NCBI GenBank assembly: GCA_028277445.1
Contig: JANQGG010000038.1
Coordinates: forward strand, 1 to 64,000
Direction of reading: 5' to 3'
Length of the DNA stretch: 64,000 nt
From: Chloroherpetonaceae bacterium
Lineage (GTDB): Bacteria > Bacteroidota > Chlorobiia > Chlorobiales > Chloroherpetonaceae
Shown: positions 1 to 64,000 of the stretch, piece after piece
Position numbering within the stretch: position 1 is the stretch's first letter
Layout: every line of letters begins with the position of its first letter
Notes under the pieces: model-generated
Databases searched by the model: none
What the model saw: only the letters and a program-made list of their open reading frames with translations
Told to the model about the DNA's origin: nothing
Translations under genes and position numbers: made by a program

Positions 1-116
1 GAGATGCTGAATCAAGTTACTAATGACGAGTTTACCCTTTTTGGTCACCCTGAACTTGTTTCAGGGTCTCAGATAAAGGGGAGCTGTTAGAGATGCTGAA
101 ACAAGTTCAGCATGAC
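1..116. repeat. REP-like interspersed repeat, three half-units
   Basis: Two well-preserved units face each other: 44-70 contains CTGAACTTGTTTCAG and 90-116 contains CTGAAACAAGTTCAG, so they can form a long hairpin. Positions 1-27 are a degraded third unit in the same orientation as the one at 90. Short intergenic repeats of this kind are common in Bacteroidota genomes. No coding potential is seen. Confidence 0.6.
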
Positions 117-194
117 TGGATATGATGTAACTCCTCATTACCAGTTTGTTTATTGCTAAACATGAAAACTCGCGATGATTTTAAAACTTTATCA

Positions 195-224
195 CTTCTG
201 CGAAAGCAGGAGCCTATGAATGCC
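195..224. repeat. second class of short intergenic repeat
   Basis: Contains CTTCTGCGAAAGCAGGAG followed by CTATGAATGCC. Related blocks with a CCTGC...GCAGG core and a following GTATG/CTATG lie at 30980-31003 and 40218-40242, which suggests a dispersed genomic repeat. The stretch 117-289 otherwise holds only the short palindrome before the ABC transporter gene. Confidence 0.4.
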
Positions 225-247
225 TAAACTGCGCAATTATGACTTCA

Positions 248-261
248 TAGATAAGTATCTA
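248..261. promoter_or_regulatory. possible metal-regulator operator (variant spacing)
   Basis: TAGATAAGTATCTA is a palindrome (TAGATA-AG-TATCTA) 28 bases before the start codon at 290. It has the TAGA...TCTA ends of the box found elsewhere in the island, but a 6-base rather than 5-base spacer, so membership in the same regulon is uncertain. Confidence 0.3.
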
Positions 262-289
262 AAACTATACAATTTATTCTCATACACCG

Positions 290-2038
290 ATGTTTAAAAA
301 TATTCTTTACATTTTCCAGCAAACCAACACCAAGCTTTCCAAGGTGGCTTTAGGCGAGTTTCTGCATGGTTTTTTTCTTGCCGTTCCCACCGGAATGTTG
401 CTATTGATCATATGGGAACTATTCACTGCAAACCCTGATACCCAAAAAATCATCCGCATTCTGATTCTGATGACGGCGTTTTTCCTGGGACAACTCTACG
501 TAGCCAAGCGCATTAAAGTCTTAACGAGTATTTCCATCTACTCTATGGGCTCAAAATTGCGAATTCTATTGGGCAATCAACTTCAACGCCTCTCCCTGGG
601 TTTTTACAAGAAACGCGATCCGGGCGATTTGGCTTCGGTAGTTTTGCAGGATGTCAGCAATTTTGAAACCATATTAGCGCATAGCATTGAAAATATCTTC
701 GGTTCAATTTTCGGCACCATATTCCTCTCGACATTTCTTTTTGTACTGGATTGGAGACTGGCGCTATTGATGATTGCGGCTTTACCTGTTGCCTTTTTGT
801 TTGTCTGGATTGCTACAATAGTTTCCGAATCGTTCAGCGCACGTCAAATTGCTTCGAGAAATGAAACTGGAAGCCGGTTTATTGAATACATTCAAGGTAT
901 TCGTCACCTGAAAGCATATAACCAGACCGGAAATAAATTTTCAACGTTAGAAAAAGCCTTCAATGATTTGCGCCGAAATAGCATCAAGTTGGAAGCCGTG
1001 CCCGGTCCGTTTGTCATAACCGCATTCATTATTTTTGAATTCTTTTTCCTTCTTATGGTTTATGTGGGCATTCTTGAAATGAACCACGAAACACTTGGCG
1101 TTCAGGCTTTTACCGCGTTTTTGATTGTAGGATACCGGTTGTATGAACCGCTGAAATTATTGATGATTGATTACGCCATTCTTCGCTACATGAATGTCAG
1201 CTTAAAAAGAATCATAGATTTAATGAAATCTCCTCTGCAAAGTGAAGGTCAAAATCTTAAACCTCAGTCATCAGGCATAGAATTTAAAGACGTGACTTTC
1301 TCCTACGTCGATCGGGAAATTTTCAGCAACATCAGCTTTAGCATTCCCGAAAAAAGTCTCACAGCGCTCGTTGGCGCATCAGGCTCAGGCAAAACTACTA
1401 TCGCAAATCTCATTGCCCGGTTCTGGGATGTTCAAAAAGGTCAGGTTCTTATCGGCGGCGTTGATGTTAAAGATATGAGCCTTGAAACGGTCTATAGCCT
1501 GATTAGCGAAGTATTTCAGGAGGTTTATCTGTTTGATGATTCTATTTACAACAACATCAAAATCGGCAACCCCGCTGCCACAGAACAGGAAATTTTAACC
1601 GCGGCCAAAAAAGCCCAAGTGATGGAATTTTTGGATATGTTGCCCAATGGCATCCATACCAAAGTTGGTGAAGGGGGTTCACATCTTTCGGGCGGGCAAA
1701 AACAACGCGTATCCATTGCACGTGCTATGTTAAAAAATGCCCCGATCGTGCTCCTGGATGAAGCCACTGCCTCGCTTGATCCTGAAAACGAAATTTACAT
1801 TCAACTTGCTATCCAGGAACTTGTGAAACAAAAAACCGTGGTAGTCATTGCCCATAAGCTGCAAACCATCCGAAATGCCGACAAAATTATTGTTCTCGAA
1901 AATGGCCAAGTTAAAGAAGAAGGCTCGCATAATGAACTTTTAAAACATGGCGGCTTGTATGCAAATTACTGGAACACCCAGCAATCCACACGTGGATGGA
2001 AAAGTCATAAAGCTTCAAAACATGAACAGATCAATTAA
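290..2038 (+). CDS. ABC transporter, fused permease-ATPase (exporter fold)
   Basis: The protein has 582 residues. The N-terminal ~310 residues form a six-helix type IV (exporter-fold) membrane domain and the C-terminal part is an ATPase. Visible motifs are Walker A GASGSGKTT at 362-370, signature LSGGQKQR from 466 and Walker B ending in Asp490-Glu491. The half-transporter size means it works as a dimer. Families of this type include lipid and peptide exporters and the siderophore-linked YbtP/YbtQ and IrtA/IrtB proteins. The iron-related neighbours favour a metal-chelate or small-metabolite substrate, but that is inference. It is followed 20 bases later by a methyltransferase gene on the same strand, probably in one operon. 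No Shine-Dalgarno sequence is seen. Confidence 0.88.
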   Translation: MFKNILYIFQQTNTKLSKVALGEFLHGFFLAVPTGMLLLIIWELFTANPDTQKIIRILILMTAFFLGQLYVAKRIKVLTSISIYSMGSKLRILLGNQLQRLSLGFYKKRDPGDLASVVLQDVSNFETILAHSIENIFGSIFGTIFLSTFLFVLDWRLALLMIAALPVAFLFVWIATIVSESFSARQIASRNETGSRFIEYIQGIRHLKAYNQTGNKFSTLEKAFNDLRRNSIKLEAVPGPFVITAFIIFEFFFLLMVYVGILEMNHETLGVQAFTAFLIVGYRLYEPLKLLMIDYAILRYMNVSLKRIIDLMKSPLQSEGQNLKPQSSGIEFKDVTFSYVDREIFSNISFSIPEKSLTALVGASGSGKTTIANLIARFWDVQKGQVLIGGVDVKDMSLETVYSLISEVFQEVYLFDDSIYNNIKIGNPAATEQEILTAAKKAQVMEFLDMLPNGIHTKVGEGGSHLSGGQKQRVSIARAMLKNAPIVLLDEATASLDPENEIYIQLAIQELVKQKTVVVIAHKLQTIRNADKIIVLENGQVKEEGSHNELLKHGGLYANYWNTQQSTRGWKSHKASKHEQIN

Positions 2039-2058
2039 TAAATCAAACATAATTACAA

Positions 2059-3090
2059 ATGAATACGCTTACATTACATTCACCTTTTAGTTTTATCAGC
2101 AACTTACTGTATAAAAGCCACCTGCCGAAGGTTATCCACGCTGCCATTGAGCTTGGTGTTTTTGAGGTGATCGCTAAAGGTCCGAATTCATGCGAAGAAA
2201 TACGCAAATCGCTCAATACTCATCACCACATTACGGAGTCCTTTTTAAACCTGCTTTGTTCTATCGACTTGCTACAATTAAATAACGGCCTATATGAACT
2301 CAGCGCACTATCCAAAGATTTCCTGGTTAAACAATCCCCTGTTAACCAAATTGATTATATAGCGTCATTTTCCGGAAACTCAGGCCCTTTCGATCAATTG
2401 GTTGAAGGACTACGAAATGGTTCTTCCGAGTTTAAATACGATATGTGGTCAACTGAAAAAGCGGTTCTGGGTATGGAGCAAATGGCAAAAGGCGGCTCAC
2501 TGCAACATATTGTCTCTTTTATAACCTCTATCCCTCAATTTAAAAATTGCAGGAAGATGTGTGATTTAGGCGGCAGTATCGGGTATTATTCGTTTGCACT
2601 CCTTGAAGAAAACCCGAATTTGTTTGCCCATGTATGCGACCTGCCAAAAGTTTGCCAGTTAGCTAAAACATTAAAAAATAACCATCCTCATTTCAATCGT
2701 GTATGTTTTGAAGAATTTGATATTCATACCAATCAATCCTTTGGTCATGATTACGATCTGTTTCTTATTTCGCATTTCATTTATGAAATCGCAGCTCAGA
2801 AAAAGCTCTTGGAGCTTTTGAAAAACGTTAATCGGTCAATGACCTTAGGCGCGGTCTTTGTCTCCAATCACATCTCATCGGATGAGCTAAGCGAAGATCA
2901 CAAAATTACCCTGCATCTAATTGAGCTCCAAACCCGTCTTATGGGGTATCCTACACATCAGCTACCTGAGGAGCTTTTAGTTAATGCATTAACAGAAGCT
3001 GGGTTCGGTGATTTTAGAATTCAAAAACCGGATAAAAACCTGGCGTATCCTTCCCTTTTGATATCAGCCATTAAAATTAAAAACATCTAA
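2059..3090 (+). CDS. O-methyltransferase, family 2 (dimerising type)
   Basis: A 343-residue SAM-dependent methyltransferase with the two-part layout of plant/bacterial family 2 O-methyltransferases. Residues ~15-100 form a winged-helix dimerisation domain and the rest is a Rossmann-like SAM domain with glycine loop CDLGGSIGYYSFAL. Bacteriochlorophyll C-20 methyltransferase BchU is in this family, but the match looks general, and no pigment genes are near, so I do not assign it. It lies 20 bases after the ABC transporter and 42 before another methyltransferase, which suggests co-transcription and modification of one small molecule. The substrate is unknown. Confidence 0.8.
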   Translation: MNTLTLHSPFSFISNLLYKSHLPKVIHAAIELGVFEVIAKGPNSCEEIRKSLNTHHHITESFLNLLCSIDLLQLNNGLYELSALSKDFLVKQSPVNQIDYIASFSGNSGPFDQLVEGLRNGSSEFKYDMWSTEKAVLGMEQMAKGGSLQHIVSFITSIPQFKNCRKMCDLGGSIGYYSFALLEENPNLFAHVCDLPKVCQLAKTLKNNHPHFNRVCFEEFDIHTNQSFGHDYDLFLISHFIYEIAAQKKLLELLKNVNRSMTLGAVFVSNHISSDELSEDHKITLHLIELQTRLMGYPTHQLPEELLVNALTEAGFGDFRIQKPDKNLAYPSLLISAIKIKNI

Positions 3091-3132
3091 TCAAAACCAG
3101 CCGATAAGGCTAAAACTTAAATAAACACCCAC

Positions 3133-3759
3133 ATGGAAAAAGAAATCTATTGGTCGCGTTTTGCGGCAGATTTTGAAACTCACAACCACTATGTTGCGGG
3201 TCAGAAAAATATTGCGGCAATTAAAGATACCCTTTCAGAACAAAACCTAACCGGCAAGGTTCTTGAACTGGGTTGCGGGAACGGCACTTATACAAAGGTG
3301 ATTGCTCATAAAGCTCAGGAAGTTTTTGCCACTGATTTTTCCGAGGAAATGGTATCGGTTTCCAAAACAAAGCTTGATTCTCTGAAAAACGTTTGTGTTG
3401 AACAACAAAATTGTTTTTCCCTAACCTATCCTGATTCAAACTTTGATGCTGTTGTTATGGTAAATTTATTACATGTCGTTGAAAACCCTGAAGACGTCAT
3501 CAAAGAATGTAAAAGGGTTTTAAAACAACAAGGAATTTTAATTATTGTGAGTTTTACCACGGAAGGAATGAGCGCTTTAGCAAAATTGGGCTTGATTTAT
3601 CGCTACCTAAAAACATACGGTAAGCCTCCGGCCACTTCACAAAGCCTTGCCCTTGAAAAAACATCTTCGATGGTTACTAACCAAGGCTTTGACGTTTCTG
3701 AAACTTTTTTAACCGGGCATTCATCAAAAGCGATTTTTGTTAAAGCCTTGCTTAAATAA
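3133..3759 (+). CDS. class I SAM-dependent methyltransferase (UbiE/COQ5-like)
   Basis: A 208-residue protein with the class I SAM fold: motif I VLELGCGNGTYTKV, a following acidic strand (VFATDFSEEM), and motif II/post-II with LLHVVENPEDVIKE and RVLKQQGILII. It is unrelated in domain plan to the methyltransferases on either side, so this is not a simple duplication. It is the third gene in the plus-strand run starting with the ABC transporter. The substrate is unknown; small aromatic or metallophore-like acceptors are possible. Confidence 0.82.
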   Translation: MEKEIYWSRFAADFETHNHYVAGQKNIAAIKDTLSEQNLTGKVLELGCGNGTYTKVIAHKAQEVFATDFSEEMVSVSKTKLDSLKNVCVEQQNCFSLTYPDSNFDAVVMVNLLHVVENPEDVIKECKRVLKQQGILIIVSFTTEGMSALAKLGLIYRYLKTYGKPPATSQSLALEKTSSMVTNQGFDVSETFLTGHSSKAIFVKALLK

Positions 3760-3829
3760 GGTAAGATTTAAAACTGATCCCCCAATTTTACCCTTTAATC
3801 ATAATCTAGAATTTTTATCGCATTTAGAT

Positions 3830-3858
3830 TTGGACTTCTCGAATAATTAATTTAGATT
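3830..3858 (+). promoter_or_regulatory. predicted sigma70-type promoter
   Basis: TTGGAC (3830-3835) and TAGATT (3853-3858) are separated by 17 bases and precede the gene at 3894. The -10 element lies inside the operator palindrome at 3851-3867, a layout suited to repression. The paralogous gene at 15286 has the same arrangement (TTGGAT-17-TAGAAT), which supports the call. Confidence 0.55.
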
Positions 3859-3867
3859 AAATCTAAA
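3851..3867. promoter_or_regulatory. DtxR-type operator, best copy
   Basis: TTTAGATTAAATCTAAA is a perfect 8-1-8 palindrome and extends two further bases each way. Related 17-mers of form TTTAGA-N5-TCTAAA occur at 7846, 10372, 12161 and 15248, each in front of an iron- or heme-related unit. I infer that the DtxR protein encoded at 7135-7797 binds them. Confidence 0.65.
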
Positions 3868-3893
3868 TTAACAAACAATTCAAACTCAACGAT

Positions 3894-4232
3894 ATGTCTG
3901 TTCATAAAAAAGAAATTTTGGGAATCTCCGAAAAATGCATGATTCAAAAATGCAGTTGCGGAGCTTTTCATCTTCATTACCAGTATTTATCAATTACTAT
4001 AAAAAAAGAAACCTTGTTTGCTATCATGCATAAGTGTTATGCATGGAAAGAACAGATCAAGAAATCAGCCTCATGTTGCCATAAACGCCCGTTTAAACTT
4101 TCGCTTGGCGTTTGCACTTTAACCATTTCATACGAAGACTTTGAAGAATTTAATCAGGTTATACAAGAAGTAACTACTAAGCTTTTAAACTTGGATCAGC
4201 TTATGGTTAAAGGCTTGGCCTCGTTGAACTGA
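3894..4232 (+). CDS. small Cys/His-rich protein, iron-island paralogue A
   Basis: A 112-residue protein of unknown function. Residues ~16-45 hold the motif KCSCG-x2-H-x-H followed by KKETLFAIM and KCY-x-WKE, which could bind a metal. A close paralogue is at 15286-15627; both share most of the N-terminal half and the same promoter-operator layout. The family may be distantly related to small Bacteroidota domains of unknown function such as DUF6686, but I am not sure. The start codon is 26 bases after the operator, with no Shine-Dalgarno sequence. Placement under a strong iron-type box implies a role in metal starvation, for example sensing or trafficking. Confidence 0.75.
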   Translation: MSVHKKEILGISEKCMIQKCSCGAFHLHYQYLSITIKKETLFAIMHKCYAWKEQIKKSASCCHKRPFKLSLGVCTLTISYEDFEEFNQVIQEVTTKLLNLDQLMVKGLASLN

Positions 4233-4253
4233 ATCCTCATCCAAAATCTGAAA

Positions 4254-5090
4254 ATGAATAGTACTCCTAAAACAAGCATATCAACAAAACCAATGCTCAA
4301 TGGTGTTCCGGAAACCTTGCTTATTCCTTTGTGGGCAAGATGCGCCGAAACCTCGCATCCGCAGTCAATTATTCAGGATCACAAAGCTTGCGAGCTATTG
4401 GCTGCAATTGATTACAACTTTTCGCAGTTCGAAAACGCTTGGAAAACGCAAGCCGGAGTCGCGATCCGAACGTTAATTTTGGATAAAGCCGTAAATGCCT
4501 TTATCAAGCAACACCCCAATGCTTTAATCATAAACCTTGGCGCAGGTTTGGATACCCGTTTTTTCCGCGTGGATAACTCTCAAGTTGAATGGGTGGATAT
4601 CGACCTACCGGAAGTGATACGTTTAAAAGAAGCATTGATCTCTCAAACCGAACGATATCGGTATATCGCATCATCTATTTTTGACCTAGCATGGGTTGAA
4701 GCGTTTCAGGAAATGAAACGCCCGGTTCTATTTATAGCTGAAGGGGTACTCATGTACTTTCAGCAAGCAATTGTTGCGCAATTTTTATCGGATTTGAGTT
4801 CTAAATTTCCCGAATCTGAAATGCTTTTAGAAATCATATCGCCTTTTGTATCCAAATTTTCAAAATGGCACGATACTGTCAGTAAAACAGAGGCAACATT
4901 TAAATGGGGAATTGAAAATGCTAAAAAGCTCGCGATGCTATGCCCAACTCTTAAAATTTTGGATGCGTGGAACTACCTGGATTATCACCCCGAACGTTGG
5001 CGATGGATTACGATGATGACAAAACTACAGGCCTTAAAACGCATCTTTTCGGCCAGTATTGTGCATGTGCAATTTCAATCCGTTAGATAA
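4254..5090 (+). CDS. TcmP/LCMT-family O-methyltransferase
   Basis: A 278-residue SAM-dependent enzyme of the leucine carboxyl methyltransferase/TcmP family. The diagnostic SAM loop is INLGAGLDTRFF, followed by WVDIDLPEVI and the FIAEGVLMYF segment. Members methylate carboxyl or hydroxyl groups of small molecules such as polyketides. It begins 21 bases after the small Cys/His protein and is followed by an ABM-domain gene. Together with the two methyltransferases upstream it gives three unrelated methyltransferase folds within 3 kb, next to a transporter. Substrate unknown. Confidence 0.82.
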   Translation: MNSTPKTSISTKPMLNGVPETLLIPLWARCAETSHPQSIIQDHKACELLAAIDYNFSQFENAWKTQAGVAIRTLILDKAVNAFIKQHPNALIINLGAGLDTRFFRVDNSQVEWVDIDLPEVIRLKEALISQTERYRYIASSIFDLAWVEAFQEMKRPVLFIAEGVLMYFQQAIVAQFLSDLSSKFPESEMLLEIISPFVSKFSKWHDTVSKTEATFKWGIENAKKLAMLCPTLKILDAWNYLDYHPERWRWITMMTKLQALKRIFSASIVHVQFQSVR

Positions 5091-5130
5091 TATGTACTAC
5101 TTGTTTAATCATAATCACTTGGAGGTTTTA

Positions 5131-5427
5131 ATGAACACGAAATTTATGCATGTGGGGAAATATTGTGTGAAACCGGAATTAAGGGATGAATTTGTGAAGG
5201 CTATCATGGAGTTTGAGCGTTCAATTTCGAACCATATAGGCCTTAATCTCTCGTATTTGCTTGATTCGGAAAATGAGCCAAATACATTTTGGTATATCAC
5301 AATTTGGTCATCTAAAGAGTTTTGGGAAAGAGCCGCAAAACTCGATAATCACAAACGATTGTCGGAAAAATGTGATACGTATCTCTCACAGCCGGCTAAT
5401 AACAACTTTGGAAGCGTTCTTTTTTAA
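5131..5427 (+). CDS. ABM-domain (antibiotic biosynthesis monooxygenase-like) protein
   Basis: A 98-residue ferredoxin-like alpha/beta barrel monomer of the ABM superfamily, which forms dimers. I chose the ATG at 5131 because GGAGG at 5121-5125 precedes it by a normal distance; longer readings overlap the previous gene. The superfamily includes quinol monooxygenases and the heme-degrading IsdG/IsdI enzymes. A Trp and a His nine residues apart (W in the EFWER segment, H in DNHKR) resemble the general ABM pattern and are not enough to claim heme degradation. The heme-uptake genes nearby make that function worth testing. Confidence 0.72.
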   Translation: MNTKFMHVGKYCVKPELRDEFVKAIMEFERSISNHIGLNLSYLLDSENEPNTFWYITIWSSKEFWERAAKLDNHKRLSEKCDTYLSQPANNNFGSVLF

Positions 5428-5469
5428 AGCTCATAAATTCTAATTAATAAATACAAATTACTAATTATC

Positions 5470-5994
5470 ATGAAAAAAATTGGACTTTTTTGGGGATCGG
5501 ACACCGGTAACACCGAAACCGTTGCCGGAATGATTGCAGAATCTATCGGTGAAGAACTTGTTGATGTTTATGATATTTCGCAATGTTCACCGGAAGATAT
5601 CCTTCAATACGATTACTTGATTTTTGGTATTCCCACCTGGGGTAATGGTGAGTTGCAAAGTGACTGGGAAGACTTTTTCCCAAATCTCTCCGAAATGGAC
5701 TTTTCTGGTAAAACAGTTGCTTTGTTCGGTTTGGGCGATCAGTTCACATACAGCTCCTACTTCTTAGATGCTATGGGCATGCTTCATGACGAAATTGTTC
5801 CACAAGGCGTTAAAATTGTTGGACACTGGCCTACCGAAGGTTATGAATTTGAAGAGTCCAAAGCTATCGTTGATGGCAACTTTGTAGGTCTTGCTATTGA
5901 TCAGGATAATCAGGATGATTTAACGCCGGAACGTGTTCAGCTTTGGGTTGAACAGCTCAATGAACTTGTTCCTGAAATGCAACAGCAGGATTAA
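5470..5994 (+). CDS. fldA: long-chain flavodoxin
   Basis: A 174-residue FMN electron carrier. The phosphate-binding loop GSDTGNTETV is at residues ~9-18, the isoalloxazine Trp is in PTWGNGELQSDW, and FGLGDQFTY follows. An insertion in the last strand gives the long-chain length. Flavodoxins replace ferredoxin in low-potential electron transfer when iron is scarce, which fits the neighbouring DtxR and heme genes. It lies 42 bases after the ABM gene and ends in a strong terminator. Confidence 0.93.
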   Translation: MKKIGLFWGSDTGNTETVAGMIAESIGEELVDVYDISQCSPEDILQYDYLIFGIPTWGNGELQSDWEDFFPNLSEMDFSGKTVALFGLGDQFTYSSYFLDAMGMLHDEIVPQGVKIVGHWPTEGYEFEESKAIVDGNFVGLAIDQDNQDDLTPERVQLWVEQLNELVPEMQQQD

Positions 5995-6082
5995 TTAAAT
6001 TTTTTTTGATTGTTCCTCCATAATGTTCTTTTGTTCATAGTTTTGTCGCTGTTCTTTTATTGTATTCTCCTTCCACTTGTGT

Positions 6083-6120
6083 CAGGTCGGCTTCTTAAAA
6101 AAAGTCGGCCTGTTTTTTTT
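6083..6120 (+). terminator. intrinsic terminator after flavodoxin
   Basis: CAGGTCGGCTT pairs with AAGTCGGCCTG through G-U wobbles and is followed by eight T residues. It closes the plus-strand run that begins at 290 or at 3894. Confidence 0.8.
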
Positions 6121-6163
6121 CCCTGCGGCTCGACTTCGCCTACCCGAATTCAAAAATTCTGTA

Positions 6164-6192
6164 TTGACGAACTTAGGTTTCAAGCCTATATT
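6164..6192 (+). promoter_or_regulatory. promoter of the ferredoxin gene with overlapping palindrome
   Basis: TTGACG (6164-6169), 17 bases, then TATATT (6187-6192); the latter extends to TATATTTG, which also fits the Bacteroidota TAnnTTTG element. An imperfect palindrome TTAGGTTTCAAGCCTAT (6173-6189) fills the spacer. Its TAGG-N7-CCTA spacing differs from the N5 island box, so it may bind another regulator. Confidence 0.5.
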
Positions 6193-6270
6193 TGAAGTGT
6201 AATTAGTACAAATTTGATGTGCTTTATGTTCTTCAGAAGTTTTTTAAACCTAAAAGGAAGGAAATAAATA

Positions 6271-6465
6271 ATGGCTTACAAAATTGATCCTGATATTTGC
6301 GTTGTATGCGACGGTTGTCGTCCGGCTTGCCCACGCAATGCCATTAGCGCTCACGAAACAGAAAAGACCTATGTAATTGATGCCAATCTATGCAATGACT
6401 GTCAGAATATGTCGGCAGTGCGTTGCACACCACAATGCCCAGTTGATGCTATCAAAAAAGCCTGA
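6271..6465 (+). CDS. 2[4Fe-4S] ferredoxin
   Basis: A 64-residue soluble low-potential electron carrier. The first cluster motif is [12 protein letters not shown] and the second is CNDC-x7-C-x3-CP, so eight cysteines are present; the extended loop between the second and third Cys of the second motif is of the Chlorobium/Chromatium-like kind. AAGGAAGG lies at 6254-6261 before the ATG. It has its own promoter and terminator. Sitting next to a flavodoxin, it forms the usual iron-replete/iron-poor pair, though that switch is inferred. Confidence 0.92.
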
Positions 6466-6478
6466 CACAAGAAATATA

Positions 6479-6507
6479 CAGGGAAGCGCTCACTTCCCTG
6501 TTTTTTT
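6479..6507 (+). terminator. intrinsic terminator after ferredoxin
   Basis: CAGGGAAG-CGCTCA-CTTCCCTG followed by seven T residues. It overlaps the last codons of the convergent DUF3793 gene. Confidence 0.82.
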
Positions 6508-7138
6508 AAGCGGCGTGTAATAAAAAATTAGCTTCGCGGCGGGCTTCTTCGTAGCGGCGATGTAAGTTAATGGAAGGACGCGGGTCGCCAAAAACTTGCC
6601 ATCCGCAACAACCGCTGCATGAATCTTTGGTCAGCCCCATGTATCCCCAAACATCTTTTAAAGGATAACCCAATGCCAACCCGATTTCATGTGGAATTCT
6701 ATCGGATGATTTCCACCTGTGGCTAAGCTCATTTAAAAACTCATGTGCTTTTATCCCAATGGTATAGCCAAGTTTTTTATGAAGTTTCTTTTTGGAGGCT
6801 CTGCTAAGTCTGTTGTTCAGCAAGTTTTCATTATAGACGATCAATTTGCACGTGTCGTTTTTACAATGCAATACTTTTAGATCAACGCCCCATAGTTCGC
6901 ATAAAACCCTTGCAAAAGTAGTACATTGATCAAGGGTTAAGTCCATCATCTTATCCTGAATTTTAATCAGCTCACCGGATTTTCTTCCAAACAACACCCG
7001 TGAAACTTGCTCAAAAAGCCAACGTTCAAAACCGGCTTGTTTATGACAGATTTGACTTAATCGTAGCTTCCATTCATGAAATTTTTCGGTTTTTTTTGTT
7101 TTACTCATCTTTTCCTCACATGAATAAAGTTGATTCAT
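6506..7138 (-). CDS. DUF3793 family protein
   Basis: A 210-residue protein of the uncharacterised DUF3793 family, recognised from the C-terminal half with IPHEIGLALGYPLKDVWGY and the Cys-rich CSGCCGW. The family commonly sits near iron-transport and flavodoxin genes. The ATG at 7136-7138 overlaps the stop of the dtxR-type gene by four bases, so translation is probably coupled. A second ATG at 7108 has a better Shine-Dalgarno sequence (GAGGAAAAG) and would shorten it by ten residues. The function is unknown; iron-response association is inferred from context. Confidence 0.78.
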   Translation of the reverse strand: MNQLYSCEEKMSKTKKTEKFHEWKLRLSQICHKQAGFERWLFEQVSRVLFGRKSGELIKIQDKMMDLTLDQCTTFARVLCELWGVDLKVLHCKNDTCKLIVYNENLLNNRLSRASKKKLHKKLGYTIGIKAHEFLNELSHRWKSSDRIPHEIGLALGYPLKDVWGYMGLTKDSCSGCCGWQVFGDPRPSINLHRRYEEARREANFLLHAA

Positions 7139-7797
7139 TTTTCCTGATTTGGTACTACTTCAATACATTCAGCAATTTCCCGTGAAATGGAATGCTTTTT
7201 TTGACCGACTTTTACAACTACTGGGCCGTTAAATGGGGCAATTTCAATTACTTCGCACTTTCGTTCAGGTTTAAATCCATTTTTGTGGATATACTTGACC
7301 TGTTCAATGTCGGCAGTATAGATTTGACTGACTTTTAGCTTTTCTCCTACAAGAGCCTCTGAAAGCGGCTTGGATAGATTGCTTTTGTGAAACCCATTCG
7401 CTCCCGGTATGGGATGGCCGTGCGGATCGTGCTTAGGATAATGCAGCAATTTATCTAATGCGTCAGCCAAACGATCCGAAATCACATGCTCTAACCGGCA
7501 GGCTTCTTCATCTACTTCGTCAATATTATATCCGGCTATTTTCACCAAAAAGAGCTCAATTAAGCGACGTTTCCTTAGCATACCGTAGGCGAGTTGGCGT
7601 CCTTTTTCACTTAAAGCCACGCCTTCTCGCCATTCATGTTCAACAAAGCCCTCTTGGGTAAGCCGTTTCACACGCTCGGAAACGCTGGAAAGGCTTAGGT
7701 TCATTACTTTAGCAATCTCGCTAATCGTAGCGCTTTGGGTGCGCTCTGTCAAGCGATAAATGCTTAAAATGTACATTTCAGTGGTTTCAGAGAGCAT
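7135..7797 (-). CDS. dtxR: DtxR-family iron-dependent repressor
   Basis: A 220-residue metalloregulator with winged helix (1-60), dimerisation domain (~65-140) and a C-terminal SH3/FeoA-like domain (~145-220). Metal-site residues resemble the iron-type DtxR/IdeR and not MntR: Met8 in TTEMY, and Cys100, Glu103 and His104 in EEACRLEHV. The ancillary-site histidines of DtxR appear lost (Arg and Asp at the matching places). It likely represses transcription with Fe2+ bound. The palindrome at 7846-7862, 49 bases upstream, suggests autoregulation. It is co-transcribed with DUF3793. Confidence 0.9.
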   Translation of the reverse strand: MLSETTEMYILSIYRLTERTQSATISEIAKVMNLSLSSVSERVKRLTQEGFVEHEWREGVALSEKGRQLAYGMLRKRRLIELFLVKIAGYNIDEVDEEACRLEHVISDRLADALDKLLHYPKHDPHGHPIPGANGFHKSNLSKPLSEALVGEKLKVSQIYTADIEQVKYIHKNGFKPERKCEVIEIAPFNGPVVVKVGQKKHSISREIAECIEVVPNQEK

Positions 7798-7845
7798 GCT
7801 TAAACATTATCAATTCCTTTTCGCTTGCCTTCAACAAATCCTTTA

Positions 7846-7862
7846 TTAAGATTTAATCTAAT
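7846..7862. promoter_or_regulatory. DtxR-type operator before dtxR
   Basis: TTAAGATTTAATCTAAT (plus strand) matches the TTTAGA-N5-TCTAAA pattern at most positions and lies 49 bases before the repressor start, so autoregulation is likely. Confidence 0.55.
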
Positions 7863-7912
7863 ATAAAAAACATCAAAGCATTACCAAATTTATCAATGTG
7901 TTTTAATAATGA

Positions 7913-10240
7913 TTAGAACTTAATAGCTGTTCCAACAAAGAAAGTTCTTGGACGTGTTGGGCCGTAAATGTAAGCCGGATCACGACCAGCTGTTTTATCA
8001 AAATCGTCCTGGTAGCTGTTAAGGATGTTTTGCATACCAACGCTCAAAGTCAAACCAGATTGGCTATCATTTGAGGTTGCGAAGAGGTAACTGACTTTTG
8101 TATTGAGTTCAAAAAACGGATCTGTTTCTTCCAATACATTCTCTGCTATAAATAATTCGTCACCTCCCTCATGAGGCACTTTCATTGAACCAGTATAAAC
8201 ACCAGATAGCGACACATTTAACTGAGAAGTAAATTGATTGCTTATGGTGAAATACCCATACAAAGAAGGTGTTCTGGTAATTTCATCAGTGAAAATTCCA
8301 TCAATTGGTTCTTGATCCTCTTTATACTTGCCGGATTGGGCAGTAGCACCAACCTGAACCTGAAGGTAAGGTGTCAGGTAGCGGGCTTCCAAAGAGCCAC
8401 CCATAACAGTAGCGCCTGAAGAATTAACACGCTCATAAACCTCTAAATCATCAGTAGAAGCTGCTTCATTAAACTCTTGAGAAAACGCATCATTGAGCTT
8501 GGTGTAAAAACCTTCTAATGTAACACCCCATTCGGAACCAATACTGCTGACAGTATAATCTAAAGATCCGCTTAAACTTACTGAGCGTTCCTCTTTTAAA
8601 TCCTCTGCATTTGTGTAAATCCACCGCACGCCTTCTGCGCTGAGGATATGAAGATCTTCATCAAAGGTTTGAGGAGCACGAAAACCGGTAGCAACGTTAC
8701 CACGGATCTGAAACTCCGAGGTAAGTTTACCAAGAACACTTACTCTTGGATTGATAATCACGTTATCAATCAGGTTGTGATTATCGAGGCGGGCACCGAT
8801 TAACAAGCAAATATTATCGTTGATGTCCCAATCATCCTGAACAAACAACGCTTGCTCGCGGATCACCTGGAAAATTGAACGATCAATGGCCGGCTGGCTA
8901 TCTTCAAGTTCGTTGTATTTGAATTCAGATCCCACGATCAACTCATGCTTACCACCAAAGCCTTCAAAAGCAGTGCTGTATTGAGCGCCAATAACAGCAG
9001 AAAGATCTTCGGAACGGCCATAAGCATTAGCCGCGGCTACAATATCAGTTGTATCTGTACTTCCTAAACCGCCATAATAACTATCACGAAACGTTTGGCG
9101 GTTGGAGATGTAGAGGTTTAATCTTTGTTTGTAATCCTCAGTAAGGTAAAGATTGTAATCCACACTACCATTTAATGACACGTGTTTTGTTCCTTCGGCA
9201 ACATCGGCCTGGTGCATAAATTTATCAAACTTGTTTCCACCACGCCGGTTTTCGTAGCTGACATGGAACTCAGGTTTGATTTTGCTGAATTCACTAATAT
9301 TATAGAAACCGTGCATACCTGCTGAAATATCTTCCAACTCGGATAACTCAGAGAAGTCATCGCCATTGGCATCAAAGGCATTACGATTGCGATAGTTACC
9401 GAATAAGAACATACCTGCGTCCCTGTTGTCAGCAACCACACTGCTTGCAAGACTAATTTGATTATCGGGGATTTTACCATCAATAAATCCGGTGTTTGTG
9501 GCAAACTCAAATGAATTGGTTGTGGGTTCTTTAGTAATAATATTAATTGTTCCGGCAATAGCGTTTCCACCATAAACAGAAGAACCTCCACCACGCATTA
9601 CTTCAACCCGATCAATCATAATACTGGGGAAATGTTCTAAACCATAAACACCTGCCAAGGCGCTGAATACCGGACGACTGTTAACTAAAACCTGAGAATA
9701 TTTTCCTTCCAGCCCATTCATACGAACCTGACTAAAACCACAGTTTTGGCAGTTATTTTCAATTCTAACACCGGGTTGATAGCTCAAACCTTCCAAAAGG
9801 TTTAATGACTGAGTGGCATCTATCATTTTTGCATCCACAACATTAACAATTACCGGTACATCGCGCTTGAATTTCTCAGTTCGCGTACCGGTAACAACAA
9901 TTTGTTTGCTCATAACCGCTGCACCTGAAAGCTCTAATTGGAGATCCAAGGTTTCACCTGCTTTAAGAAAAACAGTTTTTTTCTTAATGTCGTATCCAAC
10001 ATATTGAACCTGTAAAACATACTCACCGGGCTCAACTCCTGAGATGGCAAACAGCCCATCGTCTGTGGTTTGTGCGCCTAAACGAGTACCTAACAAAATT
10101 ACACTGGCCGATTCAATGGGATTCTTTGAGGCTTCATCTATAACCTTGCCTTTTATACTCCCAGCGTCATCAAACGCATGACCAAGAATTGGATTTAATA
10201 AAAAAAACATTAATAAAACATTTAGATACAATAACTTCAT
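7913..10240 (-). CDS. TonB-dependent outer-membrane receptor (heme/iron type)
   Basis: A 775-residue receptor. It has a signal peptide (1-23), a carboxypeptidase-regulatory-like domain (~27-105), a plug domain (~115-240) with RVEVMRGGGSSVYGG, and a 22-strand barrel ending in aromatic Phe. FRAP at 520-523 is followed by His531 and an NAEDL box, an arrangement seen in heme and related receptors. Two Cys (CQNC) in the plug are notable. Expression is probably DtxR-controlled through the box at 10372. The ligand is not proven; heme, another tetrapyrrole or a ferric chelate are candidates. Confidence 0.9.
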   Translation of the reverse strand: MKLLYLNVLLMFFLLNPILGHAFDDAGSIKGKVIDEASKNPIESASVILLGTRLGAQTTDDGLFAISGVEPGEYVLQVQYVGYDIKKKTVFLKAGETLDLQLELSGAAVMSKQIVVTGTRTEKFKRDVPVIVNVVDAKMIDATQSLNLLEGLSYQPGVRIENNCQNCGFSQVRMNGLEGKYSQVLVNSRPVFSALAGVYGLEHFPSIMIDRVEVMRGGGSSVYGGNAIAGTINIITKEPTTNSFEFATNTGFIDGKIPDNQISLASSVVADNRDAGMFLFGNYRNRNAFDANGDDFSELSELEDISAGMHGFYNISEFSKIKPEFHVSYENRRGGNKFDKFMHQADVAEGTKHVSLNGSVDYNLYLTEDYKQRLNLYISNRQTFRDSYYGGLGSTDTTDIVAAANAYGRSEDLSAVIGAQYSTAFEGFGGKHELIVGSEFKYNELEDSQPAIDRSIFQVIREQALFVQDDWDINDNICLLIGARLDNHNLIDNVIINPRVSVLGKLTSEFQIRGNVATGFRAPQTFDEDLHILSAEGVRWIYTNAEDLKEERSVSLSGSLDYTVSSIGSEWGVTLEGFYTKLNDAFSQEFNEAASTDDLEVYERVNSSGATVMGGSLEARYLTPYLQVQVGATAQSGKYKEDQEPIDGIFTDEITRTPSLYGYFTISNQFTSQLNVSLSGVYTGSMKVPHEGGDELFIAENVLEETDPFFELNTKVSYLFATSNDSQSGLTLSVGMQNILNSYQDDFDKTAGRDPAYIYGPTRPRTFFVGTAIKF

Positions 10241-10268
10241 AGTTTGTTCCCGTTTAATTAGTTTAACT

Positions 10269-10289
10269 AAATTGATATTTGATCAATTT
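10269..10289. promoter_or_regulatory. palindrome in the leader of the TonB receptor gene
   Basis: AAATTGAT-N5-ATCAATTT is a perfect 8-bp inverted repeat 29 bases before the receptor start. It could be an operator or an mRNA hairpin. The 295-base gap 10241-10535 holds this, the DtxR-type box at 10372 and nothing else recognisable. Confidence 0.35.
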
Positions 10290-10371
10290 TAAATGTTCAA
10301 AAAACAACAGCTTATAATGGTATTCTTATTACGATTATATACTGTTGTTATAATCATTAATTAATAATTTA

Positions 10372-10388
10372 ACTAGATTTAATCTTAA
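10372..10388. promoter_or_regulatory. DtxR-type operator before the TonB receptor
   Basis: ACTAGATTTAATCTTAA matches the island box with N5 spacing. It lies 132 bases before the start of the receptor gene at 7913-10240 and after the end of the PepSY gene, so it most likely serves the receptor. Confidence 0.5.
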
Positions 10389-10535
10389 TAAGAAATTAGA
10401 CAAATTATAAATTAATACCAAATCAAGCTATCTTTTTGTCATTTTTTTTCCGGTAATTCAGTGGGTGTTTTAAAAACTGGTTGAGCTTTGCATCAGGCTC
10501 AAATACATTTCCGCAAAACTTCCTTTCAATTAAAA

Positions 10536-11099
10536 TCACGATGCGTAATGCACTGCAAATGCAATCAAAGGCGGCAGAAAGCCTGCCAGTAACAACCACT
10601 TTCCCCGCCCAGATAGTCCACGGCTGCCTTGAAGGATAAACAAACCAGTAAGGCAGATGATGATGAGCATTGCGCCCAGAACATCTGAGGCCCACTTCCA
10701 ACCTTTGATGCTGTTTCGATGCAACAGGTTGGTTTCATAAAAAACATGGCGGCGAGAGAGTTTTTCGTATAATCCGGTCGCCTCGTTTAAATTCAAATGC
10801 AAAGTAGACTTGTTGTAATAGATCTTAAGCTGGTCTTCGGTGGGAAAATCATAAATTTTGTACTCATCTTCATTCACCATTTGACTAAACGCTTTAACCA
10901 AATCCTCTGTAATTTCTGATTTTGTATAGCTTCTCTTGAGCTCGATCTTTTCTTTGGTAATAATAAAATCCGGGTTCCAATCGTCAATATGGTTTAATGC
11001 AATCCCTGAAATGCTATACATTATGATCAAACCCGATAGGAAATATCCAAAATCACGATGAATTATCGTGTTCCACTTGAGTAATTGCTTTTTATTCAT
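10536..11099 (-). CDS. PepSY-associated membrane protein
   Basis: A 187-residue inner-membrane protein with an N-terminal helix (FLSGLIIMYSISGIALNH), a periplasmic middle of ~100 residues and two C-terminal helices. This matches the short PepSY-TM family found with TonB receptors and iron-reduction proteins. Conserved His residues (IIHRDFG, LLHRNSIKG, the final HYA) lie at membrane borders and might bind heme. It starts 2 bases after the chelatase lipoprotein gene, so both are one operon. A role in reducing or handing over iron or heme at the inner membrane is inference. Confidence 0.78.
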   Translation of the reverse strand: MNKKQLLKWNTIIHRDFGYFLSGLIIMYSISGIALNHIDDWNPDFIITKEKIELKRSYTKSEITEDLVKAFSQMVNEDEYKIYDFPTEDQLKIYYNKSTLHLNLNEATGLYEKLSRRHVFYETNLLHRNSIKGWKWASDVLGAMLIIICLTGLFILQGSRGLSGRGKWLLLAGFLPPLIAFAVHYAS

Positions 11100-11101
11100 A
11101 C

Positions 11102-12049
11102 TCAGTTTGATGAATTTTTGGCATTTATTTTCCCAGCGATCTTGTCGGAAATTTTGATAACCCAGCTTTCAACATTTGCATCTGGTAGAATTGCATCTGG
11201 CTTATAGATCACGCGCTGTTTATGATTTTTTACTTTTGCGATGCCACCTCCGATAATGCGAATCTGGAAATTTTCATCATGAGCAACCAAAATTGGAATC
11301 ACAATAGCTTTTTCTTTGCGCTTTAGCACATTTTCAACCGCAACGGTTGTTGAATCCAACTTGTACCGTACAATATGCCCGCACCATCCATACGAATAAT
11401 CTTTAATCCCAACATGATTTGACACATGATTCCCCAGTGTATCCATCAAGGCTGACCATTCTTTGGTATAGGTTTCATCGCCATAAGCTATAAGCGCCAA
11501 CCCTTCGTTTTCAGGATTGCGGGATAATGCTTTGGCACGTCGCAGCACGTTTTTCTGCAAGATATCCGTAAAGTCTAGCAAAGGCGCCAGGTGAGTACGA
11601 GCTTTAGGTGTATAACGCTCAATCTTTTCAAACTTAAGCATTTCCTTAGATTGAGGGTCTTCTTTTTGCCCGATGATGGTGGGAATATCATCAAACGAAT
11701 GAGGACTTACGGTTAGAAAGATCGGAACAATAATGATATCGCTATAATTTTCAGCATCAAATTCTTTAAGCCTGGTGGCAATGGAAGGTTCGTTATATTC
11801 CATAAACGCTGTTTTAATACCCTCAATCTTACCCATCCTTAAAATAGAATCCTTAACACTGGACTCTAAATCCAACAAAGCTTGCCGCCAAGTTTTAGAA
11901 TGTGAGCCATGATTCACAAGCAACAATCCAATTTTTTTATCAGCTTGTACTTTCCCTTTTTGAGTTTGCACGTCGCTACAACCAGCAAATGCAGTTACCA
12001 GAAATAGCAAACACGGAATAAACATTCTGCGAAAAACCCTGTTTTTCAT
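11102..12049 (-). CDS. CbiX-like tetrapyrrole chelatase, exported lipoprotein
   Basis: A 315-residue protein starting at the ATG at 12049, which follows an AAAGGTG ribosome site; a longer reading would need a TTG. A lipobox places Cys24 as the lipidated residue. The next ~110 residues match CbiX/SirB-type chelatases: NHGSH with His47 and [10 protein letters not shown] with His117 correspond to the two catalytic histidines. A second, degenerate half lacks the HGS motif (AYGDE). CbiX enzymes insert Co2+ or Fe2+ into sirohydrochlorin in the cytoplasm, so an exported copy beside a heme receptor suggests metal insertion or removal in the periplasm. Confidence 0.78.
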
Positions 12050-12155
12050 TTTTGCACCTTTTTTGATAATTAATAAAACACCTGCCCCCCTACTCAATTT
12101 TAGAGTTTAATTTATGCTGAAGGCTTTGGATGATTCAAAGATAAAAAATAATTTT

Positions 12156-12182
12156 ATTTATTTCGACTTTGTCTAAATAAAT
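12156..12182. promoter_or_regulatory. shared DtxR-type operator between chelatase and heme-receptor genes
   Basis: Two 12-base arms, ATTTATTTCGAC and GTCTAAATAAAT, match at 11 of 12 positions around TTT. The core 12161-12177, TTTCGACTTTGTCTAAA, has the island N5 spacing. It lies between divergent genes and could control both. Confidence 0.55.
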
Positions 12183-12229
12183 TTTACGTATATATTCAAA
12201 CCGTAAAATTCACCGACAAAGTCACAACA

Positions 12230-14401
12230 ATGATGTTTTTTAAAAAAGCCTTTGTTTTTGTCCTTTTTGGATTTATAAGCGCCACTGAGTTACATGCCTC
12301 AGCAACCGAGGATTCAAAAGGTTTGGGTAATTCAGTGCAAGTGTTTGGAAAAGTGGTTTCAAAAAAATCACAAGAGCCACTCGCCGGTGCAACGGTAACT
12401 TTAGTAGGTACCACGCGTGGCACGATTTCAGATGAGAACGGGGAGTTTTTATTGAAAAATCTCAACCCCCAAAAATACACGCTTCGTGTTACTTACATCG
12501 GTTATAAAACCACTCAAAAACAGATTGATCTCTCCAAATCACAAAAGGATATTCAAACGATTGAATTCGCCCTTCAAAAAGCAGCATTTGATATGGATGC
12601 TATTGTAGTGACTGCTTCGTTGGGTGAAAATATGTTGAAAAACACGCCTCAACTCACCGAAGTTCTTAGCGGTAAGGTTTTACAAACGACAGGTGCGATA
12701 ACCGTTCAAGATGCCTTAGAACAGAATGTCCCGGGAATAGAGTTCTCAGAAGATTCCCATGGCTCAAACATTCAAATGCAAGGGCTTGGCACAAAATATA
12801 TTTTGATCCTGATTGATGGCGAAAGAATGTCTCAAAAAGATCGTGATAACATTGATTTTGAACGGCTAAATGTGGGTCAAATAGAACGAATAGAAGTCAC
12901 AAAGGGCGCAGCATCCTCAATATACGGGTCTAATGCTATTGGCGGGGTCATCAACATTATCACAAAAAAGCCTAAACATGCGTTTGAAGCTAATGGATTC
13001 TACAGAAGATCGGCATACAATGAGCAGGCCATCAATGGTTATGTAGCAACAAAACAAGACCATTTCAGCGCAAGTCTTGGGGCTGACCATAAAAAATCAG
13101 ATGGATACGACCTTACATTGGAAGAACCAAATACGTCAAAAACCCAAGAAAAGTTTGAAGATTACAGCATTACCCCATTTTTCAGTTTCAGGCCTTCGGA
13201 TCAGTTTGAACTTAATCTTAAAGGAAACTACTTCGTACATGAACGCTTTGATGAGCTTTCCACAATTCCGACTCATCCGAAAGATTACAGTTTCACTTTA
13301 AATGCAAATGCCAACTACTACCTTTCTCCCAAGCAGCATTTTTGGATCAGTTGGAATACGGATCAATATGAACAGTACCATATTGAGGAAAGGAAGAATA
13401 ATAATGAGAATCTTGAAGGAATACATCGGTTCAATAACGCTAAATTAATTTCTCACACCCATCTCTCATTGGATCATTCATTTAAAGTTGGTTTAGAATA
13501 CTTAAACGAAAGATTGACCTCCGATAGGGTAGCGGAGGGCAAAAAAACCACCACATCCTGGATAGGGTTTATTTATAACGAATATAAGCCTTTTACTTCG
13601 CTAAGAACATCTGCTGCGCTTCAGGTAAATCAACATTCAACGTTTGGGATGCATGTCTCACCTAGCCTGTCATTGCTGTATCAGGTATTACCGCTTAACA
13701 TACGATTGGGTTACAGCAATGGCTACCGGGCGCCAACCCTTAAAGAACTCTACTTTGAATGGGATCATTTTAGCATGTTTTTTATTAAAGGCAATACTGA
13801 TTTAAAGCCCGAAACCTCACATTATTTCTATTCGTCGGTTGAATACATCACCTCCTCAATGAATCTTTCAGCATCTGTTTACCTGAACCGTCTAAACAAC
13901 ATGATTACTACAGTAACTTCTTTAAATAACGGTCAGCAAACCGAAAATTATCAAAATGTAGCTGACGCTCGTTTGATTGGTTTTAATCTGCAGATTAAAA
14001 GAGAGCTGATCAAACGCTTGACACTAATTGGTGGTTACAGCTACGTGCATTCCGAAGACTTGAATACCGGTTTTCAAATCCCTGGGATCATAACACAATC
14101 AGCCCGCCTGCGTTTGGAATACGGTCAACGGTTCTCTAAAGATTTTGATCTCATTCTGGCATTACAGGGTAAATATAGCAGCGGTAAGCTTTATGAATCT
14201 AAAAATGAGGAAGGCAATGTAGAACAGGAAAAGTACAAGCCATATTGGAATTGGCGTTTTATATCAACGCTTTACCTCTATAAATATTTCAATCTGGCAC
14301 TTGGTGTGGATAACCTGTTTGATTATACCGATACTGATGATTTCTCTACGCTTTCCCCCGGAAGACGCTTCTTTTCAACCATTCGTTACTCTTTTAATTA
14401 A
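12230..14401 (+). CDS. TonB-dependent heme receptor, HmuR-like
   Basis: A 723-residue outer-membrane receptor with a signal peptide, a carboxypeptidase-regulatory-like domain (~38-118), a plug with IERIEVTKGAASSIYGSNAI, and a barrel. YRAP at 499-502, His513 in the next loop and an NTDL box at 522-525 form the FRAP-His-NPDL signature of bacterial heme receptors such as HmuR. It is followed 21 bases later by an HmuY-like lipoprotein gene, the arrangement of the Porphyromonas hmuYR locus but in reverse order. Probably DtxR-controlled through the palindrome at 12156. Confidence 0.9.
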   Translation: MMFFKKAFVFVLFGFISATELHASATEDSKGLGNSVQVFGKVVSKKSQEPLAGATVTLVGTTRGTISDENGEFLLKNLNPQKYTLRVTYIGYKTTQKQIDLSKSQKDIQTIEFALQKAAFDMDAIVVTASLGENMLKNTPQLTEVLSGKVLQTTGAITVQDALEQNVPGIEFSEDSHGSNIQMQGLGTKYILILIDGERMSQKDRDNIDFERLNVGQIERIEVTKGAASSIYGSNAIGGVINIITKKPKHAFEANGFYRRSAYNEQAINGYVATKQDHFSASLGADHKKSDGYDLTLEEPNTSKTQEKFEDYSITPFFSFRPSDQFELNLKGNYFVHERFDELSTIPTHPKDYSFTLNANANYYLSPKQHFWISWNTDQYEQYHIEERKNNNENLEGIHRFNNAKLISHTHLSLDHSFKVGLEYLNERLTSDRVAEGKKTTTSWIGFIYNEYKPFTSLRTSAALQVNQHSTFGMHVSPSLSLLYQVLPLNIRLGYSNGYRAPTLKELYFEWDHFSMFFIKGNTDLKPETSHYFYSSVEYITSSMNLSASVYLNRLNNMITTVTSLNNGQQTENYQNVADARLIGFNLQIKRELIKRLTLIGGYSYVHSEDLNTGFQIPGIITQSARLRLEYGQRFSKDFDLILALQGKYSSGKLYESKNEEGNVEQEKYKPYWNWRFISTLYLYKYFNLALGVDNLFDYTDTDDFSTLSPGRRFFSTIRYSFN

Positions 14402-14422
14402 CCATTCTGTTTAGGAGGACAT

Positions 14423-15046
14423 ATGAAAAAATTATTATTACTTCTTTTAATCGGTCTCTCATCCTTCATCATTGTTGGTTGTGATGATGATGACAATCCA
14501 TCTTCCCAAAATGACAACTCTAAAAGCGCGACCATGCTGATAAATGCCGCCAGCAATGATGACTGGGTGTATTTCTCGTTTGAAAGTGGTGACTCGCTTG
14601 ATGTTACCGATCCAAAAACATCCGATGCTTGGGATTTAGCATTCAAGCGCTACCATTTAGCTACCAATAGCGGCTCCTCAGGAAATGCCAAGGGCGGCGT
14701 ATATAATGCCGGTAAAGTAAGCATGGCTTCGGTAACCGAAGCGCCAACAAGCGGTTACGTTGTAGATGACTCAGTAAGTATCGTTGATCATTCACAAAAT
14801 CCACCGGCAGTTTATAACATGGCAGCAAGCTCAGCGCTTGCAGGCTGGATAGAATTTGATTTGTCACAAATGCCTCCGATCCCTTCCTATTCAGATTCAA
14901 TTTATGTCATCAAAACCGCAAAAGGCAATTATGCTAAAATTCATATCAAAGACTACTATGGCGGCGATGGCACCAAAAGTGGTATGATTGAGTTTGATTA
15001 TGTTTTTCAGCCTGATGGCAGTAGAACCTTCATGGAAAGCAACTAA
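14423..15046 (+). CDS. hmuY: HmuY-family heme-binding lipoprotein
   Basis: A 207-residue lipoprotein with Cys20 as lipidation site after a hydrophobic signal, then an Asp-rich linker. The mature part contains SDAWDLAFKRYHLATNSG, a hallmark of HmuY-like proteins that capture heme at the outer surface and pass it to the receptor. AGGAGG at 14413-14418 precedes the ATG, unusually strong for this window. Heme ligands are not identifiable with certainty; several His and Met candidates are present. It ends 87 bases before a strong terminator. Confidence 0.87.
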   Translation: MKKLLLLLLIGLSSFIIVGCDDDDNPSSQNDNSKSATMLINAASNDDWVYFSFESGDSLDVTDPKTSDAWDLAFKRYHLATNSGSSGNAKGGVYNAGKVSMASVTEAPTSGYVVDDSVSIVDHSQNPPAVYNMAASSALAGWIEFDLSQMPPIPSYSDSIYVIKTAKGNYAKIHIKDYYGGDGTKSGMIEFDYVFQPDGSRTFMESN

Positions 15047-15068
15047 AGATTTCAATTGTTCTTTCTCT

Positions 15069-15133
15069 CATAGCCATTGTTCTTTGTGTTCTTTTTGCAC
15101 TCTAAGTTCATAATGTTTAATAATTTCTCCTCA
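15069..15133 (+). repeat. duplicated 3'-UTR element, copy 1
   Basis: Contains TAGCCATTGTTCTTT (15074-15088), then GTTCTTTT and TTCATAATG, about 60 bases before the GCCCTGTA terminator hairpin. Copy 2 at 15661-15725 has the same order and spacing before an almost identical terminator. It could be the body of a small RNA or an mRNA 3' regulatory tail. Confidence 0.5.
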
Positions 15134-15169
15134 AAGCCCTGTAACCTTCCTTACAGGGCTTGTTTTTTT
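15134..15169 (+). terminator. intrinsic terminator after hmuY
   Basis: AAGCCCTGTAA pairs with TTACAGGGCTT around CCTTCC-type loop bases and is followed by TGTTTTTTT. Confidence 0.85.
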
Positions 15170-15226
15170 AATCCCTCTATTTAATAAGCTTGTGTTTTCT
15201 CAATTTGATTTTTCATACAACTTAAT

Positions 15227-15264
15227 TTGGATATATCAAAATTTTTATTTAGAATAAATCCAAT
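15227..15264 (+). promoter_or_regulatory. promoter and DtxR-type operator of paralogue B
   Basis: TTGGAT (15227-15232), 17 bases, TAGAAT (15250-15255). The operator TTTAGAATAAATCCAAT (15248-15264) overlaps the -10 element exactly as in the gene at 3894. Confidence 0.55.
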
Positions 15265-15285
15265 TACACAATCAAACCAAGGCAA

Positions 15286-15627
15286 ATGTCCAATCGCAAA
15301 AAAGAAATTTTAGCAATTTCGGAAAAATGTATGATTCAAAAATGCAGTTGCGGCGCGATACACATCCATTACTTATTTATGTCGATCGCTATAAAAAAGG
15401 AAACCTTGTTTGCAATCATGCAAAAGTGCTATTCATGGAAAGAAAAACAAAACAAAGCCAAAGGCAGTTTGGGTAAACGACCATTTAAAATCCCATTGAC
15501 ATTATGTACCATTTCAATTTCAAATGATGATTTTGAAGATTTTAATAATGCTATTCAAGAAGCCACTCTTAAACTGATGAACCTGGGCGATCTCCTACGC
15601 CATTCCGCACTCAACTCAAAAAATTAA
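15286..15627 (+). CDS. small Cys/His-rich protein, iron-island paralogue B
   Basis: A 113-residue paralogue of the protein at 3894-4232. The shared core is EKCMIQKCSCGA-x-H-x-HY followed by KKETLFAIM-x-KCY-x-WKE; the C-terminal third has diverged, and this copy lacks the CC pair seen around residue 60 of the other. Unknown function. It stands alone between two terminators under an operator like the other copy, so the two flank the island and are probably co-regulated. The retained Cys and His residues suggest metal or heme binding. Confidence 0.75.
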   Translation: MSNRKKEILAISEKCMIQKCSCGAIHIHYLFMSIAIKKETLFAIMQKCYSWKEKQNKAKGSLGKRPFKIPLTLCTISISNDDFEDFNNAIQEATLKLMNLGDLLRHSALNSKN

Positions 15628-15660
15628 CATCAATGATAATCCCCCCAAATCATCTCTAAT

Positions 15661-15725
15661 TTAGCCATTGTTCTTTACGTTCTTTTATTAAGCATTCTTC
15701 ATAATGATTAAATGCTTACTCCTGA
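15661..15725 (+). repeat. duplicated 3'-UTR element, copy 2
   Basis: TAGCCATTGTTCTTT, then CGTTCTTTTA and TTCATAATG, mirror copy 1 at 15069. The distance to the following terminator is the same to within a base or two. Confidence 0.5.
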
Positions 15726-15759
15726 AAGCCCTGTATGTAAAATGCAGGGCTTGTTTTTT
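15726..15759 (+). terminator. intrinsic terminator after paralogue B
   Basis: AAGCCCTGTAT pairs with ATGCAGGGCTT and is followed by a TGTTTTTT tract. It is close in sequence to the terminator at 15134, which implies duplication. Confidence 0.82.
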
Positions 15760-15770
15760 GTCGTCAGTTT

Positions 15771-16379
15771 TCACACGCCGGATTGATTCCATCCCAATAA
15801 TTTCTGAACAGCTTTCGTATATATTTTATGTTCAACGCGTAAAACCCGTTCGGCCAAAATTTCCGGTGTGTCGGTTTCAAGAACAGGAACCTTTTTCTGC
15901 AGCACAATCTTTCCTCTATCATATTCTTCATCAACAAAATGCACTGTGGCACCACTTTCTTTTTCTTTGGCATCGATTACCGCCTGATGGACATTCAAAC
16001 CATACATGCCATCGCCGCCAAATTTCGGTAATAATGCCGGATGTATATTTAAAATTTTGCCTGCATAGGCTTGCACAACCTTAGGTGGAATTTTTTTTAA
16101 ATAACCGGCAAGCAAGATGTAATCGATTTTATATCGTTTAAGCGTTGATAACAGTTCTTCAACAAAAAGCTCAAAACTTTGGAATTGCTTTTCGGAAAGG
16201 TGAACCGCCGCAATGCCATGCTCTTTAGCAAAAAACATAGCGCCACTCTTTGAACGGTTAGAAATACACAGAACAATCTCGGCAGGTAGCTGTTCTGAAA
16301 TAAATCCGCTGCGCAAAGCTTTAAAATTTGAACCTTGCCCGGAGCAAAATACGGCAAATCGTTTTTTTTCAGGAATCAT
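15771..16379 (-). CDS. purN: phosphoribosylglycinamide formyltransferase PurN
   Basis: A 202-residue enzyme that formylates GAR with 10-formyl-tetrahydrofolate in purine synthesis (step 3). Visible family features are the phosphate loop SGQGSNFKAL near the start, the catalytic block NIHPALLPKFGG-x-GMYG with Asn and His, and HFVDEEYDRG with the catalytic Asp. The length is normal. It is divergent from purH with 66 bases between starts, so both could share a control region. Confidence 0.95.
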   Translation of the reverse strand: MIPEKKRFAVFCSGQGSNFKALRSGFISEQLPAEIVLCISNRSKSGAMFFAKEHGIAAVHLSEKQFQSFELFVEELLSTLKRYKIDYILLAGYLKKIPPKVVQAYAGKILNIHPALLPKFGGDGMYGLNVHQAVIDAKEKESGATVHFVDEEYDRGKIVLQKKVPVLETDTPEILAERVLRVEHKIYTKAVQKLLGWNQSGV

Positions 16380-16445
16380 TTTAAAAAAGTTTTAACTTTG
16401 AAGTTTAAATGTGGAGAATTACCGAAACTTACACTTTAATTAAAC

Positions 16446-18023
16446 ATGACCAATCCAAAAATCAAACGTGCATTAATATCTGTTTCCGATAAAACCGGAA
16501 TTGTTGATTTCTGTAAAGCACTGCTTGAACATGATATTGAGATTTATTCAACCGGGGGTACGCTTAAAACGCTGACCGGTTCAGAGATTCCTGCCAAATC
16601 CATTTCTGAGCTAACTCAATTTCCTGAAATCATGGATGGACGGGTTAAAACCCTTCACCCGGCTATTCATGGCGGTCTATTAGCCATTCGTGATAATCAA
16701 GACCATGCCGAGCAAGCCAATTCCAACAATATCAACTTTATAGATCTAGTGGTTGTTAATCTCTATCCCTTTGAAGCCACGATTGCCAATCCAAACGTTG
16801 AGTTTAGCGACGCCATTGAAAATATTGATATTGGCGGGCCTTCGATGCTAAGAAGTTCTGCAAAAAATCATCAGTATGTTACCGTAGTCACCGATACCGA
16901 GGATTATCAGCTCATACTTGATGAACTCAGCAAAAACCATGGCTCAACAACGCCGGAAACCCGCCTAAAACTGGCTCAAAAGGTGTTTTCATTAACAGCC
17001 AAATACGATACGGCTATTGCCAATTATTTGATCAAGCAATCCGAAACTGATCAAAAAATACCCGATCGCTTATTGGTCTCAATTTCCAAAGAAATTGACA
17101 TGCGTTATGGTGAAAATCCGCACCAAAATGCCGGATTTTACAAAATGGCTTGTGGAAACGATGAGCTAAGTTTTTCAGCTTATTTTGATAAACTTCATGG
17201 AAAAACGCTTTCGTATAACAACCTTCTGGATATTTCCGCAGCTTCAAGCCTGATTGGTGAATTTCAAGACGACCCGATGCCAACCGTCGCTATTTTCAAA
17301 CATACCAATCCGTGTGGTGTGGCAAAAGCCGATTCGTTGGAAAAAGCATATCGTAAAGCTTTTTCAACTGACACACAGGCTCCATTCGGCGGCATTATTT
17401 GTGTAAATAAACCTTTGGATATGAGCACGGCTAAAGCCATCAATGAAATCTTTACGGAAATAATTATTGCACCGGACTATGAAGATGGGGTTCTGGATTA
17501 TTTAATGAAGAAAAAAGATCGCCGATTGGTTAAGCAAAAACAAACCTTGCCAACTGATGTTCTTGAATTCAGATCAACCGTATGCGGCTTGCTTGTGCAG
17601 GATAAAGATACCGCTATGGTTCAAAAAGAAGCGCTAAAAGTTGTAACCAAACGCAAGCCAACAGAAAACGAGCTGGAAGACTTGTTGTTTGCATGGCGGG
17701 TTTGTAAACATGTGAAATCAAACTCCATCATCTACGCTAAAAACTTGCAAACAGTAGGCGTAGGCGCCGGGCAAATGTCGAGGGTGGATTCTTCGAGAAT
17801 TGCACGATGGAAAGCCGGCGAAGTTAATTTGGATTTAAATACATCGGTTGTTGCATCTGATGCGTTCTTCCCATTTGCCGACGGATTAATTGCTGCAGCT
17901 GCAGCTGGCGCCAAAGCTGTTATTCAACCTGGTGGCTCCATTCGTGATGAGGAAGTGATTGCCGCCGCTGATGAACGAGATATCGCTATGGTCTTTACCG
18001 GAACCCGGCATTTCAGGCATTAA
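16446..18023 (+). CDS. purH: bifunctional AICAR transformylase/IMP cyclohydrolase PurH
   Basis: A 525-residue enzyme for the last two steps of IMP synthesis. The N-terminal ~200 residues are the cyclohydrolase ([21 protein letters not shown]), and the rest is the transformylase with [10 protein letters not shown], containing the catalytic Lys-His pair, and C-terminal TGTRHFRH. The length is normal and the protein looks intact. It ends at a clean terminator. Confidence 0.97.
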
Positions 18024-18030
18024 CGTGCAT

Positions 18031-18061
18031 AAAAAAAGCGCCTTTTGAAGGCGCTTTTTTG
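18031..18061. terminator. bidirectional intrinsic terminator
   Basis: AAAAAAAGCGCCTT-TTG-AAGGCGCTTTTTT has T tracts on both strands and serves purH and the convergent FecR-domain gene. Confidence 0.88.
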
Positions 18062-18082
18062 TTTGGATTGCAATCATCACAA

Positions 18083-18805
18083 CTATTTAACTTCAACCTC
18101 TTGCATACCTTCTTTGGTTTTGAACTTAATGATGATACCATCATCTTTGCCATCATCATCACCTTCTAATTGTTTCTTCATTTCTTCGGGTGAGATTTTT
18201 TCTTTGGTGATTTTACCATCCTTTGTAATAGTTACCATTTCACCAACATAGACATCTACGCCTTTTTTATCGCCTTTTAAAGCTTGGAAAAAGGCTGCAG
18301 CCTGTCCGCCAGTTAGCGACGATTTAAAGATTTTAAGAACGGACTTTTGAAAATCTGACAAAAAATTACCATCGGTACCTTTAATCGAAGCCACCGCGGT
18401 TGGTGAAGAAAATCTAAAGGCTTCACCAGGTCGGCGCTTTACTTTAAAGCCAAGATTACCAAAACTCAAATGAACAGTTTTTTCCATTCGTCTGGATTTT
18501 TTGTCTTTTTTTCCTTGGATTTCAACTTCCGATTTGGGTTTTACACGTACAATTGATCCATCCAAAAACCGAATAATGGAAGTTGAGCGTTTGCCGGTTT
18601 TCACACCATCGCCAGAGTTAAGACGAAGGCCTCGTTTAGCTTTCTTCCAATCTTTATTTCCACTTCGGTAGTCGACTTTCTTAATAGCTCGCAACATGAT
18701 TGCCACTTCACCAGCAGCTTTTTTCTTTGCTTCCAAACCTATTTCACCATAGACCTGACTGGAAACAAAGGTTAGGATAAATGCTAGGCTAATTATTCTA
18801 AACAT
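18083..18805 (-). CDS. exported FecR-domain protein
   Basis: A 240-residue secreted protein: signal peptide (~1-20), then a FecR domain (~35-145) with RLNSGDGVKTGKRSTSIIRF and FSSPTAVASIKGTDG. The C-terminal part is very rich in Lys and Asp (for example EGDDDGKDDG). FecR domains of this free-standing kind occur in periplasmic or surface proteins and are not proof of iron signalling; no sigma factor or anti-sigma transmembrane segment is present. It lies 70 bases after the exported protein gene at 18876-19946 on the same strand. Confidence 0.78.
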   Translation of the reverse strand: MFRIISLAFILTFVSSQVYGEIGLEAKKKAAGEVAIMLRAIKKVDYRSGNKDWKKAKRGLRLNSGDGVKTGKRSTSIIRFLDGSIVRVKPKSEVEIQGKKDKKSRRMEKTVHLSFGNLGFKVKRRPGEAFRFSSPTAVASIKGTDGNFLSDFQKSVLKIFKSSLTGGQAAAFFQALKGDKKGVDVYVGEMVTITKDGKITKEKISPEEMKKQLEGDDDGKDDGIIIKFKTKEGMQEVEVK

Positions 18806-18875
18806 GGTCGTTAAAGTTAAAATTGAATAAAATTTTTACACGTTAGTGGTAATTCCGATCAACGTTTGGCCCGTC

Positions 18876-19946
18876 TTATTTAGACTGGGCAATCTGTTCC
18901 AAAACCTGAACCAGTGTGTTTATATCGGAATTATTTTCATAGGTGTTTTTATTAACTTTTCCACTAAACGAAACAAAGTCGGCATCCGGTATCCAGCTTG
19001 GAGAAATGCCCATATCACTCAATAAGTCTTTAATACGTTGCAACTGTAAATCTCTGGGCACTTCAGAACCACTTTCACCACCAAGTTTTTCTGAAACTTT
19101 AAATGTGAATGGCTCAGAAAATGTTTCTTCTTTAGAATTTCTACCTAATACACTGTTAAAAGCTTTAACTTGCCAAAAATACGTTTTACCGGCTTTCAAT
19201 GAACGATCCTCACTGGGACGATATTGGAAAGACGGTGAAGGAACCTGGGCAAAAATATGCGGATTGTTGCCCTTGACCGTATTGAAATTGTCTTGTCCTT
19301 GAAGTTGCTCCCAAACAGAAATCTCATAACTATCCGCACTTCCCTGCCATTGGAAAGTCGGCAAAAATGTATAGATATCATCGGTTGTTTGTAAGGTAAT
19401 TGGCGAACCGGGATAAACTAAAGTAACATATCCAGTTAGGTTATTAATATTTATTGTTAAAGTCGTTGAAGACACTTCAGTTTGTTGGGCATTGACCAAT
19501 GAAAATACAAACTCATATAAACCATTTGGCAACAGGGTTGGTACGGTTATGCTTCCCGATTGATCCAAGTTCTGACCAAGTGTGTTTTTAAACGCATCCT
19601 CGCTGATTTTAAATCCTTTTAAGCGATACTCGCCCTTGCCAATATTATTATTGGTGATGGTTCGGGGCTGATTTCCACTTAATGGGTTCGATTTGCCTGA
19701 AGTCAGGGTTGTTCCGTCTTTTTTAAAGTCTAATTTAAGACTTAAACCGTCGGCATTATTAATATTAATGATAAAAAATGTGCCGGCCGATCCTCCTATG
19801 CTACTCTCAGAGAGTTTTAAAATATCGGCTGTATAAAATTTGTTTCCCGTTGAAGTAATTTGGCCGCTAATTGATTGAGCTAGGGAGATAGAAGACCACC
19901 CAAAAAGAAGCAGGACAAAAAGAAGTGAAAACTTTTTATTAGTCAT
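18876..19946 (-). CDS. exported protein with a fibronectin-like domain, unknown function
   Basis: A 356-residue protein with a clear signal peptide (cleavage near residue 23, SLAQ). The middle (~185-285) has the pattern FQWQGSADSYEISVWE followed by GKTYFWQVKAFNS, typical of fibronectin type III-like surface domains. The last 60 residues are helical. Start chosen at 19946, with GGAGAG upstream at the right distance. Likely a cell-envelope or extracellular protein acting with the FecR-domain protein downstream; I do not recognise a specific family. Confidence 0.7.
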   Translation of the reverse strand: MTNKKFSLLFVLLLFGWSSISLAQSISGQITSTGNKFYTADILKLSESSIGGSAGTFFIININNADGLSLKLDFKKDGTTLTSGKSNPLSGNQPRTITNNNIGKGEYRLKGFKISEDAFKNTLGQNLDQSGSITVPTLLPNGLYEFVFSLVNAQQTEVSSTTLTININNLTGYVTLVYPGSPITLQTTDDIYTFLPTFQWQGSADSYEISVWEQLQGQDNFNTVKGNNPHIFAQVPSPSFQYRPSEDRSLKAGKTYFWQVKAFNSVLGRNSKEETFSEPFTFKVSEKLGGESGSEVPRDLQLQRIKDLLSDMGISPSWIPDADFVSFSGKVNKNTYENNSDINTLVQVLEQIAQSK

Positions 19947-20088
19947 GTTGCTCTCCTGTTTAATGAGCGTTTAAAGATTTTAACACTAAACTGGTTAGAT
20001 GATAATACTGGGTTTTTAAAAATCAGTTTGTGAGAGTTATCACAAGTTGTATAAACCCTCACAAGCACCTAAATATAAGTTAAAGGAT

Positions 20089-20955
20089 TTAATTGATAAA
20101 CTTTCGAACCGATAAACTACTGCCAATTAAACCTAAAATAATCCCTGTGAGTAAAATTCCGGGGTATATCATCATTGTGCTAGTACTCACAATAGAATAA
20201 ATGGCTTGATCAAATTCCCAAAGCAAAAAATCCACCATCAAGAAAATGAATATGATGGATATAATAGCGCCAAAAATTCCCTGCCAAAATCCTTCCAAAA
20301 TAAATGGCGTGCGAATAAAACCGGGTGTGGCGCCAACCAACTCCATTGTTTTTATCATTTGACGTTTTGAAAAAATGGCTAATCGGGTTGTATTAGCAAC
20401 CAGGGCAATCGCAGCAAAAGAAATAAAAATCCCCAAACCAATGGTAATATAACTGATAACCCGTGCATTATGATCAACCCCGGCAATAAACTTTCGGTTG
20501 AACTTAATTTCAGCCGCGCCCTGCATTGCAGATATTTTTTCCACAAAACGATCAATACTATCCAAATTAGAGTACTTCGGATGTAATTTAATTTTTAAAG
20601 AGCTTGGCAATGGATTTGAGCCTAAAACGGTTTTAATATCTTCTCCAAATTGCTTCTTAAAAATACCTGCTGCTTGTTCTTTACCAATATAATAGCATGA
20701 ATCCACTCCCTGCATGATTTTAATTTCTGACATCATGTTCTGAGCCTGTTTTGGCTGAACATAGTCATTCAAAAACATCTCGATTTCAACCCGATTGCGG
20801 ATTTCACCTAATACCTGAAAAAAACTCAGCGATAATGATGTAAATATCCCCAATAAAATTAATGATATGGTTACAGTAGCAATGGAAATAAAACTGGCTA
20901 ATTTGGCGCGCTTAAACGCCGAAAAACTCTCTTTGATAATGTATCCTAAATTCAT
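20089..20955 (-). CDS. ftsX: cell-division permease-like protein FtsX
   Basis: A 288-residue inner-membrane protein. A first transmembrane helix (~20-45) is followed by an extracytoplasmic loop of ~110 residues and three C-terminal helices (170-280) with the FtsX/MacB core around KTMELVGATPGFIRTPFI. It pairs with the ATPase FtsE to control peptidoglycan hydrolases during division. No ftsE lies next to it here, as is usual in Bacteroidota and relatives. Confidence 0.9.
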   Translation of the reverse strand: MNLGYIIKESFSAFKRAKLASFISIATVTISLILLGIFTSLSLSFFQVLGEIRNRVEIEMFLNDYVQPKQAQNMMSEIKIMQGVDSCYYIGKEQAAGIFKKQFGEDIKTVLGSNPLPSSLKIKLHPKYSNLDSIDRFVEKISAMQGAAEIKFNRKFIAGVDHNARVISYITIGLGIFISFAAIALVANTTRLAIFSKRQMIKTMELVGATPGFIRTPFILEGFWQGIFGAIISIIFIFLMVDFLLWEFDQAIYSIVSTSTMMIYPGILLTGIILGLIGSSLSVRKFIN

Positions 20956-21080
20956 TGTGGCGTGGTTTCAGTCTTAGAGATAAATGAACTATGTTATAAC
21001 GTAAGATATTGAAATGAATAAAAACCAAAATAATTTTGGGAAAAAGCTGAAACTATCATTAAATTTTACGCTACTTTTTT

Positions 21081-21153
21081 GGGGCTATAGCTCAGTTGGT
21101 AGAGCATTTGCATGGCATGCAAAGGGTCAGGAGTTCGAGTCTCCTTAGCTCCA
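21081..21153 (+). tRNA. tRNA-Ala(GGC)
   Basis: A 73-base cloverleaf: acceptor GGGGCTA/TAGCTCC with one G-U pair, D arm GCTC/GAGC, anticodon stem TTTGC/GCAAA with loop ATGGCAT, and T loop GTTCGAG. The anticodon GGC is at 21114-21116, reading GCC/GCU alanine codons. The 3' CCA is not encoded beyond the discriminator A. Confidence 0.96.
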
Positions 21154-21223
21154 CAACCAACCGATTAGGGATTTTCACCCTATAGCGTTCGATAACGTGT
21201 TTTTTTGGTTATAAAACCTATCC

Positions 21224-22450
21224 ATGATAGACCTGTTGATTTTTGGGTTTGTGATTCTGCTCATTGCTTTTTTTTCAAGCGCTGAAATTGCCTACGTTGC
21301 TTTAGCTCAATCAGGGCTAGGTCCATTGAAAAAAAAGAAGATCCCATTCATAGCGCTCACCAAACAACTGCTTTCAAAGCCTGAAGAAACCATTGTAACT
21401 ATTACAATCGGCAGTACTATTTCAGTGTTCATCTTTGCATTCTTTCTTTCTAAGCAGTTCATTGATTCGCCATTAGATTGGTTCGGGCTCATGTACGACA
21501 TCTTAGCCGTAACATGTGCATCTCTTCTGGTTATTTTTTCAGCTAAAATTTTACCAAAATTATTTATTCGTCATTTTCCGGATTATACAGCCATTGCCAT
21601 ATCCCCGATTATCCGAGGATTGCAACTTGTTCTGTGGCCAATTTTAGCGATTATTCAAAAAACCTTAAATGGATTTGGTTATGGAACAACCTTTCTTAAT
21701 CATTCGCAAAAAGGGAATCTTGCACTTGATTTTGAAACTATACAGTCTGAATCACCCAAAGATTATACCAAAAAGAATAAAGAAATTTTATCAAACATAT
21801 TTTCAATTACCGATGTTTGCGTAAAAGACTCAATGGTGCCACGCACCGAAATCCATGGTGTGTCTATAAAGACTTCCATTATGGAAGTCCATCAAGAATT
21901 TATCACAACCGGGCACTCGCAGCTCCCGGTTTATGACGATACCATCGATACTGTTGTAGGTATAATCAATGTTTATGATTTGTTCAAACGACCGTCGTCA
22001 ATCAAAGATATTCTTATGGATATCCAGTTTATTCCTGAACGTAAAAAGTCTGTTGAACTGCTTCATGACTTTGTTAAACAACACCACAAAAGCGCGATCG
22101 TTGTTGATGAGTTTGGCGGGACTTCCGGTTTTGTAACATCAGAAGACTTAATTGAAGAGCTTTTGGGTGATATTCAGGATGAATATGATACTGAAGATAA
22201 TATTTGCCGGGCTTTAAGTGATAATATTTTTCTTATAAGCGGCAGAATTAGTATTGATGCAATTAATGAGAAATTTGATTTGAACATCCCCAAAGAAGAG
22301 AGTTATGAAACCATAGCCGGTTTTATTTTAAGCAAGATCGGTAAAATTCCTAAAGCCGGCGAAGTCTATCAAATTGATAATTACATGATTCGTATTTTAC
22401 GTTCAGCTAAAACCAAAATTGAAATCGTTAAAGTCCAGGTATTGAATTGA
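21224..22450 (+). CDS. CNNM/CorC-type transporter, GldE-like
   Basis: A 408-residue membrane protein with a DUF21 domain (~1-180, three to four helices), a CBS pair (~195-315; TGHSQLPVYDDTIDTVVGII) and a C-terminal CorC/HlyC domain (~330-408). The family handles divalent cation (Mg2+/Co2+) balance. In gliding Bacteroidota a member with the same plan is called GldE and sits with gliding genes, but none are seen here. The old name haemolysin is misleading. It follows tRNA-Ala. Confidence 0.85.
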   Translation: MIDLLIFGFVILLIAFFSSAEIAYVALAQSGLGPLKKKKIPFIALTKQLLSKPEETIVTITIGSTISVFIFAFFLSKQFIDSPLDWFGLMYDILAVTCASLLVIFSAKILPKLFIRHFPDYTAIAISPIIRGLQLVLWPILAIIQKTLNGFGYGTTFLNHSQKGNLALDFETIQSESPKDYTKKNKEILSNIFSITDVCVKDSMVPRTEIHGVSIKTSIMEVHQEFITTGHSQLPVYDDTIDTVVGIINVYDLFKRPSSIKDILMDIQFIPERKKSVELLHDFVKQHHKSAIVVDEFGGTSGFVTSEDLIEELLGDIQDEYDTEDNICRALSDNIFLISGRISIDAINEKFDLNIPKEESYETIAGFILSKIGKIPKAGEVYQIDNYMIRILRSAKTKIEIVKVQVLN

Positions 22451-22547
22451 TCTTGCATGGTTGCTTATTCTTAATGTTCTTGATAAATAAATGGCTTTTT
22501 TAAGTCTTTTTCTTTACATTCAGGGTAAATATTTTTAAATCTGCAAC

Positions 22548-23465
22548 TTGATAACGGTTAATAATCTCATTATCTGTTTTCTTTTCTTAACAAATGGGTA
22601 TTCGGAGTCTCATCCTGATAGCCTTCTCCTAAATACACAATCAAAATTTGGGCTTTGGCTGGATCGTGTTACTGCACCTGAATTGATCATTCCATTTTGG
22701 GAATCAACTATTTTATTTCTGGTGGGGTTAATCTTTGCGTATTTTTTTTATAAGCGAAGTATTAACATGCAGAAAAAAGATCATCTCCAAACACGAGCCT
22801 TGTTACTTGCTTCTCTAGCATTGTTAATCATCTCAACCAAAGGGCTATTCTTTTTGGTTGGCTCTCTATCGCTAATCAATCTATTGCCCCAAGCAATTTT
22901 TTCAAACGTATATTGGTTAGGCTGGCAATTTTCTTTGCTCTGGTTTCTGTGTTTTGCTTATTTGTTTGCCTTATCATTTATTCGCTCCAAAAAAAGCTAC
23001 GATATTTATTTTATCACCAGTTTTATATTTTTCTTTACGTTTTTAACTATTTTCTACAACGATACCCTCATCAACAAGTCTTTTTTCAAACTCACGTCAG
23101 AGAGTGCTTCAAACTCAAACGGTGCAATAGTTTGGTCGCCGGAACATCTTTTGGATAAAAGCACTTTTTTAAGTTACGCGTTGAACATTCACATTATCAT
23201 ATGGATTTACCTGTTTCTTTCTATGGCAATGTTTCTATACAAAAAAAGCAAACGGTATCAGGATGAGAGTGCCAGACGTGCTTCGTTTATTTTAACAGCT
23301 GCTTTTAGCATCATTGGAATTTTAGGAGTGGTAAATTTGATTTTATTACAACAGAAAAGTTCGCTTTTTACGTCTCAATCGTATTTAATCGCGATACTCA
23401 TTACGTGTCTTTTTTATTATGGCGTTCAAAATATGTATCGACATGGTCGCTACAAACGCTTTTAG
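22548..23465 (+). CDS. multi-pass membrane protein, unknown function
   Basis: A 305-residue protein with one hydrophobic N-terminal segment and about seven further membrane helices; no domain recognised. The only available start in frame at the front is a TTG at 22548; an ATG further in would remove the first hydrophobic segment. It lies between the CorC-like transporter and purF on the same strand. The layout resembles the 7-TM sensory modules of Bacteroidota, but no signalling domain is attached. Confidence 0.65.
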   Translation: MITVNNLIICFLFLTNGYSESHPDSLLLNTQSKFGLWLDRVTAPELIIPFWESTILFLVGLIFAYFFYKRSINMQKKDHLQTRALLLASLALLIISTKGLFFLVGSLSLINLLPQAIFSNVYWLGWQFSLLWFLCFAYLFALSFIRSKKSYDIYFITSFIFFFTFLTIFYNDTLINKSFFKLTSESASNSNGAIVWSPEHLLDKSTFLSYALNIHIIIWIYLFLSMAMFLYKKSKRYQDESARRASFILTAAFSIIGILGVVNLILLQQKSSLFTSQSYLIAILITCLFYYGVQNMYRHGRYKRF

Positions 23466-23501
23466 CGAGATTTATTTATTGATCATTTAACCGTTTTATT
23501 C

Positions 23502-24977
23502 ATGTGTGGAGTATTTGGTATTTTTAATTCCTCCCAAGCCGCTTTAGATACATTTTATGGCCTTTATGCACTTCAACATCGTGGACAGGAGGCGGCAGGC
23601 ATTGTAGTATCGGATTATGATGATCAAAAGCAAAAGCCCATTTTTAGATATCATAAAGACTTTGGATTGATTTCTGAAATCTTTCGTGATGAAAAAGTTT
23701 TCACCAAACTTAACGGCCGTGCTGCAATCGGCCACAATAGATATTCAACTGCCGGATCTTCAAAACTCCCACAAAATATCCAACCTTTTTCAGTGACCTA
23801 TAAATCAGGTCATATAGCCCTGGGACATAACGGCACATTTACCAATGCCAAAACATTACGGAATAAACTTCGGGAAGATGGCGTTATTTTTCAGGCCACA
23901 TCCGATAGCGAGTTAGTGCTTCACCTGGCGGCGCGAAGTAAAGCGCCTACTGTAGTTGAACAAATTTATGAAGCTCTCTCTCAAATTAAAGGGGCGTATT
24001 CAATCGTTATTTTAACCGATACTCAGCTTATTGCCGCACGCGACCCATTTGGATTTCGACCGTTATCATTAGGTATTAAACGTAAAGACTCGGAAGACCC
24101 CGCCTATGTTATTGCTAGCGAAACCTGTGCATTTGATATTATTTCGGCCAAATACCTTCGTGAAATTCAACCGGGGGAAATTTTAGCTATTGATCGAACG
24201 GCCGTTCAAACCGAAGATCCTCACTCACTTTTTTTACCAAAGTCTAAAAAAAAGGCGCGGTGTATTTTTGAATACGTTTACTTTTCTAGGCCTGACAGCA
24301 CCATTTTTGATGAATCGGTTGATAAGGTGCGTCGGAAATTGGGGAAAAACTTATCGCTGGAATCAAAAATAACGACCAACGAAGATGAAAATTATTTAAC
24401 CGTCATCAGTGTCCCGGACTCTTCAAATACAGCAGCATTAGGTTTTGTTACCGAAAGCAATAAACACGAAAAGCCGGCCCGGTTGGAACTGGGCTTGATT
24501 CGCAATCATTATGTTGGCAGAACATTTATTCAACCAGGTAAAGAAGATCGTGAAATAAAAGTTCGTTCAAAGTATAATCTGGTTAGAGGCGTATTAAAAA
24601 ACCGTCGAATTATTATTGTCGATGACTCTATTGTCCGTGGCACAACTTCGAAAATGCTTGTAAAACTAATTTTGGAAGCTATTCCAAAAGAAATTCATTT
24701 GCACATCAGCTCGCCACCAATTGATCATCCGTGTTATTACGGTATGGATTTCCCTAATCACAAACAGCTTATTGCTTATCAATTGGGACATAATGTTGAA
24801 AAAATCGGCAAGTATTTGGGTGTTGATAGCATTACTTACCTTTCGATTGAAGGCTTATTGAATAGTGTTCCAAAATACGAGGATGAAGAAGGCAGCTATT
24901 GTACGGCTTGTTTTAGCGGAAAATACCCGGTTAAGATTGATGATGAAGAATTAAATAAAGAAGAATTTGACGAATAG
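23502..24977 (+). CDS. purF: amidophosphoribosyltransferase PurF
   Basis: A 491-residue enzyme making phosphoribosylamine from PRPP and glutamine, the first step of purine synthesis. MCGVFGIF gives the N-terminal nucleophile Cys2; the propeptide is only Met. The PRPP loop is IIIVDDSIVRGTTS. Cysteines at RCIFEYVYF and CTAC near the C-terminus suggest the Fe-S-containing Bacillus type. The start ATG at 23502 has no Shine-Dalgarno sequence. Confidence 0.96.
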   Translation: MCGVFGIFNSSQAALDTFYGLYALQHRGQEAAGIVVSDYDDQKQKPIFRYHKDFGLISEIFRDEKVFTKLNGRAAIGHNRYSTAGSSKLPQNIQPFSVTYKSGHIALGHNGTFTNAKTLRNKLREDGVIFQATSDSELVLHLAARSKAPTVVEQIYEALSQIKGAYSIVILTDTQLIAARDPFGFRPLSLGIKRKDSEDPAYVIASETCAFDIISAKYLREIQPGEILAIDRTAVQTEDPHSLFLPKSKKKARCIFEYVYFSRPDSTIFDESVDKVRRKLGKNLSLESKITTNEDENYLTVISVPDSSNTAALGFVTESNKHEKPARLELGLIRNHYVGRTFIQPGKEDREIKVRSKYNLVRGVLKNRRIIIVDDSIVRGTTSKMLVKLILEAIPKEIHLHISSPPIDHPCYYGMDFPNHKQLIAYQLGHNVEKIGKYLGVDSITYLSIEGLLNSVPKYEDEEGSYCTACFSGKYPVKIDDEELNKEEFDE

Positions 24978-24982
24978 TACTA

Positions 24983-25032
24983 TTAAGTTGGCTAGAGAGT
25001 TTAAGTGTTTAAAGCTTTTCTAGCCAACTTAA
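24983..25032. terminator. long inverted repeat between purF and the dksA-like gene
   Basis: TTAAGTTGGCTAGA is repeated perfectly in inverse at 25019-25032 around a 22-base centre that can pair further. There is no strong T tract. It lies between convergent genes, so it probably ends or stabilises both transcripts. Confidence 0.5.
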
Positions 25033-25039
25033 TGACCTA

Positions 25040-25510
25040 TCAACGATTTTTATACTCTATTCGTACAGCGGTGTGGGGTACTGCTTCTAAACGCGCTTTA
25101 GGTATAGGTTTTCCTGAAATAGCGCAAATGCCATATGTTTTATTTCTTATTCGCTCCAACGCTTTATCAATATAGGATAAATACTTTTCATCTCTGGAAA
25201 TAAACATAAACCGTTGTTCACGATCCATGGTTTCTGTTCCATGATCGGCCATATGCATCGAGTAGCTTGAGTTGACACTGTCTTCATCGTTTTCATCCGA
25301 CAAACTCGCCCTCAAAAGGTCCAAATCTCTAAGAACTTCCGAGCGTTTTTTTAACAAAATGTCTTCAAAATGCTTTAGTTCTTCTGTCGACAAATACGTT
25401 TCAACTAACTTTTCTTCTTGTGGGGTCATTGACTCGGGTTGAGAAACATCTTTCTTCTGGGAACTTTTTGATTTAGCCTTTTTTTTCCCCTTTACAGTAT
25501 TTGAGTTCAT
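25040..25510 (-). CDS. DksA/TraR-family protein lacking the zinc finger
   Basis: A 156-residue protein with a Lys/Ser-rich N-terminal tail, a coiled-coil region (~45-120) and a C-terminal globular end. Canonical DksA has CxxC-x17-CxxC; here only one Cys remains (CAISGKPI) and the second pair is missing, as is common in Bacteroidota relatives. DksA proteins act in the secondary channel of RNA polymerase. It follows ileS by 125 bases on the same strand. Confidence 0.83.
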   Translation of the reverse strand: MNSNTVKGKKKAKSKSSQKKDVSQPESMTPQEEKLVETYLSTEELKHFEDILLKKRSEVLRDLDLLRASLSDENDEDSVNSSYSMHMADHGTETMDREQRFMFISRDEKYLSYIDKALERIRNKTYGICAISGKPIPKARLEAVPHTAVRIEYKNR

Positions 25511-25635
25511 GTTTGAAATGCTTAAGGTTTAAAGCAAAAAAGTAATCAATCGAACACTACATGATGATTAAGACAATTAATAGATTAACTTAAATTAAGT
25601 AAGATTTTTATTTAAAAATTCATCCTAGGCCAGGA

Positions 25636-28600
25636 CTACTTCTTTTCAATGGCCACACGACATATTTCGCCATTAATATCCTCGGTTTTTGGAACGATGT
25701 TATTTCCGTTTAGTTCATACCCGATTTCAGTAGCCAAGGTTTCGTTCATGATATATTGCGAATTTTCTTTAATGGCTTTTTCAAGCGTATCTGTTGAATC
25801 CACATACAATTTTATGCGGTCGGTGATCTCTAACCCGGATTCTTTTCGTATGGTTTGAATTCGACTTACCAACTCCCTGGCCAATCCCTCGGCACGAAGC
25901 GAATCATCGATTTCTGTATCCAATGCCACCATAATTTTAGTATTTTCATCACTTTCTACCAACCATCCTTCCAAATCTTCATGCAAAACCTCTACTTCAG
26001 CGGCATAAATTTCAACGGTTTCATCATTTATTTCAACCGTTACCGATCCTTTACGCTCAAGCTCGGAAACAGCCTGGCTCGATAATCCCCTGATTTTATT
26101 AGCCACCGGATTGACTTGCTTACCAAAACGAGGGCCTAAAACCTTGAAATTAGGTTTGGCTTTTTTATTTACAACGCCTGAATCATCATCTACATATTCA
26201 ATATCATGAATATTTATTTCATCCAAAATAATTGATCTGACCTTTTCAATCTCACGTCGATCTTTAGGATCAAAAATCGGAAGTAAAATTCGTTTAAGTG
26301 GCTGACGAACTTTTATCGATGCCTTTTCGCGCATGGTTCTTACCAAAGAACTGATAATTTGGGCTTTTTTCATCCGCAATTCCAACTCCCCATCAATCGC
26401 AGTTTCTTCAATCGGCGGGAAAAATGCCAAATGCACCGACTCATAACTTTCTTTTTCGGTAACCGTGTTCAAATAACGATAAATGGTATCGGAAAGAAAA
26501 GGTGAAAACGGCGCTATGAGCTTACAAAGCGTTACCAAACATTGATACAAAGTTTGATAGGCTTCCAATTTATCAGAAGACGACTCACTTTTCCAGAAAC
26601 GACGTCTGGAACGACGAATGTACCAATTTGATAAATCATCCACCACAAACGATTCAATCAATCGGGTTGCCAACGTTGGATCATAATCATCCATAGCTTC
26701 TTCAACTGACTTCACCAACGTATTCAACGCTGAAATAATCCAACGATCTAGCTCAGAGCGTTCAGTAATCGGAATCGGCGCTTCCTGGAAAGTAAAGTCA
26801 TCCACATTGGCGTAAAGCACAAAAAAATTATAACTGTTAATTAAAGCTCTGAAAAACTTCCGCTGTCCTTCAACCAATTCTTCCGTATTAAACGACTTTG
26901 GACGCCAGGGTGGCGAGGAACTCATCAAATACCAACGCAGCGAATCAGCACCGTAAGTTTCCATCATTTCAAAGGGATTGATAACATTGCCCTTCGATTT
27001 AGACATCTTCTGACCCAGCTTATCTAAAATATGCCCATTAACAATGAGATTTTTATAGGCCGGTTGATTAAATATCAATGCGCCGATGGCGTGCAACGTA
27101 TAAAACCATCCTCGAGTTTGATCGACGCCTTCGGCAATAAAGTCAGCCGGGAAACACTCTTTAAACTGATCGTTGTTTTCAAACGGGTAATGCAACTGTG
27201 CAAACGGCATTGCGCCGCTATCGAACCACACATCAATTAATTCGGGCGTTCGCCGGAATGTTTTCCCGTCTTTAACAAAATAAACTCTATCAACAAACGG
27301 CTTATGTAAATCCAGCTCCACCAGGTCTTGTTCTAATGCTTCAGAAAGTGTATATGTTTTGCCATCAATATCAATAAAACCCGCTTTTAATTCTTCAATT
27401 GATCCAATGGCAAACATGGTGCCGGTTTTATGGGTATCACCGGTTTTAAAATCTTCCGATATCCAAACCGGAAGCGGCGTTCCCCAAAAACGCTCTCTTG
27501 AAATGGCCCAATCTTTATTTTCTTCAAGCCAGTTTCCAAACCGACCCGATCCGATTTCAGGCGGGCACCAATTGACATCTTTGTTCAGAGCAATCATTTG
27601 AGAGACAACCTCAGTCGTACGAATGTACCACGACTCTCTGGCATAGTAAAGTACCGGAACATCATATCGCCACGAAAACGGGTAAGTATGCGTGATAGTT
27701 TCTTTTTTATAGAGAAGGCCTCTGTTTTTTAAATCGCTAATAATATCTTTATCGGCATCTTTGAAAAAAACGCCGGCATAATCCGAGACCTCGTCGGTAA
27801 ATCGCCCGTTTCTTGCAACGGGTTGAAGCATAGGCAGATCGTACTTTTTTGATAGCTCATAGTCATCGGCGCCAAAAGCCGGAGCCATATGCACAATTCC
27901 CGTACCATCCTCAGTAGAAACAAAATCACCTACGGTAACATAAAATGCTTTCTTTTGAACAGGGACATAAGTAAACAGCGGTTCATATTCAACCCGCTCC
28001 AGCACTTTCCCCGGAAACGATTCCAGGACTTCAATCGGGTTTTCCTCAGAGTCTTTACCTAAAACCGAAAGTCTTGATTTGGCAAGAATAAGTACCCCAT
28101 GATCTTTGGTTCTAACCCTTACATACTCAACTTCAGGGCCAACACATAAAGCAACATTCGAGATCAATGTCCATGGCGTGGTTGTCCAAACCAAAAACGA
28201 CTCGTTTTTATCTTTGCGCTTAAGTTTAACATACACGCTAGGGTCTTTAACATCTTTATAGCCCAGCGCCAGTTCATGTGAGCTTAATACGGTTTCGGAT
28301 TGGGGATCTTGCGGAACAATTTTATAATCTTTGTAGATGAGGCCCTTTTCAAAAATTTGTTTCAATCCCCACCACACCGATTCTATGTAGTTGTTGGTAC
28401 ACGTGATATAGGGATTGTCCATATCCACCCAGTACCCCATCATTTCAGTCAGCCTGCCCCAGCCGTCTTTGCTATCATCAATATTTTGATAAACCAGGCT
28501 TTTGGCTTCTTTATTAAACTCTTCAACACCGTAACCTTCAACTTGCGACTTGTTTTTTAAGCCTAACTTCTTTTCAACTGAAATTTCTACTGGCAAACCA

Positions 28601-28869
28601 TGCGTATCCCATCCTGCTTTTCGGGATACTTTAAATCCTTTCATGGTTTTGTATCTGCACACCAAATCTTTGATCGTACGGCTAAATACGTGATGAACCC
28701 CAGGCTTACCATTTACCGTAGGCGGCCCTTCATAAAAGGTAAATGTCTTGCCTTCGGCGCGCGACTTTACGCTTTTGTGAAAAATGTTATGTTGCTCCCA
28801 AAATGCCTGTACTTCGGCTTCTATTTTACTATAACTTATATTGGCCGGAAGCTCCTTAAATTTAGCCAT
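25636..28869 (-). CDS. ileS: isoleucyl-tRNA synthetase, type 2-like with GVHH motif
   Basis: A 1077-residue class Ia synthetase that charges tRNA-Ile. The order is catalytic domain with editing insertion (including DTHGLPVE), KMSKS at 621-625, anticodon-binding region with [11 protein letters not shown], and C-terminal extension. At the place of the HIGH signature the sequence reads GVHH (57-60, within [13 protein letters not shown]). This GxHH swap is known from type 2 IleRS enzymes with extreme mupirocin resistance. Length and the C-terminal part also fit type 2. It is transcribed ahead of the dksA-like gene. Confidence 0.96.
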
Positions 28870-28957
28870 TCTACTACGCTTAATTCAACGGTTACTCTTC
28901 TTAAAGGCCGTTAATATAAGTTTTTATTGTCCAATTCACAAAGCTAAACGCCAATAC

Positions 28958-28995
28958 ACAAAAAGGCAGAATGCGTTCTGCACTCTGCCTTTTAT
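28958..28995 (-). terminator. intrinsic terminator after the small amphipathic protein
   Basis: On the minus strand GGCAGA and TCTGCC-type arms around a GCAGAACGC centre are followed by a T tract. It lies between the 29036 gene end and ileS. Confidence 0.65.
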
Positions 28996-29035
28996 GATTA
29001 AACCTTTGTTTCAGATGCCTATTAAACCAAACGAA

Positions 29036-29317
29036 TTATGGCCTTTTTGGGGCCGGCTGTTGTGGTTTAGGCGCTGAAGAAGGTGCCGAAGGTGCTGAAG
29101 ACCCGGATGATTGCGATGGAGCCGGTAAGGCTTTCACTGCAGATTCAACCGTACCAGAGATACCTTCAATGAATTTCTTAATTACTTCAACAACATCATT
29201 GAAAACTTTCTCAATTGATGGAAGAATATCTTTTTCAATGGTCTTACCAATGGTTTCAAAAATATTTGTAATCGGTGTTACAATACTTTCAGCTGCATTT
29301 TTTTCGTTTTCAGCCAT
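29036..29317 (-). CDS. small amphipathic-helix protein, unknown function
   Basis: A 93-residue protein starting at the ATG at 29317; a longer reading begins with TTG. The first 60 residues form amphipathic helix with regular Ile/Val/Phe spacing and no Cys; the last 30 are Pro/Ser/Ala/Gln-rich and end basic (APKRP). There is no signal peptide or clear membrane helix. I recognise no family. A scaffold, membrane-surface or phasin-like role is possible. It has its own terminator and lies between umuC and ileS. Confidence 0.6.
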   Translation of the reverse strand: MAENEKNAAESIVTPITNIFETIGKTIEKDILPSIEKVFNDVVEVIKKFIEGISGTVESAVKALPAPSQSSGSSAPSAPSSAPKPQQPAPKRP

Positions 29318-29447
29318 TTTACTTGGGATTTTGTAGTTGTTTGAAATCAAAACGCTTTTCGAATGAAGCTGCTATAACTTCCCCTGAATATTAACACATT
29401 TTTTTTGTTCGATCAATAGCCATCATTAAATATCTCAGAACTTCATA

Positions 29448-30728
29448 TTATGCTTTAGCTACTACAAGCTCCTGCCATTTTGTTGTGTAACGTGGCGAGC
29501 GTTTTTGACGCTTCATTTGCCAGGGCTGCTGAACGCCACAAGCCGCAAAGCTTAATATTCGTTTCCCGTGTTTCCGATTCACCCCATCCATCATCGTCAT
29601 CAACTGTTGCCGGCGCATACGATCCTCATCGGTATCAAACAGTCCCAGTTGAATTTCAGTATCCGGCCTGAGCCCTAAAAGAATAATCCCGGCTTTATGG
29701 TATTTGAGATTTTTCTTGTATATCCGGTTCAGGCCAACATGAGCTTTTTGAATCAAGTTGGGCGTGTAATTGGTAGGCTCCTCAAACGCCAGAGTCATTG
29801 CATTATATTGTGACGAAGGCTTAAACCGGTTGGTTCGAATAAACACTTGAATGGCTGAAGCTACCATATGCTGACTTCTTATTTTTTCCGCTGCACGTAT
29901 GGTGTATGATGCAATGGCTTCCTCCAAATCTTCTAATCGCTCAACGGCTTTACCAAATGATCGGGTACTGGCTACCGCTTTTTTAGGCGGATAGGTTTCT
30001 TCAACCGACAAGCACGAAATCCCTCGCAATTCCCAAACCGTTCGCAACCCCATCACCGTTAAATTTTCGCGTATCCACTCATCAGGCTTATTTTTCAGAT
30101 CATTAGCCGTTTGAATACCTTTATTGGTGAGTTTTACCGCATTTTTACGGCCCACGCCCCAGACATCTTTCACCGGTAACTTTTGAAGCGTCTGCGTTAA
30201 TCGCGCCTCTGAAGCTTGAAACACATTGCATACGCCCGACGATTTTTTTGCGATTTCAGAGGCGGCTTTCGCCAGGGTTTTTGTAGCGCCAATGCCAATG
30301 GAAACCGGAATACCTGTCCATTGTTTTACCGTATTTTTTATATGCCAGGCGTGCTTATCAATCCCGTTAATGCCGGCAAGTGAAAGAAAGGCTTCATCAA
30401 TGGAATAAATCTCCAATTCCGGTACCAACCGGTGCAAAACCGTCATCACCCGATGCGACATATCCCCATACAACTCGTAATTGCTTGAAAACACCTTCAC
30501 GTTGTTCTCTTCAATCAATCTTTTGTATTGGTAATATGGCGCACCCATAGGAACCCCCAACCGCTTAACCTCGTTGGAGCGTGCAACAATGCACCCATCG
30601 TTGTTCGAAAGCACAACAACAGGATAACGCTCCAGCTTGGGTTGAAACACGCGCTCGCACGATACATAAAAATTATTGCAATCGACAAGAGCTACCGCCT
30701 GAGGCTTTACGATTTCTAATTCATGCAT
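29448..30728 (-). CDS. umuC: Y-family DNA polymerase V catalytic subunit UmuC
   Basis: A 426-residue translesion polymerase. Catalytic motifs are [13 protein letters not shown] at the start and [12 protein letters not shown] with the paired acidic residues; a helix-hairpin-helix region and the little-finger domain follow, plus the C-terminal DUF4113-like segment typical of UmuC. UmuC normally needs processed UmuD, usually encoded just upstream; no umuD is seen in the 290 bases before it. It is otherwise intact. Confidence 0.92.
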
Positions 30729-30837
30729 GATTTTTCATTTCTCTAAAATCGAACCAACGACTGTAAAACGGCTATTAAAATATACACGTAATTTGAGCGA
30801 ACTTGGGCAAAAAAAATCCCACCTGATACCACAGATA

Positions 30838-30862
30838 AACAAGGAGGTTGCAACCCCTTGTT
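30838..30862. repeat. GGTTGCAACC palindromic repeat, copy 1
   Basis: AACAAGG-A-GGTTGCAACC-CCTTGTT is a near-perfect palindrome with one extra base. Copy 2 lies at 40337-40360. Both are intergenic and resemble short dispersed REP-type units of Bacteroidota. Confidence 0.55.
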
Positions 30863-30979
30863 CCGGGTCTATTTTGCCATGTGTTTTCTTTAAAGCTTAA
30901 AAAGTCTTCTCCCGCCGGAAGAAAATTTAGATGAGGGGTAAATTAATACATTGACTTGTAAAAACAGAAGTTAATGGCT

Positions 30980-31003
30980 GGATACCTGCTTTCACAGGTA
31001 TGG
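30980..31003. repeat. ATACCTG/CAGGTAT repeat after the DUF368 gene
   Basis: ATACCTG-CTTTCA-CAGGTAT, followed by a GGTAT duplication. It resembles repeat blocks at 195 and 40218, and may also act as a terminator hairpin for the minus-strand gene at 31019. Confidence 0.4.
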
Positions 31004-31018
31004 TATGGTATGATTTGA

Positions 31019-31966
31019 TTATTCATTTACCGCTTCAGGCGTGCGTGCTGAAAACGAGTCGATGGCGACCACCAAAACCAGCCCGATAATAGCCAACATA
31101 ATTGCCCATAAAAGCAGCGGATCGGTGCCTGTTTCATCCAAAAAGGTATTCGGCAACACATTTTCCTGAATCAGGGGTTTTAGATTGCCATGCCTATCAG
31201 TGTAGGTTTCAACGGTGATTTTCCACGGCCAGACTTTATTCAGCGAGCCGATCATAAATCCGGCAAGCATTGAGACGGCCAAATCGTGGTACTTTTTCAA
31301 CAACCAGGAAAGAAAATGCGAAAAACTAAGCAGCCCGGCCACACAACCGGCCATAAACACAACAATAACGTCAATTTTAAACTCTTTGAGCGAATTGAGA
31401 ATAAATTCGTATTTGCCCATCAACAGCAAAATAAAACTTCCCGAAATACCAGGAAGGATCATAGCGCAAATTGCCACCGCGCCGGATAGAAACACAAACC
31501 ATAAGGCATCGGGCGTAAGCGTTGGCGTAAGCGTCGTAATCGCATAAGCAACAATAATACCCAAAACACCCATCAGCGCAATCCCGGCATGCCACTGTTT
31601 AATTTGTTTGAATACCATCACCGTTGCGCCAATAATTAATCCGAAAAAAAACGCCCACAACAACTCGGCATGATGAGACAATGCATAAAGAATCAATCGC
31701 GAAAGACTCAAAACGCTGATTAAAATGCCCACAAATACGGCAAGCAAAAAATTGCCGTTTATGATCTGCCAAAAATGTTTGAGATCAAATTTAATTAATG
31801 CTTTCAGTCCCTCACCGCCAATTGATTTCAGCGAGTTGATCAATTCTTCGTAAATCCCAGTAATAAAGGCCATTGTACCGCCCGATACCCCCGGCACAAC
31901 ATCGGCTGCGCCCATTGAAATGCCTTTTAGGGTGATCAGGCCATAGGCCTTAAGATTTCGATTCAT
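31019..31966 (-). CDS. DUF368 membrane protein (undecaprenyl-phosphate translocase family)
   Basis: A 315-residue protein with about eight to ten membrane helices and two inverted-repeat motifs: PGVSGGTMAFITGIYEEL near the start and LPGISGSFILLLMGKYE in the middle. DUF368 proteins (PopT) recycle the lipid carrier C55-phosphate across the cytoplasmic membrane for wall synthesis. It lies 21 bases after a DedA gene, the other family with this activity. An extra ~60-residue loop near residue 240-290 is not membrane-embedded. Confidence 0.88.
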   Translation of the reverse strand: MNRNLKAYGLITLKGISMGAADVVPGVSGGTMAFITGIYEELINSLKSIGGEGLKALIKFDLKHFWQIINGNFLLAVFVGILISVLSLSRLILYALSHHAELLWAFFFGLIIGATVMVFKQIKQWHAGIALMGVLGIIVAYAITTLTPTLTPDALWFVFLSGAVAICAMILPGISGSFILLLMGKYEFILNSLKEFKIDVIVVFMAGCVAGLLSFSHFLSWLLKKYHDLAVSMLAGFMIGSLNKVWPWKITVETYTDRHGNLKPLIQENVLPNTFLDETGTDPLLLWAIMLAIIGLVLVVAIDSFSARTPEAVNE

Positions 31967-31987
31967 GCCGTAATTGTCTTGGTTTTT

Positions 31988-32632
31988 TTAATGCTTTTTA
32001 GTCTGCGATCTTGCCACCTGCCGCTTTGATCGTACAATTTTAATGACTGCGCTCGCGATCAAAACAAACACCCAAAATAAAATTACCTGATTTATTACAT
32101 CCTGGTACTGTGGAAACGCTGCTCCAACAAGGTATCCGACGGATGTATAAAACATAATCCATAACGCTGAACCAACAACGCTAAAACCGGCAAACACTGC
32201 CATATTCATGCTGGCAATGCCGGCCACCGTTGTGGAAAAACTTCTGACCATCGGCACAAAACGACCAAACAAAACCGCTTTTGCGCCATATCGTTCATAA
32301 AAATCCCGGGCTTTTTCCAAGTGATCATGATGAAAAAATGTGGTATCGGTTCGCTTAAACAATGGGCGGCCAAGCTTATGCCCAACGGCATACCCGGTTG
32401 CGTCGCCCAGGATTGAAGCCACAATTAAAACCAGGTTGATTGTTAAAAAATCCAGGTGTCCTTCAGATGCAATCAAACCGGCTGTAAAAATCAGGGAGTT
32501 GCCGGGCAGGAAAAATCCGAAAAAAAATCCCAGCTCAACATAAACGATGATAAACAAAATGATGTAGCCACCCCACGAAATCACATCTTCCAGCGAATGA
32601 AACTGACTGAAAAACTGGAAAACCGACTCCAT
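31988..32632 (-). CDS. DedA-family membrane protein (UptA-like)
   Basis: A 214-residue inner-membrane protein with the DedA (SNARE-associated) domain: FFFGFFLPGNSLIFTAG, then YGAKAVLFGRFVPMVRSF with the conserved Arg-Phe-Pro-Arg residues, and about four to five helices. UptA-type members flip undecaprenyl phosphate. The function of each DedA paralogue varies, so exact assignment is open. It forms a likely two-gene unit with the DUF368 gene and starts 30 bases after nadA ends. Confidence 0.88.
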   Translation of the reverse strand: MESVFQFFSQFHSLEDVISWGGYIILFIIVYVELGFFFGFFLPGNSLIFTAGLIASEGHLDFLTINLVLIVASILGDATGYAVGHKLGRPLFKRTDTTFFHHDHLEKARDFYERYGAKAVLFGRFVPMVRSFSTTVAGIASMNMAVFAGFSVVGSALWIMFYTSVGYLVGAAFPQYQDVINQVILFWVFVLIASAVIKIVRSKRQVARSQTKKH

Positions 32633-32662
32633 ATATCTACCCTTAAACCTTAACGACGGAAT

Positions 32663-33652
32663 TTATTTGGACATCTCCAGCATTCGCTCAATGGGTTTTA
32701 ATGCCGCCAGACGAAGCGATTCAGGCATGGTTAGTTCCGGGGCTTGATTTTTCATGCACAAATATAACTTTTCCAGGGTATTCAAACGCATATGCGGGCA
32801 CTCATTGCAAGCGCAGCCATCATTGATCGGAGCCGGAATAAACAGCTTTTCCGGCGAATTCTTTTGCATTTCGTGAATCAGCCCTGGCTCGGTAGCCACA
32901 ATAAACTGCTTTGTTGCACTTGTAGAGGAATAACCCAGCATTTTTTTGGTTGATCCCACAAAATCGGCATGCCTTAAAATGCTCTCCTGACATTCGGGGT
33001 GAGCAATAACTTCGGCCTGTGGGTAACGCACTTTCAGCCCAACTAATTTTTTCTCATTAAAGATTTCATGCACAATACACGAACCCGGCCATAAAATCAA
33101 TTCCCGGCCGGTTTTTTTCATGAGATATGCCCCTAAATTCTTATCGGGTGCAAAGATAATTTTTTGATCTTTGGGGATCTGACGAATAATATCCTCAGCG
33201 TTTGAAGACGTGCAAATAATATCGGTTAAGGCTTTGATTTCCGCCGTGCAGTTGATGTAGCTGACCACAATAGCATCGGGATGCCGGGCTTTAAACTGCC
33301 TGAACAGCGGCGCAGGGCAGCTTTCTGCCAAAGAGCATCCGGCTTCAAGATCAGGCAACAACACCTTTTTATTTGGGTTTAGAATCTTGGCCGTTTCGGC
33401 CATAAAATGAACGCCGGCAAACACAATAACATCGGCATCTGTTTTTTGAGCTTCACGTGCCAATTGCAAGCTATCGCCTAAAACATCCGAAATATCCTGT
33501 ATATCAGGCTCCTGGTAATAATGCGCCAGAACTACGGCGTTTAATTTTTTCTTTAACCTTTCAATTTCGTCAAACAAATCCAGGTCGGGCTGTATCGCTT
33601 CTATTGTGTCTATTGTTTCTGGTACTTCCATACGTTGTGTAACTAAATTCAT
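32663..33652 (-). CDS. nadA: quinolinate synthase NadA
   Basis: A 329-residue [4Fe-4S] enzyme condensing iminoaspartate with dihydroxyacetone phosphate in NAD synthesis. Family blocks seen: [36 protein letters not shown], and cluster-region cysteines including [11 protein letters not shown] near the C-terminus. Its partner nadB is at 56958-58550, not in an operon with it. Two in-frame ATGs exist (33652 and seven codons later); the longer is given. Confidence 0.95.
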
Positions 33653-33692
33653 CTTTATTATTAAATTCTCTCGCTCTTAATCAACGATCAGT

Positions 33693-34406
33693 CTATTGAG
33701 AATCGTTCAAGTTTTCCATCTGTTGAGTTTCTGTAGCCAGCGAGTCTTGCTGAGCATCTTGAAGCCCTTTTTCATAAGCCTCCTGCAATTTTTCCTTACG
33801 AATGGAATAGCGAACGCGGTTTGGATTTACCCTGGCTTCGCCTTGCGTGACATACGTTCCAAAATCCCCGGTTTCGCTGTTGTAGTAGAGCCAAATGTAA
33901 AACCCGGGCACCATTTCATCCACCAAAGCCACACGTTGAACCAACTCGCGGGCATCTTTCTTCTCCAACCCTTCGACATCCATTAAGTAACTAACCGCAA
34001 TTTTCATGTGCGAATCGCCCCGCTTAACAATATACGGCTTAGGCAACCTGTCCTGTATGTTTTGGATATCTTCTTTTAACTCAAAAATTTCTTCTTCCGA
34101 CTCCAAAAGTTCTTGCAACAACCCTTTGGTGGTAACATTTTTTTCATTCTGAATCAAGCTCAAGAGTTTTTCTTCTTGCTCAGAACTTAAGCCAAGGGAT
34201 GTATCGAAGGTGATTTTTTCACCCGGAAATTTTTGATTGACCTTCCGAATCATTTTGGAAACCTCTTCGGATTTTTCAAATAGTTCGCGTTGCTTGCGGT
34301 TGATTTCATTCACCGAGCTTTTGAAATCCTCAAAGGTCAGTTCATTACTGCAGTTCGTCGTAAAAATTAACATGAAGATCACAATTAAAACACCTTGCTT
34401 TTTCAT
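33693..34406 (-). CDS. coiled-coil lipoprotein, unknown function
   Basis: A 237-residue lipoprotein: signal with Cys19 (TTNCSN), a long charged helical region (~25-120) likely to form coiled coil, then a segment PYIVKRGDSHMKIAVSYL resembling the start of a LysM domain, and a Gln-rich end. The LysM resemblance suggests peptidoglycan contact. It lies 40 bases before nadA on the same strand. No specific family recognised. Confidence 0.68.
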   Translation of the reverse strand: MKKQGVLIVIFMLIFTTNCSNELTFEDFKSSVNEINRKQRELFEKSEEVSKMIRKVNQKFPGEKITFDTSLGLSSEQEEKLLSLIQNEKNVTTKGLLQELLESEEEIFELKEDIQNIQDRLPKPYIVKRGDSHMKIAVSYLMDVEGLEKKDARELVQRVALVDEMVPGFYIWLYYNSETGDFGTYVTQGEARVNPNRVRYSIRKEKLQEAYEKGLQDAQQDSLATETQQMENLNDSQ

Positions 34407-34463
34407 GGCTTATGGTTTGTTTAAAATGAAAAAATTAAACTTAATTCAACGAACTATTAACCA

Positions 34464-34859
34464 TTAATACATTTGATGCAGCTCATCTTCCCGAATAATC
34501 AATAAAATTGCCGACTGTGGCGCAATCACATATTTAATATCTTCATACTCGATTTCATGAGATGAAGATTGCAGGTATATGGCCAAATCACCAACTTTAG
34601 CCTGAAGCGGAATATATTGAGGCAATTTATTCATTTCTTTCCAAACTTCATCGGGTTCTTGTGGCGGCGCTACGGCATATCCCGGCCCGACTTTTACAAC
34701 GTACCCGCTTTGAATTTTTTCTTTTTCCTGAACGCCTGGCGGCAAATAAAGTCCGGTCTTTGTTTTTTCTGAGGTTGATTTTGGACGTAAAACAACGCGG
34801 TCGCCAATAACAACAAATTTTTCCGTCGGGTTGGTGGTCATATTTAATGGATTCATCAT
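34464..34859 (-). CDS. GroES-like co-chaperone domain protein
   Basis: A 131-residue Cpn10-fold protein beginning at the ATG at 34859; a longer reading starts with TTG. The opening VVIGDRVVLRP and GLYLPPG match GroES, but an insertion (~45-75, PPQEPDEVWKEM) and the end (ILLIIRED) differ from canonical GroES, and no groEL follows. Paralogues of this kind are common in Bacteroidota and may not serve GroEL. Confidence 0.78.
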   Translation of the reverse strand: MMNPLNMTTNPTEKFVVIGDRVVLRPKSTSEKTKTGLYLPPGVQEKEKIQSGYVVKVGPGYAVAPPQEPDEVWKEMNKLPQYIPLQAKVGDLAIYLQSSSHEIEYEDIKYVIAPQSAILLIIREDELHQMY

Positions 34860-35109
34860 ACTTAACAACAACTCACAAAGTTATCTGAAAATCTTTTGCG
34901 ATGCTCTTAATTGAAAATAACATATTTGATTCGGTAAATCCGAATTTTTGGATAACCTGTTTTGTGTGGAAAGCGCCGAAATATAAAAAAACACGAATAT
35001 AACCAATAGTTAATTTCTCAGCAAAATCATCTATTTGAAAAGATCCAACCGGTTAAACTTATGTCAATACTTTCCAAGTTTTTTTACACAAAACACCTGA
35101 AAACCCTTG

Positions 35110-37377
35110 CTAAAACGCCACATCAACTTCGAGCGCTACCTTTCGGAATTCCCCTAACACGGCCGGTTCTTGGAGCCAGCGATTGTTAAAAAGGTTGCCG
35201 GCATGAATCGCTGTCGATATGTTTTTGGAAAGATTTGCCCCAATAGATACATCCAACAATTGGGTTGCGAGGGTAATATCGGCATCCAAGCTTTGGTTTT
35301 GCGCATAAAACAGAGTTACATCGTTACTTGTGCGGTTGTATGCACTTAAATAACGATAGGTGATCGCCATCCAATAAGGATGATTTGTATAGGTTGCCGA
35401 AACGGTTGCCTGGTGTTTTCGCCTGTAGGTCAATTGTTTTTCCGGATTGGAAAAATGGTACGCCATAAAAAAACTCAGGGCTTCATCCCTCATGGAAAAG
35501 CGCATGCTGATCTCCGTTCCCCATAGCTTCCCATCAGGTCCATTCTGATATGAAAATTGATTTTGGCTAACCGATTTGAGTTCAACCCGATTAGATAGAG
35601 CCGTATAATACAGGCTTAGATCAAGGTTCAGATTTGATAGTTCAACAACGCCGGCCAGTTGAATGGGCCGGATGTAATTAAAATTGTACCCAACCTGAAA
35701 TGAGCTGGTATATTCGTTATCAAGGTCGGCATTTGGTACAATTTGAAATCCCTGATCGGTTATATCGGCATAGCGCTCCCAAAGCGACGGCAACCTGAAT
35801 CCTGAATTGTAGCTCCAGTGAAACGTGGATAACGTGCCAACCGGCGCTACAATGCCAAACTGCGGGTTAAATTCAGCATACAACTTGGCGTTATCCAGGG
35901 AATACATATCAAACCGCGCACCATACGTGACCCGAACATTGCTCACCAAAGGATTTTCGTTCTGAATATAAAATCCGGCAACCATGTCTTCATGATCGCC
36001 AAAATCGTCAGATGAAAGTCCGTGTCGATACGCTTCTATCCCGCCAAGCAAATGGTAGCCATAGCCAAAATCAAATAATAGTTGGGTTTGGAAAGATTGC
36101 CGATCGCCTTCAAACGAGCGGTCATAAAAATCCGTTGTCGTGGTTTTCATGTATCCTGCGCCAAACTCCATAGCCGTAACCTTGGAAAGCTTCACATTTA
36201 ATTTTGAAGCCATATTCCACAACCGTTCCGTTGAATGCTGCGTTTGCTCTATCGGTTGTTCTGTGGCTTCTGCATAGCTTTTCCATCCTGAAAACAAGGC
36301 TTCTTCGGTTTGATCTATCATACCCCAAACCGATAATTTATTACCGGCGCTAAATTGGTAATCGGCAAATGCATACAGTTTCCAATCGTCTTTAGCATTA
36401 ACCTTCAAATACCCATCATCCTCTATATACTCAAATGACCCATACAGATTGGCTTTTTCCAGATTTTGAGCGCGGCTGAATTTCATGCCTTTGCTGTAAG
36501 CCAAACCATCTTGCGATTCCCATTGTCTGTTTGGTGGCGAGCTATACAAGCCACCATAGGCGCTGATTTGGGTTTTAGTTTCAAAACCATGTTTTGATGT
36601 CACATGAATAGCGCCATCGCTGGCACCCGAACCCAATAAGGCTGATTGCGGGCCATAAACCACATCAACCTGTTGAACGCTATTATAATCCAAAAAAGAA
36701 ACCGGAACTTTATTTCGGACGGGAGTTTGAAAAGCCTGGTTATCAATCATTAACATAACATTGCTTGCCGAATAACCGGTGTAGCCATCCCATGATCTTA
36801 GTATGGGCTTTTGCTTCAAAAATTGCAAAGAAGTCATTCGTTTCTCAATAGCTTCATATGTATGCATCCCCTTACGATGCAAGTCATCGATAGAAACTGA
36901 GCTTATGCTGTTTGCAATGAAACGAAGCGGGGCTTGATATCGATTCACCCAAACCGACGACTCTTCGGCTGCTGATAAAATCCGGTACATTAAAATATCA
37001 ATCTCCGAAATTGTATCGTTTTTAATGAATACATTATGAAACACGTCGGATTTAAACCCTTTTGCAGAGTAGATGATGTCGAACAAACCCCTGGGAAGAT
37101 TTTCCATATAATAGTATCCCGAGGAATCGGTGCGAGTGCGATGCATTGTCCCTGCCAAACGTACTTCTACACCTTTAACTGGGAGCGTTTTTCGAATGGT
37201 TGCGAGCTTCTCTAGTAATAATCCGGTTGATGTATCGGGGAGGTTTATTTTTTTCTTAATGTACCGAGTTTCGGTAATCTTTCCCTGAAGCATGCCGCCT
37301 CTGCTTTGGGCTTGGAGCGGGGCGTTCAACACAAAAACTAAAACATAAAGAACAATTAAAACAAAAGTATGAGACAT
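35110..37377 (-). CDS. TonB-dependent receptor downstream of fur
   Basis: A 755-residue outer-membrane receptor: signal peptide (~1-23), a carboxypeptidase-regulatory-like domain with a longer N-terminal linker (~65-130), plug with VQQVDVVYGPQSALLG, and barrel ending VDVAF. FRLP and NADLD boxes occupy the FRAP/NPDL positions, but no His pair like the heme receptors is obvious. It starts 66 bases after the fur-type gene, so a metal substrate under Fur-type control is likely. Ligand unknown. Confidence 0.88.
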   Translation of the reverse strand: MSHTFVLIVLYVLVFVLNAPLQAQSRGGMLQGKITETRYIKKKINLPDTSTGLLLEKLATIRKTLPVKGVEVRLAGTMHRTRTDSSGYYYMENLPRGLFDIIYSAKGFKSDVFHNVFIKNDTISEIDILMYRILSAAEESSVWVNRYQAPLRFIANSISSVSIDDLHRKGMHTYEAIEKRMTSLQFLKQKPILRSWDGYTGYSASNVMLMIDNQAFQTPVRNKVPVSFLDYNSVQQVDVVYGPQSALLGSGASDGAIHVTSKHGFETKTQISAYGGLYSSPPNRQWESQDGLAYSKGMKFSRAQNLEKANLYGSFEYIEDDGYLKVNAKDDWKLYAFADYQFSAGNKLSVWGMIDQTEEALFSGWKSYAEATEQPIEQTQHSTERLWNMASKLNVKLSKVTAMEFGAGYMKTTTTDFYDRSFEGDRQSFQTQLLFDFGYGYHLLGGIEAYRHGLSSDDFGDHEDMVAGFYIQNENPLVSNVRVTYGARFDMYSLDNAKLYAEFNPQFGIVAPVGTLSTFHWSYNSGFRLPSLWERYADITDQGFQIVPNADLDNEYTSSFQVGYNFNYIRPIQLAGVVELSNLNLDLSLYYTALSNRVELKSVSQNQFSYQNGPDGKLWGTEISMRFSMRDEALSFFMAYHFSNPEKQLTYRRKHQATVSATYTNHPYWMAITYRYLSAYNRTSNDVTLFYAQNQSLDADITLATQLLDVSIGANLSKNISTAIHAGNLFNNRWLQEPAVLGEFRKVALEVDVAF

Positions 37378-37442
37378 TAATTTGAATTCAAGTTTGAACT
37401 ATAAAATTATTAGGAAAATGTTCTATTCTTGAATTTAGTTAT

Positions 37443-37970
37443 TTAATCGTTCTTTCCTTCACAGGAGTCATCAATACATTCACCAAAAAGTTGCAACACA
37501 TTGCGTTTAAGTTTAAAGCCATGTTTCATGCATATTCCTGATAGTTCCTGATCAATTTTAGGACTTGTAAACTCTACCACCCTACCACAATTCTCACAAA
37601 TTATATGATGATGTTTTTTATAACCATAGCTTCGTTCGTAATGAAGATGCTTATGGCCAAAACTGTTTTGAGAAACCAGGTTGCATTCAACCAAGATATC
37701 CAGTGTGTTATAAACCGTTGCACGCGAAACATTAGCTTTTTTTAGTTTGAGATTCATAAAAATCTCATCGGCATCCAAATGTTCAGGTGATGAATAGATC
37801 TCTCTTAAAACCTTTAAACGTTCGGGGGTGGAGCGGTGACCTTTTTTACGGAGATAGGATTGAAAAATATCCTCAACAACTTTGAGTATTTTTTTGTCTC
37901 TTTCTTTTTGAACAAGCTCGTCCGATTTAGTCTGCTCTTTTTTATTTGGCAAAACCTTAATAGCCTCCAT
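37443..37970 (-). CDS. fur: Fur-family metal regulator
   Basis: A 175-residue regulator with a ~28-residue charged N-terminal extension, a winged helix (~35-100) and a dimerisation/metal domain. HHHIICENCG carries the metal-sensing His run and the first Cys pair, and the second Cys pair is in ECIDDSC, so the structural Zn site is complete. Fur, Zur and PerR cannot be told apart securely here. It is the second iron-type regulator in the window and lies just before a TonB receptor gene. Confidence 0.85.
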   Translation of the reverse strand: MEAIKVLPNKKEQTKSDELVQKERDKKILKVVEDIFQSYLRKKGHRSTPERLKVLREIYSSPEHLDADEIFMNLKLKKANVSRATVYNTLDILVECNLVSQNSFGHKHLHYERSYGYKKHHHIICENCGRVVEFTSPKIDQELSGICMKHGFKLKRNVLQLFGECIDDSCEGKND

Positions 37971-38123
37971 AGTTAGTTAAACAGTTTTGTTAATTATACA
38001 TAAGATGTTACTTAAATCAAATTTTTTAAAAAACTGATACGCCGCAAATTCAATTTTATTTTTTAACCTTTGCTAAAGGTTAATGGTTTCAGTAACCGAT
38101 AAACAGACTGGATCATGAACTTA

Positions 38124-38843
38124 CTAAAACGTGCTTGAAAATGATCGAATACCGATCATGGTTTTACTTGTGAATGCTTCACCAAAATGAGCCCCGATCA
38201 TTTCTCCGAAATATCGTGCCCGCGCTTCAATTCCAGTCAGAAATTCTTTCCGGCTGATGAAAGTCTGTTCTTCGGTTGAATCAGGATCGTAAAATTGGGA
38301 CTTAAACGCCAGAATGGCTTCTTTAGAAGTTTGAAATGTATCGCTGACATCGACAATAAATGCAGGCTTTTGAAGATAATTTTGCATGAAAAAAAACAAC
38401 TCTTTTGGCCGATGCGGTTTTTGGCTCTCCCCTTCAACTGACGTTTGAATGTTCTTTAAACCCGCAAAAAAACAGGCGTCTTTTACCAATTTCGAGGTAT
38501 GCTCATGATCAGGATGGCGTTCATCGGAAGGACTTGTAAAAACGACCATTGGCTTAAATTGGCGGATCAATTCCACAAGCTTCATTAAAATCTCACGGGA
38601 ATAGATGATTTGTCCATCTCCGAAATTTAAGGTTATACGCTCGGCATAGCCATTTATCGTGGCAGCATGTTGAGCTTCTTGCAAACGTAGTTCGGGAGTA
38701 CCCCTTGTTCCTAACTCTCCTTGTGTGAGATCGCAAACCGCCACACGTTGGCCTTCTTCAACGATCTTACGTAATGTTGCTCCGCATCCCAATTCAGCAT
38801 CGTCGGGATGTGCCCCAATGGCAAGTGCATAGATATTTTGCAT
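38124..38843 (-). CDS. bshB1: bacillithiol biosynthesis deacetylase BshB1
   Basis: A 239-residue LmbE/PIG-L-fold Zn enzyme that deacetylates GlcNAc-malate in bacillithiol synthesis. The Zn motif AHPDDAELGCG is at residues ~14-24, with GELGTRGTPELR and DERHPDHEHTS typical for the BshB1 branch. Bacillithiol is the main thiol in many Bacteroidota and, in N-methylated form, in Chlorobiota. It is a single gene with no other bsh genes beside it. Confidence 0.9.
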   Translation of the reverse strand: MQNIYALAIGAHPDDAELGCGATLRKIVEEGQRVAVCDLTQGELGTRGTPELRLQEAQHAATINGYAERITLNFGDGQIIYSREILMKLVELIRQFKPMVVFTSPSDERHPDHEHTSKLVKDACFFAGLKNIQTSVEGESQKPHRPKELFFFMQNYLQKPAFIVDVSDTFQTSKEAILAFKSQFYDPDSTEEQTFISRKEFLTGIEARARYFGEMIGAHFGEAFTSKTMIGIRSFSSTF

Positions 38844-39088
38844 GTTAAAACTTGAGTTTAATGTTTCTTTGATCTATTTGAAGAATGAAAAAAATAAAAT
38901 AGATTAAACCATGCAACATGCCCTCCAAGCATGATGCTCCGGTCCAAGCAAAATTTCCGTTAAATCGCATTTTCTTTCACGTTCAAATATACCCAATGAA
39001 TCCCTTGTTCATTGCCCATTAGCTAAGTTTAGCGTTCAAAAAAATAAAAGCGATTTATTAACCCAACATATCAAGAAAGGAATTCATC

Positions 39089-40168
39089 ATGTCAACAATC
39101 CGCTTCGGTGTCTGGAATATGGAATGGATGAACGATCTCTTTACGGATGGCCCCAATTTCAAACCGGATCATAAAAAAGTTCGCGGCCCTAATCCATACC
39201 GCGAAAATGATGAGCCAACCGTCCTGCATCGCCGACAATCGCTTTCGGGGGTTTTAAATGAAATTGATGTTGATGTGCTGGTAGTTGTTGAAGGCCCAAA
39301 CAAAGCTTCCGAACTTCAACTTTTTTTTGATACGGATGTTCAGGGAACATGGGTTTGTGATGTTCAACCCACAAAAGGCGGCTCGCAGATTATTGGTCTT
39401 GCCGTGAGAACAGACAAGGGATTATTTGCCAACGAGCCGTTTCAACGGTTTCACATCGATGAAGGTCAAGGCGGTGAAAGCAAACGTTTAAGTGAGGCAA
39501 CTTCACCGTTTTTCATTGATACGGATGACGATGAGATCCAGGAGCTCTATAAATTTGAGCGAAAGCCCCTCTATGCCGATATTCAACTATCCAATGGGAA
39601 GCACTTTCGAGTGTTAGGCTTGCATTTAAAAAGCAAGGGGATTTTCGAAGCCTATGAATGGTCGAAATGGTGGTCTCAAGCCGATGCTAACCGTAAAAAG
39701 ATTTTAGCGCAATGCACACAACTCCGAGAGGCATTTCTTGATTATTACCTTACCGACAATGCCACCAAACATATTCCGCTTATTGTTTGCGGCGATATTA
39801 ACGACGGGCCTGGTATGGATTCCAGTGAACGCCGTCTTCTTTCTAGCGGTATAGAAAAACTCATGGGAACGGTTTGGAAGCCTGTCCTTTGCTTGGGCAA
39901 CGTGCTTTATGATGCTTTGGATGACGATAAACGTCGGGAAATTAACCTATCCTCAATTCATACTACGAGTTTTCGTGATCCGATTTTTCACAACTATCGT
40001 AAAGTCTGGATTGATCACATTCTCTACTCGCGAAATCATCCGGAAAAATGGCTAAGCAATGGCGTTTTTCATGATGAGATGCCCGATGGCTCAAAGATTT
40101 GGCGGAAATACAAATACGCTTCGGATCATTACCCTATAACCGTCGACATTGATTCAGATAAAATTTGA
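39089..40168 (+). CDS. endonuclease/exonuclease/phosphatase-fold hydrolase
   Basis: A 359-residue protein of the EEP superfamily. Catalytic markers in order: WNMEWMND (Asn and Glu), VVEGP, LHLKSKG, CGDINDGPG (Asp-x-Asn), and KYASDHYPITVD with the terminal Asp-His pair. The fold cleaves phosphodiesters in DNA, RNA or lipids; the precise substrate is unknown. There is no signal peptide, so it is cytoplasmic. AAGAAAGG lies before the start. Confidence 0.82.
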   Translation: MSTIRFGVWNMEWMNDLFTDGPNFKPDHKKVRGPNPYRENDEPTVLHRRQSLSGVLNEIDVDVLVVVEGPNKASELQLFFDTDVQGTWVCDVQPTKGGSQIIGLAVRTDKGLFANEPFQRFHIDEGQGGESKRLSEATSPFFIDTDDDEIQELYKFERKPLYADIQLSNGKHFRVLGLHLKSKGIFEAYEWSKWWSQADANRKKILAQCTQLREAFLDYYLTDNATKHIPLIVCGDINDGPGMDSSERRLLSSGIEKLMGTVWKPVLCLGNVLYDALDDDKRREINLSSIHTTSFRDPIFHNYRKVWIDHILYSRNHPEKWLSNGVFHDEMPDGSKIWRKYKYASDHYPITVDIDSDKI

Positions 40169-40647
40169 TAACTTATTTAATATTAAATATTGTCTTTATT
40201 GGCCCATCAATAAACGACCCTGCGAAAAGCCAGGGGTATGAAATATCATGCCGACTCAGATTTTTGGCGTTGATAGCCAAAAAGACAATCAGGTAATGAA
40301 GAATTTTTGTCCCACGCTGGCAGTTGTGCGTTCGAAAACAAGGGGTTGCAACCCTTTGTTATAGCTATACTCATGCGTCATTAGTAGTCAATGATTTGAC
40401 AAGCCAAATACAAATAAGTTAATGACAATAATAAAATCGTGTGTTTCGGCTACGCTCCTTTACCAATCTTCTCAGAAAAAACATTCAACTAACATTTGGA
40501 TTTTTATGGAAATGATTCCTATCTAATATTTCTTAAACTCATGAACAAAATCTGTTCAAAACACAGAAAATAAATACATGATTGATATGGCATTAACATA
40601 CCGCTGACCAAGTCATTTAATCATCATTCATTGAAACTGTATCATCC
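40169..40647. other. 479-base intergenic region with repeat units
   Basis: Holds a CCCTGCGAAAAGCCAGGGG block (40218-40242) like the one at 195, and the second GGTTGCAACC palindrome at 40337-40360. No open frame of note; it looks like repeat-rich spacer. Confidence 0.5.
40337..40360. repeat. GGTTGCAACC palindromic repeat, copy 2
   Basis: AACAAGG-GGTTGCAACC-CTTTGTT, an almost perfect 24-base palindrome matching the copy at 30838. Confidence 0.55.
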
Positions 40648-41310
40648 GTGTCACGATCAACTTTAACCTTAACCGAAGCCCTTAAGACCTATATCTTAGA
40701 GCATTCTTTACGCGAAACGCCCATTTTGAAAGAACTGCGTGAGCAAACCGCGCATCATCCGGCTTCTAGCATGCAAATTGCTCCCGAAGAAGGCCAGCTT
40801 TTGCGATTGCTCATTAAACTTCTCCGGCCTAAACATGTGTTGGAAATAGGCACATTTACGGGGTATAGCGCCTTATGCATTGCGATGGAACTGGAAGAAA
40901 GCGCCAAATTGGTCAGCCTGGATATCAATACCGAATACACAAATACTGCCCAAAAATTCTGGGAAAAAGCTGGGGTTTCCCAAAAAATTGAGCTTCGTCT
41001 TGCACCGGCCTTGGATAGCCTTGAAACCATGATTAAGGAAGGCCAATCCGGTACATTCGATCTTATATTTGTCGATGCCGATAAAAAACAATACGAAGCT
41101 TACTACGAAGCTTCACTAAAACTTCTTCGTCAAGGCGGACTCCTGGCCATCGATAATGTGCTTTGGGGCGGCATGGTTGTTGAAAACGATCAAGACGATC
41201 CCAATACGCCGCACATTCAAGCCCTTAATAACCTCATTCAAAACGACAACCGTGTTTTTCATAGCCTGCTTCCGATTTCGGATGGCTTAACGCTTGCAAT
41301 CAAACTTTAG
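40648..41310 (+). CDS. CCoAOMT-like O-methyltransferase
   Basis: A 220-residue class I SAM enzyme of the caffeoyl-CoA O-methyltransferase type: [16 protein letters not shown] is the SAM loop, [13 protein letters not shown] carries the metal-binding Asp, and IDNVLWGG follows. These enzymes use a divalent metal and methylate catechol-like hydroxyls. The start is GTG at 40648. It lies five bases before dut, so both are probably one unit. Confidence 0.88.
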
Positions 41311-41315
41311 CCGAT

Positions 41316-41756
41316 ATGATTCACATCAAAATTAAACGCATCCATCCAAACGCTTCTCTTCCTAAATATGCAACCAAACATGCCGCCGGAATGGATCTTT
41401 CGGCATGCATTGAAAGGCCCATCGCTATCCATCCAAACAATGTCGGTTTAATTTCAACGGGATTGGCCATTGAGCTTCCCGAAGGCTACGAAGCCCAACT
41501 GAGGCCTCGAAGCGGACTGGCCTTAAAACATATGATTTCCCTGCCCAATACGCCGGCAACCATTGATGCGGATTATCGCGGCGAGCTCAAAGTTATTTTA
41601 ATTAACCACGGATCAGAGCCATTTACGGTTAACCATGGCGACCGGATCGCCCAAATGGTGATCTCTAAAGTTGAACAAGCAGAGCTTATGGAAGTTGATA
41701 CCCTTTCGGATTCGATTCGAGGTGAAGGGGGATTTGGCCATACCGGCATGTCTTAA
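41316..41756 (+). CDS. dut: dUTP diphosphatase Dut
   Basis: A 146-residue trimeric dUTPase that removes dUTP and yields dUMP for thymidylate synthesis. The five family motifs are present, including [24 protein letters not shown], and the C-terminal [10 protein letters not shown]. The length is normal. Confidence 0.96.
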
Positions 41757-41846
41757 TTTTTTTCCAATCCATCTGAACGCATAGTAATCGGTTTAGGTTT
41801 AGTCTAGCAACACTTCAAAACGCTAACGATTATTATTCAAATTACT

Positions 41847-42983
41847 ATGTTTAAACGCTCACATGTGCATTGGACAAATACGCTTTTCTTTATCTTCACA
41901 CCATTTATGGCCATTGGCGGAACACTTTGGTGGATTCAACAAAATTTAGCCAATATGCCAACCGTACTGTTTGCCATTCTGTATTGGTGTTTGGCCGGTC
42001 TTTCAATAACCGCCGGTTATCATCGTCTTTTTTCACACAAAAGCTACCGGGCACATTGGAGCATTAAGCTGCTTTTAACCTGTTTCGGATCATCAACGTT
42101 TGAAGGCCCGGTTTTTGTTTGGGCCAGCGATCACAGAAATCATCACAAATACCAGGATACGCCAAAGGATCCGTATGCCATTCAAAAAGGATTCTGGTAT
42201 ACGCATGTGTTTTGGTTGTTTGATAACACTCGAAAACCAACCCTGGATAATATTTCCGATTTAAAAAAAGACCCCTTATTAAATTTTCAAAACCGCCATT
42301 ACCCGTTAATTGCCATCATAACCGGTCTGATTTTTCCAATGGCCATTGCCTCATTATGGGGTGATCCCTGGGGCGGATTGTTTGTTGCCGGGCTCTTAAG
42401 AATGGTTTTAAACCAACATGTTACATTCACCATTAATTCGGTGTGCCATACATTTGGCGCCAAACCTTATTCAACAAATGCCTCTGCTCGCGATAATGCA
42501 TTAACGGCATTATTTACATTCGGTGAAGGTTACCATAATTTTCACCATCAATTCCCTCATGATTATCGAAATGGCATTCATTGGTATCAATGGGATCCGA
42601 CAAAGTGGTTGGTATCGTTACTTAGCTGGGTTGGGTTGGCAAGTCAACTAAAAAAAGCGCCGGCACTACAAATTCACGAAAAACGCATCGCTGCACAGGA
42701 ATACTATGTTCAACAAATGCTTTCAAATCAATCTGAATCGGATCATGTGCAATCAGCTTTTGATATTCTTAATTCTGCAAAAGCTCAATATCGCGCGGCG
42801 CTTCATGAATTGTCGGCGCTTAATGACCAATATCAACGGTTAAAAGATCAAAAACACTCATCGTTAAAAAGCCAGTTAAAAGCCATGAAAAAAGAGCTTC
42901 GAATTGCCCGGCAAAACCTCAAAACATCTATCATGATGTGGCAGCATATGGTTAAAGGCATCGTCAAATTGCAACATGCCTAA
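41847..42983 (+). CDS. acyl-CoA/fatty-acid desaturase
   Basis: A 378-residue membrane di-iron enzyme introducing a double bond in acyl chains. The three His boxes are HRLFSH, HRNHHKYQD and GYHNFHHQF, with membrane helices between. The desaturase ends around residue 265; the remaining ~110 residues form a charged helical, coiled-coil-like tail (residues ~270-370) that ordinary bacterial desaturases lack. Stand-alone gene. Confidence 0.9.
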   Translation: MFKRSHVHWTNTLFFIFTPFMAIGGTLWWIQQNLANMPTVLFAILYWCLAGLSITAGYHRLFSHKSYRAHWSIKLLLTCFGSSTFEGPVFVWASDHRNHHKYQDTPKDPYAIQKGFWYTHVFWLFDNTRKPTLDNISDLKKDPLLNFQNRHYPLIAIITGLIFPMAIASLWGDPWGGLFVAGLLRMVLNQHVTFTINSVCHTFGAKPYSTNASARDNALTALFTFGEGYHNFHHQFPHDYRNGIHWYQWDPTKWLVSLLSWVGLASQLKKAPALQIHEKRIAAQEYYVQQMLSNQSESDHVQSAFDILNSAKAQYRAALHELSALNDQYQRLKDQKHSSLKSQLKAMKKELRIARQNLKTSIMMWQHMVKGIVKLQHA

Positions 42984-43007
42984 ATTTCCGCGCACGTCTT
43001 AATTGGC

Positions 43008-44222
43008 TTAATATTTTGGGAACAACGATTTGATTCGTTCGGGTATGGGCATATCCAGCTCTTTCCTGAAAATGTCTTCGCACTGTTTTAATATTCTGGC
43101 GGCTTTGCTGATCAATTGCTGCTCAAGGTATGTTTTGATTAAGGTTTCATAAGCCGGTTCATAAAGCTTATCGGTCGCCACCATTTTTTGAGCATATTGA
43201 ATGGCAAGATCAAATTTTTTCTCATGAAAGGATTGTTCGGCTAATGCGTTTAGCGCATCAAGATAGTCATCCAATAACTGCTCGCGTTGGTAACTCGACC
43301 AATCCTCATACGCATCGGTTTTCAGGAATGCATCGGAATAGAGTTCAATGGCACTCTTTAATAATTCCGAATCGTTTTCTTCACGGCCCTGATGAACAAA
43401 ATTCTGAAACAGCTCAACATCATAACTGTAGTCTTTGCCATGTTCGCCAAGATCCATTTCGTAACCGTTTCCTCGATTCATGACATACTGCGACTGTCGG
43501 CCAGATTTTAACTCCGGTTCAAAAAAATGTCGAATAAATGAAATGGCCGTAAACAGCATCACCTCAGCGCTTTCGCGCCGGGTTTCCGGCCATAGTAAAT
43601 CGATAAATTCATCAATGGTAATGGTTCTGCGATGATTGATCAATAAAATCTTAAACACCGACTGAGTTTTGGGATTTGGCCAATCTTTATCAAATAAAAC
43701 TTGGTCGGAAGACCTTAAAAATAAATTTCCAAACGCTTGGATATGAATAGGCGCTTTGGTTGCCGGTTCTTTTTCAGAGGGTTTGTCAGCTCGTTCTTCA
43801 GAAACTTTAGCTACAGGTTCTCCACTAGCTTTCATTTCCAGGCGTTCTCTGGCATGATCCAAAACATTCGTCAGAATGTCCATCTGCAATGGTTTGGCCA
43901 CAAAATCGCTGGCTCCGGCTCTCATTGCATCGATAACCAGGTTCATATCGCCATAACCGGTGATAAAAATAACCTCGGCACGTTTATTAATTGCCAAAAT
44001 ATGTTCAAGCACTTCAAAACCATTCATACCAGGCATTCGAATATCCAAGAGAACGATTTCGGGTATATCTGATTTGTACAATTCTATTGCTTCTTCACCA
44101 TTGGAGGCCGTGAGCACATCATAGCCAATTAATGATAAACTTCGTTTGAAACTATTGCGAATACGATCGTCATCATCAACTAACAGAAGCTTGGTAGAAT
44201 GAGAATTGACTTTTTTTGACAT
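43008..44222 (-). CDS. response regulator with BTAD transcription-activation domain
   Basis: A 404-residue regulator. Residues ~11-125 are a receiver with acidic pocket Asp16-19 and phospho-acceptor Asp60 (VLLDIRMPG). After a charged linker (~130-155) comes a winged helix (~160-255) and a BTAD/TPR-like region (~260-400) as in SARP-type activators. The combination of receiver and BTAD is less common than OmpR or NtrC types. The histidine kinase is immediately upstream, 45 bases away. Confidence 0.85.
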   Translation of the reverse strand: MSKKVNSHSTKLLLVDDDDRIRNSFKRSLSLIGYDVLTASNGEEAIELYKSDIPEIVLLDIRMPGMNGFEVLEHILAINKRAEVIFITGYGDMNLVIDAMRAGASDFVAKPLQMDILTNVLDHARERLEMKASGEPVAKVSEERADKPSEKEPATKAPIHIQAFGNLFLRSSDQVLFDKDWPNPKTQSVFKILLINHRRTITIDEFIDLLWPETRRESAEVMLFTAISFIRHFFEPELKSGRQSQYVMNRGNGYEMDLGEHGKDYSYDVELFQNFVHQGREENDSELLKSAIELYSDAFLKTDAYEDWSSYQREQLLDDYLDALNALAEQSFHEKKFDLAIQYAQKMVATDKLYEPAYETLIKTYLEQQLISKAARILKQCEDIFRKELDMPIPERIKSLFPKY

Positions 44223-44267
44223 TGCTATCCGTTTATGTTTTATAGAAAGTTGGAGAAATCACATTAA

Positions 44268-45113
44268 TTAGGGTTTTTTAATATGAAATCTAATTTCGTA
44301 AAAATTAACTGAACCTTCAAATCCCTGAGCTTTCCGATTACCAAATTTAAATGTACCGTTGTTTTTCTCCACTAACATTTTTGTAAGGTACAAACCGCTC
44401 AAAAGTTGCCTTTTGCCGATCTTCATCATGATATAGGGCTTTTGCAAAGTTTCAGAAAGTTCCGATGTTAAACTCAGCCCGTTATCTGATAACTCAAGCA
44501 CAAGATCATATTCCTGTATAGCTGCTGGATCAAAATTCTGGATACTGGTTTCAAAAGCTATTTCAGGGATAAAATTCCTTACTTCGTACTCTTGCTCGGC
44601 TGTAACAAAAAGCTCTAATAAATTACAGGAGTTTAGTATGAGATTTAAAAGCGCAAATTGAAGATCGTTTTTTTTGGTAACGATTTTTGGTAATTGTCTC
44701 TGGAATTTTGTTTTGCATGTAATTCCATTCATGCGAATTCGTTCTTTAGTCAATGTCAAACACGAATTAAGAATTGAGTTTAGATTAACTTCTTCTGTTT
44801 TTTCGTTTCGTTGGGTAAAACTGCGGAGCTCATCTAAAATTTTTTGGCTACGTTGAACATCTTTTTGAAGCCCTTGGCCAACTTCTAAGATTTGGGTTGT
44901 GCTCATTTTAGCAGGATCCTGAGAAATGATCGTCAGATAATCCGAATCCATGCTCATTGAGGTTAATGGCTGATTAAGTTCATGAATGATGCTTGAAAGA
45001 ACCGAACCCAGCAACCCTAGTTTATGGAACTCAATAATCTGTTGATCATGATTTTCGAATTGTATGATAGAAGAATGCATTTTATGCGACGAGTGGGTTT
45101 TAGTTTCAGACAT
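44268..45113 (-). CDS. cytoplasmic sensor histidine kinase
   Basis: A 281-residue kinase. I start at the ATG at 45113 since the longer reading begins with TTG. The phospho-accepting His44 is in SSIIHELNQPL, the N box is LNLILNSCNLLEL and the G1 box LELSDNGLSL; the ATPase domain is somewhat divergent, with weak G2/F boxes. No membrane helix or sensor domain is present, so the signal must come from inside the cell or a partner. It pairs with the BTAD regulator downstream. Confidence 0.82.
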   Translation of the reverse strand: MSETKTHSSHKMHSSIIQFENHDQQIIEFHKLGLLGSVLSSIIHELNQPLTSMSMDSDYLTIISQDPAKMSTTQILEVGQGLQKDVQRSQKILDELRSFTQRNEKTEEVNLNSILNSCLTLTKERIRMNGITCKTKFQRQLPKIVTKKNDLQFALLNLILNSCNLLELFVTAEQEYEVRNFIPEIAFETSIQNFDPAAIQEYDLVLELSDNGLSLTSELSETLQKPYIMMKIGKRQLLSGLYLTKMLVEKNNGTFKFGNRKAQGFEGSVNFYEIRFHIKKP

Positions 45114-45284
45114 CTTTTTTTCATTTATGATTTTAGAAACGTTTAACAATAATATACTGATAAGGTATTGCTAGACTTTTCACAAGGTATTTATAAATTT
45201 CACCTAAGTATAAGCTAACCTTCATCATAATGTTTTCATAATTATGTTGTTGATAATCACCATAAAACCATATTTGTATCAGAA

Positions 45285-47186
45285 ATGGCAAAAGTCCCAA
45301 TAGACATTCGCACCGGCGCTATTAAAACCGAACGATTGATCGGTATCGATTTAGGAACCACCAATAGCCTGGTTGCTTATATGCACGGCGATGAGCCCAG
45401 TGTAATTTCAAGTAAAACCACCCATGAAAAAATTGTCCCTTCGGTGGTTTATTTCGATGATAACTTCGCCCCGATTGTCGGCTCACTTGCCAAAGAGTTC
45501 CAAATCCAGCGCCCCGAACGCACCATCTATTCGGTTAAACGATTACTGGGACGGGCGTTCGAAGACATCAAAACCGAACTGGATCATCTCAGCTATACCA
45601 TTAACCCGGATCAGTCCGATAAAGTCTGTATGATTGAAATTCAAGGCGGACAAGCTGGAAAAGAAACCCGCCATTTCACGCCCACTGAAATTTCATCCAT
45701 GATCCTGAAAGCCCTCAAACAACGTGCTGAGGATTATTTTGAAGAACCGATCTTTAAGGCCGTCATCACAGTTCCGGCATATTTTAATGACGCTCAGCGT
45801 CAAGCGACTAAAGATGCCGGTAAACTGGCGGGATTAGACGTCTTGCGTATCATCAACGAACCTACTGCGGCCTCGTTGGCTTACGGCCTCGATAAACAAA
45901 AAGACGGCACCATTGCAGTTTATGATCTCGGCGGCGGGACATTTGATATTTCCATACTGCGTTTGGACGATGGTATTTTTGATGTCCTCTCCACCAATGG
46001 GAACACACACCTCGGCGGCGACGATATTGACCAAGCCTTAATGAGCCGATTTGCCAATGAAATTAAAGCGCAACTTTCCATTGATATCTTTGAAAATCAA
46101 AGCCATAAACAAGCTTTGCGCCATGCTTCCGAACAAGCCAAGCAAGCGCTTACCAATGAGGATGAAACGCACATTTCGGTTGATTTTGGCGATAAAACCT
46201 TCCGTAGAATACTAAATCTTGAAGAATTTGATAAACTTGTTCTATCGGTTGTAGAAAAAACCAAACGCCCATGCTTTCAGGCCTTAAAGGATGCTGAACT
46301 TACGCCCGAAGATATTGATGCCGTAGTGCTGGTTGGCGGTTCAACCCGAACCAGGGCGGTTAAACGCTTTGTTTCGGAGATCTTTGGCGGTAAAACGCCT
46401 TACGATAGCCTGAATCCTGATGAAGTGGTTGCACTTGGCGCAGCGGTTCAAGCCAGTGTGCTTTCCGGCGATAATGACGATATTTTATTGTTGGATGTCA
46501 CCCCGCTCTCACTCGGTATTGAAACTGTAGGTGGCGGCACCGTGCCGATCATCCCACGCAATTCCAAAGTCCCCATTCGGGTCGGTCAGGAATTTACCAC
46601 CTCGGTGGATAACCAAACCGGCGTGGATATTCACGTGGTACAGGGTGAGCGCGAACTTGTCAAGGACAACCGCAGCCTTGCAAAATTCACGTTAAAACCC
46701 ATTCCTCCTTTGCCTGCCGGTATGCCGCGAATACTTGTGATTTTTGCGTTGGATGCCGACGGCCTGCTTTCGGTAACCGCTAAAGATCAACGCTCAGGAA
46801 AAGAGCAATCCATTGAAGTTAAACCGACTTACGGTCTGGAGGATTCGGAAGTGGAGCGCATGTTGCAAGATAGTATGGAACATGCCCAGGAAGATTTTGA
46901 CACTCGCATGTTTGTGGAAGCCAAAGTTGAAGGCCAGGCCATGGCCGATTCCATTGAACACACCATTGAGCGTAACAAGGTACTGTTTGAAACACTTTCC
47001 ACGGAAGAGCAAGAGGCCGTCGTTAAAATCACCAATGCGTTGAAAGAAGCGTTGTTAACGGAAGATCGCGAGTTAATTCAAAACCTAACTGTACAAGCCA
47101 ACGAACAAACCACCCATTTTGCACAAGTGGTCATGAACAATGCAGTTGGCGAGGCTTTACGGGAAAAAAGTGTGGATGATGTGTAA
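45285..47186 (+). CDS. hscA: Hsp70 chaperone, HscA-type
   Basis: A 633-residue Hsp70. The ATPase domain has [28 protein letters not shown] and [14 protein letters not shown] ~16-residue extension precedes the first strand. The C-terminal part matches HscA more than Dna[19 protein letters not shown], an intervening helical lid, and the last residues KSVDDV as in HscA (SVDEV). HscA delivers nascent Fe-S clusters with IscU and HscB; no isc or hscB gene adjoins it. The canonical DnaK of the organism would be elsewhere. Confidence 0.85.
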
Positions 47187-47210
47187 TTCCAGTTACTTTA
47201 TCTGGAATTA
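47184..47210. terminator. hairpin at the hscA stop codon
   Basis: TAATTCCAG and CTGGAATTA form a nine-base stem around TTACTTTAT, overlapping the stop codon. No T tract follows, so it may act as an mRNA end stabiliser and not a classical terminator. Confidence 0.35.
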
Positions 47211-47273
47211 AAACGCATTGATGATTTAGTTTGCATTAACAAGACAGCAACTACCGATTGTTTAGTAAAAAAG

Positions 47274-47858
47274 CTAAAACTTCACACTCAATGTAAGTGC
47301 TTTGGTGGTTTTATTACTTGAAAAACCCATTGCAACCTTGTTATCACCATTTTGATTGGTGAAATAATAAGCGCTTCCAATACCAACAGCTGCGCCGCCA
47401 AGCACATCCCAAAAATCGTGGTAACCATCAGGGCCTTCTGTCCGGCTTACACCGACAAGGACTGCTAAGAGATAAAAATAAGCCCCAACTTGCCATCCAT
47501 ATTTTTTTTGGATAAATGCAGCGCCTGAAAAGGCCGAAGAGGTGTGTCCTGAGGGAAAAGAATCATATCGTTTCCGGCCTTCAGGTCTTTTTCTATGTAC
47601 CAGATATTTTAAAGAATATGTTACAGCAAGAGTGGTTCCATACGATAAAGCCAATTCTTTGGCGCTCTCATAATCTTCGTCAATAACCGTGTAAGCAAAA
47701 GCGCTCAATGGAATTGCTATTTGTAAGACATCCCCGGTACCTTCTAAGATGTATTCCCATTGTTCATGTCCGCCTTCATGATCTTGAGCTACAATGTTAT
47801 TATATGGAGCAAGCCAAAGTAGAATCAATACCAATAACTTTGCAGAGTGAGTTTGCAT
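47274..47858 (-). CDS. PAP2-family phosphatase
   Basis: A 194-residue exported or membrane phosphatase. The three motifs are KYLVHRKRP, PSGHT, and SR-x7-H-x3-D (SRTEGPDGYHDFWD). A signal peptide or first helix (1-24) is present. Family members dephosphorylate lipid phosphates such as undecaprenyl diphosphate or phosphatidate. The substrate is open. Confidence 0.85.
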   Translation of the reverse strand: MQTHSAKLLVLILLWLAPYNNIVAQDHEGGHEQWEYILEGTGDVLQIAIPLSAFAYTVIDEDYESAKELALSYGTTLAVTYSLKYLVHRKRPEGRKRYDSFPSGHTSSAFSGAAFIQKKYGWQVGAYFYLLAVLVGVSRTEGPDGYHDFWDVLGGAAVGIGSAYYFTNQNGDNKVAMGFSSNKTTKALTLSVKF

Positions 47859-47934
47859 GATGTTAATGATTTTCTACTGCAGGTTGTTGATGAAATGCTT
47901 TTAGGAGAATTATAGGACACCGAAAAAAAAATAA

Positions 47935-47970
47935 AAAGGCACAGTTTCCTGCACCTTCTTTTTATACAAT
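47935..47970 (-). terminator. terminator after the cytochrome b561 gene
   Basis: On the minus strand GGTGCAG-GAAA-CTGTGCC (two G-U pairs) is followed by TTTTTATTTTTTTTT, giving a strong intrinsic terminator for the gene at 48017. Confidence 0.65.
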
Positions 47971-48016
47971 CAAACGCTTATAGCGATTTAATCTCATTAT
48001 TTTGATGTTTTTCAAA

Positions 48017-48544
48017 TCATATCATTCGCTTTAGCGTATTCTCTTTGGTTAACACATAATGTTTAACGACGCCTACAATGTGAAGCAAAAGTAAAACTAT
48101 CATGAGAAACGAAAAAAAACCGTGTCCTTTTAAAGGCGGAATGCTCTCCGGGGATTTGATCAGTTCATAACTACCGGCTTTTAATGCGTCGCCATACCCA
48201 CCGACTATCATTGTGCCAATACCGGATAAGGATACCAAAAATAGCACCACATAAAACGCATTATGAATCCAAACAATTAGTTTATCATTAAATGACGACC
48301 CTGTATTGATATCCTCCGGTCGCGGTGATTTGAAAAAGAGATAGGTTCTTATGAAGGTTAAAAAAAACACGACCATGCCCGCTATAGCGTGAATTCTTAT
48401 CAGATGCATTTTTTCAAACGGTTCCAAACCTTCCATATACTTTCCTAAAGGAAACAATGCAAGAATTAGAAACGCTGTGATCCAGTGAATCAGAATTGTT
48501 CTCTTGCTGTATTTTTGGGTTAAATCATTTTGTACAACGTTCAT
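48017..48544 (-). CDS. cytochrome b561-type membrane protein
   Basis: A 175-residue four-helix protein starting at the ATG at 48544; a longer reading would overlap the previous gene by 95 bases. Putative heme-b ligands are His residues in LIHWITAF, IRIHAIAG, VWIHNAFY and LLLHIVGVVKHY. Family members carry electrons across the inner membrane between quinone and periplasmic partners. It is 13 bases after a 4-TM gene, so both are likely one operon. Confidence 0.83.
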   Translation of the reverse strand: MNVVQNDLTQKYSKRTILIHWITAFLILALFPLGKYMEGLEPFEKMHLIRIHAIAGMVVFFLTFIRTYLFFKSPRPEDINTGSSFNDKLIVWIHNAFYVVLFLVSLSGIGTMIVGGYGDALKAGSYELIKSPESIPPLKGHGFFSFLMIVLLLLHIVGVVKHYVLTKENTLKRMI

Positions 48545-48557
48545 AATAAATACGATT

Positions 48558-49046
48558 TTAATTGAATGAATCTTTTCGTTCCTTACCAAGTTTGGGTTTA
48601 AACGATCCCAACACGAGTTCCAGAAGCAATGGTATAATATTGGATTGACCAACCATTATTTCCGTATGTTCTTTTTCTATAAATGCCTGGCTCAATTTCC
48701 CGGAAGGAATGGATTCTTTAGCCAGCTCAACAAGCTCCGGCATCATCGGCACTAAAAACACAAATGCATTTACAGTTAAAAATGCCATCATTAAGAGCTT
48801 TAACTTTAACCAATTCGGTTTAAAGCTTAATGAGAGATAAAGAATGACATCTGAGAGTATTTTGAGCCCTAATCCTGTGAGAATCAATATATACGCGCTT
48901 TTTTCTTTGTAGACATACACGTTATAAATAGTGCGTGGGTCGGCATCAGAAAAAATAGCGCCTATTACAATATGTGAGAGGATTCCTCCCACATACATGA
49001 TTGTTCCTATCTCCTGAATGAAGTTTAGAAGTTTACGATAATCCAT
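48558..49046 (-). CDS. four-helix membrane protein, unknown function
   Basis: A 162-residue integral membrane protein with about four helices (~15-35, 50-75, 82-100, 135-152), a GGILSH motif in the first and an acidic loop. It resembles DUF2269-like small membrane proteins, but I am not sure. It is the first gene of a probable two-gene unit with cytochrome b561, so a redox role is plausible. Confidence 0.65.
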   Translation of the reverse strand: MDYRKLLNFIQEIGTIMYVGGILSHIVIGAIFSDADPRTIYNVYVYKEKSAYILILTGLGLKILSDVILYLSLSFKPNWLKLKLLMMAFLTVNAFVFLVPMMPELVELAKESIPSGKLSQAFIEKEHTEIMVGQSNIIPLLLELVLGSFKPKLGKERKDSFN

Positions 49047-49102
49047 ACGCCAAGTTTTAACCCCGTAAAAAAATTTTGTTTTGTTAATTATTTAAAGCAA
49101 AA

Positions 49103-49873
49103 CTACTTTTTTGGAAAATTTGATAATTGTACAAATCGGTCGTTTTTTTGCTTGTACAATTCTTTTGGCGTTTTACCGGTGTGCTTTTTAATTTCTCTAA
49201 TAAAGTGGGCTTGGTCAAAATATTTGTCGTCGGGGTGAAATTGACCTTCACGAATTTGAAAGTAGGAGGAATAACATTTCCGAATATTGAGGTAAGTTTT
49301 TAACGAAACCCCCAAGTATTTATTTAAGTAGCGATTGATCTGGCGATTGCGCCAATTAATTTGCATGGAGACTTCTTCTGCTGAAATGTTTTTATCAACC
49401 GAGTAGAGCAACTTCGATAATTGGCGTTTTTTCTCTTTGATCGGTTTATTGAGCTTTAACCGCTCTATCAACAATGATTCAATTTGTTGAACATATCCAT
49501 GAAAGCTGCTCAAATCAAAATTCCGAATGTTCCAAAAATCAAGGTTTAACTCTCTATAAGACTGAAGCAACGACGCAATCTCAGTGTGGAAAATGTATTC
49601 GGGAGCAAGTAACTTAAACTTAATGCCAAATACCGTAGCATTGGCCGGAATGATAACCTCCATTTCCTTTTTCCATAATCCGGTCATAAAAAAGGCAACG
49701 ATTTTCCCTTGCCGGTGCTCAATAATGAGTTTGAAAAAACTATCGGGAAAAATTGTTAGCCTGCTTTCGTTTTCTGTATGATTTACGTGCTCCCAATACG
49801 AATCAACAAAATCCTCCAAAGGTTCGGAAGGAAGTTTGTAGGTATAGCTAATTTTTCCATTTTTTTGCTTCAT
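49103..49873 (-). CDS. AraC-family transcriptional regulator
   Basis: A 256-residue regulator with a variable N-terminal domain (~1-150, similar to the DUF6597-type sensor of Bacteroidota AraC proteins) and a C-terminal AraC DNA-binding region (~165-250) with two helix-turn-helix units (SAEEVSMQINWRNRQINRYL and the C-terminal KKHTGKTPKELYK). It lies 56 bases before the 4-TM/cytochrome pair on the same strand and could control it. Confidence 0.87.
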   Translation of the reverse strand: MKQKNGKISYTYKLPSEPLEDFVDSYWEHVNHTENESRLTIFPDSFFKLIIEHRQGKIVAFFMTGLWKKEMEVIIPANATVFGIKFKLLAPEYIFHTEIASLLQSYRELNLDFWNIRNFDLSSFHGYVQQIESLLIERLKLNKPIKEKKRQLSKLLYSVDKNISAEEVSMQINWRNRQINRYLNKYLGVSLKTYLNIRKCYSSYFQIREGQFHPDDKYFDQAHFIREIKKHTGKTPKELYKQKNDRFVQLSNFPKK

Positions 49874-50034
49874 TATCTAGATCAGATAGAAATTTTTCAC
49901 TAAACATCCGTATGCACGTCCATTCATAAACATGATTTCCATATCTCGACTAATCTTTAAATTGTTTATTATTTCTAACGCGCGCTTTTGATTCCGCTCA
50001 GAAACCTCGAAAATGTCGCCCATACTATCGAGTT

Positions 50035-50685
50035 TCATAATTTCTGTATGACCAAATAAATTGAATTAAATCGAGATGGGTTTTTCTTAAATAAGTTTAT
50101 TTCGCGCAAATCGGATTCAAATAATTTTAAAATGTCTTTATCCCGATTCGACTTTATTTCTTTTTCAAGACATTGATAATAATCATTCCACCAAACTTGT
50201 TCGTTTAATCTAAACGAATTTACAATCCTGCAATTATTATGTTCAATACATTCAGTTTTTGAATGCTGATTCTTGAATTCATCATGAATAATAAAAAATC
50301 CATTTCCTTTTAAAAGTTTTAACATTTTCAAGAACCCTTTTTCAAAACCTACAACATTAAGAAATCCTTCGGCGATAATTAAATCGAATGATTTTTTTTC
50401 AACGTTCATTTCAAAAAAAGAACTGTTTAGAATTGAAACTTTCTTACATAAATTTAATTCTTTTGCTTTTTCTTCCAGCCTATTTAACGATTTGGCGTCA
50501 AAATCAATTGCCGTAATATTAGCGTTAAATTTTTCCAGTAAGAATAATGTTGGAACGCCTGTGCCGCAACCCATATCCAATATTTCCGGATGTTCAATTT
50601 TTGGAATTATTGAAATGGCTTTTTCAAGATATTTTAGTAGTCCTTTTCTACAACGATCTTTTATTTCAAAATACGCCTTTTTCAA
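50035..50685 (-). CDS. class I SAM-dependent methyltransferase
   Basis: A 216-residue protein with SAM loop ILDMGCGTGVPTLFLL, acidic strand ITAIDFD, and GFLNVVGFEKGFLKM. The start is TTG at 50685; there is no earlier ATG and no Shine-Dalgarno sequence. A/T content is visibly higher than in housekeeping genes. An open fragment without a start ends 11 bases before it. Substrate unknown. Confidence 0.72.
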   Translation of the reverse strand: MKKAYFEIKDRCRKGLLKYLEKAISIIPKIEHPEILDMGCGTGVPTLFLLEKFNANITAIDFDAKSLNRLEEKAKELNLCKKVSILNSSFFEMNVEKKSFDLIIAEGFLNVVGFEKGFLKMLKLLKGNGFFIIHDEFKNQHSKTECIEHNNCRIVNSFRLNEQVWWNDYYQCLEKEIKSNRDKDILKLFESDLREINLFKKNPSRFNSIYLVIQKL

Positions 50686-50696
50686 AAGTCTTTTTT

Positions 50697-50851
50697 TAAT
50701 ATTCTATTTCAAAATCCAAGCTTTTCGCTACTTCAACGCATACTTTCATGTCGCGCGCGCCAATATGAGCGTTGTATATTTTTCTTTCATTATTCAAATG
50801 TTTTATTCTATTGAGTTTTTGTTTATGATGTACAACAGCGAGCGTCGGTTC
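50697..50851 (-). pseudogene. gene remnant, C-terminal fragment
   Basis: An open stretch of 51 codons without start codon, ending in the stop just before the methyltransferase TTG. It reads as protein-like sequence, including KIYNAHIGARDMKVCVEVAK, which I cannot place in a family. It looks like the tail of a former gene. The rest of the gap 50686-51111 (426 bases) shows nothing else recognisable. Confidence 0.4.
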
Positions 50852-51111
50852 TTATTTTTTTAATCTCTGATCGGTCATGCGCCCACATGTTTTTTAGCCG
50901 CAATTTTAACTGAGGGAAGAATGCACCATAAGGGACGCCATTCATACGTTTCTGTTCGCAGCAAAAGAGCGTTTAAATTAACCGTCACGCCTTCAAACAT
51001 ATCGCTTTTGTGGGCGATAGTTCATTACTTAGTTGGCATCCTGAGTTTGAATTTTTGACAAAAAAAGACAACCGGTCACAATAAAACTGGGTTTAAGCTA
51101 TGGATTGCTTA

Positions 51112-53046
51112 TTACTTCGTTGCGTATAATTTACCATCAAAACGACCGATCCATTTTGCACGACGTGCCATGGTTTTGGTCATGAGTATGGTTTGTTTTG
51201 TATTATCAGGCAACGTGATTACCCTCCATGTCATCCAACCAATTTGCTTCCGCTTCTTTCCGTTTATTTCAAGAATTTTTTTGCCCAGTCCTACGGTCCA
51301 TTTGGCTCTGGCTCGATTAAGTTTTATCACCTGCACCCTTTGAGTGACCCCATCGGAGCTGGTAACGTTTTCCCACTTAATTTTCGCGATTTTTTCGGTT
51401 TTGTTATCGGGCGTTTTTGCATATACGCTGGAAGGTTCTGCCACGCTTATGCCAATCAGCTTTTCATCCGTTCCTTTTCGCTTAAATCCAAACATTTTAA
51501 ATCCTGTTGTATCGGAAGATTTCACCATTGCGTATTGCGTTGAACCGAATGTTTTCATGCCTTTTCCTACATCAACCACAAAGTCGCCATTGTTCATTAA
51601 AGCTCTTCCGGGATTGATCTCTTTACTTTCCGATTCTAAAACAATCATCTTTTTATCTCTGGGGCAAAGCACGCCGCTATTTTCTTTATCAAAGATAGCG
51701 GTAAATGTATTTTGAAACCCCGAACTCATACCAACAAACGAAACCTGAATTATTCTGAGATTTCCAATAGGTTTAACGCTGTATTTGACCGGTTCAAACT
51801 TGATGATTTCAATGGTTTTTTCGCCAACAAAATTGTTATCAATAAATACTTCCGCCCTATAGTTTCCCGGCTTCCATTTCCCCAACTCCTTAAAACCCCA
51901 ACCACTGCTGGTGTAATAAGAAGAGCTCCACTCTTTTTTTATTTTGATCCGTCCTTTTTGCTTTCCCTGGTATTTGCCGTCCGCTCCATACCATTTTAAC
52001 GTTAAATCGTGCTCCTGAGCAGCTTTTTTAAATAGTCGATTGTTAAACGATATTTCTACGCCAAGGCTTTTTATTGAATCCGTATTTAACGTTTCCGGGT
52101 ATGTTCTATCCTTTATTTTCGGTTCTATGTCTTTATATCCAAAAATTTTAATGCTTTGAACATCATATCCTTTTTCACGTATGCTGAATTTTTTTTCGCC
52201 GACGTTTACGCCATTGATTTTTATTTCAACTTTATAGTCGCCAACCCGCCAATTTCCAGCTTTTTCCCATCCCCACCCATTTGTATTGTAATAACATGAA
52301 CGCCAGTCTTTATTAATTTGCAGCGATCCTTGTTGATTTCCTTCAACAACGCCCTGCGTGTTGTACCAAATAAATTCAATCGGATGTTCCTGATATTCCT
52401 TTTCATATAAGCGATTGATGAAATTGACTTCCACGCCTATATATCGCGTATAGTCTTTATCGAAAGTTTCAGCGTAAAACCGATCGGCTTTTAAAGGTCT
52501 TTGCGCGCCAAACTCAAAAAGTTTTATGCTTTCAATCGTAAATTTATCCGATGTGGGTTTTTCTATGTTTTCATCTTCAGCCGTTAAACTTTCTGCGCAT
52601 TTTTCATCGTATTGCAATTTTACGTGATTGGCCCGAACTGTTTTTGGCGTTTCAAATATTAGATTTAAAATTTCGCCTTTATTGCGGATATAAACCGTTG
52701 CGCCTTTACTTGTTTCAAATTTCGATTTACCGCCCATCGCTTCAATTTCGCCCCATGCTCCGGGCTTGCTATATTTGCGATTCGCTTTATCTGTGATAAA
52801 AAAACACAACGATGAAAACTCAGCGTCTTTTTTTATGGCGATCAACTCCAACGCTATCAGCATATAATGATTGTCGGCCGACGCTTTGATTTTCTGTGAA
52901 GGCGTTTCATCCGAATGACGAACCTTTGCGATTTTAAACTCGCCATTGCCAAATGAAATTTTTTTTCCTTGGCTTATAAAACCTTGCTGTGAAAAGGCAT
53001 TTACATAACATATCATGAACAGGGAGAAAAGGAGTATGTTTTTCAT
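51112..53046 (-). CDS. exported protein with tandem ~120-residue repeat
   Basis: A 644-residue protein, starting at the ATG at 53046 which begins a clear signal peptide (MKNILLFSLFMICYVNAFSQ). Two consecutive domains, ~168-290 and ~294-415, share a pattern: SIK-F-F, a GVE-F-NRL block, Trp-Tyr, a strand with basic residues, (S)YY-(T/N)-GWG and a (G)(N)YRVE-type strand. The C-terminal ~60 residues have WTVGLGKKI-type repeats also found in secreted Bacteroidota proteins. Function unknown; the repeats could bind a partner outside the cell. Confidence 0.7.
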   Translation of the reverse strand: MKNILLFSLFMICYVNAFSQQGFISQGKKISFGNGEFKIAKVRHSDETPSQKIKASADNHYMLIALELIAIKKDAEFSSLCFFITDKANRKYSKPGAWGEIEAMGGKSKFETSKGATVYIRNKGEILNLIFETPKTVRANHVKLQYDEKCAESLTAEDENIEKPTSDKFTIESIKLFEFGAQRPLKADRFYAETFDKDYTRYIGVEVNFINRLYEKEYQEHPIEFIWYNTQGVVEGNQQGSLQINKDWRSCYYNTNGWGWEKAGNWRVGDYKVEIKINGVNVGEKKFSIREKGYDVQSIKIFGYKDIEPKIKDRTYPETLNTDSIKSLGVEISFNNRLFKKAAQEHDLTLKWYGADGKYQGKQKGRIKIKKEWSSSYYTSSGWGFKELGKWKPGNYRAEVFIDNNFVGEKTIEIIKFEPVKYSVKPIGNLRIIQVSFVGMSSGFQNTFTAIFDKENSGVLCPRDKKMIVLESESKEINPGRALMNNGDFVVDVGKGMKTFGSTQYAMVKSSDTTGFKMFGFKRKGTDEKLIGISVAEPSSVYAKTPDNKTEKIAKIKWENVTSSDGVTQRVQVIKLNRARAKWTVGLGKKILEINGKKRKQIGWMTWRVITLPDNTKQTILMTKTMARRAKWIGRFDGKLYATK

Positions 53047-53569
53047 GATTAGATTTGTTGTTTTGTTTATGCTGAATAGCGATGCAATTAATGTCAATGA
53101 GGAATTTTGGATTTCTAACGCATAAGCCCCATGCGCTCATCGACCCTTTTGAAAGCGGCGTGGTTTAAAAAACCAACTTTATAACGTTTTAAACCCTAAC
53201 GTTGCCATCCAAAATAACCATTAATCCTAATCCATGCCAATCGGAATCAAGGCTTTTAAAACGTCAAAAATCTTTTACTCTGTTAATCCGAACATAACAA
53301 TGTTTTGCTTTTTGCAGACGCGCCGCCAAATTATAAGACCCCCTGGTAAATGACCATTAGTTACACCTAAAACACAATCATGCGATAAAAACTATATTTC
53401 TGATTTGAACAGGGAAGAATCATGAAAGACAAAGTTTTCTACACCATTCACTTCGTTGGAAATTTATCATATATCATTTGTCAAAAAATCAGCCCATAAC
53501 AAAAGCTAGAGTCTGCTAACTTTATCGCTTTTTAATTTAATCACATATTAAAGCTGAGCTTTGCAGGGT
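53047..53569. other. intergenic, no recognised content
   Basis: 523 bases with no long open frame, no convincing hairpin terminator and no repeat shared with other gaps. Only very short frames (under 30 codons) occur. It precedes the antitoxin remnant, so it may be decayed mobile or cassette sequence. Confidence 0.4.
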
Positions 53570-53764
53570 TTAAAGGTTGAACGACACAATATTCAGTTCA
53601 TAATTATTGAGGCTGTCTTTTACAAATTTGTGAAGAAGACTTGAAATGTAAGTTTGATACTCACTCGCTTATCTTTAAGTTGATGTAAGTCTAAAACTGA
53701 CAAACGGTCACCCTTTCCGAATGACTCTATAAGCTCTTTTTCTTAATTTATATTTAGTTGGCAT
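53570..53764 (-). pseudogene. broken CopG-type antitoxin
   Basis: A start ATG at 53764 with GGAGAT eight bases upstream opens a short frame (MPTKYKLRK) that stops after 18 codons. Two frameshifts restore protein-like sequence: ELIESFGKGDRLSV, then DKRVSIKLT, then SEYQTYISSLLHKFVK, ending at 53570. This is the layout of the CopG-type ribbon-helix-helix antitoxin family (PF12441). A partner toxin is not obvious. Confidence 0.55.
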
Positions 53765-53843
53765 TCTTATCTCCTAAATGCCAAGGATTGTTTTTCTGCT
53801 CGGAATGATATCTTACTCTATTTTTTATGAAATCATACAATTT

Positions 53844-55877
53844 TTACATTGAATTTAAATCTGTAAACCTTTTAGTTAAAACATCCATTTTATCTGAATG
53901 TTTCCATTCAAAATTGCAACTAACACAATAGTCGATTTTAAATTTCATAGTATTTATACTTAAACCATACCATGTTTTTGCTTTTGATGAATATTTTCTA
54001 ATTAAACAAAAATGTTCTAATCGCTGCTTTAAAATATTATCAAAACTACGATTTAAATATATAGTTAATCCTGTACTACCATCATTAATTATTATACTAA
54101 GATCATGAGGTTTTGCATCTTTTTTTTCAAGTGCTATAAGTTCTGAAATTCCATTATTTAAGTCTTCTACAGTAATACTATCAAGTTCTAACATCAACAA
54201 TCCAAAATCAACTAAACATGGATCATCACTTTTTTGAATTTCTTCAATTATTTGACCAAAGAGTGTGTTTTGATATTTAGTCAATATTCCTTCAGGGGTA
54301 TCCTTACCTGGAATTTTATCTCTACGAACCATCATTGAGGTATCAAGTTCTGAACAATAACTTTCATTAATCGTGTGTTTGGATTTATTTTCTTGAAACC
54401 ACAAATTCTGCTTCAAATGAAAAGCAAAAATTGCTAATTCATTAACAGCTGATATTTTTTCTATATAATTAACACGACGTTTAATATAGCTTAAAAAATA
54501 TAAAGGTGATTGCAAAAATTCTGTCATAACATCAAGAAAGAACAAGTCTATAACAAATGGCGGTTTAATTTTTTCGTCATTTTTATAATTCAGAAAATCT
54601 CTAACTTGAAAGTTCAGGGCAGGATAATGATCTGAAATAATACAAATGGGATATATCTCATCATATTCACGAGAAATTTTCAGTTCAATTCCATTTCCAT
54701 CAATCAATTTATAACTTTCATCAAGCAAGTACTTAGAGCAATCCAATACTTGGTCATAAGCTTTTTGTATAGCTTTCATAAAATCATCTTTTAACTTATT
54801 TAGATTACCTTTTCTTGATTCATTTGTAAGTTTTTTTGATTTAGCTTCTAAAATAATTGCTCGATTACCATACGTCACTAAAACATCAATTTCACCCATT
54901 CTACTTTTTTTATTTCTGTAAATTTCAATATTTGAAAAAACTCTTTTTTCACCAAAAACAAGTTTTAGCCTTTTCTCTGAAAAACTTTCAGTAAAATCAC
55001 CACGGTTTTCTCCTGACCTCTTATAACTTTCATCATTAATAAGCCAGTGTAATGGCGTTTCATATAGAGCTTCCAATAAGCTATAACTGTGAAATAAAAT
55101 GTATTCACCTTCATTAATTTTTATAATTGGATATGATTTAAATGGGTTGAAATCATCAATAGCTGAAAAAACTCTTTTATTCACATCATTTGATACTACA
55201 AACGAATTAATAAAAGCTTTAATTATTAGTTCATCCTCGTTTAAATGTAAACATATTTCATTAATAGTAAATTTGTATATTGGCAATACAGTCCATTTAT
55301 CCGGATTTATTGTTTTAAGACTTGGAATAAAATTATTTAGTTTTTTATTTTGAATTTGAATAATTGCTTGAGTTATTTTTTGAGCTTGATCGATAGAATA
55401 TCCTTTATTTTTTATAAACCAGTTATTATCATTTTTATATTTTTCATAAAAAAAATCCCTATACTGAAAATTATACGCTGAATCCGGGGCATAAAAAATA
55501 GCTTCTTTTAGTATGGTCCCAATATTTTCTTCTTTCTTGAAATTAATTGACTTAACAATTGGAAGCCATATTGCATTATGTAGCTCATCTAATAGAAGTT
55601 CTGTTTTATCAATGTATTCTTGGATGACTTTTGGTGCAGGTAGTTGAATATCAAATAGAGATTTAAAAGCTAACCCTATTAAAACAAACATTTCTCCCCT
55701 ATGACGTCCTTGAATAGAATTTTGAAGATTCTCAACCTTTATATTTTCATTGTATCTTATTGTACTATATTTGAAGAAAAAAAATGCAATTGCATGCGCA
55801 TATCCTGGAGAAGCACAAAGATATTCGAGATCGTTAAATACTTCTGATTCACTTCGGCCATTAATGTCTATCATCAT
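53844..55877 (-). CDS. PD-(D/E)xK nuclease-domain protein, possible defence gene
   Basis: A 677-residue protein, strikingly A/T-rich and Lys/Asn/Ile-rich compared with neighbours. Residues ~295-350 have a nuclease core: Glu297 in DFTESF, Asp331 in GEIDVL, and Glu344-x-Lys346 in LEAKSK. The N-terminal 290 and C-terminal 320 residues are helical with no recognised domain. A lone restriction-like enzyme or phage-defence effector is plausible; no methyltransferase or ATPase partner is adjacent. Base composition suggests horizontal transfer. Confidence 0.7.
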   Translation of the reverse strand: MMIDINGRSESEVFNDLEYLCASPGYAHAIAFFFFKYSTIRYNENIKVENLQNSIQGRHRGEMFVLIGLAFKSLFDIQLPAPKVIQEYIDKTELLLDELHNAIWLPIVKSINFKKEENIGTILKEAIFYAPDSAYNFQYRDFFYEKYKNDNNWFIKNKGYSIDQAQKITQAIIQIQNKKLNNFIPSLKTINPDKWTVLPIYKFTINEICLHLNEDELIIKAFINSFVVSNDVNKRVFSAIDDFNPFKSYPIIKINEGEYILFHSYSLLEALYETPLHWLINDESYKRSGENRGDFTESFSEKRLKLVFGEKRVFSNIEIYRNKKSRMGEIDVLVTYGNRAIILEAKSKKLTNESRKGNLNKLKDDFMKAIQKAYDQVLDCSKYLLDESYKLIDGNGIELKISREYDEIYPICIISDHYPALNFQVRDFLNYKNDEKIKPPFVIDLFFLDVMTEFLQSPLYFLSYIKRRVNYIEKISAVNELAIFAFHLKQNLWFQENKSKHTINESYCSELDTSMMVRRDKIPGKDTPEGILTKYQNTLFGQIIEEIQKSDDPCLVDFGLLMLELDSITVEDLNNGISELIALEKKDAKPHDLSIIINDGSTGLTIYLNRSFDNILKQRLEHFCLIRKYSSKAKTWYGLSINTMKFKIDYCVSCNFEWKHSDKMDVLTKRFTDLNSM

Positions 55878-56003
55878 TCATAAATTTTTATTTCATTTAT
55901 TAGCAACCCAAATATTTTATTACCCACAAACTTCAGCACTTATTATTAAACATATATTTTATTCTTTTACAATTTTAAATTAGAGGTGATTCATGTATTA
56001 CAA

Positions 56004-56034
56004 ATAAAAAAGGCGCAGTTGCCTGCGCCTTTAT
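56004..56034. terminator. intrinsic terminator between DinB-like and nuclease genes
   Basis: AAAAAAGGCGCAG-TTGC-CTGCGCCTTTAT. The T tract is strong on the minus strand, so it ends the DinB-family gene. Confidence 0.75.
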
Positions 56035-56068
56035 TCATCATACATCATTCATCATTTATCATAATCAT

Positions 56069-56596
56069 TTACCCCATCCCCCAAAGGTGAGCCGTCCCAA
56101 CCTTTTGTCCTTGTAATTTGATGTAATAAAATAACTGACCTTTATGCTGCTTTTGGTGCTCAATGGATTGAAGCAAACGATGGCCTAAAACGGTTTCGGT
56201 TGGGTCCCAAGGCGCCGGAGCAATTTTATTTGCCAGTTCATCTTCCGAACATTGTTCCAGCATTTGTTTGGCAAGCGCTTTATCTTTTTCCAACATCGTT
56301 TTAGCTTGAGCCACGGATTCAACAGCCGGTAAGCGCTCAGCGGGCGGAAGCATATCCTGCGGCGGGATTTTGGCCGGATCAACACCTTCGGGGAATCCCC
56401 AGTCGCCGGTTACAAATCCTTTAAACCCGCCACCGCAACTGCTTGCAACATGATAGAGCAATTGACTCAATTTCATCCAATTTTGACCGTCGGATGGTTT
56501 CCAATCGAGCATGTCATCGTTTAAGCGATCAAATAACTTTTCAGTGGCATGAAAAGCGCCCGCCATTTCATTTTGTAGAAGTCCTCTCCAATCCAT
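56069..56596 (-). CDS. DinB-family protein
   Basis: A 175-residue four-helix-bundle protein of the DinB/YfiT superfamily: conserved His residues in LLYHVASSC and SIEHQKQHKGQLFYYI can bind a divalent metal. Some family members are thiol transferases that use bacillithiol or related thiols; bshB1 in this window makes such a partner possible, but this is inference. AAGGAGG precedes the ATG. It is a single gene. Confidence 0.8.
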   Translation of the reverse strand: MDWRGLLQNEMAGAFHATEKLFDRLNDDMLDWKPSDGQNWMKLSQLLYHVASSCGGGFKGFVTGDWGFPEGVDPAKIPPQDMLPPAERLPAVESVAQAKTMLEKDKALAKQMLEQCSEDELANKIAPAPWDPTETVLGHRLLQSIEHQKQHKGQLFYYIKLQGQKVGTAHLWGMG

Positions 56597-56957
56597 ATAA
56601 CCTCCTTTTTAAGGTGCGTGAATTTTGTGAAGTTTAAATACAACGTTCAGAAGCTCTTGTTATAACAGGGAATTCAGAAGGAACGTTTATGAGCATATAG
56701 ACTTAAAACACCTGTCTGCTTTTTAGAGCATGTCTTGGATGCTTTCGTTGATGCACCCTTACCAAATCAATTCCGGTTCATACACGATAAACCCAAATCT
56801 TTTTAGCAACGCACATGAAAACCGTTTTCAACAATTTGAGTCGCATTTAAATTATAACTTATTTTAATTTTTTCATTTATATCCGTCCAATTTTTGTACA
56901 AAATGAAATCCAATCGTTAAATTTAAGGTTTTAACATTAGCGTAACACCTACCTAAG
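56597..56957. other. 361-base intergenic region, nothing recognised
   Basis: Divergent spacer between the DinB-family gene and nadB. It must hold both promoters, but no convincing hairpin, repeat or operator was found. Confidence 0.4.
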
Positions 56958-58550
56958 ATGACAATAGAACTTAAAACGGATACTCTGGTTGTTGGAAGCG
57001 GTATCGCCGGTCTTTTTTATGCCTTAAAAGCCTCTGAAATCGGCGATGTTATTATCATCACCAAAAAAGAAAGTAGCGACTCCAACACCAATTGGGCTCA
57101 AGGTGGGATTGCTGCCGTATTGGACGAAGAAGACAGTTTCCAATCCCATATTGACGACACACTTAATGCCGGAGTTGGGTTATGCAACAAAGAAGCCGTG
57201 GAAGTTATGGTCAAGGAAGGACCGGATCATATCCGGGCGCTGATGGAAATTGGCACGCATTTCACCACAAAAAAGGGACGCTTAGACCTTGGGCGCGAAG
57301 GCGGCCACTCGCATAATCGCATTGTTCATTCGGCAGATTTAACCGGACAGGAAGTGGAACGCGTATTGTTAAGAAAAGTCGCCGAAAACCCAAACATTCA
57401 GCTTCTGGAGCATCACTTTGCCATGGAGCTTATCACCGAGCATCATCTTAAGCAAAAAACAAACGACATTACATGCTACGGCGCTTATGCGTTGGACTAT
57501 CAAGCGCGCACGGTAAAAAAAATTCTTTCCAAATCCACCATGCTGGCCAGCGGCGGGTTGGGGCAGGTTTATCCGCATACCACAAATCCCAGCATTGCTA
57601 CCGGCGATGGTATTGCAATGGCCTATCGCGCCGGAGCTTACATCCATAATATGGAGTTTGTCCAATTTCATCCCACCACGCTTTACCACCCTCATGCCAA
57701 ATCGTTTTTGATTTCGGAAGCTGTACGCGGATTTGGCGGTATCCTGAAATTACGCGATGGCTCTGAATTTATGCATAAATACGATAAGCGCCAGTCGCTT
57801 GCACCGCGTGATATCGTGGCCAGAGCTATTGATAACGAAATCAAAAAATCAGGCGATGAATGCGTCTTTTTAGATGTCACACACCTGGATTCAAAAAGTC
57901 TCAAAGAGCATTTTCCGAACATTTACGCCACCTGCCTTAGCTACGGGATTGATATTACAAAGCAAATGATCCCGGTAGTACCGGCGGCGCATTACTCGTG
58001 TGGCGGCGTAGCTACGGATTTAATCGGGCGGACGTCCATTAACCGGCTCTATGCTTGCGGCGAAGTGGCCAGCGTTGGCGTGCATGGCGCAAACCGCCTG
58101 GCGAGCAATTCCCTTTTGGAAGCGCTTGTTTTTTCGGATAGAGCCATTGAGGACTTTAAATCCAGAATCAACAACATACAAAATGATGTCCGTTTTCCGG
58201 ATTGGGACGATAGCGGCACGGAAAATGCCGAAGAATGGATTTTAGTCTCCCATAATCGCAAGGAAGTTCAGCAGGTCATGAGCGACTATGTGGGTATTGT
58301 TCGAAGCGATCTCCGGCTTGAACGGGCCAAACGCCGGGTGGATTTTCTTAAAGAAGAAACCGAGGCGTTTTACAAACGCACGAAAATTACGCCACAGGTT
58401 CTTGAACTCCGAAATTTGATAAAAGTAGCGTCGCTTATCATAGAAGGCGCTCAAAAACGGCGCGAATCGCGTGGGTTGCATTACACCACCGATTTCCCGG
58501 AGCGCGATGACAAACACTTTTCATGCAACACCGTGCTCAGATCGTTTTGA
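56958..58550 (+). CDS. nadB: L-aspartate oxidase NadB
   Basis: A 530-residue flavoenzyme converting L-aspartate to iminoaspartate for NAD synthesis. FAD motif [13 protein letters not shown] is at residues ~11-23; [12 protein letters not shown], the substrate-site HFPNIYATC and the C-terminal [14 protein letters not shown] are typical of NadB over succinate dehydrogenase. Its product goes to NadA, encoded at 32663-33652. Confidence 0.95.
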
Positions 58551-58632
58551 TTCAGATCTCATGGTATCGAAATCTTTGGTGATGCCAAGTATTACCTAAT
58601 TGTCGCAAATTAACATCCTTTTCAACAACACA

Positions 58633-59052
58633 TTACTTTTTAACGGTGATCGGTTTTCCCAATACCCCGGCATAAAACACAATGATCTCGGCAGGCTCCG
58701 AGCCATTGTTCATGCCATAATGCCAAGTATCAACCACCTCTACAATCCCCTGACCAGCTTTTAAATGCAGTATTTTTTCATCTTCCGTCGTAACCGTTAA
58801 TTCCCCTTTCAGCAATACGCCGGCATTAATAACCGGATGAGTGTGCAAGGGCAATTTCATCTTTGGTGGGATGGTTATCTTTAGTATCGTAATTTCGGGT
58901 TTTCCTTCTTTGTACCGGGGCAATTCTTTTCCATCCCAGCTATGGGTTGTTTTGGCAAGCTGTTCAACTTTAACGCTTGGCTTAGCCTCCTGAGCAAAAA
59001 CGTGACCGGCAACTGATATCAGAAAGCAAATTCCAATGATGGTTTTTTTCAT
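58633..59052 (-). CDS. exported cupin-domain protein
   Basis: A 139-residue protein: signal peptide (1-21, cleavage after VFAQ) and a single cupin barrel with LPLHTHPVINAGVLLKGEL and the second motif VEVVDTWHYG. His residues probably bind a metal. Substrate unknown; it acts outside the cytoplasm. It is a single gene. Confidence 0.78.
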   Translation of the reverse strand: MKKTIIGICFLISVAGHVFAQEAKPSVKVEQLAKTTHSWDGKELPRYKEGKPEITILKITIPPKMKLPLHTHPVINAGVLLKGELTVTTEDEKILHLKAGQGIVEVVDTWHYGMNNGSEPAEIIVFYAGVLGKPITVKK

Positions 59053-59312
59053 ACTTTAAGTGTTATTGGTTAAAAATGCGCCCTCAAAGAATACAAAGCA
59101 TGGCGGCGAAAAACCAAGAAATCCCTGCAAATTTTCCCAAACTTTTTTAATTCAGCTGTTTTTTTGATAAGTTTAAAATTCAGTAAAAACCGATTATTTT
59201 TATGTTTAAGTTTTTCACCAATACAGGCGCAACACTATCAGATTTTGCCGGCAGCGCAAACCATCGAGCAATACCCGCACACATATCTTTTGATAAGCTA
59301 TCCATGTAACAT

Positions 59313-60722
59313 ATGCAAAGCACTTTAACGGCTTCCAAAATTGATAATATTCTCATTTTGGGGATTGGCGGCATTGGTTTTTATTTGGCTAAACGCCTGA
59401 CCCAGGAAGGTTACACGGTAACAGCCATAGAATCCAACCCAAAACTGATCCGTGAAGCAAATGACGCCTTAGATGCCAAGATTATAGAAGGTAATGCCAT
59501 GCAAATCGGGTATTGGAAACAAGCTCAAGCCCCAAAAATGGATTTATCGATTGCCGTTACCAATAACGATGCTGTCAATATGATCTCATCGTTTATTGCC
59601 GATAAGTTCGATATCGGTTTGAAAATTGCCCGTGTGCGCTCAATGGAATACGGGGAGAGTGAATCGTTTTTGAAAAAAGAAGATTTTAAGATTGATCTTG
59701 TCATTCACCCCGAAGAACTAGTGGCGCAGGAAATTGCCCGGCTGGTGATGCGAACCTCTGCCAATGATGTGGTGGATGTTGGCGAAGGCGAAATTAAAGT
59801 CCTTTCGGTTCGTGTAGATGCCAATTCGCCGCTCGTCAATAAAACCATCAAAGAGATCTCGGCTACGCTAAACGGCTTTAAATATCGTATTGTAGCGATT
59901 GCGCGCGGTATCAATACCCTGATCCCACGAGGCGAAGATATTGTGCTTCCTTACGATCAGGTATTTTTTATTCTTAAGCGCGAACATATGCCCACGCTCT
60001 TAAGTGAACTTGGTCTTGAACAACACAGCGTTCAACGCGTTATGATCGTTGGCGGCGGTATGGTTGGCCGGCGCGTCACCGAACTGCTGCAAAAAAAATT
60101 CAACGTTAAACTGATTGAAAAAAACCCTGCCAAAGCCGAAACCCTGGCTTCAACCTTAACCGATACGGAAGTGCTTCAAGGCGACGGCACCGACGCCGAT
60201 ACGCTGGTTTTAGCGGGTCTATTAGATACCGACACGTTCATTTCAACTACCGGCGATAACGAAACCAATATTATCGGCTGCCTTTTGGCCAAACACATCA
60301 TGAACCGCACCAATCGCGATCCGAAAGGCTCGCAGGGCAAAACGATTGCGCTTGTTAACAAAGAAGATTATTTGGTTTTGGCTGCTACGATTGGATTGGA
60401 TGTGGCCTTGAACACGAAAATTTCGGCGGCCAACGAAATCCTGAAATTTATCCGCCGAAGCGAGCTTTTAAGCGTGGCGCATTTACACGGTGTGGATGCC
60501 GAAGTGGTTGAGTTTGTAGCCTCGCCCAAATCGCAAATCACCAAAAAGCCATTGCGGAAACTGGAAAATGTGATGCGTGAAAAAGGCATTCTTATCGGGG
60601 GACTTTTCCGGGAATCGGAATGGATAATCGCCGAAGGAGATACGCAAATTAAAGCGTATGAACGTGTTATTGTCATTTGTAAATCCACCAGTTTAAAAGA
60701 AGCCCGTCAGCTTTTTGCTTAA
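59313..60722 (+). CDS. trkA: Trk potassium system NAD-binding protein TrkA
   Basis: A 469-residue cytoplasmic regulator with two RCK units, each a Rossmann NAD site (ILGIGGIGFYLA near residue 15, VGGGMVGRRV near 245) and a TrkA-C domain. It gates TrkH, encoded 132 bases downstream. The ATG at 59313 is the first of a normal-length start. Confidence 0.93.
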   Translation: MQSTLTASKIDNILILGIGGIGFYLAKRLTQEGYTVTAIESNPKLIREANDALDAKIIEGNAMQIGYWKQAQAPKMDLSIAVTNNDAVNMISSFIADKFDIGLKIARVRSMEYGESESFLKKEDFKIDLVIHPEELVAQEIARLVMRTSANDVVDVGEGEIKVLSVRVDANSPLVNKTIKEISATLNGFKYRIVAIARGINTLIPRGEDIVLPYDQVFFILKREHMPTLLSELGLEQHSVQRVMIVGGGMVGRRVTELLQKKFNVKLIEKNPAKAETLASTLTDTEVLQGDGTDADTLVLAGLLDTDTFISTTGDNETNIIGCLLAKHIMNRTNRDPKGSQGKTIALVNKEDYLVLAATIGLDVALNTKISAANEILKFIRRSELLSVAHLHGVDAEVVEFVASPKSQITKKPLRKLENVMREKGILIGGLFRESEWIIAEGDTQIKAYERVIVICKSTSLKEARQLFA

Positions 60723-60854
60723 ATTCCATAAACCCACTATTGCTTCAATCAAATGTTACAAGTGTTGGCTTTCCATTGTAATCTGTCATATATTATCGGT
60801 TATGATCTTAGCCTCATGCGTAGATCGTCCTTCATTTGGATTTAATTTATCTGT

Positions 60855-62312
60855 ATGAATTACTTTGCCATTCTTCATGTGCTCGGCACGCTTCTGATTT
60901 TTATTGGCGTTACCATGCTCGCTCCCATTGGCTGCGCCGTGATTTACGGGGGAGATGACTTAATACCCTTTGTGATATCTATTGTTGCTATCATCGGAAC
61001 CGGCGTGCCTTTATTTTGGATTTTCAGAGATCACCGCGATCTGACCTTAAAAGACGGCTTTTTTATCGTCACATTCGGGTGGATACTTGTTTCTGCAGTA
61101 TCAGCCATCCCATTTGTGCTGCATGGCGCTATCCCTTCGTTTACCGATGCCTTTTTTGAAATGATGTCCGGTTACACCACAACGGGAGCAACAATCCTGA
61201 CGGATATTCCCTCCTTACCGCACGGTTTATTGTTTTGGCGCAGTACAACACACCTTATCGGCGGTATGGGTTTTATTATGGTTACCATCATATTATTGCC
61301 ATTACTTGGTATTGGCGGCATGCAGCTCTACCGTGCCGAAGCTGATCCCGGTCAGGTTATCACCAAAGAAAAATTTATCCCGCGTGCCCGCGAATCAGCC
61401 ATTTGGCTCTGGAGCATTTATTTGGGATTGGTTCTTATTCAGGCATTACTGATGTGGGCCGGCGGTATGCCTTTGTTCGATTCGTTATGCCATGCCTTCG
61501 GTACGGTTTCAACCTCCGGCTACTCTATCCAAAACAGCAGCATTGGTTTTTATAATAGCGCTTATTTTGACTGGGTGTTTATCATTTTTATGTTTTTGGG
61601 CGGAACCACTTTTATGCTCCACTATCAAATTTTAAAACGCGACTGGGAGCCCATCCGTAACAACACCGAACTTCGATGGTATATCGGATTTACACTCATA
61701 TTTTGCCTGCTCACAACACTTTCACTATGGAGCAAAAACACTTATGATGGATTTTGGGAGTCGTTGCGGTATGGCTCGTTTCAAACCATTTCCATACTTA
61801 CCACCACAGGATTTACGACAGCCGATTATGAGCTATGGCCGGAAGCTGCGAAAATCTTGCTCTTTATCGTTTGTTTTGTAGGCGCAAGCGCCGGTTCAAC
61901 AACCAGCGGCATTAAAATTGTCCATTACGAGATCCTCTTTAAATACCTTTATGCCACCGGAAAGAAAATTTTGCAGCCCATGTCGGTGGTGCCGGTTCGG
62001 ATCAACCAAAAAACGGCTGATCAAACCATCATTTCGCTGGCTGTAAGCTACTTTTTGCTGAACATTTTCATGATTTTAGTCGGCAGCTATGTGATGGTGC
62101 TTCTGGACGACATGGACTACTTCAGCTCGATGTCTTCGGTGATATCAGCCTTGTTTAATATCGGGCCGGGGTTTGGCGATATCGGACCGTCAAAAACATT
62201 TTATCATATTTCAGATGCCGGCAAATGGTTTTTATCGTTCAATATGCTGACCGGCAGGCTGGAGATGTTTTCAGTGATTGTGATGTTCTACCCGAGTTTC
62301 TGGAAAAAATAG
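60855..62312 (+). CDS. trkH: Trk potassium uptake channel TrkH
   Basis: A 485-residue membrane protein with the fourfold M-P-M layout. The four selectivity-filter loops are visible: TTTGATILT, TVSTSGYS, TTTGFTT and the final NIGPGFGD. Works with TrkA for K+ uptake. Length and order are normal. Confidence 0.94.
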   Translation: MNYFAILHVLGTLLIFIGVTMLAPIGCAVIYGGDDLIPFVISIVAIIGTGVPLFWIFRDHRDLTLKDGFFIVTFGWILVSAVSAIPFVLHGAIPSFTDAFFEMMSGYTTTGATILTDIPSLPHGLLFWRSTTHLIGGMGFIMVTIILLPLLGIGGMQLYRAEADPGQVITKEKFIPRARESAIWLWSIYLGLVLIQALLMWAGGMPLFDSLCHAFGTVSTSGYSIQNSSIGFYNSAYFDWVFIIFMFLGGTTFMLHYQILKRDWEPIRNNTELRWYIGFTLIFCLLTTLSLWSKNTYDGFWESLRYGSFQTISILTTTGFTTADYELWPEAAKILLFIVCFVGASAGSTTSGIKIVHYEILFKYLYATGKKILQPMSVVPVRINQKTADQTIISLAVSYFLLNIFMILVGSYVMVLLDDMDYFSSMSSVISALFNIGPGFGDIGPSKTFYHISDAGKWFLSFNMLTGRLEMFSVIVMFYPSFWKK

Positions 62313-62334
62313 TCCCCCCAAATTTTTGTCGCTC

Positions 62335-62799
62335 ATGCCTCTGCGAAATGCCACCTTGGATGATATCCCTGAAATTACGGACCTTTGGAAAGAGTTCATG
62401 GATTTTCATTTAACCAAAGATTCGTTTTTTGAGCGTCGGGCAGAAGGGCATATCAACTTCCAGGACTACTTAACCGAAAACCTAACCAATCCTGAATTTT
62501 GTATCGCTGTGGTTGAAGAACAACATTGCATTGTTGGTTATGCCGTTGCTCGGATTGAAGATTATCCCCCGGTTTTTGCAGAAGAAAAATGCGCCTACAT
62601 CACCGATATTATGCTTTCCGAAGCCTATCAAAGCAAAGGTTACGGGAAAGCTTTGATTGAACATATCAAGGACTGGGCTAAAGGCCTGAATTTACAGCGC
62701 ATTGAACTGCATGTACTTCATAACAATACCTGGGCCATTGAATTCTACCATCGCCTCGGCTTTGAGCCGTTTATGCAAAAGCTGGCTCTTAAGCTTTAA
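62335..62799 (+). CDS. GNAT-family acetyltransferase
   Basis: A 154-residue N-acetyltransferase. I chose the ATG at 62335; a TTG three codons earlier is less likely. The acetyl-CoA motif is SEAYQSKGYGKALIEHIK, followed by RIELHVLHNN and WAIEFYHRLGFEP. Acceptor unknown. It begins 22 bases after trkH and may be translated from the same message. Confidence 0.86.
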   Translation: MPLRNATLDDIPEITDLWKEFMDFHLTKDSFFERRAEGHINFQDYLTENLTNPEFCIAVVEEQHCIVGYAVARIEDYPPVFAEEKCAYITDIMLSEAYQSKGYGKALIEHIKDWAKGLNLQRIELHVLHNNTWAIEFYHRLGFEPFMQKLALKL

Positions 62800-62896
62800 T
62801 CCTCTCATCGTTTTTTCTCATTTTCACCATTTGAAATAAATTTCTACTATCGTTATGTTGTTTAGGACTATGAAGCAATCATAACTTTATTTACAC

Positions 62897-63178
62897 ATGT
62901 GTTTAGCCATTCCAGGAGAAGTCAAGGAGATTTTTGAAGAAAACGGCCTGAAAATGGGCCAGGTAGATTTTAGCGGTACGCTGACCAAAGTATGTCTGGA
63001 ATATGTTCCGGAAATTCAGGTTGGTCAATACACCATTGTTCATGCCGGATTTGCCATATCCATTATCGACGAAGAAGAAGCGCAAGCCCGATTTTCTGCG
63101 TGGAATGAGCTTATGGAAGCCTCAAGAAAAGAAGGTCTGGACGCTTATGGAAATCCAATTAAACCTGATGATTCATGA
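62897..63178 (+). CDS. hypC: hydrogenase assembly chaperone HypC
   Basis: A 93-residue protein of the HypC/HupF family. The essential Cys2 is in MCLAIPGEV, and an OB-like barrel follows. HypC carries the Fe(CN)2CO unit with HypD during [NiFe]-hydrogenase maturation. Its stop overlaps the hypD start by four bases (ATGA). Confidence 0.95.
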
Positions 63179-64000
63179 AGTATTTGGATGAATTCCGCAA
63201 TCCGAAAATCGCCCGACAATTGCTCGATGAAATTCATCGCACGGTAACAAAACCGTGGGTTATCATGGAAATTTGTGGCGGTCAAACCCATTCCATCATC
63301 AAAAACGGTATTGATCAACTGCTTCCTAAATATGTAGAATTGGTTCATGGGCCGGGCTGCCCGGTTTGTGTCACCCCACTGGAGCTTATTGATAAAGCCA
63401 TTGCCATTGCATTACAACCAAATGTTATCTTTACAAGTTTTGGGGATATGCTTCGCGTCCCGGGATCGCACCAGGATTTATTTATGGCCAGAAGCCAGGG
63501 CGCTGATGTGCGTACGGTTTATTCACCTTTAGAAGCTTTGGAGCTCTGTCGCCAAAATCCCGATAAAGAAGTGGTGTTTTTTGCCGTAGGCTTTGAAACC
63601 ACCGCACCGGGAAACGCCATGGCAATCTACCAGGCTAAACGAGAAGGTCTTCGGAATTTTAGCGAGCTGGTGAGTCATGTGCTGGTGCCGCCGGCTATGG
63701 AAGCCTTATTATCCTCGCCAACCAATCGAGTTCAGGGATACCTGGCTGCCGGTCATGTGTGCGCCGTAATGGGGTGGGCGGATTATGAGCCTATCGCTAA
63801 AAAGTATCATGTACCAATTGTTCCAACCGGATTTGAACCGATTGATATTCTGGAAGGCATTTTAACCACGGTCAAACTACTGGAACAAGGCGAATGCAAG
63901 GTTGAAAATCAATACGGCCGGGCTGTAAAAAAAGAAGGCAATCCAAGCGCAAAAGCGCTCATTCAACAGGTTTTTGAAATTTCGGATCGTAAATGGCGCG
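63175..64000 (+). CDS. hypD: hydrogenase assembly protein HypD, 5' part
   Basis: The gene starts at 63175 in ATGA overlap with hypC and is open to the window edge (275 codons visible; a full HypD is about 370). Family blocks are [21 protein letters not shown] with the conserved Cys pair, [19 protein letters not shown] and VPTGFEPID. HypD holds a [4Fe-4S] cluster and assembles the active-site iron with HypC and HypE. The 3' part lies outside. Confidence 0.96.

Follow-up and report, generated by a model that had tools for sequence, protein, structure and literature searches.

Gene content of the locus

The window, by which we mean the whole 64,000-nucleotide stretch of Chloroherpetonaceae DNA that was analyzed, carries on its minus strand a gene for a 315-aa CbiX/SirB-type class II chelatase homolog that is predicted to be an exported lipoprotein (11102-12049). 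Two bases past the end of cbiX, on the same strand, begins the gene for a 187-aa PepSY_TM_like_2 membrane protein (10536-11099), which matches PF16357 at 2.5e-11 with 44 bits against a cut-off of 27, and in which His14, His37 and His127 are invariant across 22 aligned sequences. A fold search with the PepSY model returned no structural match and is uninformative; its role as an electron-transfer partner is predicted from its protein class and from its replacement in some relatives by an FMN/4Fe-4S protein, described below.

Divergently, on the plus strand, lie genes for a 723-aa HmuR-like TonB-dependent receptor with Pfam plug and barrel domains (12230-14401) and a 207-aa HmuY haemophore lipoprotein (14423-15046), followed by a terminator-like hairpin (15134-15161, plus strand) identified by consensus match only. 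By its profile scores we regard the HmuY identification as genuine (PF14064 at 2e-34; 119 bits against a cut-off of 27), and the nearest PDB entries are 8b6a (5e-34) and HmuY of P. gingivalis (3h8t, 1e-24). Its alignment shows no clear counterparts of the axial-ligand histidines; Met133 and Met150 are candidate ligands. In the receptor, YRAP spans residues 499-502, a histidine (His513) follows at the expected spacing of ten residues, and GNTDL stands where NPDL would be; set against the YRAP-His-NPDL motif of P. gingivalis HmuR, the receptor is haem-receptor-like. It matches TIGR01785 (TonB-hemin) below cut-off and also scores against B12 receptor models, such that database scores do not separate haem, siderophore and B12 receptors here. 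Its PDB matches are Cir and BtuB, then haem receptors, an ambiguous order from which we dropped any assignment of ligand identity.

The earlier note on this DNA had described cbiX as sharing an operon with a PepSY gene, and as divergent from an HmuR-like receptor and an HmuY-like lipoprotein under one operator. The divergent arrangement holds up, and PepSY does adjoin cbiX, but its gene falls outside the interval 11102-15046 to which the note had confined the locus. Several neighbors had been missed. Downstream of PepSY on the same strand is a second TonB-dependent receptor (7913-10240, 775 aa), followed on the minus strand by a DtxR-type metal-dependent regulator with a FeoA domain (7135-7797), a candidate regulator of the locus, and by a DUF3793 protein (6506-7138; PF12672 at 7.5e-33) whose gene overlaps that of the regulator. 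This last pair also lies beside CbiX in L067 and L070, and a flavodoxin gene (5470-5994, plus strand) has counterparts next to the locus in two genomes of Chlorobiaceae.

The CbiX-like protein

The start of cbiX is likely the ATG at 12049, and we rejected a 331-aa ORF from a TTG start as an over-extension. Pfam detects CbiX in the N-terminal half only (3e-12 over residues 47-130), NCBIfam CfbA matches at 7e-17, under its curated cut-off, and a search for the CobN/ChlH-type class I family PF02514 gave no match, leaving CbiX as the sole domain. An AF2 model (pLDDT 87.7, pTM 0.81) resolves the protein into two fused CbiX-type alpha/beta domains; in Foldseek the whole model matches SirB (6jv6, E 8e-7, TM 0.73 on target), HemH, DR2241 and the periplasmic CbiK of Desulfovibrio, and its N-half matches CfbA (TM 0.85 on target, rmsd 2.0). 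His47, Glu84 and His117 are invariant in all 30 aligned family members, and in alignments to PDB chains the two histidines coincide with the His pair of CfbA and SirB. In the C-half, Tyr189-Gly190 occupies the place of His47-Gly48. Since CbiX-L and CbiK each hold a His pair in just one half (PMC7689651), its loss from one half here is not odd. The C-half has an invariant motif of its own, W222-C223-G224-H225 (n=30).

The N-terminus carries a lipobox, FAGC, with Cys24. Judged by eye, a hydrophobic N-terminus and a cysteine at the lipobox position are present in 28 of the 30 sequences, and the proteins of L012 and L021 have ordinary-looking signal peptides instead. From these features a periplasmic location is predicted for the protein, and the export signal argues against metal insertion into sirohydrochlorin in the cytoplasm. 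The window genome encodes a second, two-domain CbiX of biosynthetic type (at G000:C11), and the exported protein is thus not the biosynthetic enzyme; by its fold and conserved residues it may be an active chelatase. The earlier note's account of a lipid-anchored, CbiX-like protein that keeps both catalytic-type histidines is borne out by these results, as is the loss of the pair from the second half, though the invariant WCGH of that half had escaped it.

A putative iron-type operator

The divergent promoter contains a 25-bp dyad, TTTATTTCGACTTTGTCTAAATAAA (12157-12181; 0 expected in shuffles), of which GACTTTGTCTAAATAAA is kept at the same place in a relative (L066). The dyad overlaps -35-like hexamers in both directions, promoter matches that are not above shuffle numbers. 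Its core, TTATTTAGAnnnnnTCTAAATAA, is found upstream of the operons, standing 7-44 bp ahead of the first gene in eight loci, and at no more than two mismatches it occurs 11 times in 285 kb (21 loci) versus none in 10 shuffles. The consensus was derived from three of these sites (the window, L003 and L008), which are therefore not independent. Relaxed forms lie at 10369, in the promoter of the second TonB receptor (3 mismatches), and at 7843, by the DtxR-FeoA regulator gene (4 mismatches). The exact 25-mer is unique at up to 3 mismatches and only the relaxed dyad recurs, and we rejected the 25-mer as a whole-genome regulon marker. In L021 the core stands before a fur-feoAB-cbiX-pepSY-receptor-hmuY operon. 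The shared dyad looks like the mark of an iron regulon, with Fur or DtxR as candidate binders. A search for cobalamin riboswitches at the operons found none, and we rejected a cobalamin link for them.

Recurrence of the neighborhood

Homologs of the exported protein, which we call family A, are present in 8 of 101 close genomes, whereas elsewhere in Bacteroidota they are rare, with 1 carrier among about 269 sampled genomes. Our carrier set (n=31) comprises 21 loci in the GTDB collection, eight others including the window, and two on megaplasmids of Persicobacter species. Contig ends interrupt three of these at cbiX, and among the 28 in which the next gene on the cbiX strand can be read, it encodes PepSY in 24 and a membrane protein with FMN_bind and Fer4_5 domains (FMN and 4Fe-4S) in four. 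The latter resembles NosR, RnfG and NapH, is unrelated to PepSY, and is confined to one well-supported clade; in both Persicobacter species it is fused to the TonB receptor in a single open frame that contains an internal signal-like sequence. Two unrelated redox-type membrane proteins thus occupy the same slot, and it is from this that we argue for a supply of electrons to CbiX.

An HmuY gene is present at the locus in 15 of the 31 carriers, where chance adjacency would be about 0.7% per locus (a rough estimate that assumes 1.5 HmuY genes per 3.5 Mb), and co-occurrence with haem uptake genes elsewhere, which the earlier note had proposed as a check, is thereby observed. In Chlorobiaceae loci, PepSY lies between two CbiX copies, a receptor is encoded, and nearby genes are TonB/Exb-like as assigned by eye; HmuY is absent from these loci, and PF14064 was not found anywhere in these genomes. 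Among the conserved neighbors of cbiX we recognized no haem permease, and at the locus no HmuTUV. FeoB is encoded in 23 of 24 genomes checked, and haem oxygenase, for which PF01126 was the sole family searched, is absent in 22 of the 24.

The family A profile also reached 16 further genomes with exported CbiX proteins of a distant branch, here family B, from which we left out G302, whose weak profile match was an ordinary ferrochelatase. Ten family B proteins, aligned as A3, show full-length homology to family A in hhalign (99.5%), and PF01903 matches those that were scanned. HmuY adjoins CbiX in 7 of the 16 genomes, in the order TonB receptor-HmuY-CbiX, and a full-length PepSY_TM lies near in at least three loci (L078, L079 and L081); copies lacking an adjacent HmuY (L082-L087) were not counted as support. 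Family B has mostly lost the second N-half histidine and has an invariant His198 in its C-half, so its active site, if it has one, differs. Across non-Chlorobiales sampled genomes, exported CbiX of either branch occurs in 17, of which 15 have HmuY somewhere, an association with a Fisher p of 0.0002, uncorrected for kinship.

Discussion

We think it rather probable that the locus is an iron-regulated module for harvesting haem iron, in which the exported CbiX acts as a periplasmic reductive haem de-chelatase with a membrane electron donor. In such a module, HmuY at the cell surface would capture haem, which HmuR would pass into the periplasm; there the lipid-anchored CbiX would bind it. PepSY, or in some relatives the FMN/4Fe-4S protein, would supply electrons for the reduction of ferric to ferrous haem, and CbiX would then run the chelatase reaction in reverse, freeing Fe2+ for FeoB and leaving protoporphyrin. 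Haem as the substrate, the flow of electrons and the direction of the reaction are all things we infer. The earlier note had offered two functions, removal of iron from haem and loading of metal into captured tetrapyrroles; we favor the first, since the operator is of iron type, one operon includes FeoAB, and the membrane partner is predicted to transfer electrons, and find no support for the second. The DtxR-FeoA regulator and flavodoxin genes of the window likewise speak for a link to iron, and a haemophore, a receptor, an exported chelatase fold and a membrane electron carrier, together with FeoB in 23 of 24 genomes and no PF01126 haem oxygenase in 22 of 24, are what reductive de-chelation would call for. 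Known CbiX/SirB enzymes put metal into sirohydrochlorin and not into protoporphyrin, and we know of no case in which they run in reverse, both of which count against a de-chelatase. The ambiguous receptor scores, the Chlorobiaceae loci without HmuY and the unmatched PepSY model also weigh against haem de-chelation.

The strongest rival is haem chaperoning, in which a non-catalytic protein of chelatase fold would accept haem at the receptor and carry it to the inner membrane, the site at which PepSY or a different protein would act. Class II chelatases are similar in fold to periplasmic binding proteins (PMC12583661), lipid anchoring would suit a chaperone, and the invariant WCGH could be a haem ligand site apart from the His pair. 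A pure binder need not, however, retain the catalytic-type His pair and Glu84 in 30 of 30 sequences, and no haem permease was recognized among the conserved neighbors; we judge a chaperone unlikely. We give still less credence to a role in freeing iron from some other ferric ligand, whether a siderophore-like compound or a different metal-tetrapyrrole, with PepSY as the reductase and CbiX as the ligand-binding partner. PepSY proteins have been proposed to act in siderophore iron reduction, often with TonB receptors (PMC8238504), and the Chlorobiaceae loci pair a TonB receptor with no HmuY, but the tetrapyrrole-chelatase fold and the adjacency of HmuY, in 15 of 31 loci and again in the second branch, point to haem. 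Metal insertion in the periplasm, with imported tetrapyrroles receiving cobalt, nickel or iron, though it would match what the closest characterized relatives (CfbA, SirB, CbiK and CbiX) do and the receptor's matches to B12 models, seems to us very improbable, and cobalt loading is disfavored, given the iron-type operator, FeoAB and redox partner, the lack of a cobalamin riboswitch at the operons, and the separate biosynthetic-type CbiX of the window genome.

Reductive de-chelation, our preferred reading, has a parallel. To our knowledge, anaerobic release of haem iron without haem oxygenase has one characterized periplasm-side answer in Bacteroidota, HmuS, described in 2025. HmuS, of the hmuYRSTUV operon of Bacteroides and Porphyromonas, performs an NADH-dependent de-chelation of ferrous haem (PMC12583661; EMBO J 2025), and in B. 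fragilis the iron, once freed, depends on FeoAB (PMC6460266). Both systems share an HmuY-HmuR context, an exported chelatase homolog and iron regulation, and the reductant and FeoAB that HmuS needs would have counterparts here in the membrane redox partner and FeoB. Unlike the 315-aa class II CbiX lipoprotein, HmuS is a large membrane-anchored CobN-like class I protein, and the present locus differs further in its separate membrane redox partner and in having no recognized HmuTUV. HmuS is absent from the 17 Bacteroidota/Calditrichota carriers. We rejected mutual exclusion as evidence that CbiX replaces HmuS, as HmuS/CobN proteins are rare across the phylum sample anyway: of some 269 non-Chlorobiales genomes, just 6 encode any PF02514 protein, versus 118 with HmuY. 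The window genome and its relatives each encode five CobN/BchH-type proteins, in keeping with a place in Chlorobiales.

Cytoplasmic CbiX-L/SirB (5zt7, 6jv6) and CfbA (6m25) share with the exported protein the two-lobed class II fold, the catalytic-type His pair of the N-half and the Glu of the E-x-x-E-P region; it is set apart from them by export as a lipoprotein, the haem/iron operon, the invariant C-half WCGH and the iron-type operator. The periplasmic CbiK of Desulfovibrio vulgaris (2xvz), retrieved by fold search, is likewise an exported class II chelatase, but belongs to the CbiK family and is distant in sequence. A survey of PepSY proteins (PMC8238504) proposes that they, those of PF16357 among them, act as iron reductases in the membrane, and the gene clusters it describes resemble ours in a PF16357/PF03929 membrane protein, a TonB receptor and a link to iron; NosR/NapH-like FMN proteins appear there as a parallel electron route, and a chelatase is not mentioned.

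Taken together with family B, we suggest tentatively, with slightly more doubt than confidence, that at least two divergent Bacteroidota/Chlorobiota branches have moved class II chelatases out of the cytoplasm for reductive haem de-chelation, each tied to HmuY, as a second, non-homologous answer to the problem solved by HmuS, with an exchangeable membrane electron donor. Our literature search, which covered mainly open-access papers, turned up none that connects CbiX to HmuY operons, and the novelty of this link is provisional. If active, the exported CbiX would offer a small soluble enzyme for the study of de-chelation, along with its dedicated electron donor, and names that make such proteins cobalamin or sirohydrochlorin chelatases would need correcting. 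Haem scavenging would then also be shown for green sulfur bacteria, which carry their own ferrochelatase homologs and Mg-chelatase, and one may speculate that phototrophic Chlorobi might recycle the freed protoporphyrin toward bacteriochlorophyll.

Two copies of the exported chelatase-like lipoprotein CbiX flank PepSY in Chlorobiaceae, one on each side (L007:310-2977, L067:2609-5234), and both copies at these loci retain the His47/His117 pair and the WCGH motif of the second half. It is possible that these paired copies form a heterodimer. A small CbiX-like protein (L075:9172-9783; 203 aa; PF01903, 4.7e-12) with a signal-like N-terminus has its gene flanked by HmuY on one side and by the larger exported CbiX on the other. 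Two exported proteins of ~585 aa each (L080:7236-9008, L086:7645-9396), the former adjoined by HmuY, have weak CbiX similarity and are apparently a longer repeat of the CbiX fold.

Immediately 5' of CbiX, several Bacteroidota encode an HmuY-like protein of ~400 aa (L001:6804-7991, L002:6696-7952, L005:6676-7920); the L002 copy has a Por secretion tail and a weak HmuY match. In Persicobacter, an FMN_bind/Fer4_5 membrane protein and a TonB receptor share a single open frame (L088:8860-12531, 1223 aa; L089:8998-12633, 1211 aa), with an internal signal-like sequence in both that reads GNAWAQQ in L089.

The iron-type dyad, the putative operator of the CbiX/HmuR promoter, recurs almost perfectly (2 mismatches) at window 3848-3870, in the gap ahead of a predicted methyltransferase gene (4254-5090). 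The close relative has a cobalamin riboswitch near its locus (L066:3635-3823), but far from the CbiX operon. At window 6506-7138, a DUF3793 gene overlaps that of a DtxR-FeoA regulator, and this pair again adjoins the chelatase in Chlorobiaceae L067 and L070. We consider the window's DUF3793 gene to be iron-linked here.
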